Positions 1 to 64,000 of a DNA stretch of 64,000 nucleotides are shown one piece after another (within the stretch, counting starts at the first letter, position 1; each line of letters opens with the position of its first letter). The stretch comes from Sphingopyxis sp. MWB1 (GTDB taxonomy: Bacteria > Pseudomonadota > Alphaproteobacteria > Sphingomonadales > Sphingomonadaceae), in contig NZ_JQFJ01000002.1 of assembly GCF_000763945.1 (NCBI RefSeq), positions 1,973,501-2,037,500 on the forward strand. Direction: 5' to 3'. Position numbers and translations under genes: made by a program. Below the pieces are notes generated by a model. The model saw nothing but the letters and a program-made list of their open reading frames with translations. It was not told where the DNA came from and made no database searches.

Positions 1-928
1 CGGTGTCGCCCTGAACATTATTGCCCATCATCTGGGTGATCGTCACCGGCATCAAGAGCAGCGACGAGGCAAAGATCGGCGGGATCACGCCCGCGGTATT
101 GACCTTGAGTGGCAGGTGGCTGCGGTCGGCCTGCATCACCCCGCGCTGGGTGGCGCGCTTGGGATATTGGACGAGCACGCGGCGCTGCGCGCGCTCCATG
201 AAGCTGATGAAGGCGATGACCGCAACCGCGCCGATGATGACTGCAACGACCGTGCCGCCGCCCATCGAGCCTTCGCGGACCTGGGTGAACATTTGCGAGA
301 AACTGCGCGGAAGCTGCGCCAGAATGCCCGCCATGATGATCAGCGAAATGCCATTGCCGATGCCGCGGCTTGTGATCTGTTCACCCAGCCACATCAGGAA
401 CAGCGTGCCGCCGACGATGCTGATCACCGCGCCGACGCGGAAGAACATGCCGGGATCCACCACGGCAGCAATGCCCTGGCTGGCGCCAAGGGTTTCCAGA
501 CCGACCGCGACGAAATAGCCTTGAATCGCGGTGAGCGCGACCGTGCCATAACGCGTATATTGGTTGAGCTTTTTCCGCCCGCTTTCGCCCTCTTTCTTGA
601 GCGCGGCGAGGCTGGGGGACAGCGCCGCAGCGAGCTGAACGACGATCGATGCAGTAATATAAGGCATAACGCCGAGCGCGATGATACTCATCCGCTCCAG
701 GCTACCGCCCGAGAAGGTGTTGAAAATGTCCAATATGCCGCCCGAAGCCGCCTGACTGTACAGCTGTGACAACGCAACGGGATCAACCCCCGGCAGCGGC
801 ACGAAAGACAGAAAGCGAAAAACAATCAAAGCCCCCAGCGTAAACCAGATACGGTTTTTAAGCTCGGTAGCTTGGCCGAACTTCGAAAAGTTCAGGTTGG
901 AAGCAAATTGGTCGGCGCGTGAGGCCAT
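1..928 (-). CDS. secY: Preprotein translocase subunit SecY (partial, C-terminus beyond window)
   Basis: This is the central channel of the SecYEG translocon in the inner membrane, through which unfolded proteins are exported or inserted. About 309 residues are present of a family of roughly 440-455, so the last three or so transmembrane helices lie left of position 1. The translation starts MASRADQFASNLN and contains the family segments FLSFVPLPGVDP and GVMPYITASI. ATG at 928 is preferred to the in-frame ATG at 934, because the GAGGAAAG ribosome site is 9 bases from the former and only about 3 from the latter. It is the distal gene of the spc operon, separated from rplO by 265 bases that hold a hairpin. 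Recognition is confident. Confidence 0.97.
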   Translation of the reverse strand, partial: MASRADQFASNLNFSKFGQATELKNRIWFTLGALIVFRFLSFVPLPGVDPVALSQLYSQAASGGILDIFNTFSGGSLERMSIIALGVMPYITASIVVQLAAALSPSLAALKKEGESGRKKLNQYTRYGTVALTAIQGYFVAVGLETLGASQGIAAVVDPGMFFRVGAVISIVGGTLFLMWLGEQITSRGIGNGISLIIMAGILAQLPRSFSQMFTQVREGSMGGGTVVAVIIGAVAVIAFISFMERAQRRVLVQYPKRATQRGVMQADRSHLPLKVNTAGVIPPIFASSLLLMPVTITQMMGNNVQGDT

Positions 929-1156
929 GATCATCTTTCCTCAAGTGGCGGACCGCGCCCCCGCGACCCGGCGCCTATGTGCGTTCGCGCGGCGCGAAGC
1001 GCAAGGGGAAAGGCCTATTTAGCGGCGCGCAAAAGCTGCATTCCCGCTGTCATTACCCGTTCGCATCGGGCGAAGTCGCGATGTCCCTCGACATTGGTTA
1101 TTCCGAACGCTGTCTCGAAAGATCCGACACAGCCGCGTGGGACCGGGCAAATCGGA

Positions 1157-1184
1157 AAAGGCGGCTCTTGCGGGAGCCGCCTTT
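1157..1184 (-). terminator. Hairpin between rplO and secY (terminator or attenuator)
   Basis: A perfect 11-bp inverted repeat (1157-1167 with 1174-1184, six-base loop) lies 9 bases beyond the rplO stop. On the minus strand it is followed by TTTTCC, so it resembles a weak rho-independent terminator. It may reduce readthrough into secY. The rest of 929-1193 shows no gene and no promoter I could support. Confidence 0.6.
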
Positions 1185-1193
1185 CCAATTCAA

Positions 1194-1682
1194 TTACTCG
1201 GCTTTGGCTTCTGCCAGAGCAGCCGTAACTTCGACCTTGCCGCCAGCCTTTTCAACCGCTTCGATCGCGCCCTTTGACGCGCCCGCAACGGCAAAGTTGA
1301 GCTTTGCGGTCAGTTCGCCCTTGGCGAGGAGGCGCACGCCATCCTTGCCGCCGCGTGCGACACCGGCTGCCTTCAGCGTGTCATGATCGACGACCTTCTT
1401 GGCATCAAGCTTCTTGGCGTCGATGAGCTTCTGCACTTGGCCCAGGTTTACGATGGCGTAATCTTTGCCGAAAATATTGTTGAAGCCGCGCTTCGGCAGG
1501 CGCATGTGAAGCGGCATCTGGCCGCCTTCAAAGCCGTTGATGGAAACACCGCTGCGGCTCTTCTGACCCTTTTGGCCGCGGCCGCCGGTCTTGCCCTTGC
1601 CCGAGCCGATGCCGCGTCCAACGCGCATGCGGCCCTTGCGGGCACCATTATTGTCACGAAGATCGTTAAGCTTAATAGTCAT
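1194..1682 (-). CDS. rplO: 50S ribosomal protein L15
   Basis: L15 is a late-assembling protein of the large subunit, with an extended N-terminal arm that threads into 23S rRNA. The product has 162 residues (E. coli 144). The N-terminus [11 protein letters not shown] and the Gly/Lys-rich stretch around residues 15-45 ([22 protein letters not shown]) are diagnostic. The extra length is an Ala/Glu/Lys-rich C-terminus. It is co-directional with the spc genes and sits 54 bases after a small DUF1737 gene that separates it from rpmD. A hairpin follows its stop. Confidence 0.98.
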
Positions 1683-1736
1683 AATATTGCACTCGCTTTC
1701 GCTGTGTTCGCGCTGAGGATGGATCCTGTTAAAAGA

Positions 1737-1943
1737 TCAATCCGGTTCAATATCGCTCGATGGTTGAAAGCCGGGATAAGGTCCAGCCTTTTCCATCACA
1801 ATTGCTTGGGCGACATAAGCCTGCCCGCCCACACTGGTCATTGTCGGACTGCCGTGAAGCTGCCACCCCCGATTGAGCAGCCCCTCAACGCGCGCGCAAA
1901 AAGCGCTGTCATCAGGACCGGTCAACAGGCGATAGAGCTTCAT
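1737..1943 (-). CDS. DUF1737 domain protein inserted between rpmD and rplO
   Basis: A 68-residue protein beginning MKLYRLLTGPDDSAFC. The YRLLTGPDDxxFCxRV ... LNRGWxLxGSPT pattern matches the DUF1737 family as I know it; its biochemical role is unknown. The whole protein is essentially the domain, with a short Pro-rich tail. It starts 6 bases after the rpmD stop and ends 54 bases before rplO, so it is almost certainly co-transcribed and probably translationally coupled within the spc operon. E. coli has no gene here. A ribosome-linked role is inference from position only. The start ATG is supported by tight spacing. Confidence 0.85.
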   Translation of the reverse strand: MKLYRLLTGPDDSAFCARVEGLLNRGWQLHGSPTMTSVGGQAYVAQAIVMEKAGPYPGFQPSSDIEPD

Positions 1944-1949
1944 CGCGAT

Positions 1950-2135
1950 TCAGCCCCCGACGACTTCCACCATGTGCGACACCTTGCGGATCATGCCACG
2001 CACGGCTGGGGTGTCGACCAGTTCGACTTCGCGGTTCATCTTGCCAAGCCCAAGGCCCGTCAAAATGGCGCGCTGTTCCTTGGGACGACGGATCGGCGAA
2101 CCGATCTGGCGGATCTTGATCTTCTTGTCAGCCAT
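1950..2135 (-). CDS. rpmD: 50S ribosomal protein L30
   Basis: A small large-subunit protein, 61 residues (E. coli 59), with the typical [20 protein letters not shown] core and a C-terminal [15 protein letters not shown] segment. It lies 4 bases after rpsE in the usual spc order. Downstream, where rplO is expected, a DUF1737 gene comes first. Start ATG at 2135. Confidence 0.97.
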
Positions 2136-2139
2136 GGTT

Positions 2140-2868
2140 TTACTCCGTCACCGCGGCAGCTTCAGCCTCGGCCACGCGGTCGGATTTGATGCCGCCACGC
2201 TTGATGAGGTCCGACACTTTCTTGCCGCGACGCTGCGCCACCGATTTGGGGCTGGTCTGTTCGCCCAGTGCCTCAAAAGTCGCGCGGATCATGTTATAAG
2301 GGTTCGAGGTGCCGACCGACTTCGTCACCACGTCTGCAACGCCCAGCGATTCGAAGACAGCACGCATCGGGCCACCCGCAATGATGCCGGTCCCCGCCGG
2401 GGCCGACCGCAGGGTGACATTGCCCGCGCCGAAATGGCCCCGGCCATCATGGTGCAGTGTGCGACCGTCGCGCAGCGGAACGCGAATCATAGCCTTCTTC
2501 GCCGCAGCGGTGGCTTTCGAAATCGCCTCCGGAACTTCGCGTGCCTTGCCATGGCCGAAACCCACGCGGCCCTTGCCGTCGCCCACGACGACGAGCGCGG
2601 CGAAACCGAAGCGCTTACCGCCCTTCACCGTTTTCGAGACGCGGTTGATGTGAACCAGCTTTTCAATCAGCTCTTCACCGCCATCATCGTCGCGCTGGCG
2701 ACGATCGTCGCGGCGACCGCGCCCACCGTCACGACCGCCACGGCCGCCATCGCGTCCGCCACGGCCACGGCGCGGAGCCTGGTTGGTGACTTCGGCGTTG
2801 GTGGCTTCGGGAGCCAGAGTCGCCTCGGGCTGGTTGCCCTGGCCGGTGCTGTTCTCTTCTGCCATCAT
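2140..2868 (-). CDS. rpsE: 30S ribosomal protein S5 with RGG-rich N-terminal extension
   Basis: S5 acts in decoding fidelity and sits near the mRNA entry site of the 30S subunit. The conserved S5 body begins around residue 66 ([20 protein letters not shown]) and carries [18 protein letters not shown] and [13 protein letters not shown]. The product has 242 residues against 167 in E. coli. The extra N-terminal part is about 65 residues: an acidic segment, then repeats of RGGRDGG type up to about residue 60. The C-terminus is also somewhat extended. Start ATG at 2868 overlaps the rplR stop by one base; the adjacent ATG at 2865 is equally possible and gives one residue less. Confidence 0.97.
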
Positions 2869-3221
2869 TAAAACTCCAATCCGCCTTCGCGAGCCGCGTC
2901 GGCCAGCGCCTTGATGCGCCCGTGGAACAGGAAACCGCCACGGTCGAACACGACTTGCGTCACGCCCGCCTTCTTGGCAGCTGCAGCGAGACGCTTGCCC
3001 ACATCGGCCGCCGCCGCAGCGGTGGCACCGGCTTTGCCGCGCACATCCTTGTCGAGCGTCGAAGCCGCAGCGAGCGTGTGGCCAGCGGCATCGTCAATGA
3101 GCTGCGCATAAATATGGCGGCCCGAACGATGCACCGACAGACGCGGACGACCGGCGGCGCGTTGACGGAGCGAGGTACGAACGCGCTGGCGACGTTTTTG
3201 AAAAGGGGTAAGATGTGCCAT
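2868..3221 (-). CDS. rplR: 50S ribosomal protein L18
   Basis: L18 binds 5S rRNA and, with L5, forms the central protuberance. It has 117 residues, the same as E. coli. The sequence shows [36 protein letters not shown] and the C-terminal [25 protein letters not shown] signature in pieces. It is preceded by rplF with a 3-base gap and its stop overlaps the rpsE start, as expected for coupled spc genes. Confidence 0.98.
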
Positions 3222-3224
3222 GGC

Positions 3225-3758
3225 TTACTTCTTCTTGCCTTCTTTGCGGAAGATGTACTCGCCGCGATATTTGATGCCCTTGCCCTTATAGGGTTCCGGC
3301 TTACGCCAGCGGCGGATTTCCGCCGCAACCTGGCCGACCTTTTGTTTGTCGATGCCGCTGATCTCGACCGTCGTATTATCGGGGGTCTTGATCTCAATGC
3401 CCTCGGGCACCGCAAAGTCGACGTCATGGCTATAGCCAAGCTGAAGCTTCAGCGTCTTGCCCTGCGCATTGGCGCGATAACCGACACCGCTGATTTCCAG
3501 AACCTTGGTGAAACCATCGGTCACACCGGTAACAAGGTTCTGGACCAGCGTACGCTGCATGCCCCAAAAGGCGCGTGCTTCACGTGTATCGTTCGCGGGC
3601 TGCACCGAAATGCTCCCGTCGCCGACTTCATACTTGATGTTGTCGGAAAGCGGCATGGCGAGCGTGCCCTTCGGCCCTTTGACCGACAGCTGCCCGCCCT
3701 CGATCGCGGCGGTAACACCGCTCGGGATCGCGACTGCCTTTTTACCAATGCGCGACAT
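3225..3758 (-). CDS. rplF: 50S ribosomal protein L6
   Basis: L6 lies near the factor-binding site of the large subunit. It has 177 residues, identical in length to E. coli L6. It begins [15 protein letters not shown], contains VKGPKGTL, and ends with the [12 protein letters not shown] motif followed by a Lys-rich tail, all diagnostic. The start overlaps the rpsH stop by one base (TGATG), which indicates translational coupling. Confidence 0.98.
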
Positions 3759-4162
3759 CAGAACACCTCCGCCAGCACTTCGCCGCCGACATTATGCTCG
3801 CGCGCTTCGGCATCCGAAAGAACGCCGCGCGGGGTCGACACGATGGTGATGCCCAAGCCGTTACGCACGACCGGAAGCTCTTTCGAACCCGAATAAATGC
3901 GGCGGCCCGGCTTGGACACCCGCGCCACGTGCCGGATGGCCGGCTGGCCTTCGAAATATTTGAGTTCGATACGAATGCCCTTGTGCTGGCCCTTCGCGCC
4001 CAGCACTTCTTCGCTGTAGCCACGGATATAGCCTTCACGCTGGAGCACGTCGAGCACGCGGACACGCAAGGTCGAAGCGGGCGTGAGGACGCTGTCCTTT
4101 TTCGCCTGCTGGCCGTTGCGGATACGGGTGAGCATATCACCCAAAGGATCGGTCATTGCCAT
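3758..4162 (-). CDS. rpsH: 30S ribosomal protein S8
   Basis: S8 is a primary 16S rRNA binder, and in E. coli it is the translational repressor of the spc operon. The product has 134 residues (E. coli 130), with [16 protein letters not shown] at the start and [13 protein letters not shown] near the end, the family signature. ATG at 4162 is chosen over ATG at 4156 because GGAAG lies 7 bases upstream of the first. Autoregulation here is not shown by the sequence. Confidence 0.98.
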
Positions 4163-4174
4163 CTTGCGTCTTCC

Positions 4175-4480
4175 TTACCAGCTCGACTTCACAACACCGG
4201 GAATCAGGCCCTTGTTGGCCAGATCGCGGAGCTGCACACGGCAAAGCCGGAACTTGCGATAATAGGCGCGCGGACGCCCCGTCAGTTCGCACCGGTTCCG
4301 GATACGGGTCGGGTTCGCATTGCGCGGAATTTCAGCCATCTTGAGGCGCGCGATAAGACGCTCGCTATCATCGAGCGAAGTGTCGGCGGCAATCGCCTTC
4401 AGCTTCGCATAGCGACCGGCATATTTTTTCACCAGACGCTTGCGACGCTCATTCTTGTTCACTGAACTCAGTTTCGCCAT
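4175..4480 (-). CDS. rpsN: 30S ribosomal protein S14 (zinc-independent form)
   Basis: S14 contacts the head of the 30S subunit. It has 101 residues like the E. coli form and lacks the paired CxxC motifs of the short zinc-binding S14: only one Cys appears, in [17 protein letters not shown]. The N-terminus is [16 protein letters not shown]. The position between rplE and rpsH is the standard spc order. Confidence 0.98.
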
Positions 4481-4530
4481 GACTTAAGTTCTCTTTCCTT
4501 GTGCTTGCACGGCCTGATCCCCAACGGGAA

Positions 4531-5109
4531 TCAAGCGGCTGCCTTTTCTTCGGCTTCGATCGGGAAGGGGAAGCCGAACAGCTTGAGCAGTTCGCGTGCT
4601 TCTTCGTCCGTCCGTGCCGTGGTGGTCACGATCACATCCATGCCGCGAACGGTGTCGACGCGGTCATAGCTGATTTCGGGGAAGATGATCTGTTCCTTCA
4701 GGCCCATGGCGTAATTGCCGCGACCATCAAAGCTTTTCGCCGACACACCGCGAAAGTCACGAATGCGAGGCATGGCAATGGTGATCAGGCGATCGAGAAA
4801 TTCGTACATGCGTTCACGGCGCAGCGTGACCTTGCAGCCGATCGGCATGCCTTCACGCAGCTTGAACTGCGCGATCGACTTCTTCGCGCGCGTCACAACG
4901 GGCTTCTGACCAGCGATCAGTTCCATTTCGGCCGCTGCGGTTTCGACCTTCTTCTTGTCCTGCGTCGCTTCGCCCACGCCCATGTTGAGCGTGATCTTTT
5001 CGATCCTCGGAACTTCCATCGCATTTTTATAACCGAATTTCTCGGTCATCGCCTTGATGATCTTGTCGTCATAAAGCGACTTCATGCGCGGGGTATATTT
5101 ATCAGCCAC
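4531..5109 (-). CDS. rplE: 50S ribosomal protein L5
   Basis: L5 binds 5S rRNA in the central protuberance and contacts P-site tRNA. The product has 192 residues (E. coli 179). MKSLYDDKI is close to the N-terminus, and [11 protein letters not shown] and [12 protein letters not shown] are present. The start codon is GTG at 5109, overlapping the rplX stop. A later ATG (giving MKSLYDD) would be a shorter alternative, but the upstream MADKYTPR is typical of alphaproteobacterial L5. Confidence 0.97.
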
Positions 5110-5419
5110 TGATCGTCTCCCCGGACTTCACGGCGACACGCACCTTCTTGCCGTCCTTGGTTTCAAAGCGCACGCGGGTCGGCTTGCCATCCTTGGGATC
5201 GGCAATAGCAACCTTGCTCACGTGCAGCGGCGCTTCCTTGCGCTCCAGACCGCCCTGCGGGTTGGTCTGGGTCGGCTTGTTGTGCCGCGTGATGATGTTG
5301 ACGCCCGCGACGACAACCTTACCTTCCTTCGGAAGGTTCTGCGTCACTTCGCCGGTCTTGCCCTTGTCCTTGCCGGACAGGATGACAACCGTGTCGCCCT
5401 TTTTGATCTTGCTCGCCAT
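5102..5419 (-). CDS. rplX: 50S ribosomal protein L24
   Basis: An assembly-initiating large-subunit protein carrying the KOW motif ([18 protein letters not shown], residues about 5-23). It has 105 residues (E. coli 104). It sits 2 bases after rplN and its stop overlaps the GTG start of rplE. Confidence 0.98.
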
Positions 5420-5421
5420 GA

Positions 5422-5790
5422 TCAGAGCACCTCCGGCGCCAGGCTGATGATCTTCATATAGCCCTTGCCGCGCAGTTCGCGGACGACGGGGCCGAAGATA
5501 CGCGTGCCGATCGGCTCTTCATTCTTGTTGACGAGCACCGCAGCGTTGCTGTCGAAACGGATCACCGAGCCATCGGCGCGGCGCACGTCCTTGGCGGTGC
5601 GAACGATGACGGCGCGATGCACGTCACCTTTCTTCACCTTGCCGCGCGGCTGCGCTTCCTTGATCGAGACGACGATGACGTCGCCGACGCCGGCGACGCG
5701 ACGCTTCGACCCGCCCAGCACCTTGATGCACTGAACGCGCTTCGCGCCGCTGTTGTCGGCGACTTCCAATTGTGACTGCATCTGAATCAT
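5422..5790 (-). CDS. rplN: 50S ribosomal protein L14
   Basis: L14 lies on the subunit interface and forms a bridge to the 30S subunit. It has 122 residues (E. coli 123), starts [17 protein letters not shown] and ends [11 protein letters not shown], both typical. It follows rpsQ in the usual order. Confidence 0.98.
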
Positions 5791-5863
5791 CGATGCATTT
5801 CCTTCTTCCTTGGCCTACCGGGATGCCCCGGCGGTTCCGTGAAAAACCCGACGAAACCCTTGA

Positions 5864-6130
5864 TTAGGCTTCGGCCGCCTTTGCCTTGGACGAGGTTTCG
5901 ACCTTGTCGAGAACCTTCCAGGTCTTGAGCTTCGAAATCGGCCGCGTTTCCTCGATGCGGACGGTTTCACCAGCCTTGACGGCGTTATCTTCGTCATGGG
6001 CGTGATATTTTTTCGAACGGCGGATGATCTTGCCGTAGAGCGGGTGCTTCACCTTGCGCTCCACTTTCACCACGACCGTCTTGTCGCCCTTATCGGACAC
6101 CACCGTGCCGGTCAAAATGCGCTTCGGCAT
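5864..6130 (-). CDS. rpsQ: 30S ribosomal protein S17
   Basis: A primary 16S rRNA-binding protein with an OB fold. The start [21 protein letters not shown] at 6130 is clear from the family N-terminus, so the open frame upstream of it is not part of the gene. It has 88 residues (E. coli 84). [15 protein letters not shown] is the family signature near the C-terminus. It is followed by a 73-base gap before rplN. Confidence 0.97.
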
Positions 6131-6140
6131 GATAGTCTCC

Positions 6141-6344
6141 TTACTTCGCGGCCGAGCGCACGCGCTCGGTCTGCTGCGTCTTGATGCGAGCGATCGCACG
6201 CCGCACTTCCTTGACGCGCGACGCCTTTTCAAGCTGGCCGGTCGCGGCCTGGAAGCGAAGGTTGAACGCCTCGCGCTTGAGTTCGCCAAGCTGCTCGGCG
6301 AGCTGATCGTCCGTCTTGGTCTTGAAATCTTCGGTCTTGGACAT
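6141..6344 (-). CDS. rpmC: 50S ribosomal protein L29
   Basis: A small helical large-subunit protein near the peptide exit, where it helps dock trigger factor and SRP. It has 67 residues (E. coli 63). The start [15 protein letters not shown] at 6344 is set by family length. [18 protein letters not shown] is the conserved core. It is 5 bases after rplP and 10 bases before rpsQ. Confidence 0.97.
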
Positions 6345-6349
6345 GGCCC

Positions 6350-6781
6350 TTAACCCTCCAGGTGCGAGGTGTCGCCCAGGCGGGCCACAACCTTCGTCTT
6401 GATCGGCAATTTCATCGCCGCGCGTTCGAACGCCAGCGCTGCCACCGCACCGGGGACGCCGTCGAGTTCGAACAAAATGCGGCCAGGCTTGACGCGGGCG
6501 GCCCAATATTCGGGCGAGCCCTTGCCTTTACCCATGCGGACTTCGGCGGGCTTCGACGACACGGGGACGTCGGGGAATACGCGGATCCACAAACGACCCT
6601 GACGTTTGATAGCACGCGTGATCGCACGGCGAGCCGCCTCGATCTGGCGCGCGGTAATGCGTTCCGGTTCCATCGCCTTCAGCCCATAGGAGCCAAAGTT
6701 CAGGTCCGTGCCGCCCTTGGCATTGCCATGAATGCGGCCCTTGAAGGCCTTGCGGAATTTGGTTTTCTTCGGTTGCAGCAT
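6350..6781 (-). CDS. rplP: 50S ribosomal protein L16
   Basis: L16 sits near the A site and peptidyl transferase centre and is needed for late 50S maturation. It has 143 residues (E. coli 136). It begins [16 protein letters not shown], and [22 protein letters not shown] is present in variant form ([16 protein letters not shown]). It is 11 bases after rpsC. Confidence 0.98.
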
Positions 6782-6792
6782 GTCAGCAGTCC

Positions 6793-7500
6793 TTAGCGGC
6801 GGTCATCGCGCGCCGGGCGAACGCCCGACGTTTGCGCGTCGAGCATCAACCTGTCGGTCGCCATCGGGTCGTGACCGAGAATCTCGCCCTTGAAGATCCA
6901 GACCTTCATCCCGCACACGCCATAGGCGGTGTGGGCTTCGGCCTCGGCATAATCGACATTGGCGCGCAGCGTGTGCAGCGGAACGCGGCCTTCACGATAC
7001 CATTCGGTACGCGCGATTTCCGCGCCGCCCAGACGACCCGCGCAGTTGATCCGGATGCCTTCGGCGCCCAGACGCATCGCCGACTGCACCGCGCGCTTCA
7101 TTGCACGGCGGAAGGCGACACGGCGTTCGAGCTGGTCGGCAATGCCCTGTGCGACGAGCTTCGCGTCGACTTCGGGCTTGCGGATCTCGACGATGTTCAG
7201 CGACACGTCACTGCCCGTCATCGCACCGAGCTTTTTACGCAGCTTTTCGATGTCGGCACCCTTCTTGCCAATGATGACGCCCGGGCGGGCGGCATAAATC
7301 GACACGCGGCACAGCTTTGCGGGACGCTCGATCACCACCTTCGAGATCGCGGCCTGCGGCAACGTCTTGAAGATGAACTTGCGGATCTTGAGATCCTCGA
7401 CGAGCATGCGGCCATAGTCCTGCCCTTCGGCGAACCAACGGCTGTCCCAGGTGCGGTTGACCTGCAGGCGCAGGCCGATCGGATTGCTCTTCTGGCCCAT
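6793..7500 (-). CDS. rpsC: 30S ribosomal protein S3
   Basis: S3 forms part of the mRNA entry channel with helicase activity, together with S4 and S5. The true start is [16 protein letters not shown] at 7500. It has 235 residues (E. coli 233). The KH domain motif [14 protein letters not shown] lies around residue 80, and the C-terminal domain ends with VWIFKGEIL and a short tail. The spacing to rplV is one base. Confidence 0.98.
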
Positions 7501-7501
7501 A

Positions 7502-7882
7502 TTACGCCTCTTCTTCCTGTTCGCGCACAACGATGCGAATGCGGCTGAACGGTTTGACGATCCGGGTCGACTTGCCGCGACCACGCGCATGCCAGCGCTT
7601 CATCGAGATCGACTTGCCCACGCTCGCTTCCTTGACGACCAGCGCGTCAACGTCGAGGTTATGGTTGTTTTCCGCATTGGCAACGGCGCTCGCAAGCACC
7701 TTGCGAACGTCAACGGCCATCGCCTTTTTCGAGAAGGCGAGGACATTCATCGCATCCTCGACCTTGCGGCCACGGATCAGCGCGGCGACGAGGTTCAGCT
7801 TCTGCGCCGACCCGCGAATCTGCGTGCCGACCGACAGCGCCTCATTATCCGCAACGCGGCGGGGGGATTTTGCCTTGCCCAT
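7502..7882 (-). CDS. rplV: 50S ribosomal protein L22
   Basis: L22 lines the nascent-peptide exit tunnel. It has 126 residues (E. coli 110), with the C-terminal signature [18 protein letters not shown] in the variant [18 protein letters not shown]. The start overlaps the rpsS stop by one base. The extra length is at the N-terminus ([15 protein letters not shown]). Confidence 0.98.
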
Positions 7883-8157
7883 TAGCGTTTGCCCTTCTTG
7901 TCGGCCGCGTGACCGGGGAAGAAGCGCGTCGGCGCAAATTCACCCAGCTTCATGCCGACCATGTCTTCATTGACCGACACCGGCACGAACTTGCGGCCGT
8001 TGTAGACGTTGAAGGTCAGCCCGACGAACTGCGGCAGGATGGTGGAGCGACGCGACCAGGTCTTGATCGGGGCAGAGCTGCCGCCGTCCTGAGCCGCTTC
8101 GGCTTTTTTGAGAAGATGAAGGTCCACGAACGGACCCTTCCAGACCGAGCGAGCCAT
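7882..8157 (-). CDS. rpsS: 30S ribosomal protein S19
   Basis: A 30S head protein near the A-site tRNA. It has 91 residues (E. coli 92), begins [18 protein letters not shown], and contains [17 protein letters not shown], both diagnostic. It is 3 bases after rplB in the usual S10 order. Confidence 0.98.
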
Positions 8158-8160
8158 GAC

Positions 8161-8997
8161 TTACCTCTTCTTCTTCGCGTGACGCGACCGGATGATCATC
8201 TTGTCCGTCTGCTTGTTGTTGCGCGTGCGGGCGCCCTTGGTCGGCTTGCCCCACGGGGTCACCGGGTGGCGACCGCCCGAGGTCCGGCCTTCACCACCGC
8301 CGTGCGGGTGATCGACCGGGTTCTTGGCGACACCGCGCGTCAGCGGCTTGACGCCCATCCACCGGCGACGACCGGCCTTCGCCAGCGTCTGGTTGGTGTT
8401 GTCGGGGTTCGAAACCGCGCCGACGGTGCCCATGCACTCGCCGCGAATATAGCGCTGCTCGCCCGAGCCGAGACGCACGATGACGAGGCCCCGGTCGCGA
8501 CCGACAACCTGTGCATAAGCGCCAGCCGAACGGGCGATCTGACCGCCCTTGCCCGGCTTCATCTCGATATTGTGGACGATCGTACCGACCGGCATCTGCG
8601 CCAGCTGCATCGCGTTACCCGGCTTCACGTCGGTCTTCTTGTCCGCGACAACCGTGTCGCCGACCGCCAGACGCTGCGGCGCCAGAATATAGGCGACTTC
8701 GCCGTCCTGATATTTGATCAGCGCGATGAAAGCCGTGCGGTTGGGGTCATATTCCAGCCGCTCGACCGTCGCGGGAACGCCCCATTTGCGACGCTTGAAA
8801 TCGACGATGCGATAACGCTGCTTGTGGCCGCCACCGATGCCGCGCGAGGTTACATGCCCCTTGTTGTTGCGGCCGCCGCTCTTCGTCTTGCCTTCGGTCA
8901 GCGCCTTGACGGGCTTGCCCTTCCAAAGGTTCGAACGGTCGATCAGAATCAGGCCGCGCTGGCCGGGGCTGGTCGGATTATAGGATTTAAGTGCCAT
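8161..8997 (-). CDS. rplB: 50S ribosomal protein L2
   Basis: L2 is essential for subunit association and lies near the peptidyl transferase centre. It has 278 residues (E. coli 273). [15 protein letters not shown] starts the protein, and the highly conserved [14 protein letters not shown] region appears as [14 protein letters not shown], with the catalysis-associated His within it. It ends in a Lys/Arg-rich tail. It is 21 bases after rplW. Confidence 0.98.
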
Positions 8998-9018
8998 TTT
9001 CCTTGCCTTTCCCTACAA

Positions 9019-9327
9019 TCAGACGCCGGTGGTGACGTCGATCGACTGGCCTTCGGCCAGACGAACAATCGCCTTCTTCACGTCGCTGCGGGTATAGGGC
9101 TTGCCCTTCCAGCGCTTGGTCTTGCCCTTGGTCACAAGCGTATTCACGCCCACAACCTTGACATCGAACAGCGCCTCGACGGCAGCCTTGATGGCGGGCT
9201 TGGTCGCATCATTTGCAACCTTGAACACCACCGCGTTATTTTCGCTGAGCAGGGTCGATTTTTCGGTGATCACCGGAGCGAGGATCACGTCATAATGCCG
9301 TGCATCGACTGTTTTTGCCTTAGCCAT
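9019..9327 (-). CDS. rplW: 50S ribosomal protein L23
   Basis: L23 stands at the tunnel exit and is the docking site for trigger factor and SRP. It has 102 residues (E. coli 100), with [16 protein letters not shown] near the N-terminus and [19 protein letters not shown] in the C-terminal half. The start overlaps the end of rplD by 8 bases. Confidence 0.98.
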
Positions 9328-9946
9328 TGAAGCGTGCCTCCAGCTTTTCGACAGCCGCGCGGGTCAGCACCAGCGTGTCGGCGCGCATGATGTCATAGAC
9401 GTTGGCGCCGACCGCCGGCATCGCGTCGATGCCGATCAGATTGGCCGATGCCTGGGCGAAGCTTTCATGCACCGCATCGCCGTCGATGAAGAGGGCGCGA
9501 TTGCCAAGATCGAGCTTGCCGAGCTTGCCGGCCAGCGCCTTGGTCTTCGCATCCTTGAGCTCCAGCGTGTCGAGAACGACGAGCTTGCCGCCCTTCGCCT
9601 TGTCGCTGAGCGCCATTTTGAGACCGAGCGCGCGAATCTTCTTGTTCAGCGAGTGGCCGAAAGTGCGGGCTCGGGGACCATGCGCCTTGCCACCGCCGAT
9701 GAAGATCGGCGCCTTGCGGTCGCCGTGACGCGCGGTACCGCCGCCCTTCTGACGACCGAACTTCTTGCCGGTACGGGCAACATCGCTGCGTTCACGCGCA
9801 GCGCGCGCCGGACCGCGGCGCTTTTCCAGCTGCCATGCAACGACGCGGTGCAGGATGTCGGCACGGGCGTCGACACCAAAGACTTCGTCATTGAGGTCGA
9901 TGTCGCTGCCGGCCTTGCCGTCGAGGGTTTGAACCTTGACCTTCAT
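9320..9946 (-). CDS. rplD: 50S ribosomal protein L4
   Basis: L4 helps form the exit-tunnel constriction, and in E. coli it also represses the S10 operon. It has 208 residues (E. coli 201). The tunnel-loop motif [19 protein letters not shown] is present around residue 70. It lies 2 bases after rplC. Whether it autoregulates here is unknown. The long gap before rplC and the hairpin after tuf are places where such control could act. Confidence 0.98.
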
Positions 9947-9948
9947 GA

Positions 9949-10722
9949 TCAGGACTCCTGCGCGCCGTCGGTGGTCGCTGCATCGACCGCGGCATCAGCC
10001 GGGGTATCCGCAGGCGCATCCGCCGGGGCTTCTTGATTGGCGTTCGCCGCCGTCTTGACACCCGCCGGATAAGGGGCATCGGGATGACGCGGCAGCTTCA
10101 CCGCATCGCGAACCAGCAGCCAGCCACCCTTCGAACCAGGGACCGAACCCTTGACGAAGAGAAGACCGCGCTCAGCATCGGTGCGGACGATTTCGAGATT
10201 CTGTTGCGTGCGATTGCGCGCACCCATGTGGCCCGCCATCTTCTTGTTCTTGAAGACGCGGCCCGGATCCTGACGGTTACCGGTCGAACCATGGGCACGG
10301 TGGCTGATCGAAACACCGTGGCTGGCGCGCATACCGCCGAAGCCCCAGCGCTTCATCGCACCGGCAAAGCCCTTACCCTGGGTCACGCCCTGGATATCGA
10401 CAACCTGGCCAGCGACAAAATGGTCCGCCGACAATTCCGCGCCGACATCGAGCGTCGCATCGTCAGCGACACGGAATTCGACGAGCTTTGCCTTGGGCTC
10501 CACTTCGGCCTTGCCATAGGCGCCGCGCTGCGGCTTGGCGACGTTCTTCGCCTTTGCCGATCCAGCACCCAGTTGAACGGCCACATAGCCGTCACGTTCT
10601 TTATCGCGCACGGAGACAACCTGACAGCCTTCGAGGCTCAGGACCGTGACGGGCACATGGCGGCCGTCGTCCTGAAACAGGCGGGTCATCCCCATTTTCT
10701 TCGCGATCACGCCAGTCCGCAT
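9949..10722 (-). CDS. rplC: 50S ribosomal protein L3 with acidic Ala/Pro/Asp C-terminal tail
   Basis: L3 initiates 50S assembly and reaches the peptidyl transferase centre. The start [16 protein letters not shown] at 10722 has GAGGAG 7 bases upstream. The core motif [18 protein letters not shown] and the Gln-methylation context [20 protein letters not shown] are present. The product has 257 residues against 209 in E. coli. The excess is mostly a C-terminal tail from about residue 225 made of Ala, Pro, Asp and Thr ([13 protein letters not shown] type). The tail's role is unknown. Confidence 0.97.
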
Positions 10723-10998
10723 GATCATACTCCTCAACAGAGGCCGAACGGACCATTCCGCCCGGCGTGCGGGACCCCGTCAGCATTTGCCGACAGAAAC
10801 CCTCCCAACCCGATTTTCATGCATCGCCCCGTCCGGGCTGAGGTGCCGCCACCTCTGAAGTTGACGGCGAGACGGGGGACGCAGCCCGGATAAATCCGGC
10901 GGTATCCACCTCTAGGTCGTCGCCCCGCCAAAGCGGGAACCGCAGGCAATTAGCGCCTGGACGATAGAGACCCCCGCCTTCGCGGGGGCTGCGTTGGC
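10723..10998. repeat. REP-like intergenic element inside the S10 operon (rpsJ-rplC gap)
   Basis: A 276-base gap between rpsJ and rplC, genes that are usually nearly adjacent. No credible gene is seen. The rpsJ-proximal part holds GC-rich inverted repeats: CCCCCGC (10971-10977) with GCGGGGG (10982-10988) around a CTTC tetraloop, and a second GCCCCGC...GCGGG hairpin at about 10922-10938. This paired-hairpin look resembles the short intergenic REP-type repeats common in alphaproteobacteria. No second copy is visible in this window, so the repeat identity is inference. Confidence 0.45.
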
Positions 10999-11310
10999 TT
11001 ACGCCAACTTGATCTCGACATTCACGCCCGCGGCAAGATCGAGCTTCATCAGCGCGTCGACCGTTTGCGGGGTGGGCTGCACAATGTCCAGCAGCCGCTT
11101 GTGGGTGCGAACCTCAAACTGCTCGCGCGACTTTTTGTCGATGTGCGGGCCGCGGTTCACGGTGAATTTTTCAATGCGCGTCGGCAGCGGGATAGGTCCG
11201 CGAATGAGGGCGCCCGTGCGACGTGCCGTATCGGCAATGTCGGTGGTGGCCTGATCGAGCACGCGGTGATCAAAGGCCTTCAGGCGAATGCGTATATTCT
11301 GCGTTTCCAT
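10999..11310 (-). CDS. rpsJ: 30S ribosomal protein S10
   Basis: A 30S head protein that also joins the NusB transcription-antitermination complex. It has 103 residues, the same as E. coli. [19 protein letters not shown] starts the protein, and [21 protein letters not shown] and [11 protein letters not shown] are conserved. It lies downstream of tuf after 147 bases and ahead of an unusually long gap before rplC. Confidence 0.98.
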
Positions 11311-11412
11311 GACTGTTCCAGTCGAATCCCGTCTAACGATGCGAAAGAGCCGAAATGGCCCGTTCCGACCCCCGCAGGGAGGCCGGAGAGGCCATCAAAA
11401 TTCTTCAAGCTA

Positions 11413-11447
11413 CGAGCCGCGCGAATCACACCGATTCGCGCGGCTCG
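11413..11447 (-). terminator. Long perfect hairpin between tuf and rpsJ
   Basis: A perfect 15-bp stem (11413-11427 with 11433-11447, loop ACACC) starts 10 bases after the tuf stop codon. On the minus strand the stem is followed by TAGCTTGAAGAATTTT, so the U-rich part is about 13 bases away. It could act as a partial terminator, a pause site or a 3'-end stabiliser that sets the tuf to S10-operon expression ratio. Confidence 0.6.
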
Positions 11448-11457
11448 AGGCCCTATA

Positions 11458-12648
11458 TTACTTTGTGATCGAGGCCACAACCCCTGCGCCGACCGTGCGG
11501 CCACCTTCGCGAATTGCGAAGCGCAGACCCTGGTCCATGGCGATCGGAGCGATGAGCTTGACCGAAAGCTTCACATTGTCGCCCGGCATGACCATTTCCG
11601 TGCCTTCCGGCAGTTCGATCGTCCCGGTGACGTCGGTGGTGCGGAAATAGAATTGCGGACGATAGTTCGCAAAGAACGGCGTGTGACGGCCGCCCTCGTC
11701 CTTCGAAAGGACATAGACTTCCGAGGTGAAGTCGGTGTGCGGCGTGATCGAACCGGGCTTCGCCAGAACCTGGCCACGCTCAACTTCTTCACGGCCGATA
11801 CCACGGATCAGCGCGCCGACATTGTCGCCAGCTTCGCCCTGATCGAGCAGCTTACGGAACATTTCAACGCCGGTGACGGTCGTCTTCTTGGTGTCCTTGA
11901 TGCCGACGATTTCGACTTCTTCGCCAACCTTGACGATGCCGGTTTCAATACGACCGGTGACAACCGTACCACGACCCGAGATCGAGAAAACGTCTTCGAT
12001 CGGCATCAGGAAGGGCTGGTCAACCGGACGTTCCGGCTGCGGGATCCATTCGTCGACGGCCTTCATCAGTTCAAGGATCTTTTCCTTGCCGATGTTGTCG
12101 TCGCGGCCTTCGAGGGCAGCGAGCGCCGAGCCAGCGATGATCGGAATATTGTCGCCGTCGAAATCGCGCTTTGACAGCTCTTCGCGGATTTCGAGTTCAA
12201 CGAGCTCGAGCAGTTCCGGATCGTCGACCTGGTCAACCTTGTTGAGGAAGACCACCATGGTGGGAACGCCGACCTGCTTGGCGAGCAGGATGTGCTCCTT
12301 GGTCTGCGGCATCGGGCCGTCAGCAGCCGAAACGACGAGGATCGCGCCGTCCATCTGTGCAGCGCCGGTGATCATGTTCTTCACATAGTCGGCGTGGCCG
12401 GGGCAGTCGACGTGAGCATAGTGGCGCGCGTCGGTTTCATATTCGATGTGCGAGGTCGAAATGGTGATGCCGCGCTCACGCTCTTCGGGCGCCTTGTCAA
12501 TGTTGGCGAAATCAACGGCCGAACCGCCGCCAGCTTCCGAAAGAACCTTCGAAATCGCTGCCGTCAGCGACGTCTTGCCATGGTCGACGTGACCGATGGT
12601 GCCGATATTGCAGTGCGGTTTGTTCCGCTCAAATTTAGCCTTGGCCAT
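11458..12648 (-). CDS. tuf: Translation elongation factor Tu
   Basis: A GTPase that delivers aminoacyl-tRNA to the ribosomal A site. It has 396 residues (E. coli 394). The P-loop [10 protein letters not shown] is at about residues 19-28, followed by [15 protein letters not shown] and NKVD in the G domain and the beta-barrel domains 2 and 3. It lies between fusA and rpsJ, joining the str and S10 operons. Only one tuf copy is in this window; a second copy elsewhere cannot be excluded. Confidence 0.98.
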
Positions 12649-12721
12649 GATATTGAACCTTCTTGTTCATTGGGTTGTGTTGATCAGTCCTGGCCGACGC
12701 CCGCTGAATCAGGCGCCGCCC

Positions 12722-12747
12722 TTAGTAGGTCTTGCCGCACGGTGCAA
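12722..12747 (-). promoter_or_regulatory. Candidate promoter ahead of tuf
   Basis: On the minus strand TTGCAC (12747-12742) and TACTAA (12727-12722) are separated by 14 bases. This suits the short spacing of the Caulobacter-type housekeeping promoter better than the 17-bp E. coli form. It would give tuf expression independent of fusA. Weak evidence. Confidence 0.25.
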
Positions 12748-12770
12748 GCCCGCGCGGCATTTCGACCCCA

Positions 12771-14864
<2,094 letters not shown>

Positions 14865-14960
14865 GGTGTTTTCCTTGAGCTTTGGGGGAAACCTTGTGAG
14901 TCGCCCCCGGTATAGGAAGGATTGTTACGATTGCGAGGCGGCCAGGGGCCGCCCGCTCAC

Positions 14961-15431
14961 TTACCAGCGATAGTGCGAGAAAGCGCGGTTGGCTTCCGCC
15001 ATCCGGTGCGTGTCTTCACGCTTTTTCACCGCATTGCCGCGATTGTTCGACGCGTCCAGCAGTTCGCCCGACAGGCGCGCGGCCATGGTGGTTTCGCTGC
15101 GATTGCGCGCAGCCGTGATCAGCCAGCGAATGGCGAGAGCTTGCGCACGGTCCGGACGAACTTCGACGGGAACCTGATAGGTGGCACCGCCCACGCGGCG
15201 GCTGCGGACCTCGATATTCGGGCGAATATTTGCCAGCGCTTCATGGAACACGCCGAGCGGCTCCTTCTTCGCACGGGCTTCAACCGATTCGAGCGCACCA
15301 TAGACAATGCTTTCCGCGACGGATTTCTTACCGTCGAGCATGACACTGTTCATGAACTTGGACAGCACCACATCTCCGAAACGGGGATCGGGCAGAATTT
15401 CGCGACGTTCTGGGCGACGACGACGAGCCAT
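14961..15431 (-). CDS. rpsG: 30S ribosomal protein S7
   Basis: A primary assembly protein of the 30S head, which in E. coli also represses the str operon. It has 156 residues, the common short form. [19 protein letters not shown] and [16 protein letters not shown] are diagnostic. It is 72 bases after rpsL and 96 bases ahead of fusA. Confidence 0.98.
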
Positions 15432-15503
15432 GGGTAATTCCTTTTACAACAGCATCCCGGCGCCAAGCGACTTCGGGACGATCAACAAACCGGAAAAGCG
15501 GCC

Positions 15504-15875
15504 TTACTTCGGACGCTTCGCGCCGTACTTCGAACGGCTCTGCTTGCGGTCCTTTACCCCCTGGGTATCGAGCACGCCGCGCAGGACGTGGTAACGCACG
15601 CCGGGAAGGTCGCGCACACGGCCACCGCGGATGAGCACAACCGAGTGCTCTTGCAGGTTATGGCCTTCGCCGGGGATGTAGGAGATGACTTCGCGCTGGT
15701 TGGTCAGGCGAACCTTTGCAACCTTACGAAGCGCCGAGTTCGGCTTTTTCGGGGTCGTTGTGTAGACACGGGTGCAAACGCCGCGCTTCTGCGGGTTCGA
15801 TTCCATGGCCGGGACCTTGGACTTCGCCTTTTGCGGCGTCCGGCCCTTGCGGACCAGCTGGTTGATCGTGGGCAT
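15504..15875 (-). CDS. rpsL: 30S ribosomal protein S12 (Arg at position 88)
   Basis: S12 sits at the decoding centre and controls accuracy; it is the classical target that determines streptomycin response. It has 123 residues. [12 protein letters not shown] keeps the wild-type Lys43. The second hotspot reads [11 protein letters not shown], so residue 88 is Arg (codon at 15614-15612) where E. coli has Lys. In E. coli a Lys-to-Arg change at this place gives streptomycin resistance. It is the first gene of the str-S10-spc run and is preceded by a promoter candidate. Confidence 0.98.
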
Positions 15876-16182
15876 GAATGCTTCACCTTAAATTGTCCGC
15901 CCATCAGAGCGAACGGTTACTCTACTGCGGTGGATGAAGCTCCGTCCTCTGTTCCCGCGAAATTCGCGAAAAAAGAGCCGACCTGATAACAGCAAAAGAC
16001 CCCGGCCGATCGCATGATCTTCCGGAGGCTTCATCCGCGCCAGCAATGTTCAAGCGCTGTTGTGACTCGAAAACCGCGACAAGCCGCCATTTCCGAATGG
16101 GCGGGCCTGTAGCGATGAACGGGAGCCGGGTCAATGGCCGACCGCGTTTTTACACAGGAGTCCCCACGGCGCGCGCCCTTGC
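15876..16182 (-). other. 307-base leader/intergenic region upstream of rpsL
   Basis: No gene is supported here. It holds a good minus-strand promoter candidate (16106-16134), which would give an rpsL leader of roughly 220 bases, and a short CGCGAA-A-TTCGCG palindrome near 15957-15969. No S7- or S12-type binding structure was recognised by eye. Confidence 0.6.
16106..16134 (-). promoter_or_regulatory. Candidate housekeeping promoter of the str-S10-spc supercluster
   Basis: On the minus strand TTGACC (16134-16129) is followed after 17 bases by TACAGG (16111-16106). Read with the Caulobacter housekeeping consensus, TTGACCC, 14 bases, then GCTACAGG also fits well. The position, upstream of the first ribosomal gene, supports it. 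Confidence 0.5.
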
Positions 16183-17238
16183 TTACTCTTCGTTATAAAT
16201 GCCCACCTCGCGTGGACCCTCACTCGACACCCGGCCGCGATACATGCCCTCGGTATTGAAGCTGAAGCCCGAGGCGCCATCGGGGCTAATGACGATCACC
16301 CCGCCGCTGCCGCCCAATTGCTTGACCTCGTCCAATACCTCGTCTGCCGCCTGTTGAAGCGGGGTGCCCGACAAGCGCATACGCGCGCAGATTTCATGCG
16401 CGACACCGACACGGATAAAATATTCGCCCGCCCCGGTCGCCGACACAGCGCAGGCACGGTCATCGGCATAGGTGCCGGCGCCGATGATGGGCACATCGCC
16501 GATTCGGCCCCATCTTTTGCCCGTCAAGCCGCCGGTCGAAGTGGCAGCGGCCAGATGGCCGCGCCTGTCGAGCGCGACCGCGCCGACCGTTCCGAACTTC
16601 TGGTCAATATCATAGGAAGCGACGGGCTTTTCCCCCGCTTCGCGGCGCAAGAAATCCTCAATTTGCTGGCGGCGATGCGGGGTGGCGAACCAGGCCGGGT
16701 CCATCTGCTCAACGCCATGCTCCGCAGCAAAGCCATCCGCTTCGGCTCCCGTCAGCATGACATGACGTCCATCACGCAGCACCGCACGCGCTGCGGCAAT
16801 GGGATGCCGGCTGGCGGTGAGCCGGGCAACCGCCCCCGCCTCGCGCGTGCGCCCGTCCATGATCGCCGCATCCAGTTCGTTGGTGCGGTCATGGGTGAAA
16901 ACCGCGCCGCGCCCGGCATTGAACAGCGGCTCATCTTCCATCAGTTCAACCGCCGCCTGCACAGCATCGAGCGCGCTGCCGCCCCGCGCCAAAACGGCTT
17001 GTCCCGCCGTCAGCGCCGCATCGATTGCGGCGCGAAACGCGGCATCCTGTTCCGCCGTCATCCGGTCGCGGCGAATCGTCCCCGCGCCGCCGTGAATCAC
17101 CAGCGTCCATCTGCCAGTCCCTGCCTGGGGCGCGGGCGTTTGCATCGGCGCCTCGACCCGCGCCGGGGCGGCGGCATCGGCGAAGGGTTCAGGCGCAGCG
17201 GCTTGAGCGGCAAAGGCGGCAAGAAAGGAGAGAAGCAT
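16183..17238 (-). CDS. Isoaspartyl peptidase / plant-type L-asparaginase family, exported
   Basis: An Ntn-hydrolase of the Thr-nucleophile asparaginase-2 family. It would cleave isoaspartyl dipeptides or L-asparagine after autoproteolysis into two chains. WTLVIHGGAGTIRRDRM follows the signal region, and the nucleophile context KFGTVGAVALD with downstream GRIGDVPIIGAGTYAD marks the beta-chain start. ATG at 17238 is preferred (GGAG 8 bases upstream) over an upstream GTG. The N-terminus MLLSFLAAFAAQAAA looks like a signal peptide, so the enzyme is probably periplasmic. It gives 351 residues. It is 42 bases downstream of an exported amidohydrolase, so a shared role in dipeptide salvage is likely but inferred. 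Confidence 0.88.
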   Translation of the reverse strand: MLLSFLAAFAAQAAAPEPFADAAAPARVEAPMQTPAPQAGTGRWTLVIHGGAGTIRRDRMTAEQDAAFRAAIDAALTAGQAVLARGGSALDAVQAAVELMEDEPLFNAGRGAVFTHDRTNELDAAIMDGRTREAGAVARLTASRHPIAAARAVLRDGRHVMLTGAEADGFAAEHGVEQMDPAWFATPHRRQQIEDFLRREAGEKPVASYDIDQKFGTVGAVALDRRGHLAAATSTGGLTGKRWGRIGDVPIIGAGTYADDRACAVSATGAGEYFIRVGVAHEICARMRLSGTPLQQAADEVLDEVKQLGGSGGVIVISPDGASGFSFNTEGMYRGRVSSEGPREVGIYNEE

Positions 17239-17280
17239 CGCGGGCTCCACGAATTGAGGGAAGGGCGAAGCGCGGGTCGA

Positions 17281-18582
17281 TCAATCGACGACCTTGCCGC
17301 GCGCCATCACAAAATCAACATTTTTAAGGACGCGTACATCGGCAAGCGGGTCACCGGCGACCGCAATGATATCAGCGCTCTTGCCCGGCGCGATCGTGCC
17401 AATTTCATTGGCTAGACCCAAAAGGTCGGCGGCATTGACCGTCGCGGCCTTCAGCGCTTCGACCGGGGTCATGCCATGCTGGACCATCAGTTCAAACTCG
17501 TCGGCGTTGCGGCCATGTTTCGACACGCCGGCATCGGTTCCGAACGCCACCCGCACGCCGCGCGGGACCAGCGTTTCAAGGCTTTTTCCGGTGATCGAGA
17601 TGCGCCATTTGATCTTGGCCAGCACATCGGGTTCATAGGAATCGGGATTGGCGGCAAGCCGTTCCTTATAGCCGTTCACCGTCGAGAGTGTGGCCACATA
17701 ATAGGTTTTCGACTTCGCCCATTGGTCGATCGTTTCGGGATCGAGGATCGTGCCATGTTCGATCGAGTCGGCGCCCGCCGCCAGCGCAAGGCGAATACCG
17801 TCGGCGCCATGCGCGTGAACCGCCACTTTTTTGCCGAACATATGCGCGGTATCGACGATGGCACGCGCTTCATCGTCGAACATCTGCTTGCCAAGCCCCG
17901 CACCGATGCGGCTGTTGACGCCGCCGGTCGAGGCGAATTTTATCACATCGGCGCCGCGCCCGATCTGCTGGCGCACCACGCGGCGGCACTCCTCCGCGCC
18001 GTTGCAGGTATTCGCCGCCCCTTCGAAATAGGGGCGCAGTTCGTCGCGAAAGCCGAGCGCACCGTCCATATGACCCGACGTGCCCGAAATCGACACACCG
18101 GCATCGACGATGCGCGGCCCCAGCACCTTGCCCGCCGCCACGGCGTCGCGCAGCGCGAGCGTCGCCCCGTCGCCATCGCCCAGATTGCGCACGGTGGTGA
18201 AGCCTGCGCGCAGCGTCTTCATGCCATTGGCCTGCGCATTGAGCGCCTGCGCTGCCGGGCTGAGCGTCACGCGTTCGAGCTGCCCCGCAATGCCGCCGGC
18301 ATCGCTGGTCAGATGAACATGACTGTCGATCAGGCCGGGCAGCACATATTTATCCTTGAGATCGATCAGCGTCGCCCCCGGCGCGGCGGGCTGAAAACCG
18401 TCGACTACCGCCACAATCCGTCCATTTTCCACGATGATGGTCGATGCGCCGCGCACCGCCTTGCCCGGTTCCGCCATCAACTGGCCCGCGTGAATAACCG
18501 TGCGTGTGCTTTCTTGTGCGAGAGTAGGTGCGGCAAGCGAGACCGTCGCCACTGCAGCGGAAAGGAAGGAAAGACATTTCAT
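17281..18582 (-). CDS. Exported metal-dependent amidohydrolase (Xaa-Pro dipeptidase/imidazolonepropionase-like)
   Basis: A 433-residue amidohydrolase-superfamily protein. An N-terminal signal peptide (MKCLSFLSAAVATVSLAAPTLAQ) points to the periplasm. Metal-binding motifs are visible: DSHVHLTSD around residue 85, a Lys in DVIKFASTGG (candidate carboxylated Lys), KVAVHAHGADG, SIEHGT and FGTDAGV. Sphingomonad relatives are often annotated as Xaa-Pro dipeptidases, but the substrate is not settled by sequence. It is followed closely by the Ntn-hydrolase gene, suggesting a two-gene operon for peptide or amide breakdown. Confidence 0.85.
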   Translation of the reverse strand: MKCLSFLSAAVATVSLAAPTLAQESTRTVIHAGQLMAEPGKAVRGASTIIVENGRIVAVVDGFQPAAPGATLIDLKDKYVLPGLIDSHVHLTSDAGGIAGQLERVTLSPAAQALNAQANGMKTLRAGFTTVRNLGDGDGATLALRDAVAAGKVLGPRIVDAGVSISGTSGHMDGALGFRDELRPYFEGAANTCNGAEECRRVVRQQIGRGADVIKFASTGGVNSRIGAGLGKQMFDDEARAIVDTAHMFGKKVAVHAHGADGIRLALAAGADSIEHGTILDPETIDQWAKSKTYYVATLSTVNGYKERLAANPDSYEPDVLAKIKWRISITGKSLETLVPRGVRVAFGTDAGVSKHGRNADEFELMVQHGMTPVEALKAATVNAADLLGLANEIGTIAPGKSADIIAVAGDPLADVRVLKNVDFVMARGKVVD

Positions 18583-18688
18583 TTAGGCAACCCCTGTTTT
18601 GGTATCGGGGCGCGTTAAAGCCGAAAGGCGCGCGGAGGTAAAGTCGCACGGCTTGCCCGTCCGGGCGTCAGACGATAAGCGCAGCGAC

Positions 18689-19363
18689 ATGGACCGCACC
18701 GACCATATCAATTGCTGGATCTTCGATCTCGACAATACGCTTTACCATCCGTCGGCCAGGTTGTTCGACCTGATCGACGCGCGCATGGGCGCCTTTATCA
18801 TGCGTCTCTTGAATGTCGATGCGGTCGAGGCGCGGCGGGTTCAGAAACAATATTTCCATGATCATGGGACGACCATGGCGGGGCTGATGCGCCATCATGG
18901 CGTCGATCCCGAGACATTTCTGGTCGATGTCCACGGTATCGAGCTCGACCGGCTGAGCCCGTGCGAGCGGCTGCGCGCCGGGCTGACGCGACTGCCCGGA
19001 CGGCGGCTGATTTTCACCAATGCCGACGCCGATTATGCGGCGCGCGTGCTGGAGGCGCGGGGGATCGCCGATCTGTTCGACGGCATTTGCGACATTCGCG
19101 CCACCCGCTATCTGCCCAAGCCCGATCCCGCGGCCTATGCCGCCATGATCGCGCATCTGGACATCGATCCGGCCGCCAGCCTGTTTGTCGAGGATATGGC
19201 GCGCAACCTTACCCCGGCCAAAGCGCTTGGGATGACCACCGTTTGGCTGGACAATGGCAGCGAAAGCGGCCATCGCGACCATCTGCCGGAGCATGTCGAT
19301 TTCCATGTAAACGACATCAATGACTGGCTCGACACCTTGCCTTTATCCTGGGGGACTGCATGA
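18689..19363 (+). CDS. HAD-family pyrimidine 5'-nucleotidase (YjjG/SDT1-like)
   Basis: A 224-residue HAD phosphatase. Motif I is [11 protein letters not shown] at residues about 9-19, a threonine in FTNAD serves as motif II, and motif III/IV is KPDP with VEDMARNL. The DNTLYH form with a helical cap is typical of pyrimidine 5'-nucleotidases. ATG at 18689 is chosen because the HAD motif I then sits near the N-terminus. The stop overlaps the dapD start (ATGA), so the two are co-transcribed, although there is no obvious metabolic link. Confidence 0.85.
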
Positions 19364-20202
19364 CGACCGACCTTATCTCGACCATCGAAGCCGCCTGGGA
19401 TGCGCGCGAGACGCTGGGTGTAACGAGCAAGGGCGCCGAACGCGAGGCGGTCGAGCAGGCGCTCGCCGGGCTGGACGATGGCAGCTTTCGTGTCGCCGAG
19501 CGCGGGGACGACGGCGCGTGGCAGGTCCATCAATGGCTAAAAAAGGCAGTATTACTGTCCTTTCGCCTGAACGACATGGCGATCATCGAGGGCGGCCCCG
19601 GCGGCGCGACCTGGTGGGATAAGGTGCCGTCCAAATTTGCCGGATGGGATGAAGGCCGTTTTCGCGACGCAGGGTTTCGCGCGGTTCCCGGCGCCATCGT
19701 TCGTCATGGCGCGCATATCGGCAAGGGCGCGGTGCTGATGCCGAGCTTTGTCAACATCGGCGCGCGGGTTGGTGAAGGCACGATGGTCGACACCTGGGCG
19801 ACGGTCGGAAGCTGTGCGCAGATCGGCGCCAATGTCCATCTGTCGGGCGGCGCGGGAATCGGCGGCGTGCTCGAACCCTTGCAGGCCGGACCGGTAGTGA
19901 TCGAGGATTGCGCCTTTATCGGCGCGCGCGCCGAAGTCGCCGAAGGCGTGATCGTGCGCGAGGGCGCCGTCTTGTCGATGGGCGTCTATCTGGGCGCGTC
20001 GACGAAGATTATCGACCGCGCGACTGGCGAAATTTTTATCGGCGAAGTTCCGCCCTATGCCGTCGTTGTCCCTGGAGCGATGCCCGGCAAGCCGTTGGCT
20101 GATGGATCGCCCGGCCCGTCGCTTTATTGCGCCGTGATCGTCAAGCGCGTCGATGCGCAAACCCGGTCCAAGACGGCCATCAACGAATTGCTGCGCGACT
20201 AA
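19360..20202 (+). CDS. dapD: 2,3,4,5-tetrahydropyridine-2,6-dicarboxylate N-succinyltransferase
   Basis: DapD transfers a succinyl group from succinyl-CoA to tetrahydrodipicolinate in the lysine/diaminopimelate pathway, feeding peptidoglycan and lysine. It has 280 residues (E. coli 274). A left-handed beta-helix of hexapeptide repeats runs from about residue 105 ([19 protein letters not shown]) through [14 protein letters not shown] to about residue 215. [16 protein letters not shown] is a family hallmark. It is coupled to the upstream nucleotidase by a 4-base overlap. Confidence 0.97.
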
Positions 20203-20323
20203 TCCTTTCCCCCTGACGTTACGGAATCTTTCTCGTCGAAGCAGGTTCCCCGTTGGTGGATAAGCCATGGCCCAGGCGCCGCACCTGTGGTGCGACGCGG
20301 TTGGGAACAGATGGGGAGAGGGA

Positions 20324-22420
20324 ATGGCGCGTTTTGGGGAGATGCCGCTGGTCGGGGCCGGACTGGCCGCCATTTTGGGGCTTGGCGGAAACGCCTTCGC
20401 TCAGGAGGAGCCTGCGCCCGCGGCCGCACCCGCCGACGCTGTGGCGGGCGAGGGGACACGCTATACGCCCGCCAATTTCACGCGCTTTGCCCCGCGCACC
20501 GCGCTTGACATGGTCGAGAAAGTTCCGGGATTTCAGCTTGTCAGCGGCAGCAATGGCGGCAATCGCGGACTGGGCGGGGCCACCGACAATCTGCTGATCA
20601 ACGGCGAACGCATCGCCAACAAGACCACCGACGCGCGCAGCGCGCTGCAACGCATTCCGGCGGAGCAGGTCGCCTATATCGCCATCGTCGATGGCGCGAG
20701 CCTGAGCGTTCCCGGCCTGACCGGGCAGGTTGCCAATGTCGTGCTGGTCGAAGGGGCGGGGCAGGGCTTTACCACCAGCTTTCAATGGCGGCCCGAATGG
20801 CGGCCGGGGCTGAAGAATAATTGGCTTGATGGAGAAATTTCGACAAGCGGAGCGGTCGGCGGTGCCCAAACAACATTGAGCTTGACCAATGAAGCCCGGC
20901 GGCAGGGTCATTGGGGGCCCGAATATGTCTATGATAGCGCGGGCGACCTGGTCTTTGTTCGTCAGGAAAAGGGCCAATATGATACGGACCGGCCGCGGCT
21001 TTCGCTCGCGCTGACGGACACGGCGAGCAACGGCAACATATGGAATTTTAACTTGGGCGGCCAGTTGGTGGACCGGTTGAACCGGATCGACGGCCAATCG
21101 GTGCAGCCGGATTTCGGTGCGGTGAAAGAGGCATTTCGCTTTACCGAAGAAGAGCATAATTATGACGTCGGCGGGGATTATGAATTTTCGCTGGGCAAAG
21201 GGCGGTTGAAACTGATCGGGCTTTATCGTTTCGAGCACAGCCCAACGGTCGACCAGTTCATCATTGACCGCGAAGTCGGTGGGCGTAGCGGCCTTCGCTT
21301 TTCGCGCGATGCCGATGAGAGCGAAGCGATTTTGCGGGGGGAATATGGCTGGCGCACCGCAGGCGGCAGCGATTGGCAAGTGGCGCTGGAAGGCGCCTAT
21401 AACAGCCTGGAGGTTGACGCCGAACTGGCGGAACTGGACGCGGACGGCGTGTTTCGTCCCGTGAACTTTGGCGGGGAACATACGCGCGTTGAAGAGAAAC
21501 GCGCCGAAGCCAGCCTGTCGTGGGGCCGCGCGCTGGCCGACAATCTGACCGCGCAAATCAATCTTGGCACCGAATATAGCGAACTCAGTTCGTCGGGCCC
21601 CGGCGGATTGACCCGCCAGTTCTTGCGTCCCAAGGGGAAGATTGCACTGGCGTGGAAGGCGGCGGAGGCCACCACGGTCAACTGGTTGTTGCAGCGCCGC
21701 GTCGACCAGCTCGATTTCTTCGATTTCGCCAGTTCGGTCGATCTGGAAAATGACAAGGGCAATCGCGGCAACGGACGTCTGGTGCCCCCGATTATCAATC
21801 GTACCGAGCTGGAAATCGTGCAGGACATGGGACGCTGGGGCAATGCCTCCTTCGCCTTTGCTTATGCCTATGCCGAGAATCTGGTGGACCAGATTCCCCT
21901 GTCCGACAGCAGCGAGGGACGCGGCAATTTGTCCCCGGCCCATCTCTACCGGATCAGTTCAAAGGCGACATTGTTGCTCGATCCGCTCGGGTGGGCCGGC
22001 GCGCGCATCGACAGCGACATCACCGTTCGCCGCAATCGTGTACGCGACCCGCTCACTGACATTTGGCGCGATCAAAGCATGGGACAGGAATATGATGTCG
22101 CGATCAAGTTGCGCCATGACATAGCGGGAAGCGACATCGCCTGGGGCACCAATTTCAGCGACAATCGTCTAAGCCCACGCGTTCGCCTCGACGCGATTGA
22201 GCGCGAATATAGCGTCGGCCCCTTTGTTACCGCTTATGTCGAGCATAAGGATGTTGCGGGGCTAAGACTGCGGCTCAGCTATCACAATCTCGCGAAGATG
22301 GAGGATGGGTTCGACCGCACCGTCTATGTCGATCGGCGCGACGGACCCATCGCATTTTCCGAAAGCCGCCAGCGGGGCTTTGGCCGGTTTTTCCAAATCA
22401 CGGTCAGCGGCACCATTTGA
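20324..22420 (+). CDS. TonB-dependent receptor-like outer membrane protein
   Basis: A 698-residue outer-membrane protein. ATG at 20324 has a GGGGAGAGGGA ribosome site and gives a signal peptide ending in NAFAQ. A plug-like domain follows (ALDMVEKVPGFQLV ... LLINGERIANK ... RIPAEQVAYIAIVDGASL, residues about 55-150). The remainder is a long beta-barrel-type region ending in FQITVSGTI. There is no downstream transport gene, since the convergent neighbour is gpmA. It belongs to a divergent receptor group where the plug is shorter than in siderophore receptors. The ligand is unknown. Confidence 0.8.
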   Translation: MARFGEMPLVGAGLAAILGLGGNAFAQEEPAPAAAPADAVAGEGTRYTPANFTRFAPRTALDMVEKVPGFQLVSGSNGGNRGLGGATDNLLINGERIANKTTDARSALQRIPAEQVAYIAIVDGASLSVPGLTGQVANVVLVEGAGQGFTTSFQWRPEWRPGLKNNWLDGEISTSGAVGGAQTTLSLTNEARRQGHWGPEYVYDSAGDLVFVRQEKGQYDTDRPRLSLALTDTASNGNIWNFNLGGQLVDRLNRIDGQSVQPDFGAVKEAFRFTEEEHNYDVGGDYEFSLGKGRLKLIGLYRFEHSPTVDQFIIDREVGGRSGLRFSRDADESEAILRGEYGWRTAGGSDWQVALEGAYNSLEVDAELAELDADGVFRPVNFGGEHTRVEEKRAEASLSWGRALADNLTAQINLGTEYSELSSSGPGGLTRQFLRPKGKIALAWKAAEATTVNWLLQRRVDQLDFFDFASSVDLENDKGNRGNGRLVPPIINRTELEIVQDMGRWGNASFAFAYAYAENLVDQIPLSDSSEGRGNLSPAHLYRISSKATLLLDPLGWAGARIDSDITVRRNRVRDPLTDIWRDQSMGQEYDVAIKLRHDIAGSDIAWGTNFSDNRLSPRVRLDAIEREYSVGPFVTAYVEHKDVAGLRLRLSYHNLAKMEDGFDRTVYVDRRDGPIAFSESRQRGFGRFFQITVSGTI

Positions 22421-22463
22421 TCGCCCCTCATAGAAAAAAGGAAAACGCCGCTTTGTCGCTCAT

Positions 22464-23150
22464 TCAGCGTTCGCTGAGATAATAGCGTTCGCCCGCGCTG
22501 AGATCGTCCGCCAGATCATAGACGATCGGCTGGCCGGTCGGGATTTCGAGGCTGGTGATATCCTCGTCCGAAATGCCCGACAGATGCTTGACCAACGCGC
22601 GCAAGCTGTTGCCATGAGCAGAGATCAGCACCGTTTTTCCGGCGCGCAGTTCGGGCACAATCGCGCTCTCATAATAAGGAAGAACGCGCGCGATCGTATC
22701 CTTCAGGCTTTCGGTCGCAGGAATGTCGATGCCGGCATAGCGCGGATCCGCCGCCAGATTATAGGGCGAGCCCGCTTCCATCGGCGGCGGCGGAATGTCG
22801 AAGCTGCGGCGCCAGATATGCACCTGTTCCTCGCCATGCTTTTCCGCTGTCTCGGCCTTGTTGAGGCCCGTCAGCCCGCCATAATGGCGCTCGTTCAGCC
22901 GCCAGTCCTTGACCACCGGCATCCACAGACGGCCCATCGCCTCCAGTGCGAGATTAAGCGTCTTGATCGCGCGGGTCTGGACCGAGGTGAAGCAGGCGCC
23001 GGGGGCAATCCCCTTTTCCTTCATCAAGACGCCCGCCGCGACCGCCTCTGCCGCGCCCTTTTCGGTGACATCGACATCCCACCAGCCGGTGAAACGATTC
23101 TCCAGATTCCATTGCGACTGGCCGTGACGGATGAGGATGAGCTGCGGCAT
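22464..23150 (-). CDS. gpmA: 2,3-bisphosphoglycerate-dependent phosphoglycerate mutase
   Basis: It interconverts 3- and 2-phosphoglycerate in glycolysis/gluconeogenesis. The start [15 protein letters not shown] at 23150 contains the phospho-acceptor His in the RHG motif, so the longer open frame is not coding. It has 228 residues. [30 protein letters not shown] and the second catalytic His in [17 protein letters not shown] are present. It stands alone on the minus strand, convergent with a receptor gene and divergent from the heat-shock gene. Confidence 0.97.
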
Positions 23151-23225
23151 GGACTTTCCTTCCTGATGGGACGCGAAAAGGCTGATTCGCCGCCCCATAG
23201 CGCGCCCGACGCGCGAGAGCCACCG

Positions 23226-23260
23226 CCCCCTTGAAATGCATGGGCTCCTCACCAGATTTA
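23226..23260 (+). promoter_or_regulatory. Candidate sigma32 (RpoH) heat-shock promoter upstream of hsp20
   Basis: CCCCCTTGAAA (23226-23236) and CCAGATTTA (23252-23260) are separated by about 16 bases. This matches the E. coli sigma32 pattern CTTGAA ... CCCCATTTA at 6/6 and 7/9 positions. Transcription would start about 7 bases further on, giving an 85-base leader that contains the ROSE-like structure. Confidence 0.55.
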
Positions 23261-23266
23261 TTTCAT

Positions 23267-23350
23267 CCGGTCGCCGAAACGGGGCCCGACAGCGGCGATG
23301 GCATGACGCCATCGTCCGATGACTTCGCTTGTGAAAGGAAGGAATGACCC
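23267..23350 (+). promoter_or_regulatory. ROSE-like RNA thermometer in the hsp20 leader
   Basis: The last hairpin pairs CTTC-G-CTT (23323-23330) with the ribosome site AAGGAAG (23335-23341) around a GTGA loop. Seven pairs form, with one bulged G (23327). The anti-SD strand contains UCGCU, which fits the U(U/C)GCU signature of ROSE elements, where a G opposite the SD gives the temperature-sensitive structure. A further hairpin (GATGGC 23297-23302 with GCCATC 23308-23313) lies upstream. Base pairing was read by eye. Confidence 0.65.
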
Positions 23351-23815
23351 ATGCGTAACAATTTTGACTGGACCCCCTATCGCCGCGCTACGGTTGGCTT
23401 TGACCGGCTGTTCGATTTTCTGGAGAATAGCGGCGGCGCGGAAAATTATCCGCCCTTTGATATTGAAAAACTGGGCGACGACCATTTCCGCATCACCGTT
23501 GCCGTGGCCGGATTCAAGGCCGACGAGATCGACCTGACCGCCCATCAGAATATGCTGATCGTCAGCGGACGCAAGACGCAGCCCAAGGAAGGCGAAGAAC
23601 GCCATCTTCTTTACAGCGGCATCGCAACGCGCGCCTTTGAGCGCCGCTTCCAGCTCGCCGATTTTGTCCGCGTCGACAAAGCGGATCTGGCTGACGGCCT
23701 GCTCACCATCGATCTGGTGCGCGAAGTGCCCGAAGCGATGAAGCCGCACAAGATCGCGATTGGCGGCGGGCGCGAAACCACCGCGCTGGTCGAGGACAAG
23801 AAAGAAGCGGCCTGA
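23351..23815 (+). CDS. Hsp20/IbpA-type small heat-shock protein
   Basis: An ATP-independent holdase that binds unfolding proteins in the cytoplasm. It has 154 residues: an N-terminal arm ([24 protein letters not shown]), an alpha-crystallin domain at about residues 37-130 ([23 protein letters not shown] through [12 protein letters not shown]), and the C-terminal I-x-I motif (KIAIGG) used for oligomerisation. The start at 23351 is 8 bases after AAGGAAGG. An out-of-frame ATG at 23344 would encode only four codons. The sigma32-like promoter and ROSE-like leader predict induction on heating at both RNA and translation level. Confidence 0.95.
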
Positions 23816-23846
23816 TCCATCGCCGCAAATTTTAGCGAAAGCAGGA

Positions 23847-23873
23847 GGGGTCCGGGAAACCGGGCCCCTTTTT
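23847..23873 (+). terminator. Rho-independent terminator of hsp20
   Basis: A 9-bp GC-rich stem (23847-23855 with 23860-23868, one T-G pair) with a GAAA tetraloop, followed by TTTTT. It lies 32 bases after the stop codon, between convergent genes. Confidence 0.85.
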
Positions 23874-23885
23874 GATGTCAGGCCG

Positions 23886-24371
23886 TCAAAGGCTCCGCGT
23901 CATAAAGCGGCTGAAAGGGTCAGGCTTATAATCGGCAAAAGGGTCGCAATTGGCAAAGCCATGGCGCAGATAGAGTGCATGAGCGGGCTCGAAGGCCGCG
24001 CCCGATCCGGTTTCGAGGCTGAGGCGCGCCAGGCCGCGCGCCCGGGCCTCGGCCATGATATGGTCGAGCATGTGCGCCGCGACACCTTTGCGCAAATGGC
24101 GCTCCGCCGTTCGCATCGATTTCACTTCCCCATGGGCGGCATCGAGCATCTTGAGCGCACCGCACCCCGCCAGTTCCGCCCCGATATGAACCGACCAGAA
24201 GGTCACATCGGGCGCGTTAAGGCCGTCGAAATCGAGAAAATGGCAGCTGCCCGCGGGCGAATTGGCCAGCATGGCATCGAAATGGCCTTGCAGCAGGGCG
24301 CGGATGGCAGGGCCGGACAAATCATCCTCGATGATGCGCCAGTCCGCACGATCCGCTACCCCCATTGTCAC
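23886..24371 (-). CDS. GNAT family N-acetyltransferase
   Basis: A 161-residue acetyl-CoA-dependent transferase. The sequence has a GNAT fold pattern: [18 protein letters not shown] (beta4), then [19 protein letters not shown], a variant of the acetyl-CoA pyrophosphate loop in which RKGVAA stands for Q/R-x-x-G-x-A/G, then [23 protein letters not shown]. The substrate is unknown. The start may be GTG at 24371, overlapping the stop of the upstream peptidase gene (GTGA), or ATG at 24365. It is convergent with hsp20. Confidence 0.85.
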
Positions 24372-25477
24372 AGCATCTGGTCCAGCGTCGCAAGACAGGC
24401 ATGGGCCAGCAGCTTCGAGCGCTCAGGCGACCAGCCCTGTTCGGCATCGGGCAGATCGTCATTATCCTTGAACGGCATTTCAAGCGTCATCGACACGGCG
24501 CCGAAACGTTCGGCAAGCTGCGTCGTGGACATTGACAGATTCGCCTTGCCCGGCGCCGATTCTTCATAGCCGAGCCGCGTCTGAAAATCGGGCGTATTGG
24601 CAGCGAGCGCTGCCTGAAACGCCTTATATTTTTCCATCTGCGCGTTCTTGAGCGACGGAATACCTTCAAAGCCCGCCATGAATACCGCAGGGATGGCTTC
24701 ATCGCCATGAACGTCCATTGCCCAGTCGACGCCGCTTTCGTCCATGGCGTTACGGACACACAGCACTTCGGGGCTGCGCTCGGCGCTCGGATTATCCCAT
24801 TCGCGGTTAAGATTCACGCCGGCATAGTTGGTCCGCAAATGCCCGCGCCGCGATCCGTCGGGATTCATGTTGGGGACGATATGAACGCGACATTTGCGCA
24901 GCAGCGACCGCGCATGGGGATCGGCCGGGTCGGTCAGCTTTTCCAGTGCGCCTTCCATCCACCATTCAGCCATGCTCTCGCCGGGATGCTGGCGCGCATA
25001 AAGCCAGACCTGTACATCGCCGCTGCCCATTTCGAGGCAATCGATCGGCTGGCCTTCAAGGCTGGTGCCGAGACAGCGATAGCTTACGCCGTCGCACTGC
25101 GCCGCCGAAGCGATGAGGTCATGATGGCGCTCCATCGAATAGGGCGCGAAATAGGCGACCCACAGCAGCGGCGCCTCCGCATTGTGACGAATCGTCAGCG
25201 AGCCTGCATCATAGCTGGTGTCCAGCCGGAACCAATGTTCGCGGTCATAGCTGGCGCAGGCGGCATAGCCCGGCCAGCCATCGGGGTAGGCCGAATCCGA
25301 AAGGCCCCCGATAGTCAGCTCCAGAGAATCGCCGACCGCGCAACTGACGCGGAAGTGAAACCATTGGAAAAAATCGGATTCGCGATCCTTGCGGATCGAC
25401 AGCCGGGCTTTTGCCCCTTCCACCGACTCCACGACGATATTGCCGCTGTCAAAGGCGGCGTTGATGCTGATGGTCAT
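24368..25477 (-). CDS. M14-family metallocarboxypeptidase (cytosolic carboxypeptidase-like)
   Basis: A zinc carboxypeptidase of 369 residues. An N-terminal beta-sandwich domain (residues about 1-120, [13 protein letters not shown] ... FFQWFHFRV) precedes the catalytic domain. The zinc motif H-x-x-E is in [11 protein letters not shown] (about residue 164), the substrate-arginine region is [15 protein letters not shown] with VNLNREW, and the third zinc ligand is in DVHGDE. This domain pair resembles the cytosolic carboxypeptidase (CCP/AGBL) branch found also in bacteria. No signal peptide is seen. ATG at 25477 overlaps the upstream lipoprotein gene stop (ATGA), indicating an operon. Confidence 0.88.
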
Positions 25478-26097
25478 GGAACGGTGATAGTGCGTCCGGA
25501 TTCGCCAGGGAAGTCCTTGAATAAAGCCTCGGCCAATTTTGCGGCGGCGAGCGACGGCTGAGCAGCAGGGGCCTTTTTGGGCACCGAAGTCAGCGCGCGT
25601 CCTTCCCAAAGAGATTGGCCGCTTGCCGCATCGTCGATGCGAACCGACAGCAATAACTCCTGCATCGGCTTCGGCCCGCCACCCAGATTGAGCCCGATGC
25701 CAAGGCCGACACCGGACCCATAGCTGCCCGTCGAACCGCCTACCCCGACCGAGACGGGCGAACGCCGCCGTTCGGCAAGCCGTTCACCACGGTCGAAACC
25801 GATTCTGACCTTCAAGGGCGCGCTCGCCCCTTCGGGAACCGGCGCAAACCCTTGTTGCCGAAGCTGTTGTTCGACGGCCGTGCGATAGCTGCTCCATTCC
25901 AGCGACGGCTCACCCAACGGAGCGGCAGCCGGGTCGCCCATAGGATTGGGATCAATGACATAGCGCGTGCCGGTCGCGAACGAGGCCAGCGAAGGGGTGT
26001 GGAATCGGGTGACTTCCACCGGGGGTACCGGCGTCACACAGCCCCCCAGAAACAGGGAGGCAAACGTCAGCGGGAGCAAAAGAGCGGAATGTTTCAT
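25474..26097 (-). CDS. DUF4136-like lipoprotein
   Basis: A 207-residue predicted lipoprotein. [20 protein letters not shown] is a signal peptide with a lipobox (LGGC), so it is anchored in an envelope membrane. The mature part has a DUF4136-like arrangement (TYR-type strand, [26 protein letters not shown], a Gly/Ser-rich loop [16 protein letters not shown], then [21 protein letters not shown]). The function is unknown. The start at 26097 is fixed by the lipobox spacing. It is translationally coupled to the M14 peptidase gene downstream. Confidence 0.82.
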
Positions 26098-26189
26098 GGA
26101 CGCATCATGCGCCACATCCACTCCCTTGGCAATTTTGCAATTGCCAAGGAAAAGGGGGGCACGCGCATTTGGCCCGCCCCCTTGCTCCA

Positions 26190-26906
26190 TCAACGATAGA
26201 AAATATGATTGTCGATCTGTGCGATCCGCTGCTTGCGCCAACCGGGTGATACATAGTCGGCGTGGAAAAACAGCGCGCCCGGGGCGTGATTTTTCCAACT
26301 GCCGTTCAGCGCAATCTGCGCGATAGCCAAGGCGCGCGTCCATTGCTGGCTGCCCTCGCGAATGCGGGGCATTTTGCCGCCGCGCACAAAACTGAACTGG
26401 CTGCGCTGATAAACGACACCGCACAGGCTGTTGGGAAAGCGGCTGGACTGGGCACGATTGATCACCACATGCGCGACCGCCAGCTGTCCCGGAAGCGATT
26501 CGCCTCGCGATTCGAAATAGACGGCGCCAGCAAGGCAGCGCAGTTCGGAATCGATGGTCTTGGGCCGCGGCGTCGTCGCCACCAGCGCAGCGAGCGATTT
26601 GGCGGTGATCGGCGCCTGCTCGATCGCCTCTTCTACCGCTTTCTTGGCTTCGGCTTCTTCAGCAGCGATTTCTTTCTGCGCCGCCTTTTGCGTCAGCGCC
26701 TCGGCCGCTTTGGCCTGCGCCGTTGTTTGTTCGTCAGACCCTGCCGTTTCGGCAGTTTCCGGAGCCTGGACTTCAGCCAGGGGGGGAAGGGGAGAAGGGG
26801 CCTCTGCCACCATATCGCTGGCGAAACCCGGTTCAGCCAGGAATAAAATGGTGGCCGTAGTCATGCTTACGGCAGCCACACTGGCAGCGTTTAAAATGCG
26901 ACTCAT
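26190..26906 (-). CDS. SleB-type cell wall hydrolase
   Basis: A 238-residue exported peptidoglycan hydrolase candidate. The N-terminus (MSRILNAASVAAVSMTTATI) is a signal or anchor. A Glu/Ala/Lys-rich region at about residues 40-105 is likely helical, and the hydrolase_2 (SleB) domain occupies about residues 120-238: LRCLAGAVYFESRGE, AVAHVVINRAQSSRFPNSLCGVVYQ, NGSWKNHAPGALFFHADYV. The Glu in YFESRGE is the likely catalytic acid. In non-spore-formers this family acts in wall turnover. ATG at 26906 fits the signal peptide. It is followed by the lipoprotein gene after 92 bases. Confidence 0.88.
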   Translation of the reverse strand: MSRILNAASVAAVSMTTATILFLAEPGFASDMVAEAPSPLPPLAEVQAPETAETAGSDEQTTAQAKAAEALTQKAAQKEIAAEEAEAKKAVEEAIEQAPITAKSLAALVATTPRPKTIDSELRCLAGAVYFESRGESLPGQLAVAHVVINRAQSSRFPNSLCGVVYQRSQFSFVRGGKMPRIREGSQQWTRALAIAQIALNGSWKNHAPGALFFHADYVSPGWRKQRIAQIDNHIFYR

Positions 26907-27102
26907 ATTGTCCGTCAAATAGGCGGCTGATGAACCCTGTCCTCTAAAACAGATGCGGAAGGCCATTGGCCGGTGCATCTGCGGTCATCATCCGACTGCG
27001 TGTCCGAACTGTTGTACCGGGGACGACGGCAAGCCGACGCAACCCGCAGGACGACCTACGCGTTAAAAACGTGTGGGCCACCTATTGTGCGGTGCAATAG
27101 AG

Positions 27103-27441
27103 TCAAGCAAGGTCGCCCCATTCGGCGACGAACCGTGGCGCATCCGCGATGTCCAGTTCAATAATCCATATATCGGGGTCTGAATTTTTACGCCGCGCCC
27201 GATATTCACTGTGGGCTTTTTCCCCCGCTTCGGGGGGTGGACCGACGATTTCCCACTGATATTGGCCGCTCATGGCGAACCGGCGTTCAAAAAGAGGGCC
27301 GATCACACCGCGTTCACAACATTGAACCAGAATCGAACCTGCGTGCTCGTCTCCGATCGTCAAAATTGTGGCAAAGCCCCCGGCCGCCTCTGCCCGGCGC
27401 CGCAAAAGATCGACAAGAAAGCGGCTTGTGAGCCGCGTCAT
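27103..27441 (-). CDS. DUF1491 family protein
   Basis: A 112-residue protein with the DUF1491 pattern: FLVDLLRRRAEAAGGFATIL, GDEHAGSILVQ, GPLFERRF and DPDIWIIELD near the end. The family is largely alphaproteobacterial and its function is unknown. It lies 18 bases before the ptsN stop side and is co-directional with ptsN and hpf, so it is probably in the same transcript. No membrane segment or signal is seen. Confidence 0.85.
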   Translation of the reverse strand: MTRLTSRFLVDLLRRRAEAAGGFATILTIGDEHAGSILVQCCERGVIGPLFERRFAMSGQYQWEIVGPPPEAGEKAHSEYRARRKNSDPDIWIIELDIADAPRFVAEWGDLA

Positions 27442-27459
27442 GGCAGGCTGAAAAGCGGT

Positions 27460-27924
27460 TTAGGCCGCGTCACGCGCTTCGCTGTCGGACAGCATGGCGT
27501 AAAGCGCCTCGTCATTCTTTGCGCCGCGCAGCCGTTCTGCGACATTTTCGTTACGCAACATCCGCGAAACGCCCGCCAGCGCCTTCAAATGATCGGCTCC
27601 GGCATCGACAGGAGACAAAAGGACGAACAGCAGGTCGACCGGAAGCCCGTCGACCGAATTAAAATCCAGCGGGCGCGTCAATTGCAGGAATAAACCACGC
27701 ACCCCGGACAGGTCCGCCATTTTGGCGTGGGGCAGAGCGATACCGCGTCCGAAACCCGTGGACCCGAGCCGCTCGCGCTCGAGAAGCGCTTCGCTGACTT
27801 CGCCGGCGTCCAGTCCGAGTGAACGGCTCGCCAGTTCCCCGATATAGGGGAAAAGCGCCTTCTTCGAATCAATCTGGACATGGGCGCGCACAGTCGCTGG
27901 ATAAAGAAGGGAAGAAAGGTTCAT
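27460..27924 (-). CDS. ptsN: Nitrogen-type PTS EIIA component (PtsN)
   Basis: The EIIA-Ntr protein receives phosphate from NPr and regulates potassium, nitrogen and envelope functions; it does not transport sugars. It has 154 residues, starting MNLSSLLYP. The phospho-acceptor His is in GRGIALPHAKM (about residue 66). ATG at 27924 matches family length. It lies 142 bases downstream of hpf, the classical partner, although rpoN is absent here. No other Ntr-PTS gene is in the window. Confidence 0.93.
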   Translation of the reverse strand: MNLSSLLYPATVRAHVQIDSKKALFPYIGELASRSLGLDAGEVSEALLERERLGSTGFGRGIALPHAKMADLSGVRGLFLQLTRPLDFNSVDGLPVDLLFVLLSPVDAGADHLKALAGVSRMLRNENVAERLRGAKNDEALYAMLSDSEARDAA

Positions 27925-28066
27925 CGCGTTGATCAAATCTGCTTGCCGCCGGGCGAATGCCAGGCTGTTCCTTTGACGATCATGGATCGGTCGATACCCC
28001 GCCATCGCGGCAAGAGGGCAGTGCTGCGCGCGGCCCTTATGCCGGATAGCAAAGAAAATCTAGCCC

Positions 28067-28642
28067 TTATTGCGGCTCGACCCAACCGATAGTGCCATCG
28101 CGGCGGCGATAAACCATATTATGAGCCCCCGTTTTGCTGTTCACAAAAAGCAAGGCGTTGGTGTCGCGCAGGTCGAGCATCATCACCGCGTCGGACACAC
28201 TGCTTTCGGGAATATCGACACGCGTTTCCGCAATGATCGCGGGTGCATCGCCTGCATCATCTTCATTGCCGCTATCGAAAACCGTATAGCTGGCATTGTC
28301 GCGAATTTCGTCCATCGTGGGCGATGGCGCGGGGCCGCCATTGCTGTTGCGATCCTTCAACCGCCGCATATATCGGCGAAGCTGCTTTTCGATGCGGTCC
28401 GCCGCCGCCTCAAAGGCCACATGGGCATCCTGCGCCTGGCCATGACCTTTCAGCACCAGCCCTTGCATGACATGCGCGACAATATCGCATTGAAAACTGT
28501 CATGCGGCCCCTTTCCGAAAGTCGCATGGGCGCTGATCGCGCGGGAGAAATATTTGTTGGCAATCGCGTTCATCCGGTCGCTGACATGCGCCTGAAGCGC
28601 TTCGCCGGTTTCGATCTGGTGACCAGAGACGCGGATTTCCAT
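28067..28642 (-). CDS. hpf: Ribosome hibernation promoting factor, long form
   Basis: It binds the 30S decoding site in stationary phase or stress and drives ribosome dimerisation. The long form has two domains: S30AE at about residues 1-105 (MEIRVSGHQIETGEALQAHV ... KQLRRYMRRLKDR), a flexible acidic linker, and the C-terminal dimerisation domain at about residues 135-191 (VSDAVMMLDLRDTNALLFVN ... VYRRRDGTIGWVEPQ). It has 191 residues. It precedes ptsN in the usual order. A sigma54 link cannot be judged here. Confidence 0.95.
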   Translation of the reverse strand: MEIRVSGHQIETGEALQAHVSDRMNAIANKYFSRAISAHATFGKGPHDSFQCDIVAHVMQGLVLKGHGQAQDAHVAFEAAADRIEKQLRRYMRRLKDRNSNGGPAPSPTMDEIRDNASYTVFDSGNEDDAGDAPAIIAETRVDIPESSVSDAVMMLDLRDTNALLFVNSKTGAHNMVYRRRDGTIGWVEPQ

Positions 28643-28685
28643 TTTCTTTCTCCTTCAAAAGTCTCAGCGACGATATCGAATATCG

Positions 28686-29384
28686 TCACGGATTATCGTG
28701 CCACAGCGGATTGTTCAGCGTGGCGACGAATTCAGCATGACGCGCAAGTTCGGCGGGGGTTGCCGAATGGGGACGCGCTTCCCGAAAGATACGGGGCGCT
28801 GCACGCGTCGTGGGGACGGCCAGGGGCGATGCTTGCTCCTGTGCCGCTTCGGCCGCGAGCCCAAGGCCGATCTGTCGGCCCCCGGTCATTTCAATATAAA
28901 GATGCGCGAGCAGTTCGGCGTCCAGCAACGCGCCATGTTTGATACGGTGGCTACGGTCGATACCATAGCGTGTGCAAAGAGCATCGAGGCTATGTTTGGC
29001 GCCGGGGTGCAGCTTTCGCGCCATTTGCACGGTGCAGCGCATACGCTGCATATCGAGCGCGGCCCGCCCCGCTCGGGCAAATTCGGCATTGATGAAGCCG
29101 AAGTCGAAGGCCGCATTATGAGCCACCATTGGCGCATCGCCGAGGAAATCGAGCAGTTCCTCGATATGATCGGCAAAGAGCGGCTTGTTCGACAGAAACT
29201 GGATCGAAAGCCCGTGCACCGCCTCTGCTTCGGGAGGCATGTCGCGTTGGGGATTATAATAAGCGTGAAAGGTACGGCCGGTTTCGCGGCGATCGATCAG
29301 TTCGACACATCCGATTTCCACCAAACGATGCCCGGCCTTTGGGTCGAGTCCCGTTGTTTCCGTATCGAAAATGATCTCACGCAT
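28686..29384 (-). CDS. dnaQ: DNA polymerase III epsilon subunit (3'-5' proofreading exonuclease)
   Basis: The proofreading exonuclease of the replicative polymerase. It has 232 residues. The DEDDh motifs are visible: FDTETTGLDP near residue 5, NAAFDFGFI near residue 95, and HRIKHGALLDAELLA with the catalytic His and Asp near residue 155. It lies 7 bases after coaE in the ppsR-maf-aroE-coaE-dnaQ run next to oriC. This order is conserved in alphaproteobacteria by my knowledge. Confidence 0.96.
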   Translation of the reverse strand: MREIIFDTETTGLDPKAGHRLVEIGCVELIDRRETGRTFHAYYNPQRDMPPEAEAVHGLSIQFLSNKPLFADHIEELLDFLGDAPMVAHNAAFDFGFINAEFARAGRAALDMQRMRCTVQMARKLHPGAKHSLDALCTRYGIDRSHRIKHGALLDAELLAHLYIEMTGGRQIGLGLAAEAAQEQASPLAVPTTRAAPRIFREARPHSATPAELARHAEFVATLNNPLWHDNP

Positions 29385-29391
29385 TGAAACT

Positions 29392-30027
29392 TCAATATCG
29401 TCCTGAATGGGCGCGGAAACAAGAGGCGATGGCGCGAATCTGTCGGCGCGTTTCGCTTTTCGGCCGGCCCGTTTCGATAATGAAATCGGCCCGTGCCCTT
29501 TTGACGCGGTCGGGCACTTGCAAACGCCGGATTGCCTTCAGCCTTGCCCATGTCATGCCCGGTCGGCGGAGCACCCGGCGCGCCTGCATCCACAAGGGTG
29601 CGGACACCACCGCAACCGCCCCGACGCGGCGCCAACCGCCTTTTTCAAACAGGAGCGGGATATCAAGCACGACGAGATCGCGGGCGCGGTGCCGCATCAG
29701 AAAATGCCGCTGGGCCCGCGCGACCGCCGGATGGACAATCGCCTCCAGCGCATGAAGTTCATGCGTGTTGCCCAACACTTTGGTCCCCAGTTTCTGCCGA
29801 TCCACCCCTTGGGGGCCCGTGGTTCCGGGAAAGCGCGCTTCAATAGCGGATACGAGCGCGCCGCCGGGGCCCTGCAAACGGTGAACCTCTGCATCGGCGT
29901 CGAACACGGGTACGCCTTCGCGTTCGAACATCGCCGCCGCGGTCGACTTTCCCATGCCGATCGACCCGGTCAGCCCCAGGATGAAGGGCCGGCGAAGCGG
30001 CAGTCGCGGGCGCATGCGATGGATCAT
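29392..30027 (-). CDS. coaE: Dephospho-CoA kinase
   Basis: It performs the last step of coenzyme A synthesis, phosphorylating the ribose 3'-OH of dephospho-CoA. It has 211 residues. The P-loop GLTGSIGMGKST is at about residues 18-29, with VFDADAEVHRL and LVVLDIPLLFE further on. ATG at 30027 overlaps the aroE stop (ATGA); a second ATG four codons on is possible. The C-terminus is Arg-rich and slightly longer than usual. Confidence 0.95.
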   Translation of the reverse strand: MIHRMRPRLPLRRPFILGLTGSIGMGKSTAAAMFEREGVPVFDADAEVHRLQGPGGALVSAIEARFPGTTGPQGVDRQKLGTKVLGNTHELHALEAIVHPAVARAQRHFLMRHRARDLVVLDIPLLFEKGGWRRVGAVAVVSAPLWMQARRVLRRPGMTWARLKAIRRLQVPDRVKRARADFIIETGRPKSETRRQIRAIASCFRAHSGRY

Positions 30028-30830
30028 GCCGTCAACAGGGCACGCAGCTCGTCATCGCGACCCTGGGGCGGCGATTGGCCAAAGAAAAGCTCGAAAGCGA
30101 GCGCGGCCTGTCCAATGAGCATGTCGAGCCCGTCAACCGTCGCCAGGTCCCGCGCGCGCGCGGCGCGCAACAACGCGGTTTCAAGTGGCGAATAGACAAG
30201 ATCATAAACAATGGCATCATCGGGAAGCGGTGAGAGGTCGAGATCAAGCGGCGGTTGGCCGGTCATTCCCAAGCTGCTGGCATTGACAAGCAGAGCCGCC
30301 GGAGCAAGCGCAGCGTCGAGCCCGCGCACCTCCCCTTTGAGGCCAAAGCTTGCCAGCAGGCCCATCGCTTTAAGCGGGCTGCGATTATAGATGATCACTT
30401 CGCCAACGTCTGCGCGGGCGAGCGCAAACAAAACCGCCCGCGCCGCACCACCCGCGCCCACGACCGCCACCGGCGCGCCCGCCAGGTCGGATTCGGCAAG
30501 CGGCGCATAAAAGCCTGCTGCATCAGTGTTGGTGCCCATCAACTGCCCATCGGGCCGCCGTACCACCGTATTCATCGCGCCAATCGTGGTGCGGACATCA
30601 CCTGGATCATCGACCAGGTCCATGACTGCGCCCTTGTGCGGCATGGTGACATTGCAGCCCCGCCAATCGGGATCCCCGCGACGTTCGTCGATATAGGCCT
30701 TCAGCGCGTCGGACGTGACATGCTGGCGCTCATAACGACCATCCAGCCCCAATGCATCGAGCCAGAAGCCGTGGATAAGCGGCGATTTGGATTGGGCGAT
30801 CGGATCGCCGATCACTTCGGCAAAGGCCAT
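30024..30830 (-). CDS. aroE: Shikimate dehydrogenase
   Basis: It reduces 3-dehydroshikimate to shikimate with NADPH in aromatic amino acid synthesis. It has 268 residues. SKSPLIHGFWL is the substrate site near residue 14, NVTMPHK carries the catalytic Lys, GTNTDAAGFY follows, and GAGGAARAVLFAL is the nucleotide loop. The start at 30830 matches the family N-terminus MAFAEVIGDPIAQSKS. It is 14 bases after maf and coupled to coaE. Confidence 0.96.
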   Translation of the reverse strand: MAFAEVIGDPIAQSKSPLIHGFWLDALGLDGRYERQHVTSDALKAYIDERRGDPDWRGCNVTMPHKGAVMDLVDDPGDVRTTIGAMNTVVRRPDGQLMGTNTDAAGFYAPLAESDLAGAPVAVVGAGGAARAVLFALARADVGEVIIYNRSPLKAMGLLASFGLKGEVRGLDAALAPAALLVNASSLGMTGQPPLDLDLSPLPDDAIVYDLVYSPLETALLRAARARDLATVDGLDMLIGQAALAFELFFGQSPPQGRDDELRALLTA

Positions 30831-30844
30831 GAAATATTTATCCT

Positions 30845-31444
30845 TTATTGTGGCGCAAGGCCGCTGGCGCGCAGCCAGGCGAGAAGCGGGAGCATGGGCA
30901 TGCCAATGATGGTCCAAGGGTCGCCCTCTACACGGTCGAACAATTGCACCCCCGCGCCTTCGATTTCATAGCAGCCCACCGTCCAGCGAATATTCTCCCA
31001 GTGGGAAGCGACATAATCGGCGATGAAGGCGTCCGACAAGGGACGCATCCATAATTTCGCCTGACCGATGAAACGCCAGACAGGCACGCCGTCGCGGGCG
31101 GCGACTACGGCGCTGAACAAACGGTGGCGTTGCCCCGCCATGGCGCGCAGATGCGCCGCCGCCTCCTTGGGACTTTCGGGTTTGGACAGCATCGTCCCGT
31201 CATCCAGTGCAAGCGTGGAATCGGCGCCGATCACCGTGATCCCCGGCAGCCGCGCGGAAATCTTAATCGCCTTTGCCTCAGCCAGCGCATCGGCGATGTT
31301 GCGCGCGCCCTGCCCATCGGCACGAAGAGCGGCGGTCAATGCCTCTTCATCGATATGGGCAGGCGTTGCCTCGAACGCGAGCCCGGCCGCGCGCAGCATG
31401 GCCACCCGGCCACTGCTCTGCGAAGCGAGAAGCAGGCGCGTCAT
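30845..31444 (-). CDS. Maf-family nucleoside triphosphate pyrophosphatase
   Basis: A house-cleaning pyrophosphatase of the Maf/YceF fold that removes non-canonical or excess nucleotides. It has 199 residues. The N-terminal loop reads LLLASQSSGRVAML in place of the usual SxSPRR, and GADSTLALDDG replaces the common GADQ/GADT. The catalytic-site context remains recognisable (PESPKEAAAHLRAMAGQRHRL, YEIEGAGVQLFDRVEGDPWTIIGMP). Substrate preference is uncertain because of these changes. The start overlaps the ppsR stop (ATGA). Confidence 0.88.
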   Translation of the reverse strand: MTRLLLASQSSGRVAMLRAAGLAFEATPAHIDEEALTAALRADGQGARNIADALAEAKAIKISARLPGITVIGADSTLALDDGTMLSKPESPKEAAAHLRAMAGQRHRLFSAVVAARDGVPVWRFIGQAKLWMRPLSDAFIADYVASHWENIRWTVGCYEIEGAGVQLFDRVEGDPWTIIGMPMLPLLAWLRASGLAPQ

Positions 31445-32253
31445 GCCGTCCCCCGATCTTCGACCAGCTTGATGACCGCGGCTGCGGTTTCCTCGATCGA
31501 ACGCCGGGTCACGTCGATCACCGGCCACCCATTATCGGCGAACATCCGGCGCGCAAAGGCAATCTCAGCCTTCACCCGTTCGTCATCGACATAGGCGGTT
31601 TCGGGGGCCTGATTGAGCGACAAGAGGCGATTGCGCCGCACCTGCACCAGCCGGTCGAGGCTGGTCGTCAGCCCGACAATCATCGGCTTTTTAAGGTGAA
31701 ACAAGCTGTCGGGCGGCGGAGATTCGGGAACGATCGGGATATTTGCCGTCTTGTATCCACGGTTTGCGAGATAGATGCTCGTCGGCGTTTTCGACGTCCG
31801 CGATACTCCGGCAAGAACGATATCGGCCTGCTCCCAATTTTCCCAGCCGATGCCATCATCATGGGCGACGGTAAATTGTATGGCCTCGACCCGCGCGAAA
31901 TAGGCGGCATCAAGCACATGCTGCCGCCCGGGACGTGCCTTGGCTTCCTGACCGAGCATGCGGGACAACGCATCGGTAACGGCGTCGAGCGCGGGAACGA
32001 TCGGCAGCCCTTGAGCGCTGGCCCGCTGTTCAAGGCTGGCGCGCAATTCCCCGTTAACCAGAGTGAACAAAATCATCCCCGGACTGGCCTGCACCTCGGC
32101 CATGATCCGGTCGAGATGCGATTCCGATCGCACCATCGGCCAGAAATGGCGGACCACTTCGACATCATCGAACTGCGCAATGGCCGCCTTGGCAATATTT
32201 TCCAGCGTTTCGCCCGTAGAGTCGGATATAAGATGCAGGTGAAGTCGGCTCAT
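31441..32253 (-). CDS. ppsR: Pyruvate,phosphate dikinase / PEP synthase regulatory protein (DUF299)
   Basis: A bifunctional Ser/Thr kinase and Pi-dependent phosphorylase that switches PEP synthase or pyruvate,phosphate dikinase off and on. It has 270 residues. It starts MSRLHLHLISDSTGETLE; the P-loop-like GVSRTSKTPTSIYLANRG lies around residue 150 and KPMIVGLTTSLDRL around residue 190. It is the first gene left of oriC. The homologue (known as RP001 in Rickettsia) flanks the origin in Caulobacter and Rickettsia together with hemE, which supports the origin call. The target enzyme is not in this window. Confidence 0.93.
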   Translation of the reverse strand: MSRLHLHLISDSTGETLENIAKAAIAQFDDVEVVRHFWPMVRSESHLDRIMAEVQASPGMILFTLVNGELRASLEQRASAQGLPIVPALDAVTDALSRMLGQEAKARPGRQHVLDAAYFARVEAIQFTVAHDDGIGWENWEQADIVLAGVSRTSKTPTSIYLANRGYKTANIPIVPESPPPDSLFHLKKPMIVGLTTSLDRLVQVRRNRLLSLNQAPETAYVDDERVKAEIAFARRMFADNGWPVIDVTRRSIEETAAAVIKLVEDRGTA

Positions 32254-32323
32254 CACATCACCATGGGACGCGCATGACCGAAAAGGCAAGCGGGGAGAAA
32301 GGACGTGATACTCACCCAGGGCC

Positions 32324-32332
32324 TGTGGATAA
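32324..32332 (-). other. DnaA box, 9/9 match
   Basis: TGTGGATAA on the plus strand, i.e. TTATCCACA on the minus strand. It is oriented opposite to the other two perfect boxes. Confidence 0.88.
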
Positions 32333-32403
32333 AACTGGCATAAGCAGGGGACGCTTCGGGCAAAGCAGATATATCCCCAGCCTCACCGATTCCGCTCCGC
32401 CCC

Positions 32404-32412
32404 TTATCCACA
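32404..32412 (+). other. DnaA box, 9/9 match
   Basis: Exact TTATCCACA. Its start is 20 bases from the next box, so both lie on about the same helix face. Confidence 0.9.
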
Positions 32413-32423
32413 AGGAATGAATC

Positions 32424-32432
32424 TTATCCACA
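32424..32432 (+). other. DnaA box, 9/9 match
   Basis: Exact TTATCCACA in tandem with the preceding box. It is followed 3 bases later by the weak inverted match TGTGAATTA. Confidence 0.9.
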
Positions 32433-32559
32433 GGCTGTGAATTACGGGAATGGGCGTTCCGACTCTGAAGGCAAGATGGGCTTTGCAGGAGTCAAGCTGT
32501 TGGCAAAAGCGGTGCCTCCCCCTAAAGCCGGGCTTATCCGCCCGCCAACAAACCACCAC

Positions 32560-32579
32560 AATATATTTAAATATATTAT
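32560..32579. other. AT-only stretch with 16-bp palindrome (candidate unwinding element)
   Basis: Twenty consecutive A/T bases in a GC-rich genome. Positions 32561-32576 form a perfect palindrome (ATATATTTAAATATAT). It is the obvious duplex-unwinding candidate of the origin. It lies 24 bases ahead of hemE, so a role in the hemE promoter is also possible. Confidence 0.6.
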
Positions 32580-32603
32580 GAAGAGAGAAAGAAGGGCCGC
32601 GTA

Positions 32604-33626
32604 ATGGCGTCACCGAAAAGCCTGCTGGCAACGCTGCGGGGAGCTCGGCAGGAAAGATCTTCCCTGTGGCTCATGCGCCAGGCCGGGCGCTATCTTCCTG
32701 AATATCGGGCGCTGCGCGAAACCAAGGGCGGCTTTCTCGAGCTTTGCTATGATCCGGAATCGGCCGCCGAGGTGACGTTGCAGCCGATCCGGCGCTTTGG
32801 GTTCGACGGCGCCATTCTCTTTTCGGACATATTGGTAATCCCCCACGCCCTGGGGCAGCATCTATGGTTTGAAGCCGGGGAGGGGCCGCGCCTCGCGCCT
32901 GCGCTTGTCGACAGCGCGCTCGATCAATTGCAGGCTGCACCTGAACGGCTCGAGCCCGTCTATGCAACCGTCGCCCGGGTCGCGGGCGCCTTGCCTTCGG
33001 AAACAAGTTTCCTGGGCTTTGCGGGAAGCCCCTGGACAGTCGCGACCTATATGGTGGCGGGGCAGGGGTCGAAGGATCAGTCCGCAGCGCGGCGCATGGC
33101 CTTCGGCGATCCCGCTGCCTTTGGTGCGCTGGTCGAGGCGATCATCGACCTGTCGGTTACCTATTTGTCGGGACAGATCGAACATGGCGTCGAGGCGGTG
33201 CAATTGTTCGACAGCTGGGCCGGCAGCCTCAGTCCCGCCCAGTTCGAACAATGGGTCATCGCTCCCAACGCCGAAATCGTCCGCCGGCTGAAGGCGCTGC
33301 ACCCCGACACGCCGATCATCGGTTTTCCCAAGGGGGCCGGAGGCAAGCTTCGCGCCTATGCCGATGAAAGCGGCGTCGATGCGATCGGCCTGGATGAAAC
33401 GGTCGATCCCGCTTGGGCCGACGCAAATTTGCCCGATCATTTGCCCGTCCAGGGCAATCTCGATCCGCTCGCGCTGGTGGCGGGAGGCGAAGCGCTCGAC
33501 CGGGCGATTGATCGCATCCTTGCAGCTTTTCCGTCGCGGCCCCATATCTTCAACCTTGGCCATGGGATCGTGCCCGACACGCCCATTGCCCATGTCGAAC
33601 ATCTGATCAAGCGCGTGCGCGGATAG
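32604..33626 (+). CDS. hemE: Uroporphyrinogen decarboxylase
   Basis: It decarboxylates uroporphyrinogen III to coproporphyrinogen III in heme synthesis. It has 340 residues. WLMRQAGRYLPEYR near residue 23 is the substrate-binding signature, ILFSDILVIPHALG follows, and NLGHGIVPDTP is near the C-terminus. ATG at 32604 lies just after the AT-rich part of oriC, with GAAGGG about 9 bases upstream. It is followed 4 bases later by hemJ. Its position at the origin is conserved in alphaproteobacteria. Confidence 0.97.
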   Translation: MASPKSLLATLRGARQERSSLWLMRQAGRYLPEYRALRETKGGFLELCYDPESAAEVTLQPIRRFGFDGAILFSDILVIPHALGQHLWFEAGEGPRLAPALVDSALDQLQAAPERLEPVYATVARVAGALPSETSFLGFAGSPWTVATYMVAGQGSKDQSAARRMAFGDPAAFGALVEAIIDLSVTYLSGQIEHGVEAVQLFDSWAGSLSPAQFEQWVIAPNAEIVRRLKALHPDTPIIGFPKGAGGKLRAYADESGVDAIGLDETVDPAWADANLPDHLPVQGNLDPLALVAGGEALDRAIDRILAAFPSRPHIFNLGHGIVPDTPIAHVEHLIKRVRG

Positions 33627-33630
33627 GTTT

Positions 33631-34083
33631 ATGGCGGATTTGACAGGTTTTCTGGGGGTAACGATGCTGTGGGTCAAAGCCGCACATGTGATTTTTGTCA
33701 TCTTTCTGATGGCCGGCCTGTTCATGATGCCGCGTTTCTTCGTCTATCATCACCAATGCGCCATCGGGTCGGACGAAGAGGCGAAGTGGATCGATCGCGA
33801 GGATCGGCTGCGCCGCATCATCCTCAATCCCTCGCTGATCATCGTCTGGATTTTGGGCCTCGCTCTCGCCTTTAACGGCGGGTATTGGAGCGAAGGCTGG
33901 TTTCACATCAAGCTCGCGCTGGTACTCGCGCTGTCGGGCTATCATGGCTGGATGATCGGCTATGGCAAAAAGCTGAAAAAGGGCATTCGGCCGCTCAGCG
34001 AGAAGCAGCTGCGCTTGCTCAACGAAGTGCCTGGGGTTGCGGCGGCTATCATCGTAATTTTGGCAGTGGTGCGTCCATTTTAG
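33631..34083 (+). CDS. hemJ: Protoporphyrinogen oxidase HemJ (UPF0093)
   Basis: An integral membrane protein that oxidises protoporphyrinogen IX, replacing HemG or HemY in many alphaproteobacteria. It has 150 residues with about four transmembrane segments (MLWVKAAHVIFVIFLMAGLF, LIIVWILGLALAF, FHIKLALVLALSGYHGW and the C-terminal VAAAIIVILAVV). The conserved His in KAAHVIF and the RFFVYH segment are family features. It starts 4 bases after hemE, so the two heme steps are co-expressed. Confidence 0.9.
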   Translation: MADLTGFLGVTMLWVKAAHVIFVIFLMAGLFMMPRFFVYHHQCAIGSDEEAKWIDREDRLRRIILNPSLIIVWILGLALAFNGGYWSEGWFHIKLALVLALSGYHGWMIGYGKKLKKGIRPLSEKQLRLLNEVPGVAAAIIVILAVVRPF

Positions 34084-34128
34084 GCGAAGCTTTTCTGACG
34101 GACCGTCACACGCTTTGCCGACAGCCGA

Positions 34129-34155
34129 TTGACTTGCGCGCGGGCGGGATATAGG
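34129..34155 (+). promoter_or_regulatory. Candidate promoter of rho
   Basis: TTGACT (34129-34134) and TATAGG (34150-34155) with a 15-base spacer, or 12 bases when read in the Caulobacter-type format. It lies about 140 bases ahead of the rho start in the 209-base gap after hemJ, which otherwise shows no gene. The leader could take part in Rho autoregulation. Confidence 0.4.
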
Positions 34156-34292
34156 GGGCCGATCAATTCCGTTTTCGCGGGCGGCGCATTTTCGCGTCGA
34201 AACTATCAGAACGGTCGTCCCCCGACCCGATAGGCGCCCTTGCGTGTAAAATCATATTGAATTTTCCGCATTTCACATTCTGGAATCCACTC

Positions 34293-35549
34293 ATGCATCT
34301 TAAAGAATTAAAGACGAAATCGCCTGCCCAGCTTGTCGAAATGGCAGAGAAATTGGGCGTAGAGGGTGCCTCGACCCTGCGGAAACAGGATCTGATGTTC
34401 TCCATCCTCAAGGAACTGGCCGAAGAGGGCGAGGAGATTATCGGATCGGGAACGATCGAAGTTCTGCCCGACAGTTTCGGCTTTCTGCGCTCGTCAGAGG
34501 CCAATTATCTCGCCGGTCCCGACGATATTTATGTTTCGCCCAATCAGGTGCGCAAACATGGCTTGCGGACCGGCGATACAGTCGAAGGCGAAATCCGCGC
34601 TCCGCGCGACGGCGAACGTTATTTCGCGCTGACCAAGCTGATCAGCGTCAATTTCGATGCGCCCGAAGTCGTCCGCCACCGCGTCAATTTCGACAATCTG
34701 ACGCCGCTCTATCCCAATCAGAAGCTGTCGCTCGATACGGTCGACCCCACGGTCAAGGACAAGTCGGCGCGCGTCATTGATCTCGTCAGCCCGCAGGGCA
34801 AGGGCCAGCGCGCGCTGATCGTCGCGCCGCCGCGCACGGGTAAGACGGTGTTGCTGCAAAATATCGCCAAGGCGATCACCGACAATCATCCTGAAGTCTA
34901 TCTGATCGTCCTCCTCGTCGATGAACGCCCCGAGGAAGTCACCGACATGCAGCGCAGCGTGAATGGAGAGGTCGTATCCTCAACCTTTGATGAGCCTGCG
35001 ACGCGGCACGTCCAAGTGGCCGAAATGGTCATTGAAAAGGCCAAGCGGCTTGTCGAGCACAAGAAGGATGTCGTGATCCTGCTCGACTCGATCACCCGCT
35101 TGGGCCGCGCTTACAACACCGTGGTCCCCTCATCGGGCAAGGTGCTGACCGGCGGTGTCGACGCGAACGCGCTCCAGCGGCCCAAGCGCTTCTTCGGCGC
35201 GGCGCGCAATATCGAGGAAGGCGGTTCGCTTTCCATCATCGCGACTGCGCTGATCGACACGGGCAGCCGCATGGACGAAGTGATTTTCGAGGAATTCAAG
35301 GGCACGGGCAACAGCGAAATTGTGCTCGACCGCAAGGTTGCCGACAAGCGCATCTTCCCCGCGCTCGACGTCGGCAAGTCGGGAACGCGCAAGGAAGAAT
35401 TGCTCGTGGAAAAGGACAAGCTGTCGAAAATGTGGGTGCTGCGGCGTATCCTCATGCAGATGGGCACCGTCGACGCGATGGAATTCCTGCTGGACAAGAT
35501 CAAAGACAGCAAGACGAACGAAGATTTCTTCGATTCGATGAATCAATAA
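34293..35549 (+). CDS. rho: Transcription termination factor Rho
   Basis: A hexameric RNA helicase that ends transcription at rho-dependent sites. It has 418 residues (E. coli 419). The N-terminal helix bundle starts [19 protein letters not shown], the RNA-binding cold-shock-like domain contains [17 protein letters not shown], and the Walker A motif is [12 protein letters not shown] with [10 protein letters not shown] further on. ATG at 34293 is preferred over an upstream TTG because it matches the family N-terminus. It heads a run rho-ABM-terC. Confidence 0.97.
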
Positions 35550-35558
35550 GGCGCTGGC

Positions 35559-35852
35559 ATGGCGGTGCTCGAACATGCCTTGCTTCCGGTCCGATCCGGG
35601 GAGGGCAGCGCGTTCGAAGCGGCCATGACAAAGGCGCGGCCGTTGATTGCGGCATCGCCGGGCTTTATTTCCCTGCAAATTCGTCCGCCCACCGGAACGG
35701 GACAGCCTTATCTGTTGTTGGTCGAATGGGAATCGCTTGCCGATCATCGGGACGGTTTCCGCCAATCAGGCCGCTATCGGAAGTGGCGGGCGTTGCTGCA
35801 TCATTTTTATGACCCTATCCCAGGGGTCAGTTATTTCGGAGAGCCGCTGTGA
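35559..35852 (+). CDS. Antibiotic biosynthesis monooxygenase (ABM) domain protein
   Basis: A 97-residue single-domain protein with the dimeric ferredoxin-like ABM fold: LLPVRSGEGSAFEAAM, ASPGFISLQIRPP, YLLLVEWESLADH and FRQSGRYRKWRALLHHFYD. Family members are small oxygenases, heme-degrading enzymes or of unknown role; despite the name, no antibiotic pathway is indicated here. It starts 9 bases after rho and its stop overlaps the GTG start of the TerC-like gene, so the three are probably co-transcribed. Confidence 0.83.
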   Translation: MAVLEHALLPVRSGEGSAFEAAMTKARPLIAASPGFISLQIRPPTGTGQPYLLLVEWESLADHRDGFRQSGRYRKWRALLHHFYDPIPGVSYFGEPL

Positions 35853-36574
35853 TATTGGAATTTCTTGCTCAGGCGGCGGCGCATGCCGGCGGTTTCGGCG
35901 GTCCTGCCGGAATGTGGGATGCGATCGTCACGGATTTTTCGAACATCACCGAGCCCGCAGCGCTGGCCGCCTTCCTGCAGGTGTTGATGATCGACATCGT
36001 GCTGGCGGGCGACAATGCGATTGTCGTGGGTGCGCTCGCTGCGGGCCTGCCCGCCGACCAGCGGCGCAAGGTCATCATGATTGGCGTTCTGGCCGCATTG
36101 GTGCTGCGAATTGCCTTTGCGCTGGTCGTGACCCAGCTCATGCAAATTGTCGGCCTGATTTTCGTCGGCGGCCTGCTGCTGATCTGGGTGGCGTGGAAAA
36201 TGTGGCGCGAACTGCGCGAAGGCGCGCATTCGGCCGGCTCGCCGGAGATTGAGGGCGATGAACATTCGGGGCTGCGCCCGGCCAAAAGCTTCGCCGCCGC
36301 CGCCTGGGCCGTCGCCGTCGCCGATGTCAGCATGAGCCTCGACAATGTGCTCGCGGTGGCAGGCGCTGCGCGCGATCATCCGGGAATTTTGATCGTCGGG
36401 CTGATCTTTGCTGTGGCCCTGATGGGTATCGCTGCGAATATCATTGCCAAATATATAGAGCGCTATCGCTGGATCGCCTATATTGGCCTTGCCGTCATCG
36501 TCTATGTGGCGGTCAAGATGATCTATGAAGGTTGGGTGGACCCCAGCGTGGGGATCGGAACCCTGTTCGGATAA
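35849..36574 (+). CDS. TerC/YjbE family integral membrane protein
   Basis: A 241-residue membrane protein with about seven transmembrane segments. The two acidic TM motifs typical of TerC-family proteins are visible: MIDIVLAGDNAIVVG near residue 50 and VADVSMSLDNVLAVAG near residue 160. A Glu/His-rich loop separates the two halves. Relatives are linked to metal ion (Mn, Ca) export and tellurite resistance; the specific ion is unknown here. The start is GTG at 35849, overlapping the previous stop (GTGA). Confidence 0.88.
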   Translation: MILEFLAQAAAHAGGFGGPAGMWDAIVTDFSNITEPAALAAFLQVLMIDIVLAGDNAIVVGALAAGLPADQRRKVIMIGVLAALVLRIAFALVVTQLMQIVGLIFVGGLLLIWVAWKMWRELREGAHSAGSPEIEGDEHSGLRPAKSFAAAAWAVAVADVSMSLDNVLAVAGAARDHPGILIVGLIFAVALMGIAANIIAKYIERYRWIAYIGLAVIVYVAVKMIYEGWVDPSVGIGTLFG

Positions 36575-36601
36575 TCCGTACAGACCCGCTTTTGGATAAC
36601 A

Positions 36602-36637
36602 GGGCCGGTTCCAGCGATGGACCGGCCCTTTCTTTTT
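36602..36637 (+). terminator. Rho-independent terminator after the terC-like gene
   Basis: An 8-bp perfect stem GGGCCGGT (36602-36609) with ACCGGCCC (36621-36628), an 11-base loop, then TTTCTTTTT. It lies 28 bases after the stop codon and ends the rho-ABM-terC unit. Confidence 0.85.
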
Positions 36638-36662
36638 GGGGTCCAGCCCCCATCTTGGCCTT

Positions 36663-37064
36663 ATGCCCCAATTGCATATGACCCGTGTGGCTGTTGGCTG
36701 CACTGATTATACGGAACTTGTCCAACGCATCCGCCGCTATGCCGTGGCTGGTGAAATCGCTTTTCCCACCCGCTTTCGTCCCAAACGCGCTGACGAGCTG
36801 ATCGGTGGAAAACTGCATTTCATCGTGCGGCATATGCTGGTCGGACGCGTGGAGATTTTGCGTTTTCAGGATCGTAGCGACGGCCGGGTCGATATTGTCT
36901 GCAAGGCCAGGCTCGAACGCGTGCACCCTCAGCCCAAGCGCGCGCATCAGGGCTGGCGCTATCTAAGCGAGGGTGACGCGCCCGCGGGAGTCGATGACGA
37001 CAGCGGGATCGCCGATCTTCCCCCCGAGCTTTATCGCGAACTTGCCGCACTCAGCCTGATCTAG
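36663..37064 (+). CDS. DUF1489 family protein
   Basis: A 133-residue protein with the DUF1489 pattern: LHMTRVAVGCTDYTELVQR, FRPKRADELIGGKLHFIVRHMLVGR, and PKRAHQGWRYLSEGDAP near the end. The family is typical of alphaproteobacteria and has no assigned function. The start at 36663 (MPQLHMTRV) fits the family. It stands alone between a terminator and a convergent glutamate-synthase-like gene. Confidence 0.87.
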   Translation: MPQLHMTRVAVGCTDYTELVQRIRRYAVAGEIAFPTRFRPKRADELIGGKLHFIVRHMLVGRVEILRFQDRSDGRVDIVCKARLERVHPQPKRAHQGWRYLSEGDAPAGVDDDSGIADLPPELYRELAALSLI

Positions 37065-37067
37065 CCC

Positions 37068-38645
37068 CTAAAATTGGGCACGGAAGCTGTCGGCGCGCGC
37101 CATATGCCAATAGCGGGTGCTTGCGACCGAATCCGGTGCATCAAGCAGCACGCCGCGCGGAAAGAAATTATAGATGCGGTCGATCGAATCCGACCGCGCT
37201 GAATTGAGCCTTTCGTGCAGATGATGCGGTTTGATTTCCCAGGGCGTTTCCAGCCCCATGGCCGCTGTAATATCCCACAGCGCTGAAACGGTGGCGGCTT
37301 GAAAGCGGCGCACACGCTCCGCCTTGTCGGTCACGACCAGCCCGCGCTGACGGCCGGGGTCCTGCGTGGCGACGCCGGTCGGACATTCGCCGGTATGGCA
37401 TTGCAGCGACTGAATGCAGCCAAGGCTGAACATGAAGGCGCGCGCGGCATTGGACCAGTCCGCCCCCAGCGCGCAATTGACGGCAAGACCGGCGCCTGAA
37501 TGCAATTTGCCCGATGCCCCCAGCCGGATTTCCTCTTTCAGCCCGCAACCGACCAGCGCGTTGCGGACAAAGATCAACCCTTCACGCAGCGGCATCCCGA
37601 CCCGGTTGGAAAATTCCACCGGGGCGGCGCCCGTTCCGCCTTCGGCGCCGTCGATGACCATATAGTCGAGCCGGATTCCTGTCTCCAGCATCGCCTTCAT
37701 CAGCGCATAGACTTCATGGGGCTGGCCCACGCATAATTTGATGCCGACGGGTTTTCCGTCCGACATGTCGCGCAGATCCGCGGCCCATTCGAGCAATTCG
37801 ATCGGGGTTGAGAAGGCGGAATGTGCGGCGGGCGATATGCAGTCAACGCCTTCGGGAACGCCACGGGTTGCGGCAATTTCGGCGCTAACCTTGGGCCCTG
37901 GCAGCATACCGCCATGACCGGGCTTGGCTCCCTGGCTCAGCTTGATCTCGATCATGCGAACATGGTCGATCTGGGCCGTGTCGCGAAACCGTTCAGGATC
38001 AAAATGTCCCTGGGCATCGCGGCAGCCGAAATAGCCGCTGCCAAGCTCCCATACGACATCGCCGCCATGTTTGCGGTGATAGGGGCTATATCCGCCTTCG
38101 CCCGTATCATGATAAAAACCGCCCATTTTCGCGCCGAGATTCAGCGCTTCGATGGCTCTTTCGCTCAATGATCCAAAGCTCATGGCCGAAACATTGAGAA
38201 GATCGGCTTCATAGGGCAGGCGGCACTGGCTTCCCCCAACTTTCACCCGCTTGGTCCGGTCGGGCAGCAGCGTGGGAGCGATGCTGTGGCTCATCCATTC
38301 ATATTCATCCGAATAGACGTCGAGTTCGGTGCCGAAGGGATGAGCGTCAAGATCGCCCTTGGCTCGCGCATAGACCAGCGCCCGCTCGCTGCGGGCATAA
38401 GGGCGGCCATCGAGCGGACTTTCGACGATATAGGCGTGCAGGAATGGACGCAGCCATTCGAACATCCAGCGCAGCCGCGCGATTAGCGGATAGTTGCGCC
38501 GCAGCGCATGGCGCTGCTGAAACAGATCGTAAATGGCGATCAGGAGAAGCGGGACCCAAAGCAAAAGGGTCAGTCGTAATATGTCCCAAAAGGCAGAAAT
38601 CGCGATAAGAAAAATCAGGACCGGAAAGACAAGCCAGCGCAGCAT
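37068..38645 (-). CDS. FMN-binding glutamate synthase-family protein (GltB central-domain-like)
   Basis: A 525-residue protein. Two or so N-terminal hydrophobic segments (MLRWLVFPVLIFLIAISAFW, LLLWVPLLLIAIYDLF) would anchor it in the membrane. The rest matches the FMN-binding central domain of glutamate synthase: EGGYSPYHRKHGGDVVWELGSGYF, IEIKLSQGAKPGHGGMLPG, DGAEGGTGAAP, and a Cys cluster CIQSLQCHTGECPTGVATQDP. It lacks the amidotransferase domain and so cannot by itself make glutamate from glutamine. The true substrate is unknown. It is convergent with DUF1489. Confidence 0.9.
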   Translation of the reverse strand: MLRWLVFPVLIFLIAISAFWDILRLTLLLWVPLLLIAIYDLFQQRHALRRNYPLIARLRWMFEWLRPFLHAYIVESPLDGRPYARSERALVYARAKGDLDAHPFGTELDVYSDEYEWMSHSIAPTLLPDRTKRVKVGGSQCRLPYEADLLNVSAMSFGSLSERAIEALNLGAKMGGFYHDTGEGGYSPYHRKHGGDVVWELGSGYFGCRDAQGHFDPERFRDTAQIDHVRMIEIKLSQGAKPGHGGMLPGPKVSAEIAATRGVPEGVDCISPAAHSAFSTPIELLEWAADLRDMSDGKPVGIKLCVGQPHEVYALMKAMLETGIRLDYMVIDGAEGGTGAAPVEFSNRVGMPLREGLIFVRNALVGCGLKEEIRLGASGKLHSGAGLAVNCALGADWSNAARAFMFSLGCIQSLQCHTGECPTGVATQDPGRQRGLVVTDKAERVRRFQAATVSALWDITAAMGLETPWEIKPHHLHERLNSARSDSIDRIYNFFPRGVLLDAPDSVASTRYWHMARADSFRAQF

Positions 38646-38657
38646 GATAAACTCCTG

Positions 38658-39056
38658 TCAGCCCTTTTGAGCAGCCAACATTAGCGCCATCTTTTCCCAT
38701 ACTTTGTTAACGGCCTTGAGGGGGCGTATCATCACTTTGAAATCCTTTATTTTTCCGTCCCCATCCCATGAAATTATATCGACCCCATTGATATATATGC
38801 CATCCAATTCGGTCGCAAATTCGAGCATGGCCTGATCGCCCTCGACAATTTCGCGCACATAGTGGAAAGCATCGCCGCCCAGTGCATGGCTCGCGGCGTG
38901 GAGATAGCCGAAAACCTTCTCCCGCCCTTGCTGCGGACTGTGCACGACCGGTGAATGAAAAATTGCGTCGGGAGCAATCAGGTCAAACAAGGTCTGCGGA
39001 TCGCCGCCAGCTTCCATATAGGCGTGCCAAGCGGCGATACCCGCAGCCGCGCTCAC
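38658..39056 (-). CDS. SnoaL/NTF2-like protein
   Basis: A 132-residue single-domain protein with the cone-shaped NTF2-like pattern: AWHAYMEAGGDPQTLFDLIAPDAIFHSP, FGYLHAASHAL, AMLEFATELDGIYINGVDIISWDGDGKIKDFKVMIRP. Such proteins bind or modify small hydrophobic molecules; none is indicated here. The start is GTG at 39056, overlapping the stop of the dienelactone hydrolase gene (GTGA), so both belong to one operon. Confidence 0.85.
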   Translation of the reverse strand: MSAAAGIAAWHAYMEAGGDPQTLFDLIAPDAIFHSPVVHSPQQGREKVFGYLHAASHALGGDAFHYVREIVEGDQAMLEFATELDGIYINGVDIISWDGDGKIKDFKVMIRPLKAVNKVWEKMALMLAAQKG

Positions 39057-39751
39057 GCCAGATGCTCGACAAAGAAGGCGCGGGTACGCTCGTCGGCCAG
39101 CCGGGCGCCGGCTTCGTCGCGGCGATTGCCCTCGGTTGCGGCAAAGCCATGGTCGAGCCCTGCATAATCATGGAGGGTGACCTTCGGATGCGGATCGAGC
39201 GCTTCGTGCATCTTGGCTTGCGCAGCAGCATCGACAAAATGATCGGCAGTCGGAATGTGCAGCATCAGCGGATTGGCAATAGCGCGGCTTTCGCCCAGCA
39301 TCTGGTCGATCATGACGCCATAGTAGCCGACCGACGCATCAATATCGGTGCGGGCCGCCGCCATATAGGCGAGGCGTCCGCCCAGGCAAAAGCCGACGCA
39401 CCCGACCTTGGCGGCGCCTTCGCTCCGTAACCAGCGAATGGCCGCTTCCAGATCCTTCACCCCTTCATCAGCATCATATTGGCCGAAATAGCCGAGGGCT
39501 TCCTGCATCTCAGCTTCAACATCGGGGTTGAGTTCGATACCGGGGGCAAAGCGCCAGAAAATATCGGGGGCCAACGCAAGATAGCCCTGTTCTGCCCAAT
39601 CGTCGCATTTTTGGCGAATGCCCGCATTTACTCCGAAGATTTCCGGAATGACGACAATTCCTCCCTTCGTTTCGCCCGCAGGCCGCGCGACATAGGTGGG
39701 AATCTGGGCCTTACCGTCAAAGCTGGAGATATGGCTGTTGGTTGCGGACAT
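39053..39751 (-). CDS. Dienelactone hydrolase family protein
   Basis: A 232-residue alpha/beta hydrolase. GGIVVIPEIFGVNAGIRQK near residue 30 is the family start, the nucleophile is Cys in VGCVGFCLGGRLAY near residue 120, and Asp and His of the triad fit TADHFVDAAAQ and GLDHGFAATEG. Typical members hydrolyse dienelactone in chloroaromatic breakdown, but many housekeeping relatives have unknown substrates. It is co-transcribed with the NTF2-like gene. Confidence 0.92.
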   Translation of the reverse strand: MSATNSHISSFDGKAQIPTYVARPAGETKGGIVVIPEIFGVNAGIRQKCDDWAEQGYLALAPDIFWRFAPGIELNPDVEAEMQEALGYFGQYDADEGVKDLEAAIRWLRSEGAAKVGCVGFCLGGRLAYMAAARTDIDASVGYYGVMIDQMLGESRAIANPLMLHIPTADHFVDAAAQAKMHEALDPHPKVTLHDYAGLDHGFAATEGNRRDEAGARLADERTRAFFVEHLA

Positions 39752-39862
39752 GAAGGGGCTCCTGCTCTTGCTTATTCATGGTGAAGGCGCGAAACTAGCT
39801 TGCGCCAAACAGCGGCTCAAGCAGATAGCCCCAAAAGCGCGCGATGGCGAAGGGATTGAGGG

Positions 39863-40168
39863 ATGAAGTTTCATATTGAAATTGATTGTACGCCGGAAGA
39901 GGCACGTCGCCTGTTTGGGCTGCCCGATATGGAGCCGTTACACGATGCCTATCTGGACCGCGCCCGCGAATTAATTCAAGGGGGTGTGACCCCCGACATG
40001 GTTGAAAAGATGATGAAAAACTGGATGCCTATGGGCGAAGCGGGATTTGATATGCTGCAATCGCTTTTTGGTGGATTTAAAGGCGATGGCCGATCTGCAT
40101 TTGGTGGACCCTCCCGAGCAGATGAAGACGCGCCTGATGGAAAATCAGATAAAGGGCGTCGGAGCTGA
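39863..40168 (+). CDS. DUF6489 family protein
   Basis: A 101-residue soluble protein beginning MKFHIEIDCTPEEARRLFGLPD, with DMVEKMMKNWMPMGEAGFDMLQSLF and an Asp/Gly/Ser/Lys-rich disordered tail. The sequence fits the DUF6489 family of alphaproteobacteria as I know it; no function is assigned. It ends 6 bases before mnmE, whose ribosome site lies within its last codons, so it is probably translated from the same message. Confidence 0.8.
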   Translation: MKFHIEIDCTPEEARRLFGLPDMEPLHDAYLDRARELIQGGVTPDMVEKMMKNWMPMGEAGFDMLQSLFGGFKGDGRSAFGGPSRADEDAPDGKSDKGRRS

Positions 40169-40174
40169 ATCCCC

Positions 40175-41494
40175 TTGCCCCAGGATACGATTTTTGCGTT
40201 GTCGAGCGGTATGCCGCCCGCGGCCATCGCCGTGGTACGCATCAGTGGGCCGCAGGCGGGAGCGGCGCTCTCTTCTCTGGCTGGCGATCTACCTCCGCCC
40301 CGCCGCGCAGCGCTCCGCACGCTTCGCGATGCCAAAGGGGCGCCGCTGGATCAGGCGCTGACGCTCTGGTTCCCAGGACCGCAGACGGCAACGGGCGAAG
40401 ATCTGGCTGAGCTTCATCTCCATGGTGGCCGGGCCGTAGTGGCGGCCGTGCAGCGGGCATTGGCTGCACAAAAGGGATTACGCCCAGCCGAGGCGGGGGA
40501 GTTCACCCGGCGCGCCTTTCTGAACGGGCAGATTGATCTTGCCGAAGCGGAAGGGCTTGCCGATCTTTTGTCGGCCGAAACCGAAAGCCAAAGGCTGCAA
40601 GCCCTGAAAATGGCGAGTGGCCATGTCTCGCGCGCGATCGGAGAGTGGCAGGAGCGTCTGATTCGTTTGATGGCCATTGCCGAAGCCGAACTAAATTTCT
40701 CCGATGAGGAGGATGTTGAATCCTCCAATGTGACCATCACCCGAATGGTTGAGGGCATGGCGGATCTGGCGGGCGAATTGGATGGTTGGCTCGCGCGCCC
40801 GGCCGCAGAAGTGATTGCAGAGGGGCTTTCAGTTGTGATCGCCGGTCCTCCAAATGCCGGTAAATCAACACTGATCAATGCATTGGCCCAGAGAGAGCTG
40901 GCGATTGTATCGCCGGTCGCCGGAACGACCCGCGATATCATCGAAACGCCATTGGCGCTCGATGGCATTGCAATGCGTTTTTCGGATACGGCGGGGATCC
41001 GGAGCGAGGGAAGCGACGCGATCGAAGCCGTCGGCATTGATCGTGCGCGGGCGGCGGTGGGAGCAGCTGATATTCTATTGTGGCTGGGGCCGCCCGAGGA
41101 TGTGCCCGTTCATCCGCGCAGGATCATCATTGCAGCACAGGCCGATAAATGGCGCGGAGATTTCGAACGAGAAGCTCAAGCCGCGCGTTGCGATCTGACC
41201 CTCTCCGCTCAAAGTGGGGAGGGGATGGATGAGCTTCATCGCCATATTGTCGCAATTGCGCGCGATCTTCTCCCACGGGAAGGCGAAGCCGCTTTGCGTA
41301 TACGTCAGCGCCAAGCCTTGAAGGACGCGCGTAAATGGCTTGCGGTTCCGCAAGGAGAACGGGAGGCTGCCGATCTCATTCTGTTGGCGGAGCGCTTGCG
41401 TTTATCGTCGAACGCGCTGGACCTAGTGACGGGGCGGGGAGGGGTGGAAGATATGCTTGATGCGCTTTTCGGGCGATTCTGTATCGGGAAATAG
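40175..41494 (+). CDS. mnmE: tRNA modification GTPase MnmE
   Basis: With MnmG it installs the cmnm5 group on wobble uridine 34 of several tRNAs. It has 439 residues (E. coli 454). The N-terminal folate-binding domain starts DTIFALSSGMPPAAIAVVRISG. The GTPase domain has GPPNAGKSTLINAL near residue 225 and DTAGIRSEG further on. The C-terminal CIGK motif is needed for activity. The start is TTG at 40175, with GGAG 10 bases upstream and no ATG fitting the family N-terminus. A parS-type site follows the stop codon at once. Confidence 0.96.
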   Translation: MPQDTIFALSSGMPPAAIAVVRISGPQAGAALSSLAGDLPPPRRAALRTLRDAKGAPLDQALTLWFPGPQTATGEDLAELHLHGGRAVVAAVQRALAAQKGLRPAEAGEFTRRAFLNGQIDLAEAEGLADLLSAETESQRLQALKMASGHVSRAIGEWQERLIRLMAIAEAELNFSDEEDVESSNVTITRMVEGMADLAGELDGWLARPAAEVIAEGLSVVIAGPPNAGKSTLINALAQRELAIVSPVAGTTRDIIETPLALDGIAMRFSDTAGIRSEGSDAIEAVGIDRARAAVGAADILLWLGPPEDVPVHPRRIIIAAQADKWRGDFEREAQAARCDLTLSAQSGEGMDELHRHIVAIARDLLPREGEAALRIRQRQALKDARKWLAVPQGEREAADLILLAERLRLSSNALDLVTGRGGVEDMLDALFGRFCIGK

Positions 41495-41510
41495 CGTTTC
41501 ACGTGGAACA
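41495..41510. other. parS-like centromere site 1 (15/16 match)
   Basis: CGTTTCACGTGGAACA directly after the mnmE stop codon. It matches TGTTTCACGTGGAACA except at the first base, and keeps the CACGTG core of ParB sites. It lies between mnmE and mnmG. Confidence 0.85.
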
Positions 41511-41560
41511 ATCGCGCCGATGGATTTCCGTTCCATAATGTTTTATGAGCCAAGGCAATC

Positions 41561-43423
41561 ATGGAAAGCGCTATGAATTTTGATGTCATCGTCGTTGGCG
41601 GTGGACATGCCGGCACCGAGGCCGCCGCGGCTGCTGCGCGGTTGGACGTGCGCGTCGGCCTCATCAGCTTCAACCCCGATTTGATAGGAAGCATGTCTTG
41701 CAACCCGGCAATCGGCGGTCTGGGCAAGGGCCATTTGATTCGGGAGGTAGATGCGCTCGATGGATGGATGGCGCGCGCCGCCGACGCCGCGGCCATTCAT
41801 CACCGCATGCTCAATGCGTCCAAAGGCGCTGCGGTGCAGGGGCCGCGCGTCCAGGCTGATCGCCTTCTATATCGCCACGCTATTCAAGCCCTACTCGCGG
41901 CCGAGAATAATATCGAAGTTGTGGCGGGGGGGGCCGCCGCCTTGCGTTTGTCGCCTGCAGGCGATGTAGTGAAAGGCCTTGAGCTTGCGGATGGCCGCCT
42001 GTTAAACGCACCCGCCGTCATTCTTGCGACAGGCACATTTCTGGGCGGACGCATGTTTCGCGGCGAAGAGCGGATGGAAGGGGGGCGCATAGGAGAGGCG
42101 GGTGCATCGCGACTTGCAGAGCAGCTACGTGCCGCGCAATTGCCAATGTCGCGACTTAAGACAGGCACGCCGCCGCGCCTTGATGGTCGGACCATTGATT
42201 GGGCGCGCCTTGAAGAGCAGCCTTCGGATGATGCACATTGGACTTGTTCCACGTGGAACAACCAACGGCAACAGCCGCAGATATTCTGCGCCATCACGCG
42301 AACCAACGGCGATTCTCATCAGATTATCAGCGATAATCTCCATCGTTCGCCCTTGTTTACGGGTGCGATTGGTGCTGCTGGTCCGCGCTATTGCCCTTCC
42401 ATTGAAGATAAAATCCATCGTTTCGCGGATCGCGACGGGCACCAAATTTTCTTGGAGCCTGAGGGGCTGACGACGCATCTTGTCTATCCCAATGGCGTAT
42501 CCACCTCTTTGCCCGCCGATGTTCAGTTGGCGATGCTTCGGACGATGGAGGGGCTCGAACAAGTAGAGATGGTCGTTCCCGGCTATGCGGTTGAATATGA
42601 TCATATCGACCCACGCGCGTTGGACCGCAGCCTGCAACTTCGAGCGATATCGGGGCTTTATTGTGCGGGGCAGATTAACGGTACGACCGGATATGAGGAA
42701 GCTGCGGCTCAGGGATTGGTGGCAGGCGCTAACGCAGCGCTGCGTGTTCGGGGGCGGGAGTCGTTACTTCTTGATCGCAGCGAATCCTATATTGGCGTGA
42801 TGATCGACGATCTAGTGCTGCAAGGCGTCAGCGAGCCTTATCGCATGCTCACTGCTCGCGCCGAATATCGCCTTCGCCTGCGGGCCGATAATGCGGCTAC
42901 GCGGCTCACTCCCAAAGGGGTAGAGATCGGTCTGGTACGGCCATCGACGGCGCGACTGTTCGAGCGCCGGATGGCTATGCGAAGCCGGCTGGAGGCCCTG
43001 CTTGATCAACCGGTACCCAAGGAAGACTATGCAACCATGTCTCTCCCGCTTCCTGGCGACGGGATTCCGCGACGTCGTATTGATCTGTTGCGCTATCCTG
43101 AGGTGACGATGGAAAGCCTTGCGTTGTTGGCGCCGGAGTTAGCGGATGCTGATCGGGATATAGCAGCCGAGGTGGAGCAGGACGCTCACTATGCACCCTA
43201 TCTTGCACGTCAGGAGGCCGATCTGCGCGCGCTGCACGCCAATGAAGCAATCATCCTTGATCCCGATCTTGATTATGCGGCTATCGGCGGCCTTTCGCGA
43301 GAGATGGTTGAGCGTTTGTCCCGGGCGCGCCCGGAGACTTTGGGGCAGGCCGCTCGCATCGACGGGGTGACGCCGGCTGCGTTGACTGCGATCATGGTCT
43401 TCAGCCGTCGCCGCGCGGCCTGA
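41561..43423 (+). CDS. mnmG: tRNA uridine-5-carboxymethylaminomethyl modification enzyme MnmG (GidA)
   Basis: The FAD- and tetrahydrofolate-dependent partner of MnmE. It has 620 residues from ATG 41561; ATG at 41573, giving [11 protein letters not shown], is an equally plausible start. The dinucleotide fold [38 protein letters not shown] and [13 protein letters not shown] are diagnostic. Around residue 230 the sequence WTCSTWNNQ is encoded partly by a perfect parS palindrome (42245-42260). It is part of the mnmE-mnmG-rsmG-parA-parB cluster. Confidence 0.96.
42245..42260. other. parS centromere site 2 (perfect palindrome, inside mnmG)
   Basis: TGTTCCACGTGGAACA, a fully symmetric 16-bp match to the ParB-site consensus TGTTNCACGTGNAACA. 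It lies inside the mnmG coding region, where it encodes part of C-S-T-W-N. Confidence 0.95.
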
Positions 43424-43434
43424 GGCGGCGGACT

Positions 43435-44133
43435 ATGAATATGACACGGGACGGGACGGCCCCAGCGCTTCTGGCGGACGAAGAAAGCGCGCGTCGCTGG
43501 GTATATTTGCTGTGCGGGGGCGATGATGCGCGTTGGAAAAAGTTGGAAGATTATGTTGCCTTGGTGGCGTCGGAAAATGAACGCCAGAATCTAGTTGCTG
43601 CGTCGACTCTCCCGCATATTTGGGTCCGACATATTGCCGACAGCGCACAGCTCTTGCTTCTTGACGCGGCAAACACGGATGAGCGGCAAAATCGTCGGGG
43701 ACTTTGGCTTGATCTGGGAAGCGGTCCCGGCCTGCCTGGGCTGGTCGTGGCGATATTGAGCGATCGGCCTGTTGCATTGGTTGAATCGCGCAAGCGGCGT
43801 TGTGATTTCTTGCGAGAGGCGGCGCAGAAACTTGATCTGACTCATGTCGAGGTGGTTGAAGATCGCTTGGAGCGCGTCGCGAATAGAGCGGTAGCAACGA
43901 TCAGCGCCCGCGCTTTTGCGCCTCTGCCCAAGCTCATCACATTGTCCACACGTTTTTCCACCGACTCAACACGCTGGCTGCTTCCAAAAGGGCGGAATGC
44001 GATGAAGGAACTGGCGCTGCTTCCGAAAGCATGGCAGAGAATGTTTCACGTGGAACAGAGCCGAACCGACGCTGATAGCTACATTCTGGTTGGCGAAGGG
44101 CGCATCGGCGCAGCGCAGCGAGGGACGCGATGA
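43435..44133 (+). CDS. rsmG: 16S rRNA (guanine-N7) methyltransferase RsmG (GidB)
   Basis: It methylates G527 of 16S rRNA with S-adenosylmethionine; in other bacteria its loss gives low-level streptomycin resistance. It has 232 residues. ERQNLVAASTLPHIWVRHIADSAQL and the SAM loop DLGSGPGLPGLVVAI near residue 92 are diagnostic, with SARAFAPLPKL later. The C-terminal region contains FHVEQ, encoded by a parS site at 44042-44057. The stop overlaps the parA start (ATGA). Confidence 0.95.
   Translation: MNMTRDGTAPALLADEESARRWVYLLCGGDDARWKKLEDYVALVASENERQNLVAASTLPHIWVRHIADSAQLLLLDAANTDERQNRRGLWLDLGSGPGLPGLVVAILSDRPVALVESRKRRCDFLREAAQKLDLTHVEVVEDRLERVANRAVATISARAFAPLPKLITLSTRFSTDSTRWLLPKGRNAMKELALLPKAWQRMFHVEQSRTDADSYILVGEGRIGAAQRGTR
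44042..44057. other. parS centromere site 3 (inside rsmG)
   Basis: TGTTTCACGTGGAACA, a 16/16 match to the TGTTNCACGTGNAACA consensus, although the two arms differ at one base (T vs G-side). It encodes FHVEQ near the RsmG C-terminus, 73 bases ahead of parA. Confidence 0.95.
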
Positions 44134-44912
44134 TCAAGATCGCAGTGGCCAATCAAAAGGGTGGCGTGGGAAAAACCACGACGGCGATTAATCTGGCGAC
44201 CGCGCTAGCGGCAACCGGTTGGCGCACGCTGATCATTGACCTGGATCCGCAGGGTAACGCATCAACAGGGTTGGGCATTGCGCAAGCCCAGCGTGAAAGT
44301 TCGAGCTATGAATTGCTTCGCGGAGATGCCGGGCTAGCGGATTGTGCGGTGGCGACGGCAGTCCCGCGGCTCGACATCGTTCCGGCGACGGTGGATCTGT
44401 CGGGTGCCGAAATAGAGCTGATTGAATATGGCGATCGGCTTCATCGTTTGCAGCAGGCCCTTGCCAGTGCCGAAGCAGGGCGGTGGGATATTTGCCTGAT
44501 CGACTGTCCGCCCTCGCTCGGCATGTTGACACTCAATGCGCTAATCGCGGCGGAATCGCTGATCGTGCCCTTGCAGTGCGAATTTTTTGCATTGGAAGGG
44601 CTCAGCCAGCTTTTGACGACGGTCGAACGGGTGCGCGGACGGTTTAATTCCGAACTAAGTATTTTGGGTGTGGCGCTGACGATGTTTGATCGGCGCAACC
44701 GGCTGACCGATCAAGTTTCCGACGATGTTCGCGAATGCTTGGGTCCTGTGGTGTTTGAAACCGTCATCCCTCGCAATGTTCGCTTGTCCGAAGCTCCGAG
44801 TCACGGGCTGCCGGCCTTGATCTACGACCATCGCTGCCCCGGATCGGCCGCTTACATCGCGCTGGCACGCGAATTGATTGGCCGCTTGTCCAATGTTCGG
44901 AAGGCGGCGTAA
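44130..44912 (+). CDS. parA: Chromosome partitioning ATPase ParA (Soj)
   Basis: A deviant Walker-type ATPase that binds the nucleoid and moves the ParB-parS complex to the new pole after replication. It has 260 residues. The deviant Walker A motif KGGVGKTTTAINL is at about residues 10-22, with LDPQGNASTGLG and DCPPSLGMLTLNAL further on. It is coupled to rsmG by a 4-base overlap and abuts parB. The chromosomal form is supported by length, lack of an N-terminal HTH, and nearby oriC and parS. Confidence 0.97.
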   Translation: MIKIAVANQKGGVGKTTTAINLATALAATGWRTLIIDLDPQGNASTGLGIAQAQRESSSYELLRGDAGLADCAVATAVPRLDIVPATVDLSGAEIELIEYGDRLHRLQQALASAEAGRWDICLIDCPPSLGMLTLNALIAAESLIVPLQCEFFALEGLSQLLTTVERVRGRFNSELSILGVALTMFDRRNRLTDQVSDDVRECLGPVVFETVIPRNVRLSEAPSHGLPALIYDHRCPGSAAYIALARELIGRLSNVRKAA

Positions 44913-45875
44913 ATGACTGAAAAGAAAGAGGAACCATCCCCCCCTTCCGCACGGAAACGCCCCTCGGGGCTGGGGCGCGGGCTGAATGCGCTTTTTGGTG
45001 ACGTGGCGGTCGAGACGCCGGTGCTTGCCAGCCCGGGTACCGCGACCAAAACATCTTCGTCCAGTGGCGGAGAGTCGGTTCAGCATGTCGATGTCGGGGC
45101 CATTCATCCGCTTCCCGGGCAGCCGCGACGTCATTTTGATGAAACGGCTATTACCGAATTGTCCGAATCGATCGCTGTCCGTGGACTGCTCCAGCCGATC
45201 ATCGTGCGGCGTGCGCCTGATGGTCAGGGCTATCAGCTTGTCGCGGGAGAACGGCGCTGGCGCGCAGCGCAGCGGGCGGGTTTGCACCGCATCCCTGCAC
45301 TGGTGCGGGCTCTTGATGATGCCGCCACCTATGAGATTGCGCTGGTTGAGAATATCCAGCGACAGGATCTAAATGCGATTGAAGAAGCGAGCGCTTATCG
45401 CAAATTGATCGAAGATTTTGGACATAATCAGGAAGCGTTGGCGCGGCTCGTCGGTAAATCACGCAGCCATGTCGCCAATTTGATGCGACTTCTGGATCTG
45501 CCCGCAGCCGTGCAGGATTTGGTCAGCGAAGGATCCTTGGCCATGGGGCACGCCCGTGCGCTGATCGGCGCGGAAAAGGCGGAAGTTATCGCCCATAAGG
45601 CGGTCAAGGAAGGTTTGTCGGTCCGTGCGGTGGAAGCGCTGGTCCGCACTGCGCGCCGGGGAGAAAATTCGCCTGTACCCGTTGCAAATAATGGCGATGG
45701 CGCGGCCGGACGGGACCCTGACATTGTTGCGGTCGAACGCCATTTGTCTGAACTGCTGGGGATCGGTGCCGCGATCAGCTATGCGGGCGAAGGCAAGGGG
45801 GCGCTCACACTGAAATTTGCCTCGCTGGACCAGCTCGATATGATCTGTCAGCGCCTGTCAGGCGAAGCTATTTGA
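44913..45875 (+). CDS. parB: Chromosome partitioning CTPase ParB (Spo0J)
   Basis: It binds parS and spreads as a CTP-dependent clamp to form the centromere complex. It has 320 residues. RPSGLGRGLNALFGD near residue 18 is the ParA-interacting N-terminus. PGQPRRHFDETAITELSESI and GERRWRAAQRAG form the CTP-binding domain, LVGKSRSHVANLMRLLDLP is the helix-turn-helix, and the C-terminal dimerisation domain ends the protein. It starts directly after the parA stop and is followed by a strong terminator. Confidence 0.97.
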   Translation: MTEKKEEPSPPSARKRPSGLGRGLNALFGDVAVETPVLASPGTATKTSSSSGGESVQHVDVGAIHPLPGQPRRHFDETAITELSESIAVRGLLQPIIVRRAPDGQGYQLVAGERRWRAAQRAGLHRIPALVRALDDAATYEIALVENIQRQDLNAIEEASAYRKLIEDFGHNQEALARLVGKSRSHVANLMRLLDLPAAVQDLVSEGSLAMGHARALIGAEKAEVIAHKAVKEGLSVRAVEALVRTARRGENSPVPVANNGDGAAGRDPDIVAVERHLSELLGIGAAISYAGEGKGALTLKFASLDQLDMICQRLSGEAI

Positions 45876-45880
45876 GCAGC

Positions 45881-45923
45881 GTCAACGCTGCGGGATATGC
45901 TCCCCGCAGCGTTGACTTTCTCT
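45881..45923 (+). terminator. Rho-independent terminator of the parAB operon
   Basis: A perfect 14-bp stem (45881-45894 with 45903-45916), an 8-base loop, and TTTCTCT after it. It lies 5 bases past the parB stop, between convergent parB and the GST gene. Confidence 0.88.
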
Positions 45924-45930
45924 GCGGCCT

Positions 45931-46542
45931 TTATTCTCCGGGCCGCTGGATACCATAGGCCGTGTCGAGCGCTAGGCTTCGCGCTATTGACGGCCTATCG
46001 CGACAGCGTTTTGCAAACGCGTCGAGCGCCTCGCTTTCTGGAAAAGCAGCGCGTGCGAAATTGAGCGCGCTGCCCACGATAAAATCGGCGGCCGAATAGC
46101 GGTCGCCAAGCAAATAGGGCTGATGCGATAGGATCGATTCGAGCCGCTTCACGACGCCGTCATAGAGATAACGCCGCACCGGATTCTCTCTTTCACCGAG
46201 CAGCTTCATAAACATGGCGGGCTCCATTTCGGCAGCATACCAGCAAAGCCAGGTCAAATACTCGCCGCGTTGCGGATCCCCCGCGGCCGGAGCGAGACCT
46301 GCTGCGGGGAAGCGGTCGCATAGATAGAGCGTGATCGCGACCGATTCGGCCAAAAGCTGCCCTTCATGTTCGACGGCGGGAACGCGCTTGTCGGGATGGG
46401 GGTTTGCCGGATCCGCCATGCCTTCGCCCATATTGAGACGAAAAATTGATACAGGCCGAATCTCATAAGGCTCGCCAATTTCCTCGAGCAGGGCGATCAT
46501 TCGTGTCGAGCGGGATTCGGGGGCGTGATAAAGATGTATCAT
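45931..46542 (-). CDS. Glutathione S-transferase family protein
   Basis: A 203-residue GST. The N-terminal thioredoxin-like domain has MIHLYHAPESRSTRMIALLEE and DKRVPAVEHEGQLLAESVAITLYL (cis-Pro and glutathione-binding Glu-Ser), and the C-terminal helical domain has YLLGDRYSAADFIVG. A catalytic Ser in PESRST is likely. The substrate is unknown; conjugation or dehalogenation of xenobiotics is typical. It is divergent from a YafY-type regulator, with an inverted repeat in between that may control both. Confidence 0.92.
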   Translation of the reverse strand: MIHLYHAPESRSTRMIALLEEIGEPYEIRPVSIFRLNMGEGMADPANPHPDKRVPAVEHEGQLLAESVAITLYLCDRFPAAGLAPAAGDPQRGEYLTWLCWYAAEMEPAMFMKLLGERENPVRRYLYDGVVKRLESILSHQPYLLGDRYSAADFIVGSALNFARAAFPESEALDAFAKRCRDRPSIARSLALDTAYGIQRPGE

Positions 46543-46603
46543 GAAAAATATCCTGTTGGCCGAAAGGCAGGGTTGACGATGGACGCGCTATAAGAAAGTC
46601 CTG

Positions 46604-46621
46604 CTGACAGCATATTGTCAG
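46604..46621. promoter_or_regulatory. Candidate operator between gst and the YafY-type regulator
   Basis: A perfect inverted repeat, CTGACA (46604-46609) and TGTCAG (46616-46621) around GCATAT. It lies 12 bases ahead of the regulator start and 62 bases ahead of the GST start. It suggests autorepression and control of gst. Confidence 0.6.
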
Positions 46622-46632
46622 TAGGAAAGCCG

Positions 46633-47373
46633 ATGCGCCGCGCCGACCGCCTTTTTCAGATTATCCAGATGCTGCGCCGGTCTTCTTACCCGCTCACCGC
46701 CGCGCAAATGGCGGCGGAATTGGAAGTGTCGGTGCGTACCATTTACCGCGATATGGCGGATCTGATTGGACAGCGCGTACCGATCAGCGGCGAGGCGGGG
46801 TTCGGCTATATCCTCGATGACGCGTTCGACATGCCGCCGCTCATGCTGACGGGGGAGGAGGTCGAGGCCGCGGTGCTAGGGGCGCAGTGGGTGGCAGCGG
46901 GCAGCGACCCGGTTCTGGCCAACGCCGCACGGGATCTGATCGCAAAGATCTCCGTCGTGATTCCCGATCAACTTCGCAGCCATATATCGCATCCGTCCAT
47001 GTCCTTTCGCCAGTCTGCGGTGAAGATCAGCGATGGCATCGACATCGCCCGCACCCGGCAATGGATTCGTGCCGGACGCAAGCTTCGGATCGATTATCGC
47101 GATGAGCGGGGCAAGGTAAGCGCGCGCGTAATCTGGCCGATCATCATCGGCTATTTCGATGACCGGCGAACGCTTGCGGCGTGGTGCGAACTTCGGCAGG
47201 CCTTTCGCCATTTCCGATGCGACCGCATATTGGTAGCGGACTTTCTGGACGAACATTATGACGTCGCGCCCGGTGCACTGCGCCAGAATTGGCGCAAAAA
47301 CGTGATCGACGCGGTGCCGAAGCTGCCGAGCGAAACAAAAAAAAGAGACGCATTGGCCCCCGGGCACTCCTGA
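46633..47373 (+). CDS. YafY-type transcriptional regulator (HTH_11 + WYL domain)
   Basis: A 246-residue regulator. The N-terminal helix-turn-helix (RADRLFQIIQMLRRSSYPLTAAQMA ... VSVRTIYRDMADL, residues about 3-45) is followed by a WYL domain with a likely ligand-binding role (LRIDYRDERGKVSARVIWPIIIGYFDDRRTLAAWCELRQ, about 155-200). The usual W-Y-L residues are partly altered. ATG at 46633 has AGGAAAG 3 bases before it. It is divergent from gst, with an inverted repeat upstream. The ligand is unknown. Confidence 0.88.
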   Translation: MRRADRLFQIIQMLRRSSYPLTAAQMAAELEVSVRTIYRDMADLIGQRVPISGEAGFGYILDDAFDMPPLMLTGEEVEAAVLGAQWVAAGSDPVLANAARDLIAKISVVIPDQLRSHISHPSMSFRQSAVKISDGIDIARTRQWIRAGRKLRIDYRDERGKVSARVIWPIIIGYFDDRRTLAAWCELRQAFRHFRCDRILVADFLDEHYDVAPGALRQNWRKNVIDAVPKLPSETKKRDALAPGHS

Positions 47374-47414
47374 GAAGAGCGGCTTGCGCGGGGACAGGCG
47401 CCTATTACCTTCGC

Positions 47415-48671
47415 CTAATAGCGTTCCAGTTCAACCTTCATATGGCGATAGCCATGGACGAAGCTTGCATGGACGCGCTCCGGCTCTTCGAGGATATTGA
47501 CGCGCAGCCGCCGCCGTTGCATCTCCGAAATCAGCGTCGTGAGTTGCAATTCGGCGACCCGCGCTCCGACACAGCGGTGAATGCCATAACCAAAGGCGAG
47601 GTGGCGGCGCGCATTTTCGCGGTCGACAATGATGCGGTCGCCATCGGGAAAAATGCTCTCGTCGCGGTTCGCCGAGGCATACCAGAGCGCGATCTTGTCG
47701 CGCTTGCGGATATGGTGTCCGAAAAGCTCGGTGTCCTCCATCGCGGTGCGGCGCATATGGGCGAGCGGAGTTTGCCAGCGGATAATCTCGTGCATCGCAT
47801 TGACGGCAAGGTCGGGGTCGTGATTCGCCTCCAGCTTGGCCCGCTCTTCCGGAAAACAGTGCAGCCCATAGGCATAGGCCGACATGGAATTGCGCGTCGT
47901 GTCATTGCCGCCGACGATCAGCAGGATCAGATTGCCCATGAATTCCTCATGGCTCATATGGCTCATCGCGTCGGATTGCAGCATGATCGAAATCAGATCA
48001 TGCTCGCCGGGCTGCTGTGCCTTGCGGTCCCACAATTGCTTGAACGCCGCCCCCATTTCATAGGCGATGGCGAGTCGTGCCTGCCGTTCCTCGGGCGTGT
48101 TGAAGCTTTCAATATCACCCAGCGCATCGGACCAGGCGGTCAGCTTGTGGCGTTCCTCCCAGGGAAAATCGAACAAAATGGCAAGCATCTGGGTGGTCAG
48201 TTCGATCGACACCTTCTCGACCCAGTCAAAGCTTTCGCCAATGGGCAGGCTGTCGAGCAGGGCGCTGGTGCGCGCCAGCGTGTCGGCACGCATGCGTTCG
48301 ATTTCGGACGGGCCAAAGGCGGGGGCGACGGTGCGGCGCTGGGCCGTATGCTGCGGCGGGTCCATGGCGATGAACATCGGCATGGGCACTTCGCCCTCTT
48401 TCAGATGCTCGATCCCGTCGCCGGCAACGGTGATGCCACCATATTCCCAGCTCGATGAGAAAATCTTGGGCAAGGCCTCGATATGCTGGATCGGCTTGTA
48501 GGTGGTGACCGACCAATAGGGACCGAACTTTGAATCCTCGCAATGATATATGGGCGATTCGGCGCGTAACCGCGCCATGGGCTCCTGCCAGCAATCCTTG
48601 CTCCACAGCTCGGCGCGGCTGACATCGAGCGGATTTACGGTCTCGGGGGCGGTGCGTATCTGGGTGGCCAT
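47415..48671 (-). CDS. Cytochrome P450, CYP153-like
   Basis: A heme monooxygenase of 418 residues. The I-helix GGNDTTRNSMSAYA carries the oxygen-activation motif, the ExxR motif is EIIRWQTPLAHMRRTA, and the heme-binding loop is FGYGIHRCVG with the axial Cys near residue 365. The EIIRWQTPLAHMRRTA and LLIVGGNDTTRN phrases resemble CYP153 enzymes, which hydroxylate medium-chain alkanes and related compounds at the terminal carbon. The usual ferredoxin and ferredoxin reductase genes are absent nearby. No signal peptide is seen, so it is cytoplasmic. Confidence 0.9.
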   Translation of the reverse strand: MATQIRTAPETVNPLDVSRAELWSKDCWQEPMARLRAESPIYHCEDSKFGPYWSVTTYKPIQHIEALPKIFSSSWEYGGITVAGDGIEHLKEGEVPMPMFIAMDPPQHTAQRRTVAPAFGPSEIERMRADTLARTSALLDSLPIGESFDWVEKVSIELTTQMLAILFDFPWEERHKLTAWSDALGDIESFNTPEERQARLAIAYEMGAAFKQLWDRKAQQPGEHDLISIMLQSDAMSHMSHEEFMGNLILLIVGGNDTTRNSMSAYAYGLHCFPEERAKLEANHDPDLAVNAMHEIIRWQTPLAHMRRTAMEDTELFGHHIRKRDKIALWYASANRDESIFPDGDRIIVDRENARRHLAFGYGIHRCVGARVAELQLTTLISEMQRRRLRVNILEEPERVHASFVHGYRHMKVELERY

Positions 48672-48759
48672 CGGCTGCTCCTCTCAAACGGCCGTCTGGC
48701 GCGACCGATTCAGTTGCAGAATGCCACTATTCACAGGCTTGTCAATGGCCGTAGCGACC

Positions 48760-50028
48760 TTAGCCCGTGCGGTGCCATTCCCAGAATTTCCAACTGGGCT
48801 GCCCGCTCAGCACGCCCGAGCGGAAAAGCCGCACCGAAACCGTGACGACGAGTAATACCCAGAAAGCCTGCCAGCCGATGGCGATAAAATGTTCCATCCG
48901 GCCCGAGTCATTCGCCGCTCGCGCCGCCATGGCAAAGGGGGAGGAGAAGGGGAAAATTTCCGCGATGCGGGCGATGCGGCTGTCGGGTGCGCCCGCCGCC
49001 GCGCTCGACAGGCTGAACATGCCGACCTGAAATATGGTGATCGGCAGGCTGAGCATCTGGATCTCGCGCACCGTCGCTGCCTGAGCGCCTACCCCCAGAA
49101 AAACCGCGCCGAGCAAAAGGAAGGCGAGGGTAAAATAGCCGAAATTCACCGCCAGAAAAAAGGGCCAGCCGGTGGCGGGGGCGGCGAGCAGTGCCGTCGG
49201 ATCGGTTGCTCCGCTGGCCGCAGCGAGAGCGGACGCATCCATCTGGGTCGCCGCGATCAGCCCGCCGCCGATGGCGATGAGGGCCCAAAAGCCGATGAAC
49301 AAAATGGCGACGCCGAACATGCCGAGCAGCTTGCCCAGAAATACCCCTTCAAGCGGCACTGCGGCGGCGAGAATCTCGATCACCTTATTGCCCTTTTCCT
49401 CGGCCAGCGAACCCACCGCCTGGCTCGCCAGAAGCAGGGTGAGGAGGAAAAGGACGAACACCGCGCCAAAGCCGATCGCCTGCTGCGCGGCAATGCTGCT
49501 TTCGCCGTTCGACAAAAGAGCAAATTGCGGCCGGGACTGTGGCAGCGCGGTCGCCGCGCGCTGACGCTGTGCTTCGCGGGCGAGCAGCGCGAGATAGCGT
49601 CCCGCCCCCGAATCGGCTTTTTCCTCGGCGATGGTCGGGGCGCTGAGCGGTCCCGTCATCACCGCCAGCGTATCCTTCCCCTTTTCCTGTGCGATGGCGT
49701 TGGCGTCCGGAAGGGCGGGGACGGGGGCATCGGACCCTCCGGTCTGGGCAACCCGTATTTCCAGCGTCGGTGGAGGGCGGTTGAAGCCGGCCCGCAGCCA
49801 GCGGTCGGCGGCGCGCAATGCACCGACATCCTTCCGCTCGACGACCGCGACGATGCGTGCGCTGCCCTTGCTGCTGTCGGCCAGCTGTTCGCCTCCAAGC
49901 TTGCCGACAAAGCCCATGCCGATCACAAAGAGCGGGGCGAGCAGGAACAAGAGGAAGGTGGGGGTGGCGACCATCGCCAGAAAGTCGCGCCGCGCAACAA
50001 CGAACATGGTGCGGACAAAGGCGTTCAT
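48760..50028 (-). CDS. ABC-2 type transporter permease (NatB-like)
   Basis: A 422-residue membrane protein: one N-terminal TM (FLLFLLAPLFVIGMGFVG), a large extracytoplasmic domain (residues about 45-185), then about five C-terminal TM segments (AIGFGAVFVLFLLTLLLASQAV, FGVAILFIGFWALIAIGGGL, FTLAFLLLGAVFLGVG and others) with EEKGNKVIEILAAAVPLEGVF in between, the ABC-2/NatB pattern. Its start overlaps the stop of the ATPase gene (ATGA), so the two form one exporter. The substrate (ion, lipid or drug) is unknown. Confidence 0.88.
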   Translation of the reverse strand: MNAFVRTMFVVARRDFLAMVATPTFLLFLLAPLFVIGMGFVGKLGGEQLADSSKGSARIVAVVERKDVGALRAADRWLRAGFNRPPPTLEIRVAQTGGSDAPVPALPDANAIAQEKGKDTLAVMTGPLSAPTIAEEKADSGAGRYLALLAREAQRQRAATALPQSRPQFALLSNGESSIAAQQAIGFGAVFVLFLLTLLLASQAVGSLAEEKGNKVIEILAAAVPLEGVFLGKLLGMFGVAILFIGFWALIAIGGGLIAATQMDASALAAASGATDPTALLAAPATGWPFFLAVNFGYFTLAFLLLGAVFLGVGAQAATVREIQMLSLPITIFQVGMFSLSSAAAGAPDSRIARIAEIFPFSSPFAMAARAANDSGRMEHFIAIGWQAFWVLLVVTVSVRLFRSGVLSGQPSWKFWEWHRTG

Positions 50029-50954
50029 GCCGTCACCTCCCCGGCGGCGGCTTCATCCACCTGCCGGATGATATGGACAAAGGCTTCGTGGAGGGCGGGA
50101 CGCATGATGGACAGCGTCGCCACCCCCAAATGGCTGGCGGTGATCTGCGCGAGCAGCGGCTCGACCGCGTCGTCGGCCAGCGGGAAATGCCAGATGCCAT
50201 TCTGTAACCGCGCCCCGGGGGGCAACAGCGCCGCGACCGCTTCGGGCGCAGCATCGGCGCGCGGGGCATAGCGCACATCCATGGGCAGCAGCGCGCGCGC
50301 TTCCTCGACCGTGCCTTCAAAACGCCGCTGTGACCGGGCTATAATCGCGATCCGGTCGCACAGGCGTTCGGCATGCGCCATTACATGGGTGGAAAAGATA
50401 ATGGTCGCTCCCCGATCGCGCTCGCGTCGTACCAATATTTCCAGCCTTTCCTGATTGACCGGATCGAGCCCTGAAAAAGGCTCGTCGAGGATGATCAGGT
50501 CGGGCGCATGGACGATCGAGCCGACGAGCTGGATCATCTGCGCCATGCCCTTGGACATTTTGCGAATCTTTTCGTCGATCACGCGCTCAAGGCCCAGCTC
50601 GGTCATGAAATCGGCGGCACGGCGGCGTCCTTCGGACCAGCCAAGACCGCGCAGCGCGCCCATGAAGGCAATGGCCTCGCGCGCTTTCATTGCGGGATAA
50701 AGGCCGCGTTCCTCGGGCAGATAGCCGATGCGGTGGCGCACCGCTTGTGGACGTTCGCCAAAAATGCGGCTTTCGCCTTCGTCGGGATCGACAATGCCCA
50801 GCATCATCCGCAGGCTGGTCGTCTTGCCCGCGCCATTGGGCCCCAAAACGCCATAAATGCTGCCTGCGGGAATTTTCAGCGCGACATTGTCAACCGCCTT
50901 GAAGCTACCGAAATATTTGGTGAGGCCCTCTGCCTCCACGCAGAAACTGGTCAA
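50025..50954 (-). CDS. ABC transporter ATP-binding protein (NatA-like)
   Basis: The ATPase partner of the ABC-2 permease. It has 309 residues. Walker A is GPNGAGKTTSLRMMLG near residue 38, the signature helix is MSKGMAQMIQL (a variant of LSGGQ), Walker B is LIILDEPFSGLDPVN, and the switch His is in FSTHVMAHAE. The start is TTG at 50954; no in-frame ATG fits. The C-terminal extension of about 80 residues is a regulatory domain typical of NatA-type proteins. It is divergent from queG. Confidence 0.92.
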   Translation of the reverse strand: MTSFCVEAEGLTKYFGSFKAVDNVALKIPAGSIYGVLGPNGAGKTTSLRMMLGIVDPDEGESRIFGERPQAVRHRIGYLPEERGLYPAMKAREAIAFMGALRGLGWSEGRRRAADFMTELGLERVIDEKIRKMSKGMAQMIQLVGSIVHAPDLIILDEPFSGLDPVNQERLEILVRRERDRGATIIFSTHVMAHAERLCDRIAIIARSQRRFEGTVEEARALLPMDVRYAPRADAAPEAVAALLPPGARLQNGIWHFPLADDAVEPLLAQITASHLGVATLSIMRPALHEAFVHIIRQVDEAAAGEVTA

Positions 50955-51073
50955 ATCATGCTTTCTGGATGGCCAAGAAAAAAGGGGTCCTTTGTCGGCG
51001 CTATTAAAATGGCGCGATCTTATCCTTTCACCATGCTATGGCACAGCCGGGCGCATGCCGTATAGGGGCGAAA

Positions 51074-52129
51074 ATGACGTGTCCGACCCCACCTTCGCTG
51101 GAACAGCGCCTTGAACAAGTGGCGCGCGATCATGGCTTTGGCGCTTTTGGCATCGCGCCCGCCGATGCCGCGCCGCGCACCGCCGAACGGCTCAGTCAAT
51201 GGCTGGCCGATGGCTGTCATGGCAGCATGATCTGGATGGAAAATCGCGCCGAGCAGCGCGGTTCGCCCAAAGGACTGTGGCCCGCGGTCCGCTCGATCAT
51301 TGCGCTGGGCATGAGCTATGCTCCGTCGGTCGATCCGCTTGCCCTTGGCGATCATCCGGACCGCGGGCGGATTTCCGTCTATGCACAGGGCGCTGATTAT
51401 CATGATGTCGTCAAAAAGGCGCTGAAGGCCGTGGCGCGCTGGCTGGTTGCCGAGGCACCGGATGCCGAGGTGAAGGTGTTTGTCGACACCGCGCCGGTCA
51501 TGGAAAAGCCTTTGTCGGCGGCGGCTGGCCTCGGGTGGCAAGGGAAGCATAGCAATCTGGTCAGTCGCGATCATGGAAGCTGGCTCTTCCTCGGCGCCAT
51601 TTACACGACGCTCGAACTTGCGCCCAGCGCGGGCGCGCGGGATCGCTGCGGCAGTTGCACCGCCTGTCAGACGTCCTGTCCGACCCAGGCTTTTCCGGCC
51701 CCCTATCGCCTCGATGCGCGGCGTTGCATTTCTTATCTGACGATTGAGCATGATGGCCCGATTCCGGTCGAATTCCGCCGCGCCATGGGCAATCGTATCT
51801 ATGGCTGCGACGATTGTCTTGCCGTCTGCCCGTGGAACAAATTTGCCGACACAGCGGCGCGGCATCGCGCCTTTCTGCCGCGCGCCGAACTGGCCGCGCC
51901 TTCGCTTGGCGATCTGCTGAGCCTCGACGATGCAGCTTTCCGGCAGGTTTTCGCCGGATCGCCTATCAAGCGTATCGGACGCAATCGGATGGTTCGCAAT
52001 GCCGCTGTGGCGGCAGGCAACAGCGGGGATCGGACGCTTCGCCTGCGGCTCGAAAAGCTGGTCGACGATGAAGCAGAGATGGTGGCGGATGCAGCGCGCT
52101 GGGCGCTGGATGCGCTCGACGGCAATTAG
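51074..52129 (+). CDS. queG: Epoxyqueuosine reductase QueG
   Basis: A cobalamin-dependent enzyme that makes queuosine from epoxyqueuosine in tRNA anticodons. It has 351 residues. Two [4Fe-4S] clusters are marked by [15 protein letters not shown] near residue 195 and [14 protein letters not shown] near residue 245. [20 protein letters not shown] is conserved. ATG at 51074 has AGGGG 6 bases upstream and is preferred to an earlier codon. C-terminal HEAT-like repeats ([19 protein letters not shown]) are typical. Confidence 0.95.
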
Positions 52130-52494
52130 CGGCGGAGCGCCTCGACGCAGCGATTGACGTCCATGTCGCGCCCGTCGGGGGTGCGGGCATCGACATGGGT
52201 GGTCACCGCCGCAGTCCCTTCCCGCGGCGCATAAAGATAAAGATCGAGCGTGCAGGCGGTGCCGGAAAATTGCATTTTTCGCCCTGCGCCTTCGCGAATA
52301 TCAAGCCGGGGGCTGCCAAACATGCGGCCTACCGCATCGGCGCTGCTGCCGATCAGGCTGTTGGTCTGAACCGGTTTGGCGGGCGTTGTCGTCACCGGGC
52401 CGGGCGTTTTGGGGCGCGGCACGGCATTGGTGCAGCCAGCCAGGGCAAGCGACAGGCCGCCGAACAGGGCAAGACAGGGAACAGAGCGGATCAT
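52126..52494 (-). CDS. Hypothetical lipoprotein
   Basis: A 122-residue predicted lipoprotein. [21 protein letters not shown] is a signal peptide with the lipobox LAGC at residues 18-21. A Pro/Thr/Lys-rich linker ([15 protein letters not shown]) and a small C-terminal domain with [21 protein letters not shown] and [10 protein letters not shown] follow. The MFGxPxxxxxEGxxxxWQF-like pattern recalls small outer-membrane assembly lipoproteins, but no family is certain. The start overlaps the stop of the EI24 gene (ATGA), so they are co-expressed. It is convergent with queG and overlaps its end by 4 bases. Confidence 0.82.
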
Positions 52495-53171
52495 GACGAG
52501 CCCTTTTGACGCATATGGAAAAGATGCACGGTCATAGCCGCGCTGAGCAGAGGCGCCAATAAATTGACGACGGGCACCATGAAGCTTGCGGCAGACAGAA
52601 AACCGAGCGACCAGCGCGTGCCCCGGTCCAGCCCTGGCTGTCCGGGGTGGCGTGCGCCAATCATCGCTTCGAGGTCGCGGCCAAGCAGGATGGCGTTGAC
52701 GGCAAGAGCGAGCAGGGCGGTGCCCACGCCGGTAACGAGCAGAAAAATATAGCCGGGCAGTGCTATCAGATTGCCGCCGATCAGTCGCAGGATCGAGGCA
52801 AGGGCAAGGCGGGCTCCATGCCGCCACCCAATGCCGACGGCGCTGGCCGCAGCCCGAGGATAATGGCGCGTTTCGATATCGTCGATGAGGGCATCGGCAA
52901 ACAGGCCGACGACCAGGATGGCGACCGCCCTAAACAGCAGCCAGCCGCCGAGCAAGAGCAGAACGATGATGATGGCCCCGGCAAGATCGCTCTCCATGCC
53001 CCCCAGTCCCCAATATTCGCGCAAGGCCCAGCGACTCAGCAGGAATAATCCCGCGCCGAGCAGCAGAAAGATCAGCAAGGTGAGCCCAAGGCTTTGCAAC
53101 AATATACGCACAACCCGCGGATGGTTCAGGTCCCGGAGCGCGCGCATCAGGGCAGAAGGAATGCCGGTCAT
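52491..53171 (-). CDS. EI24/CysZ-like integral membrane protein
   Basis: A 226-residue membrane protein beginning MTGIPSALMRALRDLNHPRV, with about five hydrophobic segments (VVRILLQSLGLTLLIFLLLGAG, IIIVLLLLGGWLLFRAVAILVVG, LIALPGYIFLLVTGVGTALLAL, FLSAASFMVPVVNLLAPLLSAA). The FADALIDDIETRHYP and DLEAMIGARHPG loops fit the EI24 family, which includes the sulfate transporter CysZ. The function here is unknown. It is translationally coupled to the small lipoprotein gene and divergent from an adenosine-kinase-like gene. Confidence 0.85.
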   Translation of the reverse strand: MTGIPSALMRALRDLNHPRVVRILLQSLGLTLLIFLLLGAGLFLLSRWALREYWGLGGMESDLAGAIIIVLLLLGGWLLFRAVAILVVGLFADALIDDIETRHYPRAAASAVGIGWRHGARLALASILRLIGGNLIALPGYIFLLVTGVGTALLALAVNAILLGRDLEAMIGARHPGQPGLDRGTRWSLGFLSAASFMVPVVNLLAPLLSAAMTVHLFHMRQKGSS

Positions 53172-53278
53172 GCCGCTGAATGAGGGAGGCAGGGGGCGCT
53201 CGTCAAGCACAGCCGCTTGCCTTGCGCCGCCGCCGATCCTAAGCCCGCGCGCAGTTTCTCTTTTCAACAGGATATTTC

Positions 53279-54277
53279 ATGGCCTCCACCGCCCGTTTCG
53301 ACGTTATCGCGATCGGCAACGCCATCGTTGATGTTATTGCCCGCGCCGAAGATTCGCTGATTGAAGCCGAAGGCTTGGTCAAAGGTTCGATGCGATTGAT
53401 CGACGCCGAAGAGGCGGAGCGTCTTTATGCGAGCATGGGCCCGGCGGTCGAAATGTCGGGCGGCTCGGCGGCGAATACGTTGGCGGGCATGGCGGCGCTG
53501 GGATGCAAATGCGCTTTTATTGGACAGGTGGCTGACGATCAGCTTGGCCATGTTTTCACTCACGATCTGCGTGCGTTGAATGTGGCCTATGACACCCCGC
53601 CGCTGGCCGAAGGTGCGCCGACGGCACGCTGCCTCATACTGGTGACGCCCGATGGCCAACGCACGATGAACACCTTCCTGGGTGCGAGCCATTTGCTCGA
53701 ACAGGCGATGATCGACGAAGCCCGCATCGCCGATTCCGACATCCTCTATCTCGAAGGCTATCTGTGGGATCCGCCGCTGTCGCGGGCCGCGATGCGCCGC
53801 GCGATTGACGTCGCGCGCGGGGCAGGACGCAAAGTGGCCTTCACCCTGTCCGACGCCTTTATCATCGACCGGCATGGCGATGATTTCCGGGCGTTGATCA
53901 AGGAAGGCCTGTTCGACATCCTGTTTGCGAACGAAGTAGAGATTTGCGCGCTGGCGGGCGTCGAGGATTTCGATGTCGCAGTGGCACAAGTGTCGGCCGA
54001 GGTGCCACTGCTCGTCGTCACGCGCAGCGAAAAGGGGGCCATCGCCGTTGTCGAGGGTCAGCGCACCGAGGTCGGCGCCGAACCCATTGACGCGGTGATT
54101 GACACTACTGGCGCAGGCGACTTGTTTGCTGCCGGTTTCTTGGCCGGGCAGGCCGAAGGCCGCTCCATTGCCGAATGCCTGACAATGGGTGCGGTTTGCG
54201 CGTGCGAGATTATTGCCCAAATGGGACCGCGCGCTCAAATTGACCTCAAGGCAAGGGTCGCCGCAAAGCTGGGTTGA
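53279..54277 (+). CDS. PfkB-family adenosine kinase-like carbohydrate kinase
   Basis: It phosphorylates adenosine (or a sugar) with ATP. It has 332 residues. The PfkB signatures are visible: GGSAANTLAGMAALG near residue 61, and DTTGAGDLFAAGFLAG near residue 280 with the catalytic Asp and anion hole. YLEGYLWDPP and TLSDAFIIDRH are typical of the bacterial adenosine kinase-like group. The start ATG is at 53279. It is divergent from the EI24 gene and followed by a short TM-protein gene after a hairpin. Confidence 0.92.
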   Translation: MASTARFDVIAIGNAIVDVIARAEDSLIEAEGLVKGSMRLIDAEEAERLYASMGPAVEMSGGSAANTLAGMAALGCKCAFIGQVADDQLGHVFTHDLRALNVAYDTPPLAEGAPTARCLILVTPDGQRTMNTFLGASHLLEQAMIDEARIADSDILYLEGYLWDPPLSRAAMRRAIDVARGAGRKVAFTLSDAFIIDRHGDDFRALIKEGLFDILFANEVEICALAGVEDFDVAVAQVSAEVPLLVVTRSEKGAIAVVEGQRTEVGAEPIDAVIDTTGAGDLFAAGFLAGQAEGRSIAECLTMGAVCACEIIAQMGPRAQIDLKARVAAKLG

Positions 54278-54303
54278 AAGGCTTGGCACCGGAACTTTTG
54301 GCT

Positions 54304-54327
54304 TGATGGGGCGTCCATGCCCCATCA
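54304..54327. repeat. Hairpin between the kinase gene and the small TM-protein gene
   Basis: A perfect 9-bp inverted repeat (TGATGGGGC 54304-54312 with GCCCCATCA 54319-54327) around GTCCAT. There is no T-tract, so it is probably not a simple terminator. It lies 17 bases ahead of the next start codon. Confidence 0.5.
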
Positions 54328-54344
54328 GCATGGGAGTTGCCGTT

Positions 54345-54605
54345 ATGGCCGAAGAAATTCACACAACCCGCGATGCCGCAGGCAATACGCATACCACCAC
54401 GATTGTCGACCGCGACGCCAAGCGTGGCGGCGGGGGGCTGATTATGGGCGCAATAGCCCTCATCGCCTTGGCAGTGCTGGCCTTTCTGGCCTTTGAGTTT
54501 TTGGGCAATGATCGAGTGGAGACACAGGCGATCAGCGACGCGGCGCAAAAGGTCGGAAGCGCGGCCGAAGATGTCGGTCAAGCCGCCCATGATGCGGTGA
54601 AGTAA
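54345..54605 (+). CDS. Hypothetical small single-TM protein
   Basis: An 86-residue protein I do not recognise. The N-terminal 30 residues are charged and Thr-rich (MAEEIHTTRDAAGNTHTTTIVDRDAK). One transmembrane segment follows (GLIMGAIALIALAVLAFLAFEFL), and the C-terminal part is a helix rich in Ala, Asp and Val (AISDAAQKVGSAAEDVGQAAHDAVK) with amphipathic spacing. ATG at 54345 has GGAG 9 bases upstream; ATG at 54330 in frame is the alternative. It ends 6 bases from the convergent flippase gene. Confidence 0.75.
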   Translation: MAEEIHTTRDAAGNTHTTTIVDRDAKRGGGGLIMGAIALIALAVLAFLAFEFLGNDRVETQAISDAAQKVGSAAEDVGQAAHDAVK

Positions 54606-54611
54606 AGGCGC

Positions 54612-56144
54612 CTAAGCATCTTCGGGCACCGAGGCTGATTTGGGCTGTTTGCGAAACAACTCGCGATCCTCGGGGCCGAAGCCGCGCGTCCAGATCAGCC
54701 AGCCATAAATGGCGAGGATGAAGGGGACGCCAATCAACAATTCGGCCCATTCGGGCAATTGTGTCGCCCCCCAGCCCAGCACAGCGGCCCCCGTTGTCGC
54801 CCAGACCAGAGCCCAGCGAAGATTATTCACCGGCGCCCCCAATATGCGTGACAGAAGCCTTGCCTTGACCAGCGAAGCAAAGCCGAGGGCGATCATCAAG
54901 GCGAGGGCAACCGCCATAGCATAGGCGATATCCGGAAGCCCCATGGCACGCGCGCCCAGGATAAAGGCAATGCTCAGCAAGGCCTGGAGCGCCAGCGTGG
55001 CGAGGCTGATCAGCAAATTGCGGTGGCGCGCTACATAAACAAGTGCGGCTTCGCTCACTACTGCAGTCGCCGCGACCACTTCGGCGGCGAGAAGGAAGGC
55101 GAGTGCCCCTGTGCCGCTGACAAATTCGGGACCGACAAGGCCAAGCACCGCTTCGCCCGGAATGCCCAGTGCCAGCGCCACCCCCGCCTGCGCAGCAATA
55201 ATCCAGAAGCCGACCTGGCTGACCTGCGCGGCCACCGCGCCAAGACGCTTTTCAGCCAGATTGCGGGTGATGACCGGCCCCAGAATCGGCTCGAAACTGG
55301 TTTTTAGCTTTTGCGGCAGCGAGGCGACCTGCTGCGCCATATAATAAATACCGTAAATGGTGGGCGAGGTGAACTGGCCCAATATGAACAGGTCAAGCCG
55401 GCGCGTGCCCCATTCGATGGCGTCGGCGGCGGCCAGCGGCGCATTGCGCCGCGCGACGCTGATCAGATGCACCGCATCGGGACGCCACATCCCGGGGCCG
55501 CCGAAATGGCGAAACATCGGAATAAGGGCGGTCAGAAAGGCGCCCAGCATCGCGGCGGCATAGGCCAGCATCAGCCCGTCTTTTTCCGAAACATACCAGA
55601 ATGCGGCAGCGGCGATGCTGATCACCCAAGGCTCCACGATCGCGCGTGCGCGCACCGTTGCGCCAATATCATAGCGATAGGCGCAGGCCGCGAGTGCGAT
55701 TTCGGTCCCCGCGATCGCGAAAACAAGGAAGGCCATGCTGCGGTCCACGGCGCTGATATCGCCGCTCGGGAACATGAATTGGGGCAACAGAAATAAAATC
55801 GCCGAACCCGCCGCCGACGCGAGAAAGGCGACGAACAAGCCATCCCAGACGATGTGGCGCTGATCGGCACCGGGCGCGCTTAGCTGTTCGGCGAGGCCGC
55901 GTTTCAGCCCCAGGGTGGCAAGCTGTGCCACCAGTTCGATAACGAGCACGGCGAGGGCAAAGCGCCCGACCAGATCGGGGCCGTACCAGCGGCCGGCGAA
56001 ATAGAGGAAGGGAAGCCGTGCGACCAGGCGCAGGACAAAGCCGAAGAAATTGGTGCGTCCGCCTTTGGCCAGCGCTGCCGTGTCGGCATCGCGTTCGGTT
56101 GCGATGGACCCGGGCGGCGTGCCTGCGCTGTCTGTCTGGCTCAA
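54612..56144 (-). CDS. Polysaccharide/oligosaccharide flippase-like membrane protein
   Basis: A 510-residue polytopic protein with about 12-14 hydrophobic segments, such as GRFALAVLVIELVAQLATLG, LFVAFLASAAGSAILFLLP and AEWGTRRLDLF-type cytoplasmic loops. The layout fits the Wzx/PST group of the MOP superfamily, which moves lipid-linked glycans across the inner membrane. No glycosyltransferase or capsule genes are adjacent, so the substrate is open. The start is TTG at 56144, with AAGGGG about 9 bases upstream. Length is typical of Wzx-type proteins. Confidence 0.82.
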   Translation of the reverse strand: MSQTDSAGTPPGSIATERDADTAALAKGGRTNFFGFVLRLVARLPFLYFAGRWYGPDLVGRFALAVLVIELVAQLATLGLKRGLAEQLSAPGADQRHIVWDGLFVAFLASAAGSAILFLLPQFMFPSGDISAVDRSMAFLVFAIAGTEIALAACAYRYDIGATVRARAIVEPWVISIAAAAFWYVSEKDGLMLAYAAAMLGAFLTALIPMFRHFGGPGMWRPDAVHLISVARRNAPLAAADAIEWGTRRLDLFILGQFTSPTIYGIYYMAQQVASLPQKLKTSFEPILGPVITRNLAEKRLGAVAAQVSQVGFWIIAAQAGVALALGIPGEAVLGLVGPEFVSGTGALAFLLAAEVVAATAVVSEAALVYVARHRNLLISLATLALQALLSIAFILGARAMGLPDIAYAMAVALALMIALGFASLVKARLLSRILGAPVNNLRWALVWATTGAAVLGWGATQLPEWAELLIGVPFILAIYGWLIWTRGFGPEDRELFRKQPKSASVPEDA

Positions 56145-56220
56145 GCCCTGCGCCCCTTCAGCCCATCCCCGCCGGGCAGATTAGCGAGACCAGTGGGTGC
56201 ATGCAATCGCAGTTGAACGT

Positions 56221-57216
56221 TCATCGGCCCTCTGGTCGAAGCGGGCGGCTGAGCAAGGCCTGAATGGCGTCGGCTACATTGGTTTCACCTGCGATCAGAC
56301 AGGCCACGGTGGCGGTGATCGGCATGTCGATATTGTCGGCTTCTGCCGCTGCGGCGACAACCGGAGCGCTAAACGCGCCTTCGGCAATGGTCCGGCGATC
56401 CGCCATCAATTCGGCGGCGCTGATCCCGCGGCCCAGTCCTTGGCCCAGTGCAAAATTGCGCGAGTTGGAAGATGTGCAGGTAAGGACCAAATCCCCCAAC
56501 CCCGCCAGCCCTGCCAGCGTTTCAGCCTGCGCGCCGCGCGCCAGCCCGAATCGCGTCATTTCGGCAAAGCCGCGGCTGATCAGCGCAGCCCGCGCGTTTA
56601 GGCCCAGTCCGGCACCATCGACAATGCCGCAGGCGATGGCGAGAATATTCTTGACCGCTCCCCCGATTTCGGCACCGATCAGGTCGGTGGACACATAGGG
56701 CCGGAAATGCGGGCGGGCGAGCGCATGGGCGAGCTGCTCTGCGCTGTCCCGGTCTTCGGCGGCGAGCGTGATGGCCGTGGGCAGCCCCGCTGCCACTTCA
56801 TGCGCAAAGGTTGGACCTGACAAGACGGCGAGTGGCCGGTTTGGAAAAATATCGCGTGCGATATCGACGGGAAAGGCAAAACTGTTCGCTTCCATCCCCT
56901 TGCTGCAGAAGATCAGTGGCGTATCCGCTTCGGGCAGGTCGGCAAGAATGGGGCGCAAATAGGGGACGGGAACGACGATAAGTAGCGCATTCAGCCCCGC
57001 CATGTCCGCGAGATTACCGGTAGCGTGCAGCGAGGGAGAAAGCGCTGCACTAGGTAGGAAAAGGCTGTTGCGATGTTCGCGGTTGATGGTCTCGACCACG
57101 TCCGCCTCGCGCGCCCACAGGCGTATAGGGGCACCATCCGCGGCGAGCAGCTGCGCCAGAGCGGTTCCCCATGCGCCGCCCCCGACCACGCCAAATTGCA
57201 CGGGCTCTGACGTCAT
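56221..57216 (-). CDS. gpsA: NAD(P)H-dependent glycerol-3-phosphate dehydrogenase
   Basis: It reduces dihydroxyacetone phosphate to sn-glycerol-3-phosphate for phospholipid synthesis. It has 331 residues. The nucleotide loop [17 protein letters not shown] is at about residues 8-24, and [27 protein letters not shown] and the catalytic-Lys region [14 protein letters not shown] follow. ATG at 57216 overlaps the tsaD stop (ATGA), so it is translated from the same message as tsaD, a pairing seen in many proteobacteria. Confidence 0.96.
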
Positions 57217-58247
57217 GCTTTCACTCCGGCGCCGCGAACGGCTTCTGCTGAGGGGTCGAGGGGCCAGCGCGGGCGCGCGGCGACGTCCAGATCGTCGATC
57301 AGGCCCGCCGCAAAACGCTCCACCCCGGCCCAGGCGATCATCGCGCCATTGTCGGTGCACAGCCACAGGGGCGGCGCCACAAACGGCTTGTCGAAATTTG
57401 CCGCAAGAGCGGTAAGGGCGGCGCGAATCGGCTCATTGGCGGCGACGCCGCCCGCCACGACAAAGGCGGTTGCTTGGGGACAGGCGTTGAGGGCTCGGCG
57501 GCTCCGGTCGACCAGACAATCGATCACCGCCTGTTGAAAGGAGGCGGCAAGATCGGCCGGCCGATGAACCGCTTCTGAAGCGGCGCGCGCGACCGCGCTT
57601 TTCAGTCCGGCAAACGAAAAATGAGGCTCGCCGCTGCCAAGGAGCGGGCGGGGAAGCGGCACGGCGGTGGGGTCGCCCTCGCGCGCAAGGTGTTCCACCG
57701 CTGGTCCACCTGGATAACCAAGGCCCAGAAGCTTCGCCGTCTTATCAAAGGCTTCGCCTGCAGCATCGTCGATAGTGGTTGCAAGCCGCCGATAATCATC
57801 GACTCCGCGCACCAGCAACAGCTGGCAATGGCCGCCCGACACCAGCAGCAGAAGGTAAGGAAAGCGCAGGTCAGGGTCTGCAAGGCGCGGGCTGAGCGCA
57901 TGGCCTTCCAGATGATTGACGGCGATCAGCGGCTTTCCCGCTGCATGGGCCAGCGCCTTGCCCGTCACTAGCCCGACCATTACGCCGCCGATCAGACCGG
58001 GACCAGCGGTTGCCGCAATGGCATCAATATCGGCCAGTTTGACGCCCGCCTCGGCAAAAACATCCTCGATCAAGGGGGTAAGCCGATCGACGTGCGCGCG
58101 GGCGGCAATTTCCGGGACGACGCCGCCATAGGGGGCATGGTCGACCTCCTGTCCCGAAACGCGCTGCGCCCATATGCGTCTGCCGTTATCGACGAGCGCG
58201 GCCGCGGTTTCATCGCAGCTCGATTCAAGGCCGAGGATCAAGGTCAT
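57213..58247 (-). CDS. tsaD: tRNA N6-adenosine threonylcarbamoyltransferase TsaD
   Basis: The catalytic subunit for t6A37 modification of ANN-decoding tRNAs. It has 344 residues. [17 protein letters not shown] at the N-terminus, the iron-binding HLEGH motif near residue 110, [11 protein letters not shown] and [15 protein letters not shown] are diagnostic. ATG at 58247 is divergent from hemC with a 98-base gap. It is coupled to gpsA. Confidence 0.97.
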
Positions 58248-58345
58248 GTCTCATTAGCCTTTACGCGGGGCGAGTGTAAGGGGGCAAGATGCTCAAACAG
58301 GTGCAGAGCCTTTCATTTCCGCTTCGCAGGCCTTAGCAGCAGCGC

Positions 58346-59293
58346 ATGACCGATTTTCCGACAGCGTCTCGTCCTCTCCGCCTTGGCACCCGCGCTTCGC
58401 CGCTCGCGCGCGCTCAGGCGAATATGGCGGTCGCCGCCTTGATCGCCGCCCATGGATTTGACCCTCAGGCCTTGGAAATTGTGCCGATCACCGCAGCGGG
58501 CGACAAGGTTCAGGACCGGGCGCTCGCGGAAATAGGGGGAAAGGCTTTGTGGACGCGCGAGCTCGATGCCATGCTCGATGCTGGGGTGATTGATGTCGCG
58601 GTCCATTCGCTGAAAGATGTGGAAACTATTCGCGATTCGCGATTCGTGCTGGGCGCCATGCTCGAACGCGGCGATCCGCGCGACCGTTTGGTAGTATGTG
58701 AGGGGCTGGAGGCTCCAACGATTGCGGACCTGCCTCCCGGCGCCAAATTGGGAACCAGCAGCCCGCGCCGTGCGGCGCAGGTCCGAAAATTGCGTCCTGA
58801 CATCAAAACGCCCCTGCTGCGCGGCAATGTGGCGACGCGCTTGTCAAAGCTGGTGTCGGGGGAAATGGATGCGACGCTGCTGGCAGCGGCAGGGCTCGAG
58901 CGGCTGGGCATGCACGAAATCGGCACGGTGCAGCCCGTCGACATTTTGGTGCCTGCCGCTTCACAAGGGGCGATTGGCGTGGAAGCGCGCGCGGAGGACG
59001 GGGCTATGCTGGCCCTGCTTGCCGCCATCGACCATGGCGATACCCGGCGTGCGGTCGTGGCAGAGCGCGCCTTTCTCGCCGGGGTGGGCGGGGATTGTCA
59101 GTCGCCGGTGGCGGCGCATGCTCATTATCTGCCCGACGGAAGGTTGCGGCTCGTTGCCGAACTTTTTTCAGAGGATGGCGGAGCACATGTTGCCGGAGAG
59201 ACAATGGTCGAGGATGAGGTCTCCGCTGCCCGTCTGGCGCAGAAGCTCCTGTCGGAGGCGCCTGTGGCCGTAAGGCGGCTATTCGCCCCATGA
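58346..59293 (+). CDS. hemC: Hydroxymethylbilane synthase (porphobilinogen deaminase)
   Basis: It polymerises four porphobilinogen units into hydroxymethylbilane. It has 315 residues. LRLGTRASPLARAQA opens the enzyme, the catalytic Asp is in VAVHSLKDVET, RRAAQVRKLRPDI binds acid side chains, and the dipyrromethane cofactor Cys lies in GVGGDCQSPVAAHAH near residue 252. Its stop overlaps the hemD start (ATGA). It is the first gene of the hemC-hemD-mitofilin-like unit. Confidence 0.97.
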   Translation: MTDFPTASRPLRLGTRASPLARAQANMAVAALIAAHGFDPQALEIVPITAAGDKVQDRALAEIGGKALWTRELDAMLDAGVIDVAVHSLKDVETIRDSRFVLGAMLERGDPRDRLVVCEGLEAPTIADLPPGAKLGTSSPRRAAQVRKLRPDIKTPLLRGNVATRLSKLVSGEMDATLLAAAGLERLGMHEIGTVQPVDILVPAASQGAIGVEARAEDGAMLALLAAIDHGDTRRAVVAERAFLAGVGGDCQSPVAAHAHYLPDGRLRLVAELFSEDGGAHVAGETMVEDEVSAARLAQKLLSEAPVAVRRLFAP

Positions 59294-59976
59294 CCTCCTC
59301 GGTGCCTCTCCTGGTTACAAGGCCCGATCCCGGTTGCACGGCAACGGTGACACAGGCGCGGGCGCTCGGCCTTGATGCCCGGGCTATGCCGCTTTTTATC
59401 GCTCGCCCGCTTGACTGGGTTCCGCCCGATCCGGCGCTCTATGACGCGCTTTTGATCACCAGCGCCCAGGCCGCCCGGCTGGGGGGTGACGGCCTTGCGA
59501 CACTTGCCGACATGCCAGCTTATGCGGTGGGAGAGGCGAGTGCTCAAGCGGCGAGAGGCGCCGGGTTGAAAGTCGAATATGTTGGCGACAGCGATGGTCA
59601 GACGCTGGTAGAAACCATGGCGCAAGAGGGCCTGCGCCGGATTCTGTGGCTGAGCGCCCGCGACCGTTCGCGGATCAGCGTGGAGGGTACGCAGCTCACG
59701 CCGCTTGCTTGCTATGCGGTGGAGGCCATCGACCCGCCTTCGGACTGGCAGGAAAATATCGCGGGCCCGGCGGCAATTGCAGTCTATTCAAGGCGCAGCG
59801 CAGAGCGGCTTGCAATGCTTGTCGGCACGCCTAAACATTTGACTTTAATTGCGATCAGTTCAGCCGTGGCAGCCGCCGCCGGGTCCGGGTGGAAACAAGT
59901 GGCGGTTGCCAGCCACCCCAATGATGCGGCAATGTTGGCACAGGCCCATGCTTTGTGCCACAAGGCGTCCAAATAG
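59290..59976 (+). CDS. hemD: Uroporphyrinogen-III synthase
   Basis: It closes hydroxymethylbilane to uroporphyrinogen III with D-ring inversion. It has 228 residues. The sequence is poorly conserved, as usual for the family, but LLVTRPDPGCTATVTQARALG, ALLITSAQAARLGG, AYAVGEASAQAARGAG and ILWLSARDRS fit the two-domain HemD fold, and the overlap with hemC is strong context. It is followed 20 bases later by a mitofilin-like gene. Confidence 0.9.
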   Translation: MTSSVPLLVTRPDPGCTATVTQARALGLDARAMPLFIARPLDWVPPDPALYDALLITSAQAARLGGDGLATLADMPAYAVGEASAQAARGAGLKVEYVGDSDGQTLVETMAQEGLRRILWLSARDRSRISVEGTQLTPLACYAVEAIDPPSDWQENIAGPAAIAVYSRRSAERLAMLVGTPKHLTLIAISSAVAAAAGSGWKQVAVASHPNDAAMLAQAHALCHKASK

Positions 59977-59996
59977 GGGTCGTTCGAAAGAGACAC

Positions 59997-60890
59997 ATGG
60001 CAATCGACAAACTCGATAGTTCTTCGCCAGCGAACGGCGTGGAGCAAAAGCGGGGACAAAATTTTCGTACGCTGGCGATCGGCGGCTTCATTCTGCTGCT
60101 CATTGGGGTCGTCGGCGGGGGCTGGGCGATGAATCGCCTGCTCGATTCGCGGGAAACGGCAGCGCCGGTGACCAAGACAACCTCGCAGGCTACCCCCTCG
60201 GCGGAGGAAGCGCCGCGTCCGGATGCGGACGGCGACGTCGCTCCGTTGATGGTTGCGCCGGTCGATGGCGCCGATGCGCTGGTGACGCGCGTCGCCGAAC
60301 TGGAACAGCGTTTGTCGCGAATCACGCTGGAAGCCGAATCGGCGTCGGGCAATGCTTCGCGTGCCGAAGGGCTTTTGGTCGCCTTCGCCGTACGGCGCGC
60401 GCTCGATCGCGGATTGTCGCTGGGCTATCTCGAAGCGCAGCTGCGTTTGCGCTTCGGCGACGATCAACCCAACGCCGTCAAAACGATCATCGACACATCG
60501 CGCGAACCGGTCACGCTCGAACAGTTGCGGACTGACCTCGACACATTGGCGCCCCAACTTGTCGGACGCAGCAATGAAGGCGAAGGCAGTTTGTGGACCG
60601 GGATCAGGCGCGAATTCAACGAATTATTCGTTGTGCGGAAAGCGGGAACCCAATCCACCCGCGCGTCGGAGAGGCTGGCCAGAGCGCGTCGCTATCTGGC
60701 CGGGGAACAGGTGGACAAAGCCATAGCCGAAGTGGAAGCAATGCCGGGCGCCGCCACGGCACAGGACTGGCTGATCGAGGCGCGTCGTTATCATGAAGCC
60801 CGCCGCGCGTTGGACCTCATCGAAACGGCAGCGATATTGGAACCGCGCGACGGTTCGGCGACGGCGACAGGAACGGCATCGGCCCTATAA
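59997..60890 (+). CDS. Mic60/mitofilin-like membrane protein in the hem cluster
   Basis: A 297-residue protein with a cytoplasmic N-terminus, one TM segment (LAIGGFILLLIGVVGGGWAM, residues about 25-45), a Thr/Ala/Pro/Asp-rich stretch, a short coiled coil (VTRVAELEQRLSRITLEAESA) and a helical C-terminal domain (RAEGLLVAFAVRRALDRG ... ARRYLAGEQVDKAIAEVEAM). This plan resembles alphaproteobacterial mitofilin/Mic60 relatives, which are often placed next to hemC/hemD. A role in envelope or intracytoplasmic membrane shaping is inference. ATG at 59997 is chosen over an earlier codon. Confidence 0.75.
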   Translation: MAIDKLDSSSPANGVEQKRGQNFRTLAIGGFILLLIGVVGGGWAMNRLLDSRETAAPVTKTTSQATPSAEEAPRPDADGDVAPLMVAPVDGADALVTRVAELEQRLSRITLEAESASGNASRAEGLLVAFAVRRALDRGLSLGYLEAQLRLRFGDDQPNAVKTIIDTSREPVTLEQLRTDLDTLAPQLVGRSNEGEGSLWTGIRREFNELFVVRKAGTQSTRASERLARARRYLAGEQVDKAIAEVEAMPGAATAQDWLIEARRYHEARRALDLIETAAILEPRDGSATATGTASAL

Positions 60891-60896
60891 GCTTCC

Positions 60897-62039
60897 GTGT
60901 CAGATACTCCGCTCCGCACCGCCAGACCCCTGGAGGGGATTCGCATCGTCGAACTGGCGCGTGTGCTCGCGGGGCCATGGTGCGGGCAATTGCTCGCCGA
61001 TTTGGGCGCGGAGGTCATCAAGGTCGAGCGACCGGGCGCGGGCGACGACACGCGCCACTGGGGCCCGCCCTTCGTCACCGATGACGAGGGTCATAATCTG
61101 GGCGCGGCCTATTATCACAGCACCAATCGCGGCAAGCAGGGGCGAGCCATCGACATAGCGACCGCCGCGGGGCAGGCGGAGGTGCGCGACCTGATCGCCG
61201 GGGCCGACGTTGTCATTGAAAATTACAAGGTTGGCGGGCTCGTCAAATATGGGCTCGATCCCGCGCGGCTCTGCACCTATTTTCCGCGGCTGATCGTCTG
61301 TTCGATCACCGGGTTCGGCCAGACCGGCCCCTATGCCCACCGCGCCGGATATGATTTCATCATCCAGGCGATGGGCGGCATCATGTCGCTGACGGGTGAG
61401 CCCGACGGCGCGCCGCAAAAGTCGGGCATTGCCTATGCCGATATTTTTACCGGTCTGTATTCGGCGGTCGCCATCCTCGCTGCGCTGCGGCGGCGCGATA
61501 TGGATGGCCGCGGCGCGCATATCGACATGGCGCTGCTCGACTGTCAGGTCGGGGTGCTCGCCAATCAGGCGGCCAATTATCTGGCGAGCGGTGTCGTCCC
61601 CAAGCGCATGGGCAATGGCCATGCCAATGTCGTGCCCTATCAGGCCTTTGCCACCGCCGATGGCGAGCTGGTCATCGCGGTCGGCAATGACAGCCAGTTT
61701 CGCAAGCTCTGCACGATATTGGGCGCGCCCGGCTGGGCCGATGATGTGCGCTTTGCGAGCAATGCGGCGCGGCTGGCGAACCGGCGCGCGCTGATCCCGC
61801 TGCTCGCCGCAAAAATCGCCGGGTGGGAAGCGCAGCCGCTATCGCTGGCGCTGGAGGCCGAAGGCGTCCCCGCCGGACCGATCAACGACATGGCGGACGT
61901 TTTTGCCGACCCGCAGGTGATCGCACGCGGCCTGCGTTTTCGCCCCGCGGGCGCGCATATTGACGCGCTTGCCAGCCCGATCGTCATCGATGGCGAGCGC
62001 ATGGCGGCAGGGGAAGGCGCCCCGCCGCTGGGCGGCTAG
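60897..62039 (+). CDS. CaiB/BaiF family CoA-transferase
   Basis: A class III CoA-transferase of 380 residues that moves CoA between carboxylic acids. LEGIRIVELARVLAGPWCGQLLADLGAEVIKVERP is the typical N-terminal half, YDFIIQAMGGIMSLTGEPDGAP precedes the conserved Asp of YADIFTGLYSAVA (about residue 182), which forms the acyl-enzyme. MGNGHANVVPYQAF and GVPAGPINDMADVFADPQV follow. The start is GTG at 60897, 6 bases after the mitofilin-like gene. The acid substrate is unknown. It is convergent with a receptor gene. Confidence 0.93.
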   Translation: MSDTPLRTARPLEGIRIVELARVLAGPWCGQLLADLGAEVIKVERPGAGDDTRHWGPPFVTDDEGHNLGAAYYHSTNRGKQGRAIDIATAAGQAEVRDLIAGADVVIENYKVGGLVKYGLDPARLCTYFPRLIVCSITGFGQTGPYAHRAGYDFIIQAMGGIMSLTGEPDGAPQKSGIAYADIFTGLYSAVAILAALRRRDMDGRGAHIDMALLDCQVGVLANQAANYLASGVVPKRMGNGHANVVPYQAFATADGELVIAVGNDSQFRKLCTILGAPGWADDVRFASNAARLANRRALIPLLAAKIAGWEAQPLSLALEAEGVPAGPINDMADVFADPQVIARGLRFRPAGAHIDALASPIVIDGERMAAGEGAPPLGG

Positions 62040-62045
62040 CGCCAC

Positions 62046-62078
62046 GAAAAAGGGAGGCCGCCCGCAAGCCGCCTCCCT
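62046..62078 (-). terminator. Rho-independent terminator of the right-edge TonB receptor gene
   Basis: An 8-bp perfect inverted repeat (62051-62058 with 62071-62078), with TTTTT on its minus-strand 3' side (62046-62050). It lies 25 bases past the receptor stop codon, in the 63-base gap to the convergent CoA-transferase gene. Confidence 0.82.
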
Positions 62079-62102
62079 CTGCAAAATCCCGTTGGCCCTG
62101 CT

Positions 62103-64000
62103 TTAGAAACTGAGCGTTCCGGTCACGAACAATTGGCGCGGATTGCCGTAAAAGGCGGTGAGCGTGCCTTCCTTGCCCAGCGAGGGCTGCGGCAGGCCGC
62201 CGGCCCCAGGAATGATCGCTCCGGTCACCGGATCGGTCACGACAAAAGTATAGCCCGAGGTTTTATACTCCTTATCGAGCAGATTCTTGCCGAACAGGCC
62301 GATGCTCCAGCGATCATCGGGCGCGGTATAGACAAGGCTCGCGTCGAGCAGCGCGAAGCCCTTTTGATCAATATAGGGGTTGGGAATTTCAAACTGATAG
62401 GTTTTGCTGCGATAGGATAAGGTGGTACCAAAGCTGACATCGCCTTCGCCCACCGGGGTGGTATAGGACAGCGTGCCGCTGGCGGTCCATTTGGGCGTAT
62501 TCTGCACCTTGCGATGATCGGCCACATCGGTCGGAACGCCGCCGATATTGGTCACATATTCCTTATATTCCGCGTCGATATAGCCGAGCGCGGTCGACAG
62601 CGTCAGCCGGTCGCCGACGGCGGCCATATCCTCGGCCAGTCGCGCGCGGCCTTCAAATTCCAGCCCCTTGAACGTCGCCTTCCCCGCATTGGAAACCACA
62701 CCGCAGAAGGTCTGTACGCCATTCACGCTGCAGGCAACCGAACCGGGGATCTGGACATCGCTGTAATCGGCATAAAAGCCAGCCAGCGCGACCGACAGCC
62801 GCCCGTCCATCAAATTGCCCTTGTAGCCCAGCTCATAGCTGTCGACCTGTTCGGGAAGGAAGCTCAAAAAGGCCGCGACTTCCTCATCGGTCGGCTGGCC
62901 CGGGATCTGCGCCGGCGCGTTGACCCCGACACCGCGCGGGTCGAAGCCGCCGCCCTTGAACCCCTGCGAATAGCTCGCATAAATATTATGATCGGGAGTC
63001 GGCTTGAACGACAGCGACGCGCGCGGGGTGAATTTGTTGAAGCTGCGGCTGCCGTCAAAATCGGTGCTCGGCGGGCCAAAGGGGACACCCGCGCCCCCAA
63101 ACACCGGCGACCCGCCGCCCAGATAATTTTGCCGCAGGATCGAGGCGCTGCGCTTGTCCCAGGTATAGCGCCCGCCCAGCGACAGGCTGATCTGGTCGGT
63201 GAAATCATAGGTCAGATCGCCAAAGATGGCGGAGGTCTGTGTATCGACATCGGCCTGGGTAAAGGCCGCGAAGCCCGGCGCGGTGGTATAAAGGCGCACG
63301 TCGAACAAGGTATCGGCGCTGGCATCGAGATAATAAAAGCCGATCAGACCTTTCAGCCGTTCGCCTTCATAGAGAATCTGAAATTCCTGGCTGATCTGTT
63401 CATTGCGATAAAAACCCGGCACATCGAGGTCGACAGCGGGCAGCGCATCGAAATCGATCGGCGTCGCCGTATCATCCTTGCGCCACGCGCTGATCGAGCG
63501 CAGCGTCACCGTGTCGCTGAGTTCGGCGCTGATATTGAGCGCCAGGCCATAGGCTTCGATTTCCTGTTCGGGATCATTCAGGCCGCCGCGCGTATCGAAA
63601 ACATCGTCGAGCACGGGCGCACCCGATGCCGCGCCGGGGATCAGCCGGTGTCCGCCACGCGGATTGCTCTTGTCCTTGGTATAATCGCCTGAAATGCGGA
63701 TCAGCACCGGCGCGCCATAGCCGCCCATTTCGACCGTGCCGCGCCCGGCCCACACATCCTTGTTATAATTTTCAAGGCCCGTGGTCAGATTGTCGCCAAA
63801 GCCGCCGCGCGACAGGCGCGCACCCGACACGCCGACGCGCAGCAGCTCGCTGATCGGCGCGCTGGCGGTGACGACCAGATCGGCCTGATTATAGGTGCCA
63901 TAGCTGGCCTTGATCTTCAACGCCGGGTCCTGCGGCAGCATCTTCGTCACATATTTGACGGCGCCACCGATGGTGTTGCGGCCATAAAGCGTGCCCTGCG
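62103..64000 (-). CDS. TonB-dependent receptor (partial, N-terminus beyond window)
   Basis: An outer-membrane receptor that imports a ligand with energy from TonB. About 632 residues are present. At the right edge the reading frame runs on with QGTLYGRNTIGGAVKYVTK, a plug-domain signature, so the signal peptide, TonB box and early plug lie beyond 64000. The barrel region has repeated aromatic-rich strands (YTWDKRSASIL, YSQGFKGGGFDPRG, VDSYELGYKG) and the C-terminal FVTGTLSF with a terminal Phe. The ligand is unknown. It belongs to the large sphingomonad receptor set related to FecA/CirA-type proteins. Confidence 0.93.
   Translation of the reverse strand, partial: QGTLYGRNTIGGAVKYVTKMLPQDPALKIKASYGTYNQADLVVTASAPISELLRVGVSGARLSRGGFGDNLTTGLENYNKDVWAGRGTVEMGGYGAPVLIRISGDYTKDKSNPRGGHRLIPGAASGAPVLDDVFDTRGGLNDPEQEIEAYGLALNISAELSDTVTLRSISAWRKDDTATPIDFDALPAVDLDVPGFYRNEQISQEFQILYEGERLKGLIGFYYLDASADTLFDVRLYTTAPGFAAFTQADVDTQTSAIFGDLTYDFTDQISLSLGGRYTWDKRSASILRQNYLGGGSPVFGGAGVPFGPPSTDFDGSRSFNKFTPRASLSFKPTPDHNIYASYSQGFKGGGFDPRGVGVNAPAQIPGQPTDEEVAAFLSFLPEQVDSYELGYKGNLMDGRLSVALAGFYADYSDVQIPGSVACSVNGVQTFCGVVSNAGKATFKGLEFEGRARLAEDMAAVGDRLTLSTALGYIDAEYKEYVTNIGGVPTDVADHRKVQNTPKWTASGTLSYTTPVGEGDVSFGTTLSYRSKTYQFEIPNPYIDQKGFALLDASLVYTAPDDRWSIGLFGKNLLDKEYKTSGYTFVVTDPVTGAIIPGAGGLPQPSLGKEGTLTAFYGNPRQLFVTGTLSF

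Follow-up and report, generated by a model that had tools for sequence, protein, structure and literature searches.

A predicted DnaA-dependent chromosomal origin between ppsR and hemE in Sphingopyxis sp. MWB1

The chromosomal origin of Sphingopyxis granuli was predicted beside hemE, at the same place as the region studied here (PMC4741004). DoriC put the origin of S. alaskensis elsewhere, which counts against an oriC call at this locus, though PMC4741004 called that placement an error. The Caulobacter origin is known to contain GANTC motifs (PMC3973325), and GANTC frequency was described to rise around the origin in four orders including the Sphingomonadales, on a scale of 1% of the chromosome (PMC9836097). 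According to the review PMC4468827, CtrA sites are unseen in alphaproteobacterial origins except in Caulobacter species and possibly in Rickettsia prowazekii; PMC1914354 describes predicted CtrA sites in several Rickettsiales origins.

We analysed a stretch of 64,000 nucleotides from Sphingopyxis sp. MWB1 (the window), which lies on the contig here called C2 (2,542,167 bases) of a five-contig draft genome of 3,118,428 bases. The intergenic region at 32254-32603 is almost certainly the DnaA-dependent chromosomal origin of this Sphingopyxis, as originally predicted. A cluster of exact boxes present once in the genome, the sampled GC-skew minimum, the parS sites with parAB, the synteny and the published prediction for the genus all agree, so that the likely origin of this genome is fixed by several independent lines. 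It is a standard origin, of a type known earlier from the genus, and its location beside hemE is not new (PMC4741004).

Boundary genes and chromosomal position

The gap is flanked by hemE and COG1806 (ppsR), as in the alphaproteobacterial hemE-type oriC:

32254..32603, no strand: predicted chromosomal oriC, intergenic region from ppsR to hemE
31441..32253, minus strand: ppsR (COG1806/RP001; PEP synthase/PPDK regulatory protein), left boundary (NCBIfam NF003742, 329.7 bits, cut-off 225)
32604..33626, plus strand: hemE (uroporphyrinogen decarboxylase), right boundary (TIGR01464, 390.4 bits, cut-off 303)

A gene-free region of 350 bases had been proposed, and it was found between the ppsR start (an ATG ending at 32253) and hemE at 32604; an alternative ppsR start, the upstream in-frame TTG at 32289, would leave a gap of only 314 bases. 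The left boundary gene scored under the cut-off of the narrower PpsR model NF049928 (154 vs 350). The proteins closest to HemE (89-91% identity) came from three records filed under Sphingopyxis and from a MAG named to order only.

Cumulative GC skew was sampled over 844 kb, comprising the window and 39 further pieces of C2, each 20 kb long, and interpolated. The minimum that the original prediction called for fell at C2:2,005,501, beside the gap (C2:2,005,754-2,006,103), at a resolution of about 15 kb. The lowest skew block ended 253 bases before the gap, at an edge set by how the window was cut. The cumulative maxima stood at about 0.36 and 0.66 Mb on C2; from the latter the interpolated skew dropped, with reversals, to 2.0055 Mb and then climbed. 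In this 844-kb sample of a five-contig draft the left arm showed several blocks of opposite sign. Fine-scale skew within the window was noisy, and because its lowest value (-483 at 18,487) was below that near 33,000 (-454), skew cannot place the origin more finely than about 15 kb. The genome has a single copy of dnaA, at C2:2341694. An origin at dnaA was considered and rejected, since the gene is 336 kb from the gap and the sampled skew minimum is not there.

Two exact parS sites, one near match and parAB were found 9-13 kb from the gap:

41495..41510, no strand: parS-like site with one mismatch, between mnmE and mnmG
42245..42260, no strand: parS site within mnmG
44042..44057, no strand: parS site within rsmG, directly before parA
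44130..45875, plus strand: parA (44130-44912) and parB (44913-45875; TIGR00180, 193 bits, cut-off 58)

The matches of parA to ParA/RepA-like models were below their cut-offs, and the gene was named from these and from its place before parB. rsmG was above its NCBIfam cut-off, and mnmE and mnmG were named by eye and by matching the gene order of an annotated Sphingopyxis record.

DnaA boxes, AT-rich stretch and their conservation

The three exact TTATCCACA boxes of the original prediction were recovered at their places, with boxes 2 and 3 starting 20 bases apart, and they are the sole exact ones in the window. Weak 7/9 boxes are also present, but they number three and not two. The AT-only 20-mer proved real, the second-longest AT-only run in the window being 12. 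Conservation is given here as counts in 35 Sphingopyxis-set origins:

32324..32332, minus strand: DnaA box 1, exact TTATCCACA; exact in 30/35
32371..32379, plus strand: weak 7/9 site ATATCCCCA; this form is not kept, with TCATCCCCG or TCATCCCCC in 27/35
32404..32412, plus strand: DnaA box 2, exact TTATCCACA; exact in 16/35, TTGTCCACA in 15/35, TTTTCCACA in 4/35
32424..32432, plus strand: DnaA box 3, exact TTATCCACA; exact in 29/35
32436..32444, minus strand: weak 7/9 DnaA-like site TAATTCACA; identical in 17/35
32534..32542, plus strand: weak 7/9 DnaA-like site TTATCCGCC, adjoining the AT-rich stretch; (T)TGTCCGCC in 20/35, the exact form in 1/35
32560..32579, no strand: AT-only 20-mer, predicted duplex-unwinding element

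Over the whole genome (3,118,428 bases) exact TTATCCACA occurred seven times, four forward and three reverse, and its reversed control pattern eight times. Three of the seven fell within 109 bp inside the oriC gap. The remaining four were single and scattered, and this count, which covers exact boxes only, held no other close pair; about 1e-7 such close triples would be expected among seven randomly placed boxes. Sites with at most one mismatch to TTATCCACA numbered 10 in the window against 4.9 expected, so single near-match boxes carry little meaning.

Alternatively, the boxes might belong to a promoter region of hemE or ppsR that DnaA regulates, with the origin elsewhere, for example at dnaA. 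DnaA is also described as a transcription regulator in Caulobacter (PMC4468827), and the fixed TTGGCA...TAA spacing in relatives could be that of a hemE promoter. However, the exact box was confined to one of 177 sampled intergenic regions, the oriC gap itself; the minimum of the sampled skew falls at this locus rather than at dnaA, which is 336 kb distant; and relatives retain both the gene order and the boxes. This alternative seems highly improbable. The intergenic sample consisted of regions of 150-800 bp from a simple gene caller run on 864 kb, which short genes may escape and which trimmed the oriC gap to 32290-32603.

No AT-only run in the 800 kb of genome sampled reaches the length of the predicted unwinding element, the maximum there being 18. 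The exact 20-mer occurs in 1/35 Sphingopyxis-set origins, the stretch still being AT-rich (mean 0.78), and an AT-only run of at least 10 is present in 19/30 genus loci. Taken as an origin, the gap would be expected to follow established DnaA-oriC biology. DnaA-ATP would bind the three high-affinity boxes and then spread across the weak sites, and the AT-only stretch beside hemE would melt, allowing helicase loading there. Forks would depart both ways, and ParB on the nearby parS sites would segregate the copies.

Thirty genus loci were fetched, the best of 60 genomes. Every one of the 30 has a 339-488 bp gap bounded by hemE and ppsR and keeps the order of the three boxes, with spacings of 80-82 and 20 bases and no box deviating at more than one position; all three are exact in 10/30. 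The layout differs in L169, a more distant genome that carries this genus label. Among further loci, 100/105 gave a gap between hemE and ppsR. The 109 non-redundant related gaps comprise 29 of the Sphingopyxis set and 80 others. They contain 120 exact boxes, in 67 gaps, where shuffles gave a mean of 0.1, and a box with at most one mismatch is present in 106/109. In a class-wide sample ppsR adjoins hemE in 12/26 loci. Ten of these 12 are outside the family, with a box at no more than one mismatch in 8/10 and a full CtrA site in 1/10.

Several records departed from this arrangement or were oddly labelled. One genus of the family, which we guess to be Sphingomicrobium, had no ppsR match in any of its 14 sampled genomes. 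Four named loci in which ppsR does not adjoin hemE were compared: ahead of hemE, six GANTC together with one or two DnaA-like boxes were present in L125 (Sphingomicrobium sp.) and L128 (Sphingomonas sp. BN140010), four GANTC but no box in L109, and neither in L096. RPSH01000003.1 (Bacillus sp. 2B10; HemE identity 68%) and JAGSNX010000003.1 (Microvirga sp. SRT01; HemE identity 71%) hold sphingomonad-like hemE origins, so these names or samples look wrong. Two records filed as plasmids, NZ_CP076395.1 (Sphingopyxis indica pMC4, 404 kb) and NZ_CP155751.1 (Sphingomonas parapaucimobilis, 425 kb), contain a chromosomal ppsR-hemE locus with dnaQ, rho, mnmE, mnmG and similar genes as neighbours. The origin gap of pMC4 shows 72% identity to the window at 80% coverage, and the parts of pMC4 at 1-50, 295-320 and 354-404 kb also include ileS, inverted-duplicate trb genes and a replication initiator. 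Either chromosome fission moved oriC to a secondary replicon, or these are assembly artefacts, for example at the inverted repeat.

The original prediction had also noted that no CtrA site (TTAA-N7-TTAA) was evident, and suggested that this may be a compact origin under different control, which is only partly borne out. None was found anywhere in the window, but the absence is not peculiar to this origin: full sites number three, in 3/109 related gaps, although this exceeds the shuffles (mean 0.3, largest 2). Control by CtrA was rejected as a candidate, with 14 one-mismatch sites in the 109 gaps against 7.8 shuffled, the maximum of 60 shuffles being 14. TTAACC was below expectation in these gaps (3 vs 12.0), and G-boxes (TGATCCACA) numbered 0 in the 109, one being present in L128, outside this set. 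TCCCCA, which forms the core of the weak W-box in Caulobacter, occurred 104 times in the 109 gaps vs 30.6 shuffled. In Sphingomonas melonis, CtrA loss was described as having no negative effect on growth or viability (PMC8116508). The absence of CtrA sites is thus ordinary, since such sites are rare in related origins, the review cited above (PMC4468827) describes them as unseen outside Caulobacter and possibly Rickettsia prowazekii, and CtrA is dispensable in S. melonis.

GANTC sites and the conserved 15-mer

Four GANTC sites, which the original prediction had missed, lie within 106 bp inside the oriC gap, and the last of them overlaps a conserved 15-mer. More tentatively than the DnaA steps, CcrM methylation of the four sites may modulate initiation, and the 15-mer may be the site of an IHF-like DNA bend under IHF control. 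The counts are again of Sphingopyxis-set origins:

32388..32392, no strand: GANTC (GATTC), predicted CcrM methylation site; kept in 33/35
32419..32423, no strand: GANTC (GAATC), abutting DnaA box 3; kept in 22/35
32461..32465, no strand: GANTC (GACTC); kept in 35/35
32489..32493, no strand: GANTC (GAGTC), overlapping the conserved 15-mer; kept in 35/35
32491..32505, plus strand: conserved 15-mer GTCAANNTGTTGGCA; core TCAA-N4-TTG, IHF-like with one mismatch at 32490-32502

In the 109 related gaps GANTC occurred 457 times vs 155 (sd 12) in dinucleotide shuffles, about a three-fold rise and the strongest excess among the 16 palindromes of that form; AGNCT (170 vs 84) and TANTA (83 vs 48) were also in excess. 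The excess held in each subset (129 vs 39 in the 29 gaps of the Sphingopyxis set, 328 vs 114 in the other 80), and GANTC was depleted in the coding flanks of the same loci (252 vs 352 in 218 flanks of 300 bp). A general rule that GANTC abuts DnaA boxes was rejected, since this was seen at 18/282 boxes with at most one mismatch. Among 346 5-mers in the Sphingopyxis set, 52, 29 and 29 were kept as well as or better than the GANTC at 32388, 32461 and 32489, respectively, and the site at 32419 ranked 107. Because many 5-mers are equally kept and the central N of the GANTC sites is also invariant, conservation alone is no proof of selection for methylation. Four GANTC packed into 106 bp recurred at just two places in the 800 kb sampled, C2:728544 and C2:555151; identified by eye, one lies in an ilvB-like coding sequence and one apparently at a tRNA gene.

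The genome encodes GcrA and a CcrM homologue that matches the CcrM structure 6pbd over residues 30-374 (8.4e-155). Both the GANTC enrichment and the enzyme expected of an origin carrying CcrM sites are therefore present, as judged from the sequence. The addition to what is known is the presence of GANTC inside the predicted origin itself, at fixed places in the Sphingopyxis set.

Whether these sites act on initiation is another matter. They might serve hemE/ppsR transcription through GcrA/CcrM, or mirror a general intergenic excess, and have no initiation role; we give this close to an even chance. The density in the called gap, 12.7 per kb, is among the highest but does not stand alone, because four sites are also found in three longer intergenic regions, and three sites in a region of 248 bp (12.1 per kb). 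Against a general excess, the mean was 2.22 per kb over the 177 intergenic regions and 1.35 over 800 kb of sampled genome, and the enrichment over shuffles in the 109 gaps was strong. In Caulobacter, ccrM deletion was described as leaving initiation undisturbed and the DNA-content profile unchanged, a result that counts against methylation control at oriC (PMC3973325). For the RepC-dependent ori2 of Agrobacterium a role of hemimethylation has been proposed (PMC11514494). A stronger proposal, that a CcrM-methylation switch takes the place of CtrA control in sphingomonad origins, appears unlikely. It would draw on the fixed GANTC beside DnaA box 3 and, in Sphingopyxis, on the one within the IHF-like 15-mer: hemimethylation after fork passage would alter DnaA or IHF binding and so delay re-initiation, in a manner similar to Dam/SeqA.

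The 15-mer GTCAANNTGTTGGCA is exact in 61/109 related gaps, including 29/29 of the Sphingopyxis set and 32/80 others; it is found with at most three mismatches in 44 of these 80 and is absent or further diverged in 36. It starts 111-116 nt before hemE in Sphingopyxis and 92-167 nt before it in the 44 anchored others, between the DnaA cluster and the predicted unwinding element. GANTC runs into its core in 29/29 Sphingopyxis-set gaps and 16/80 others. The sole exact copy in the genome is in the oriC gap, and four one-mismatch copies lie elsewhere. Within the order, the exact pattern was matched 46 times in 44 of 196 genomes (reversed control, 5 times). Of these matches, 24 were within 400 bases of ppsR and 22 were not, one of which may adjoin it across a contig end; the pattern is thus not confined to origins.

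The IHF consensus is WATCAA-N4-TTR. The match to it at 32490-32502, with one mismatch, is kept in the Sphingopyxis set, and the exact consensus occurs in 2/109 gaps. An equal rival to an IHF-type bending site is a hemE promoter, with the 15-mer supplying its -35 region and upstream portion, a reading to which we give somewhat less than an even chance. TTGGCA is part of the 15-mer, and in the 44 anchored relatives outside the Sphingopyxis set it is followed by a TAA block at a fixed distance. However, the -10 hexamer is poor, and by eye the conservation extends upstream to GTCAA, past the usual -35 box. A literature search with part of the 15-mer did not return the sequence among the matches listed, and in the literature searched neither the 15-mer nor GANTC at nucleotide scale was found described for a sphingomonad origin, which is not proof of absence. 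The GANTC sites and the 15-mer are mutable targets. They could inform on the timing of initiation where CtrA is dispensable, as in Sphingomonas melonis (PMC8116508), and on whether CcrM acts at DnaA-dependent origins, an action not seen in Caulobacter according to PMC3973325.

Gaps without the 15-mer numbered 35 (within loci L089-L176), many of them from Erythrobacter, Novosphingobium and their kin. In 16/35 the block CACAGGGCC was found just before the AT-rich stretch, often followed by AACAGACTC (12/35).

Comparison with known origins

In E. coli oriC the order of parts is unwinding element, adjoining box, IHF site and DnaA cluster. The Sphingopyxis gap has the same order, with an IHF-like site in place of the IHF site. 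The E. coli boundary genes differ from hemE and ppsR, and E. coli uses GATC and Dam, whereas GANTC and CcrM are found in Sphingopyxis.

The Cori of Caulobacter crescentus has an IHF site, and the Sphingopyxis gap an IHF-like one. The two also share the boundary genes hemE and COG1806 and an AT-rich stretch (PMC1914354), as well as GANTC motifs (PMC3973325). In contrast, Cori is described with five CtrA sites (PMC1914354, PMC4468827) and the Sphingopyxis window has no CtrA site. Its DnaA sites are of moderate and very low affinity, the G- and W-boxes (PMC1914354, PMC4468827), whereas three exact boxes are present here. PMC4741004 describes the oriC of S. granuli TFA and other Sphingomonadaceae as lying beside hemE, with conserved DnaA boxes and a predicted unwinding element, as in the gap studied here.
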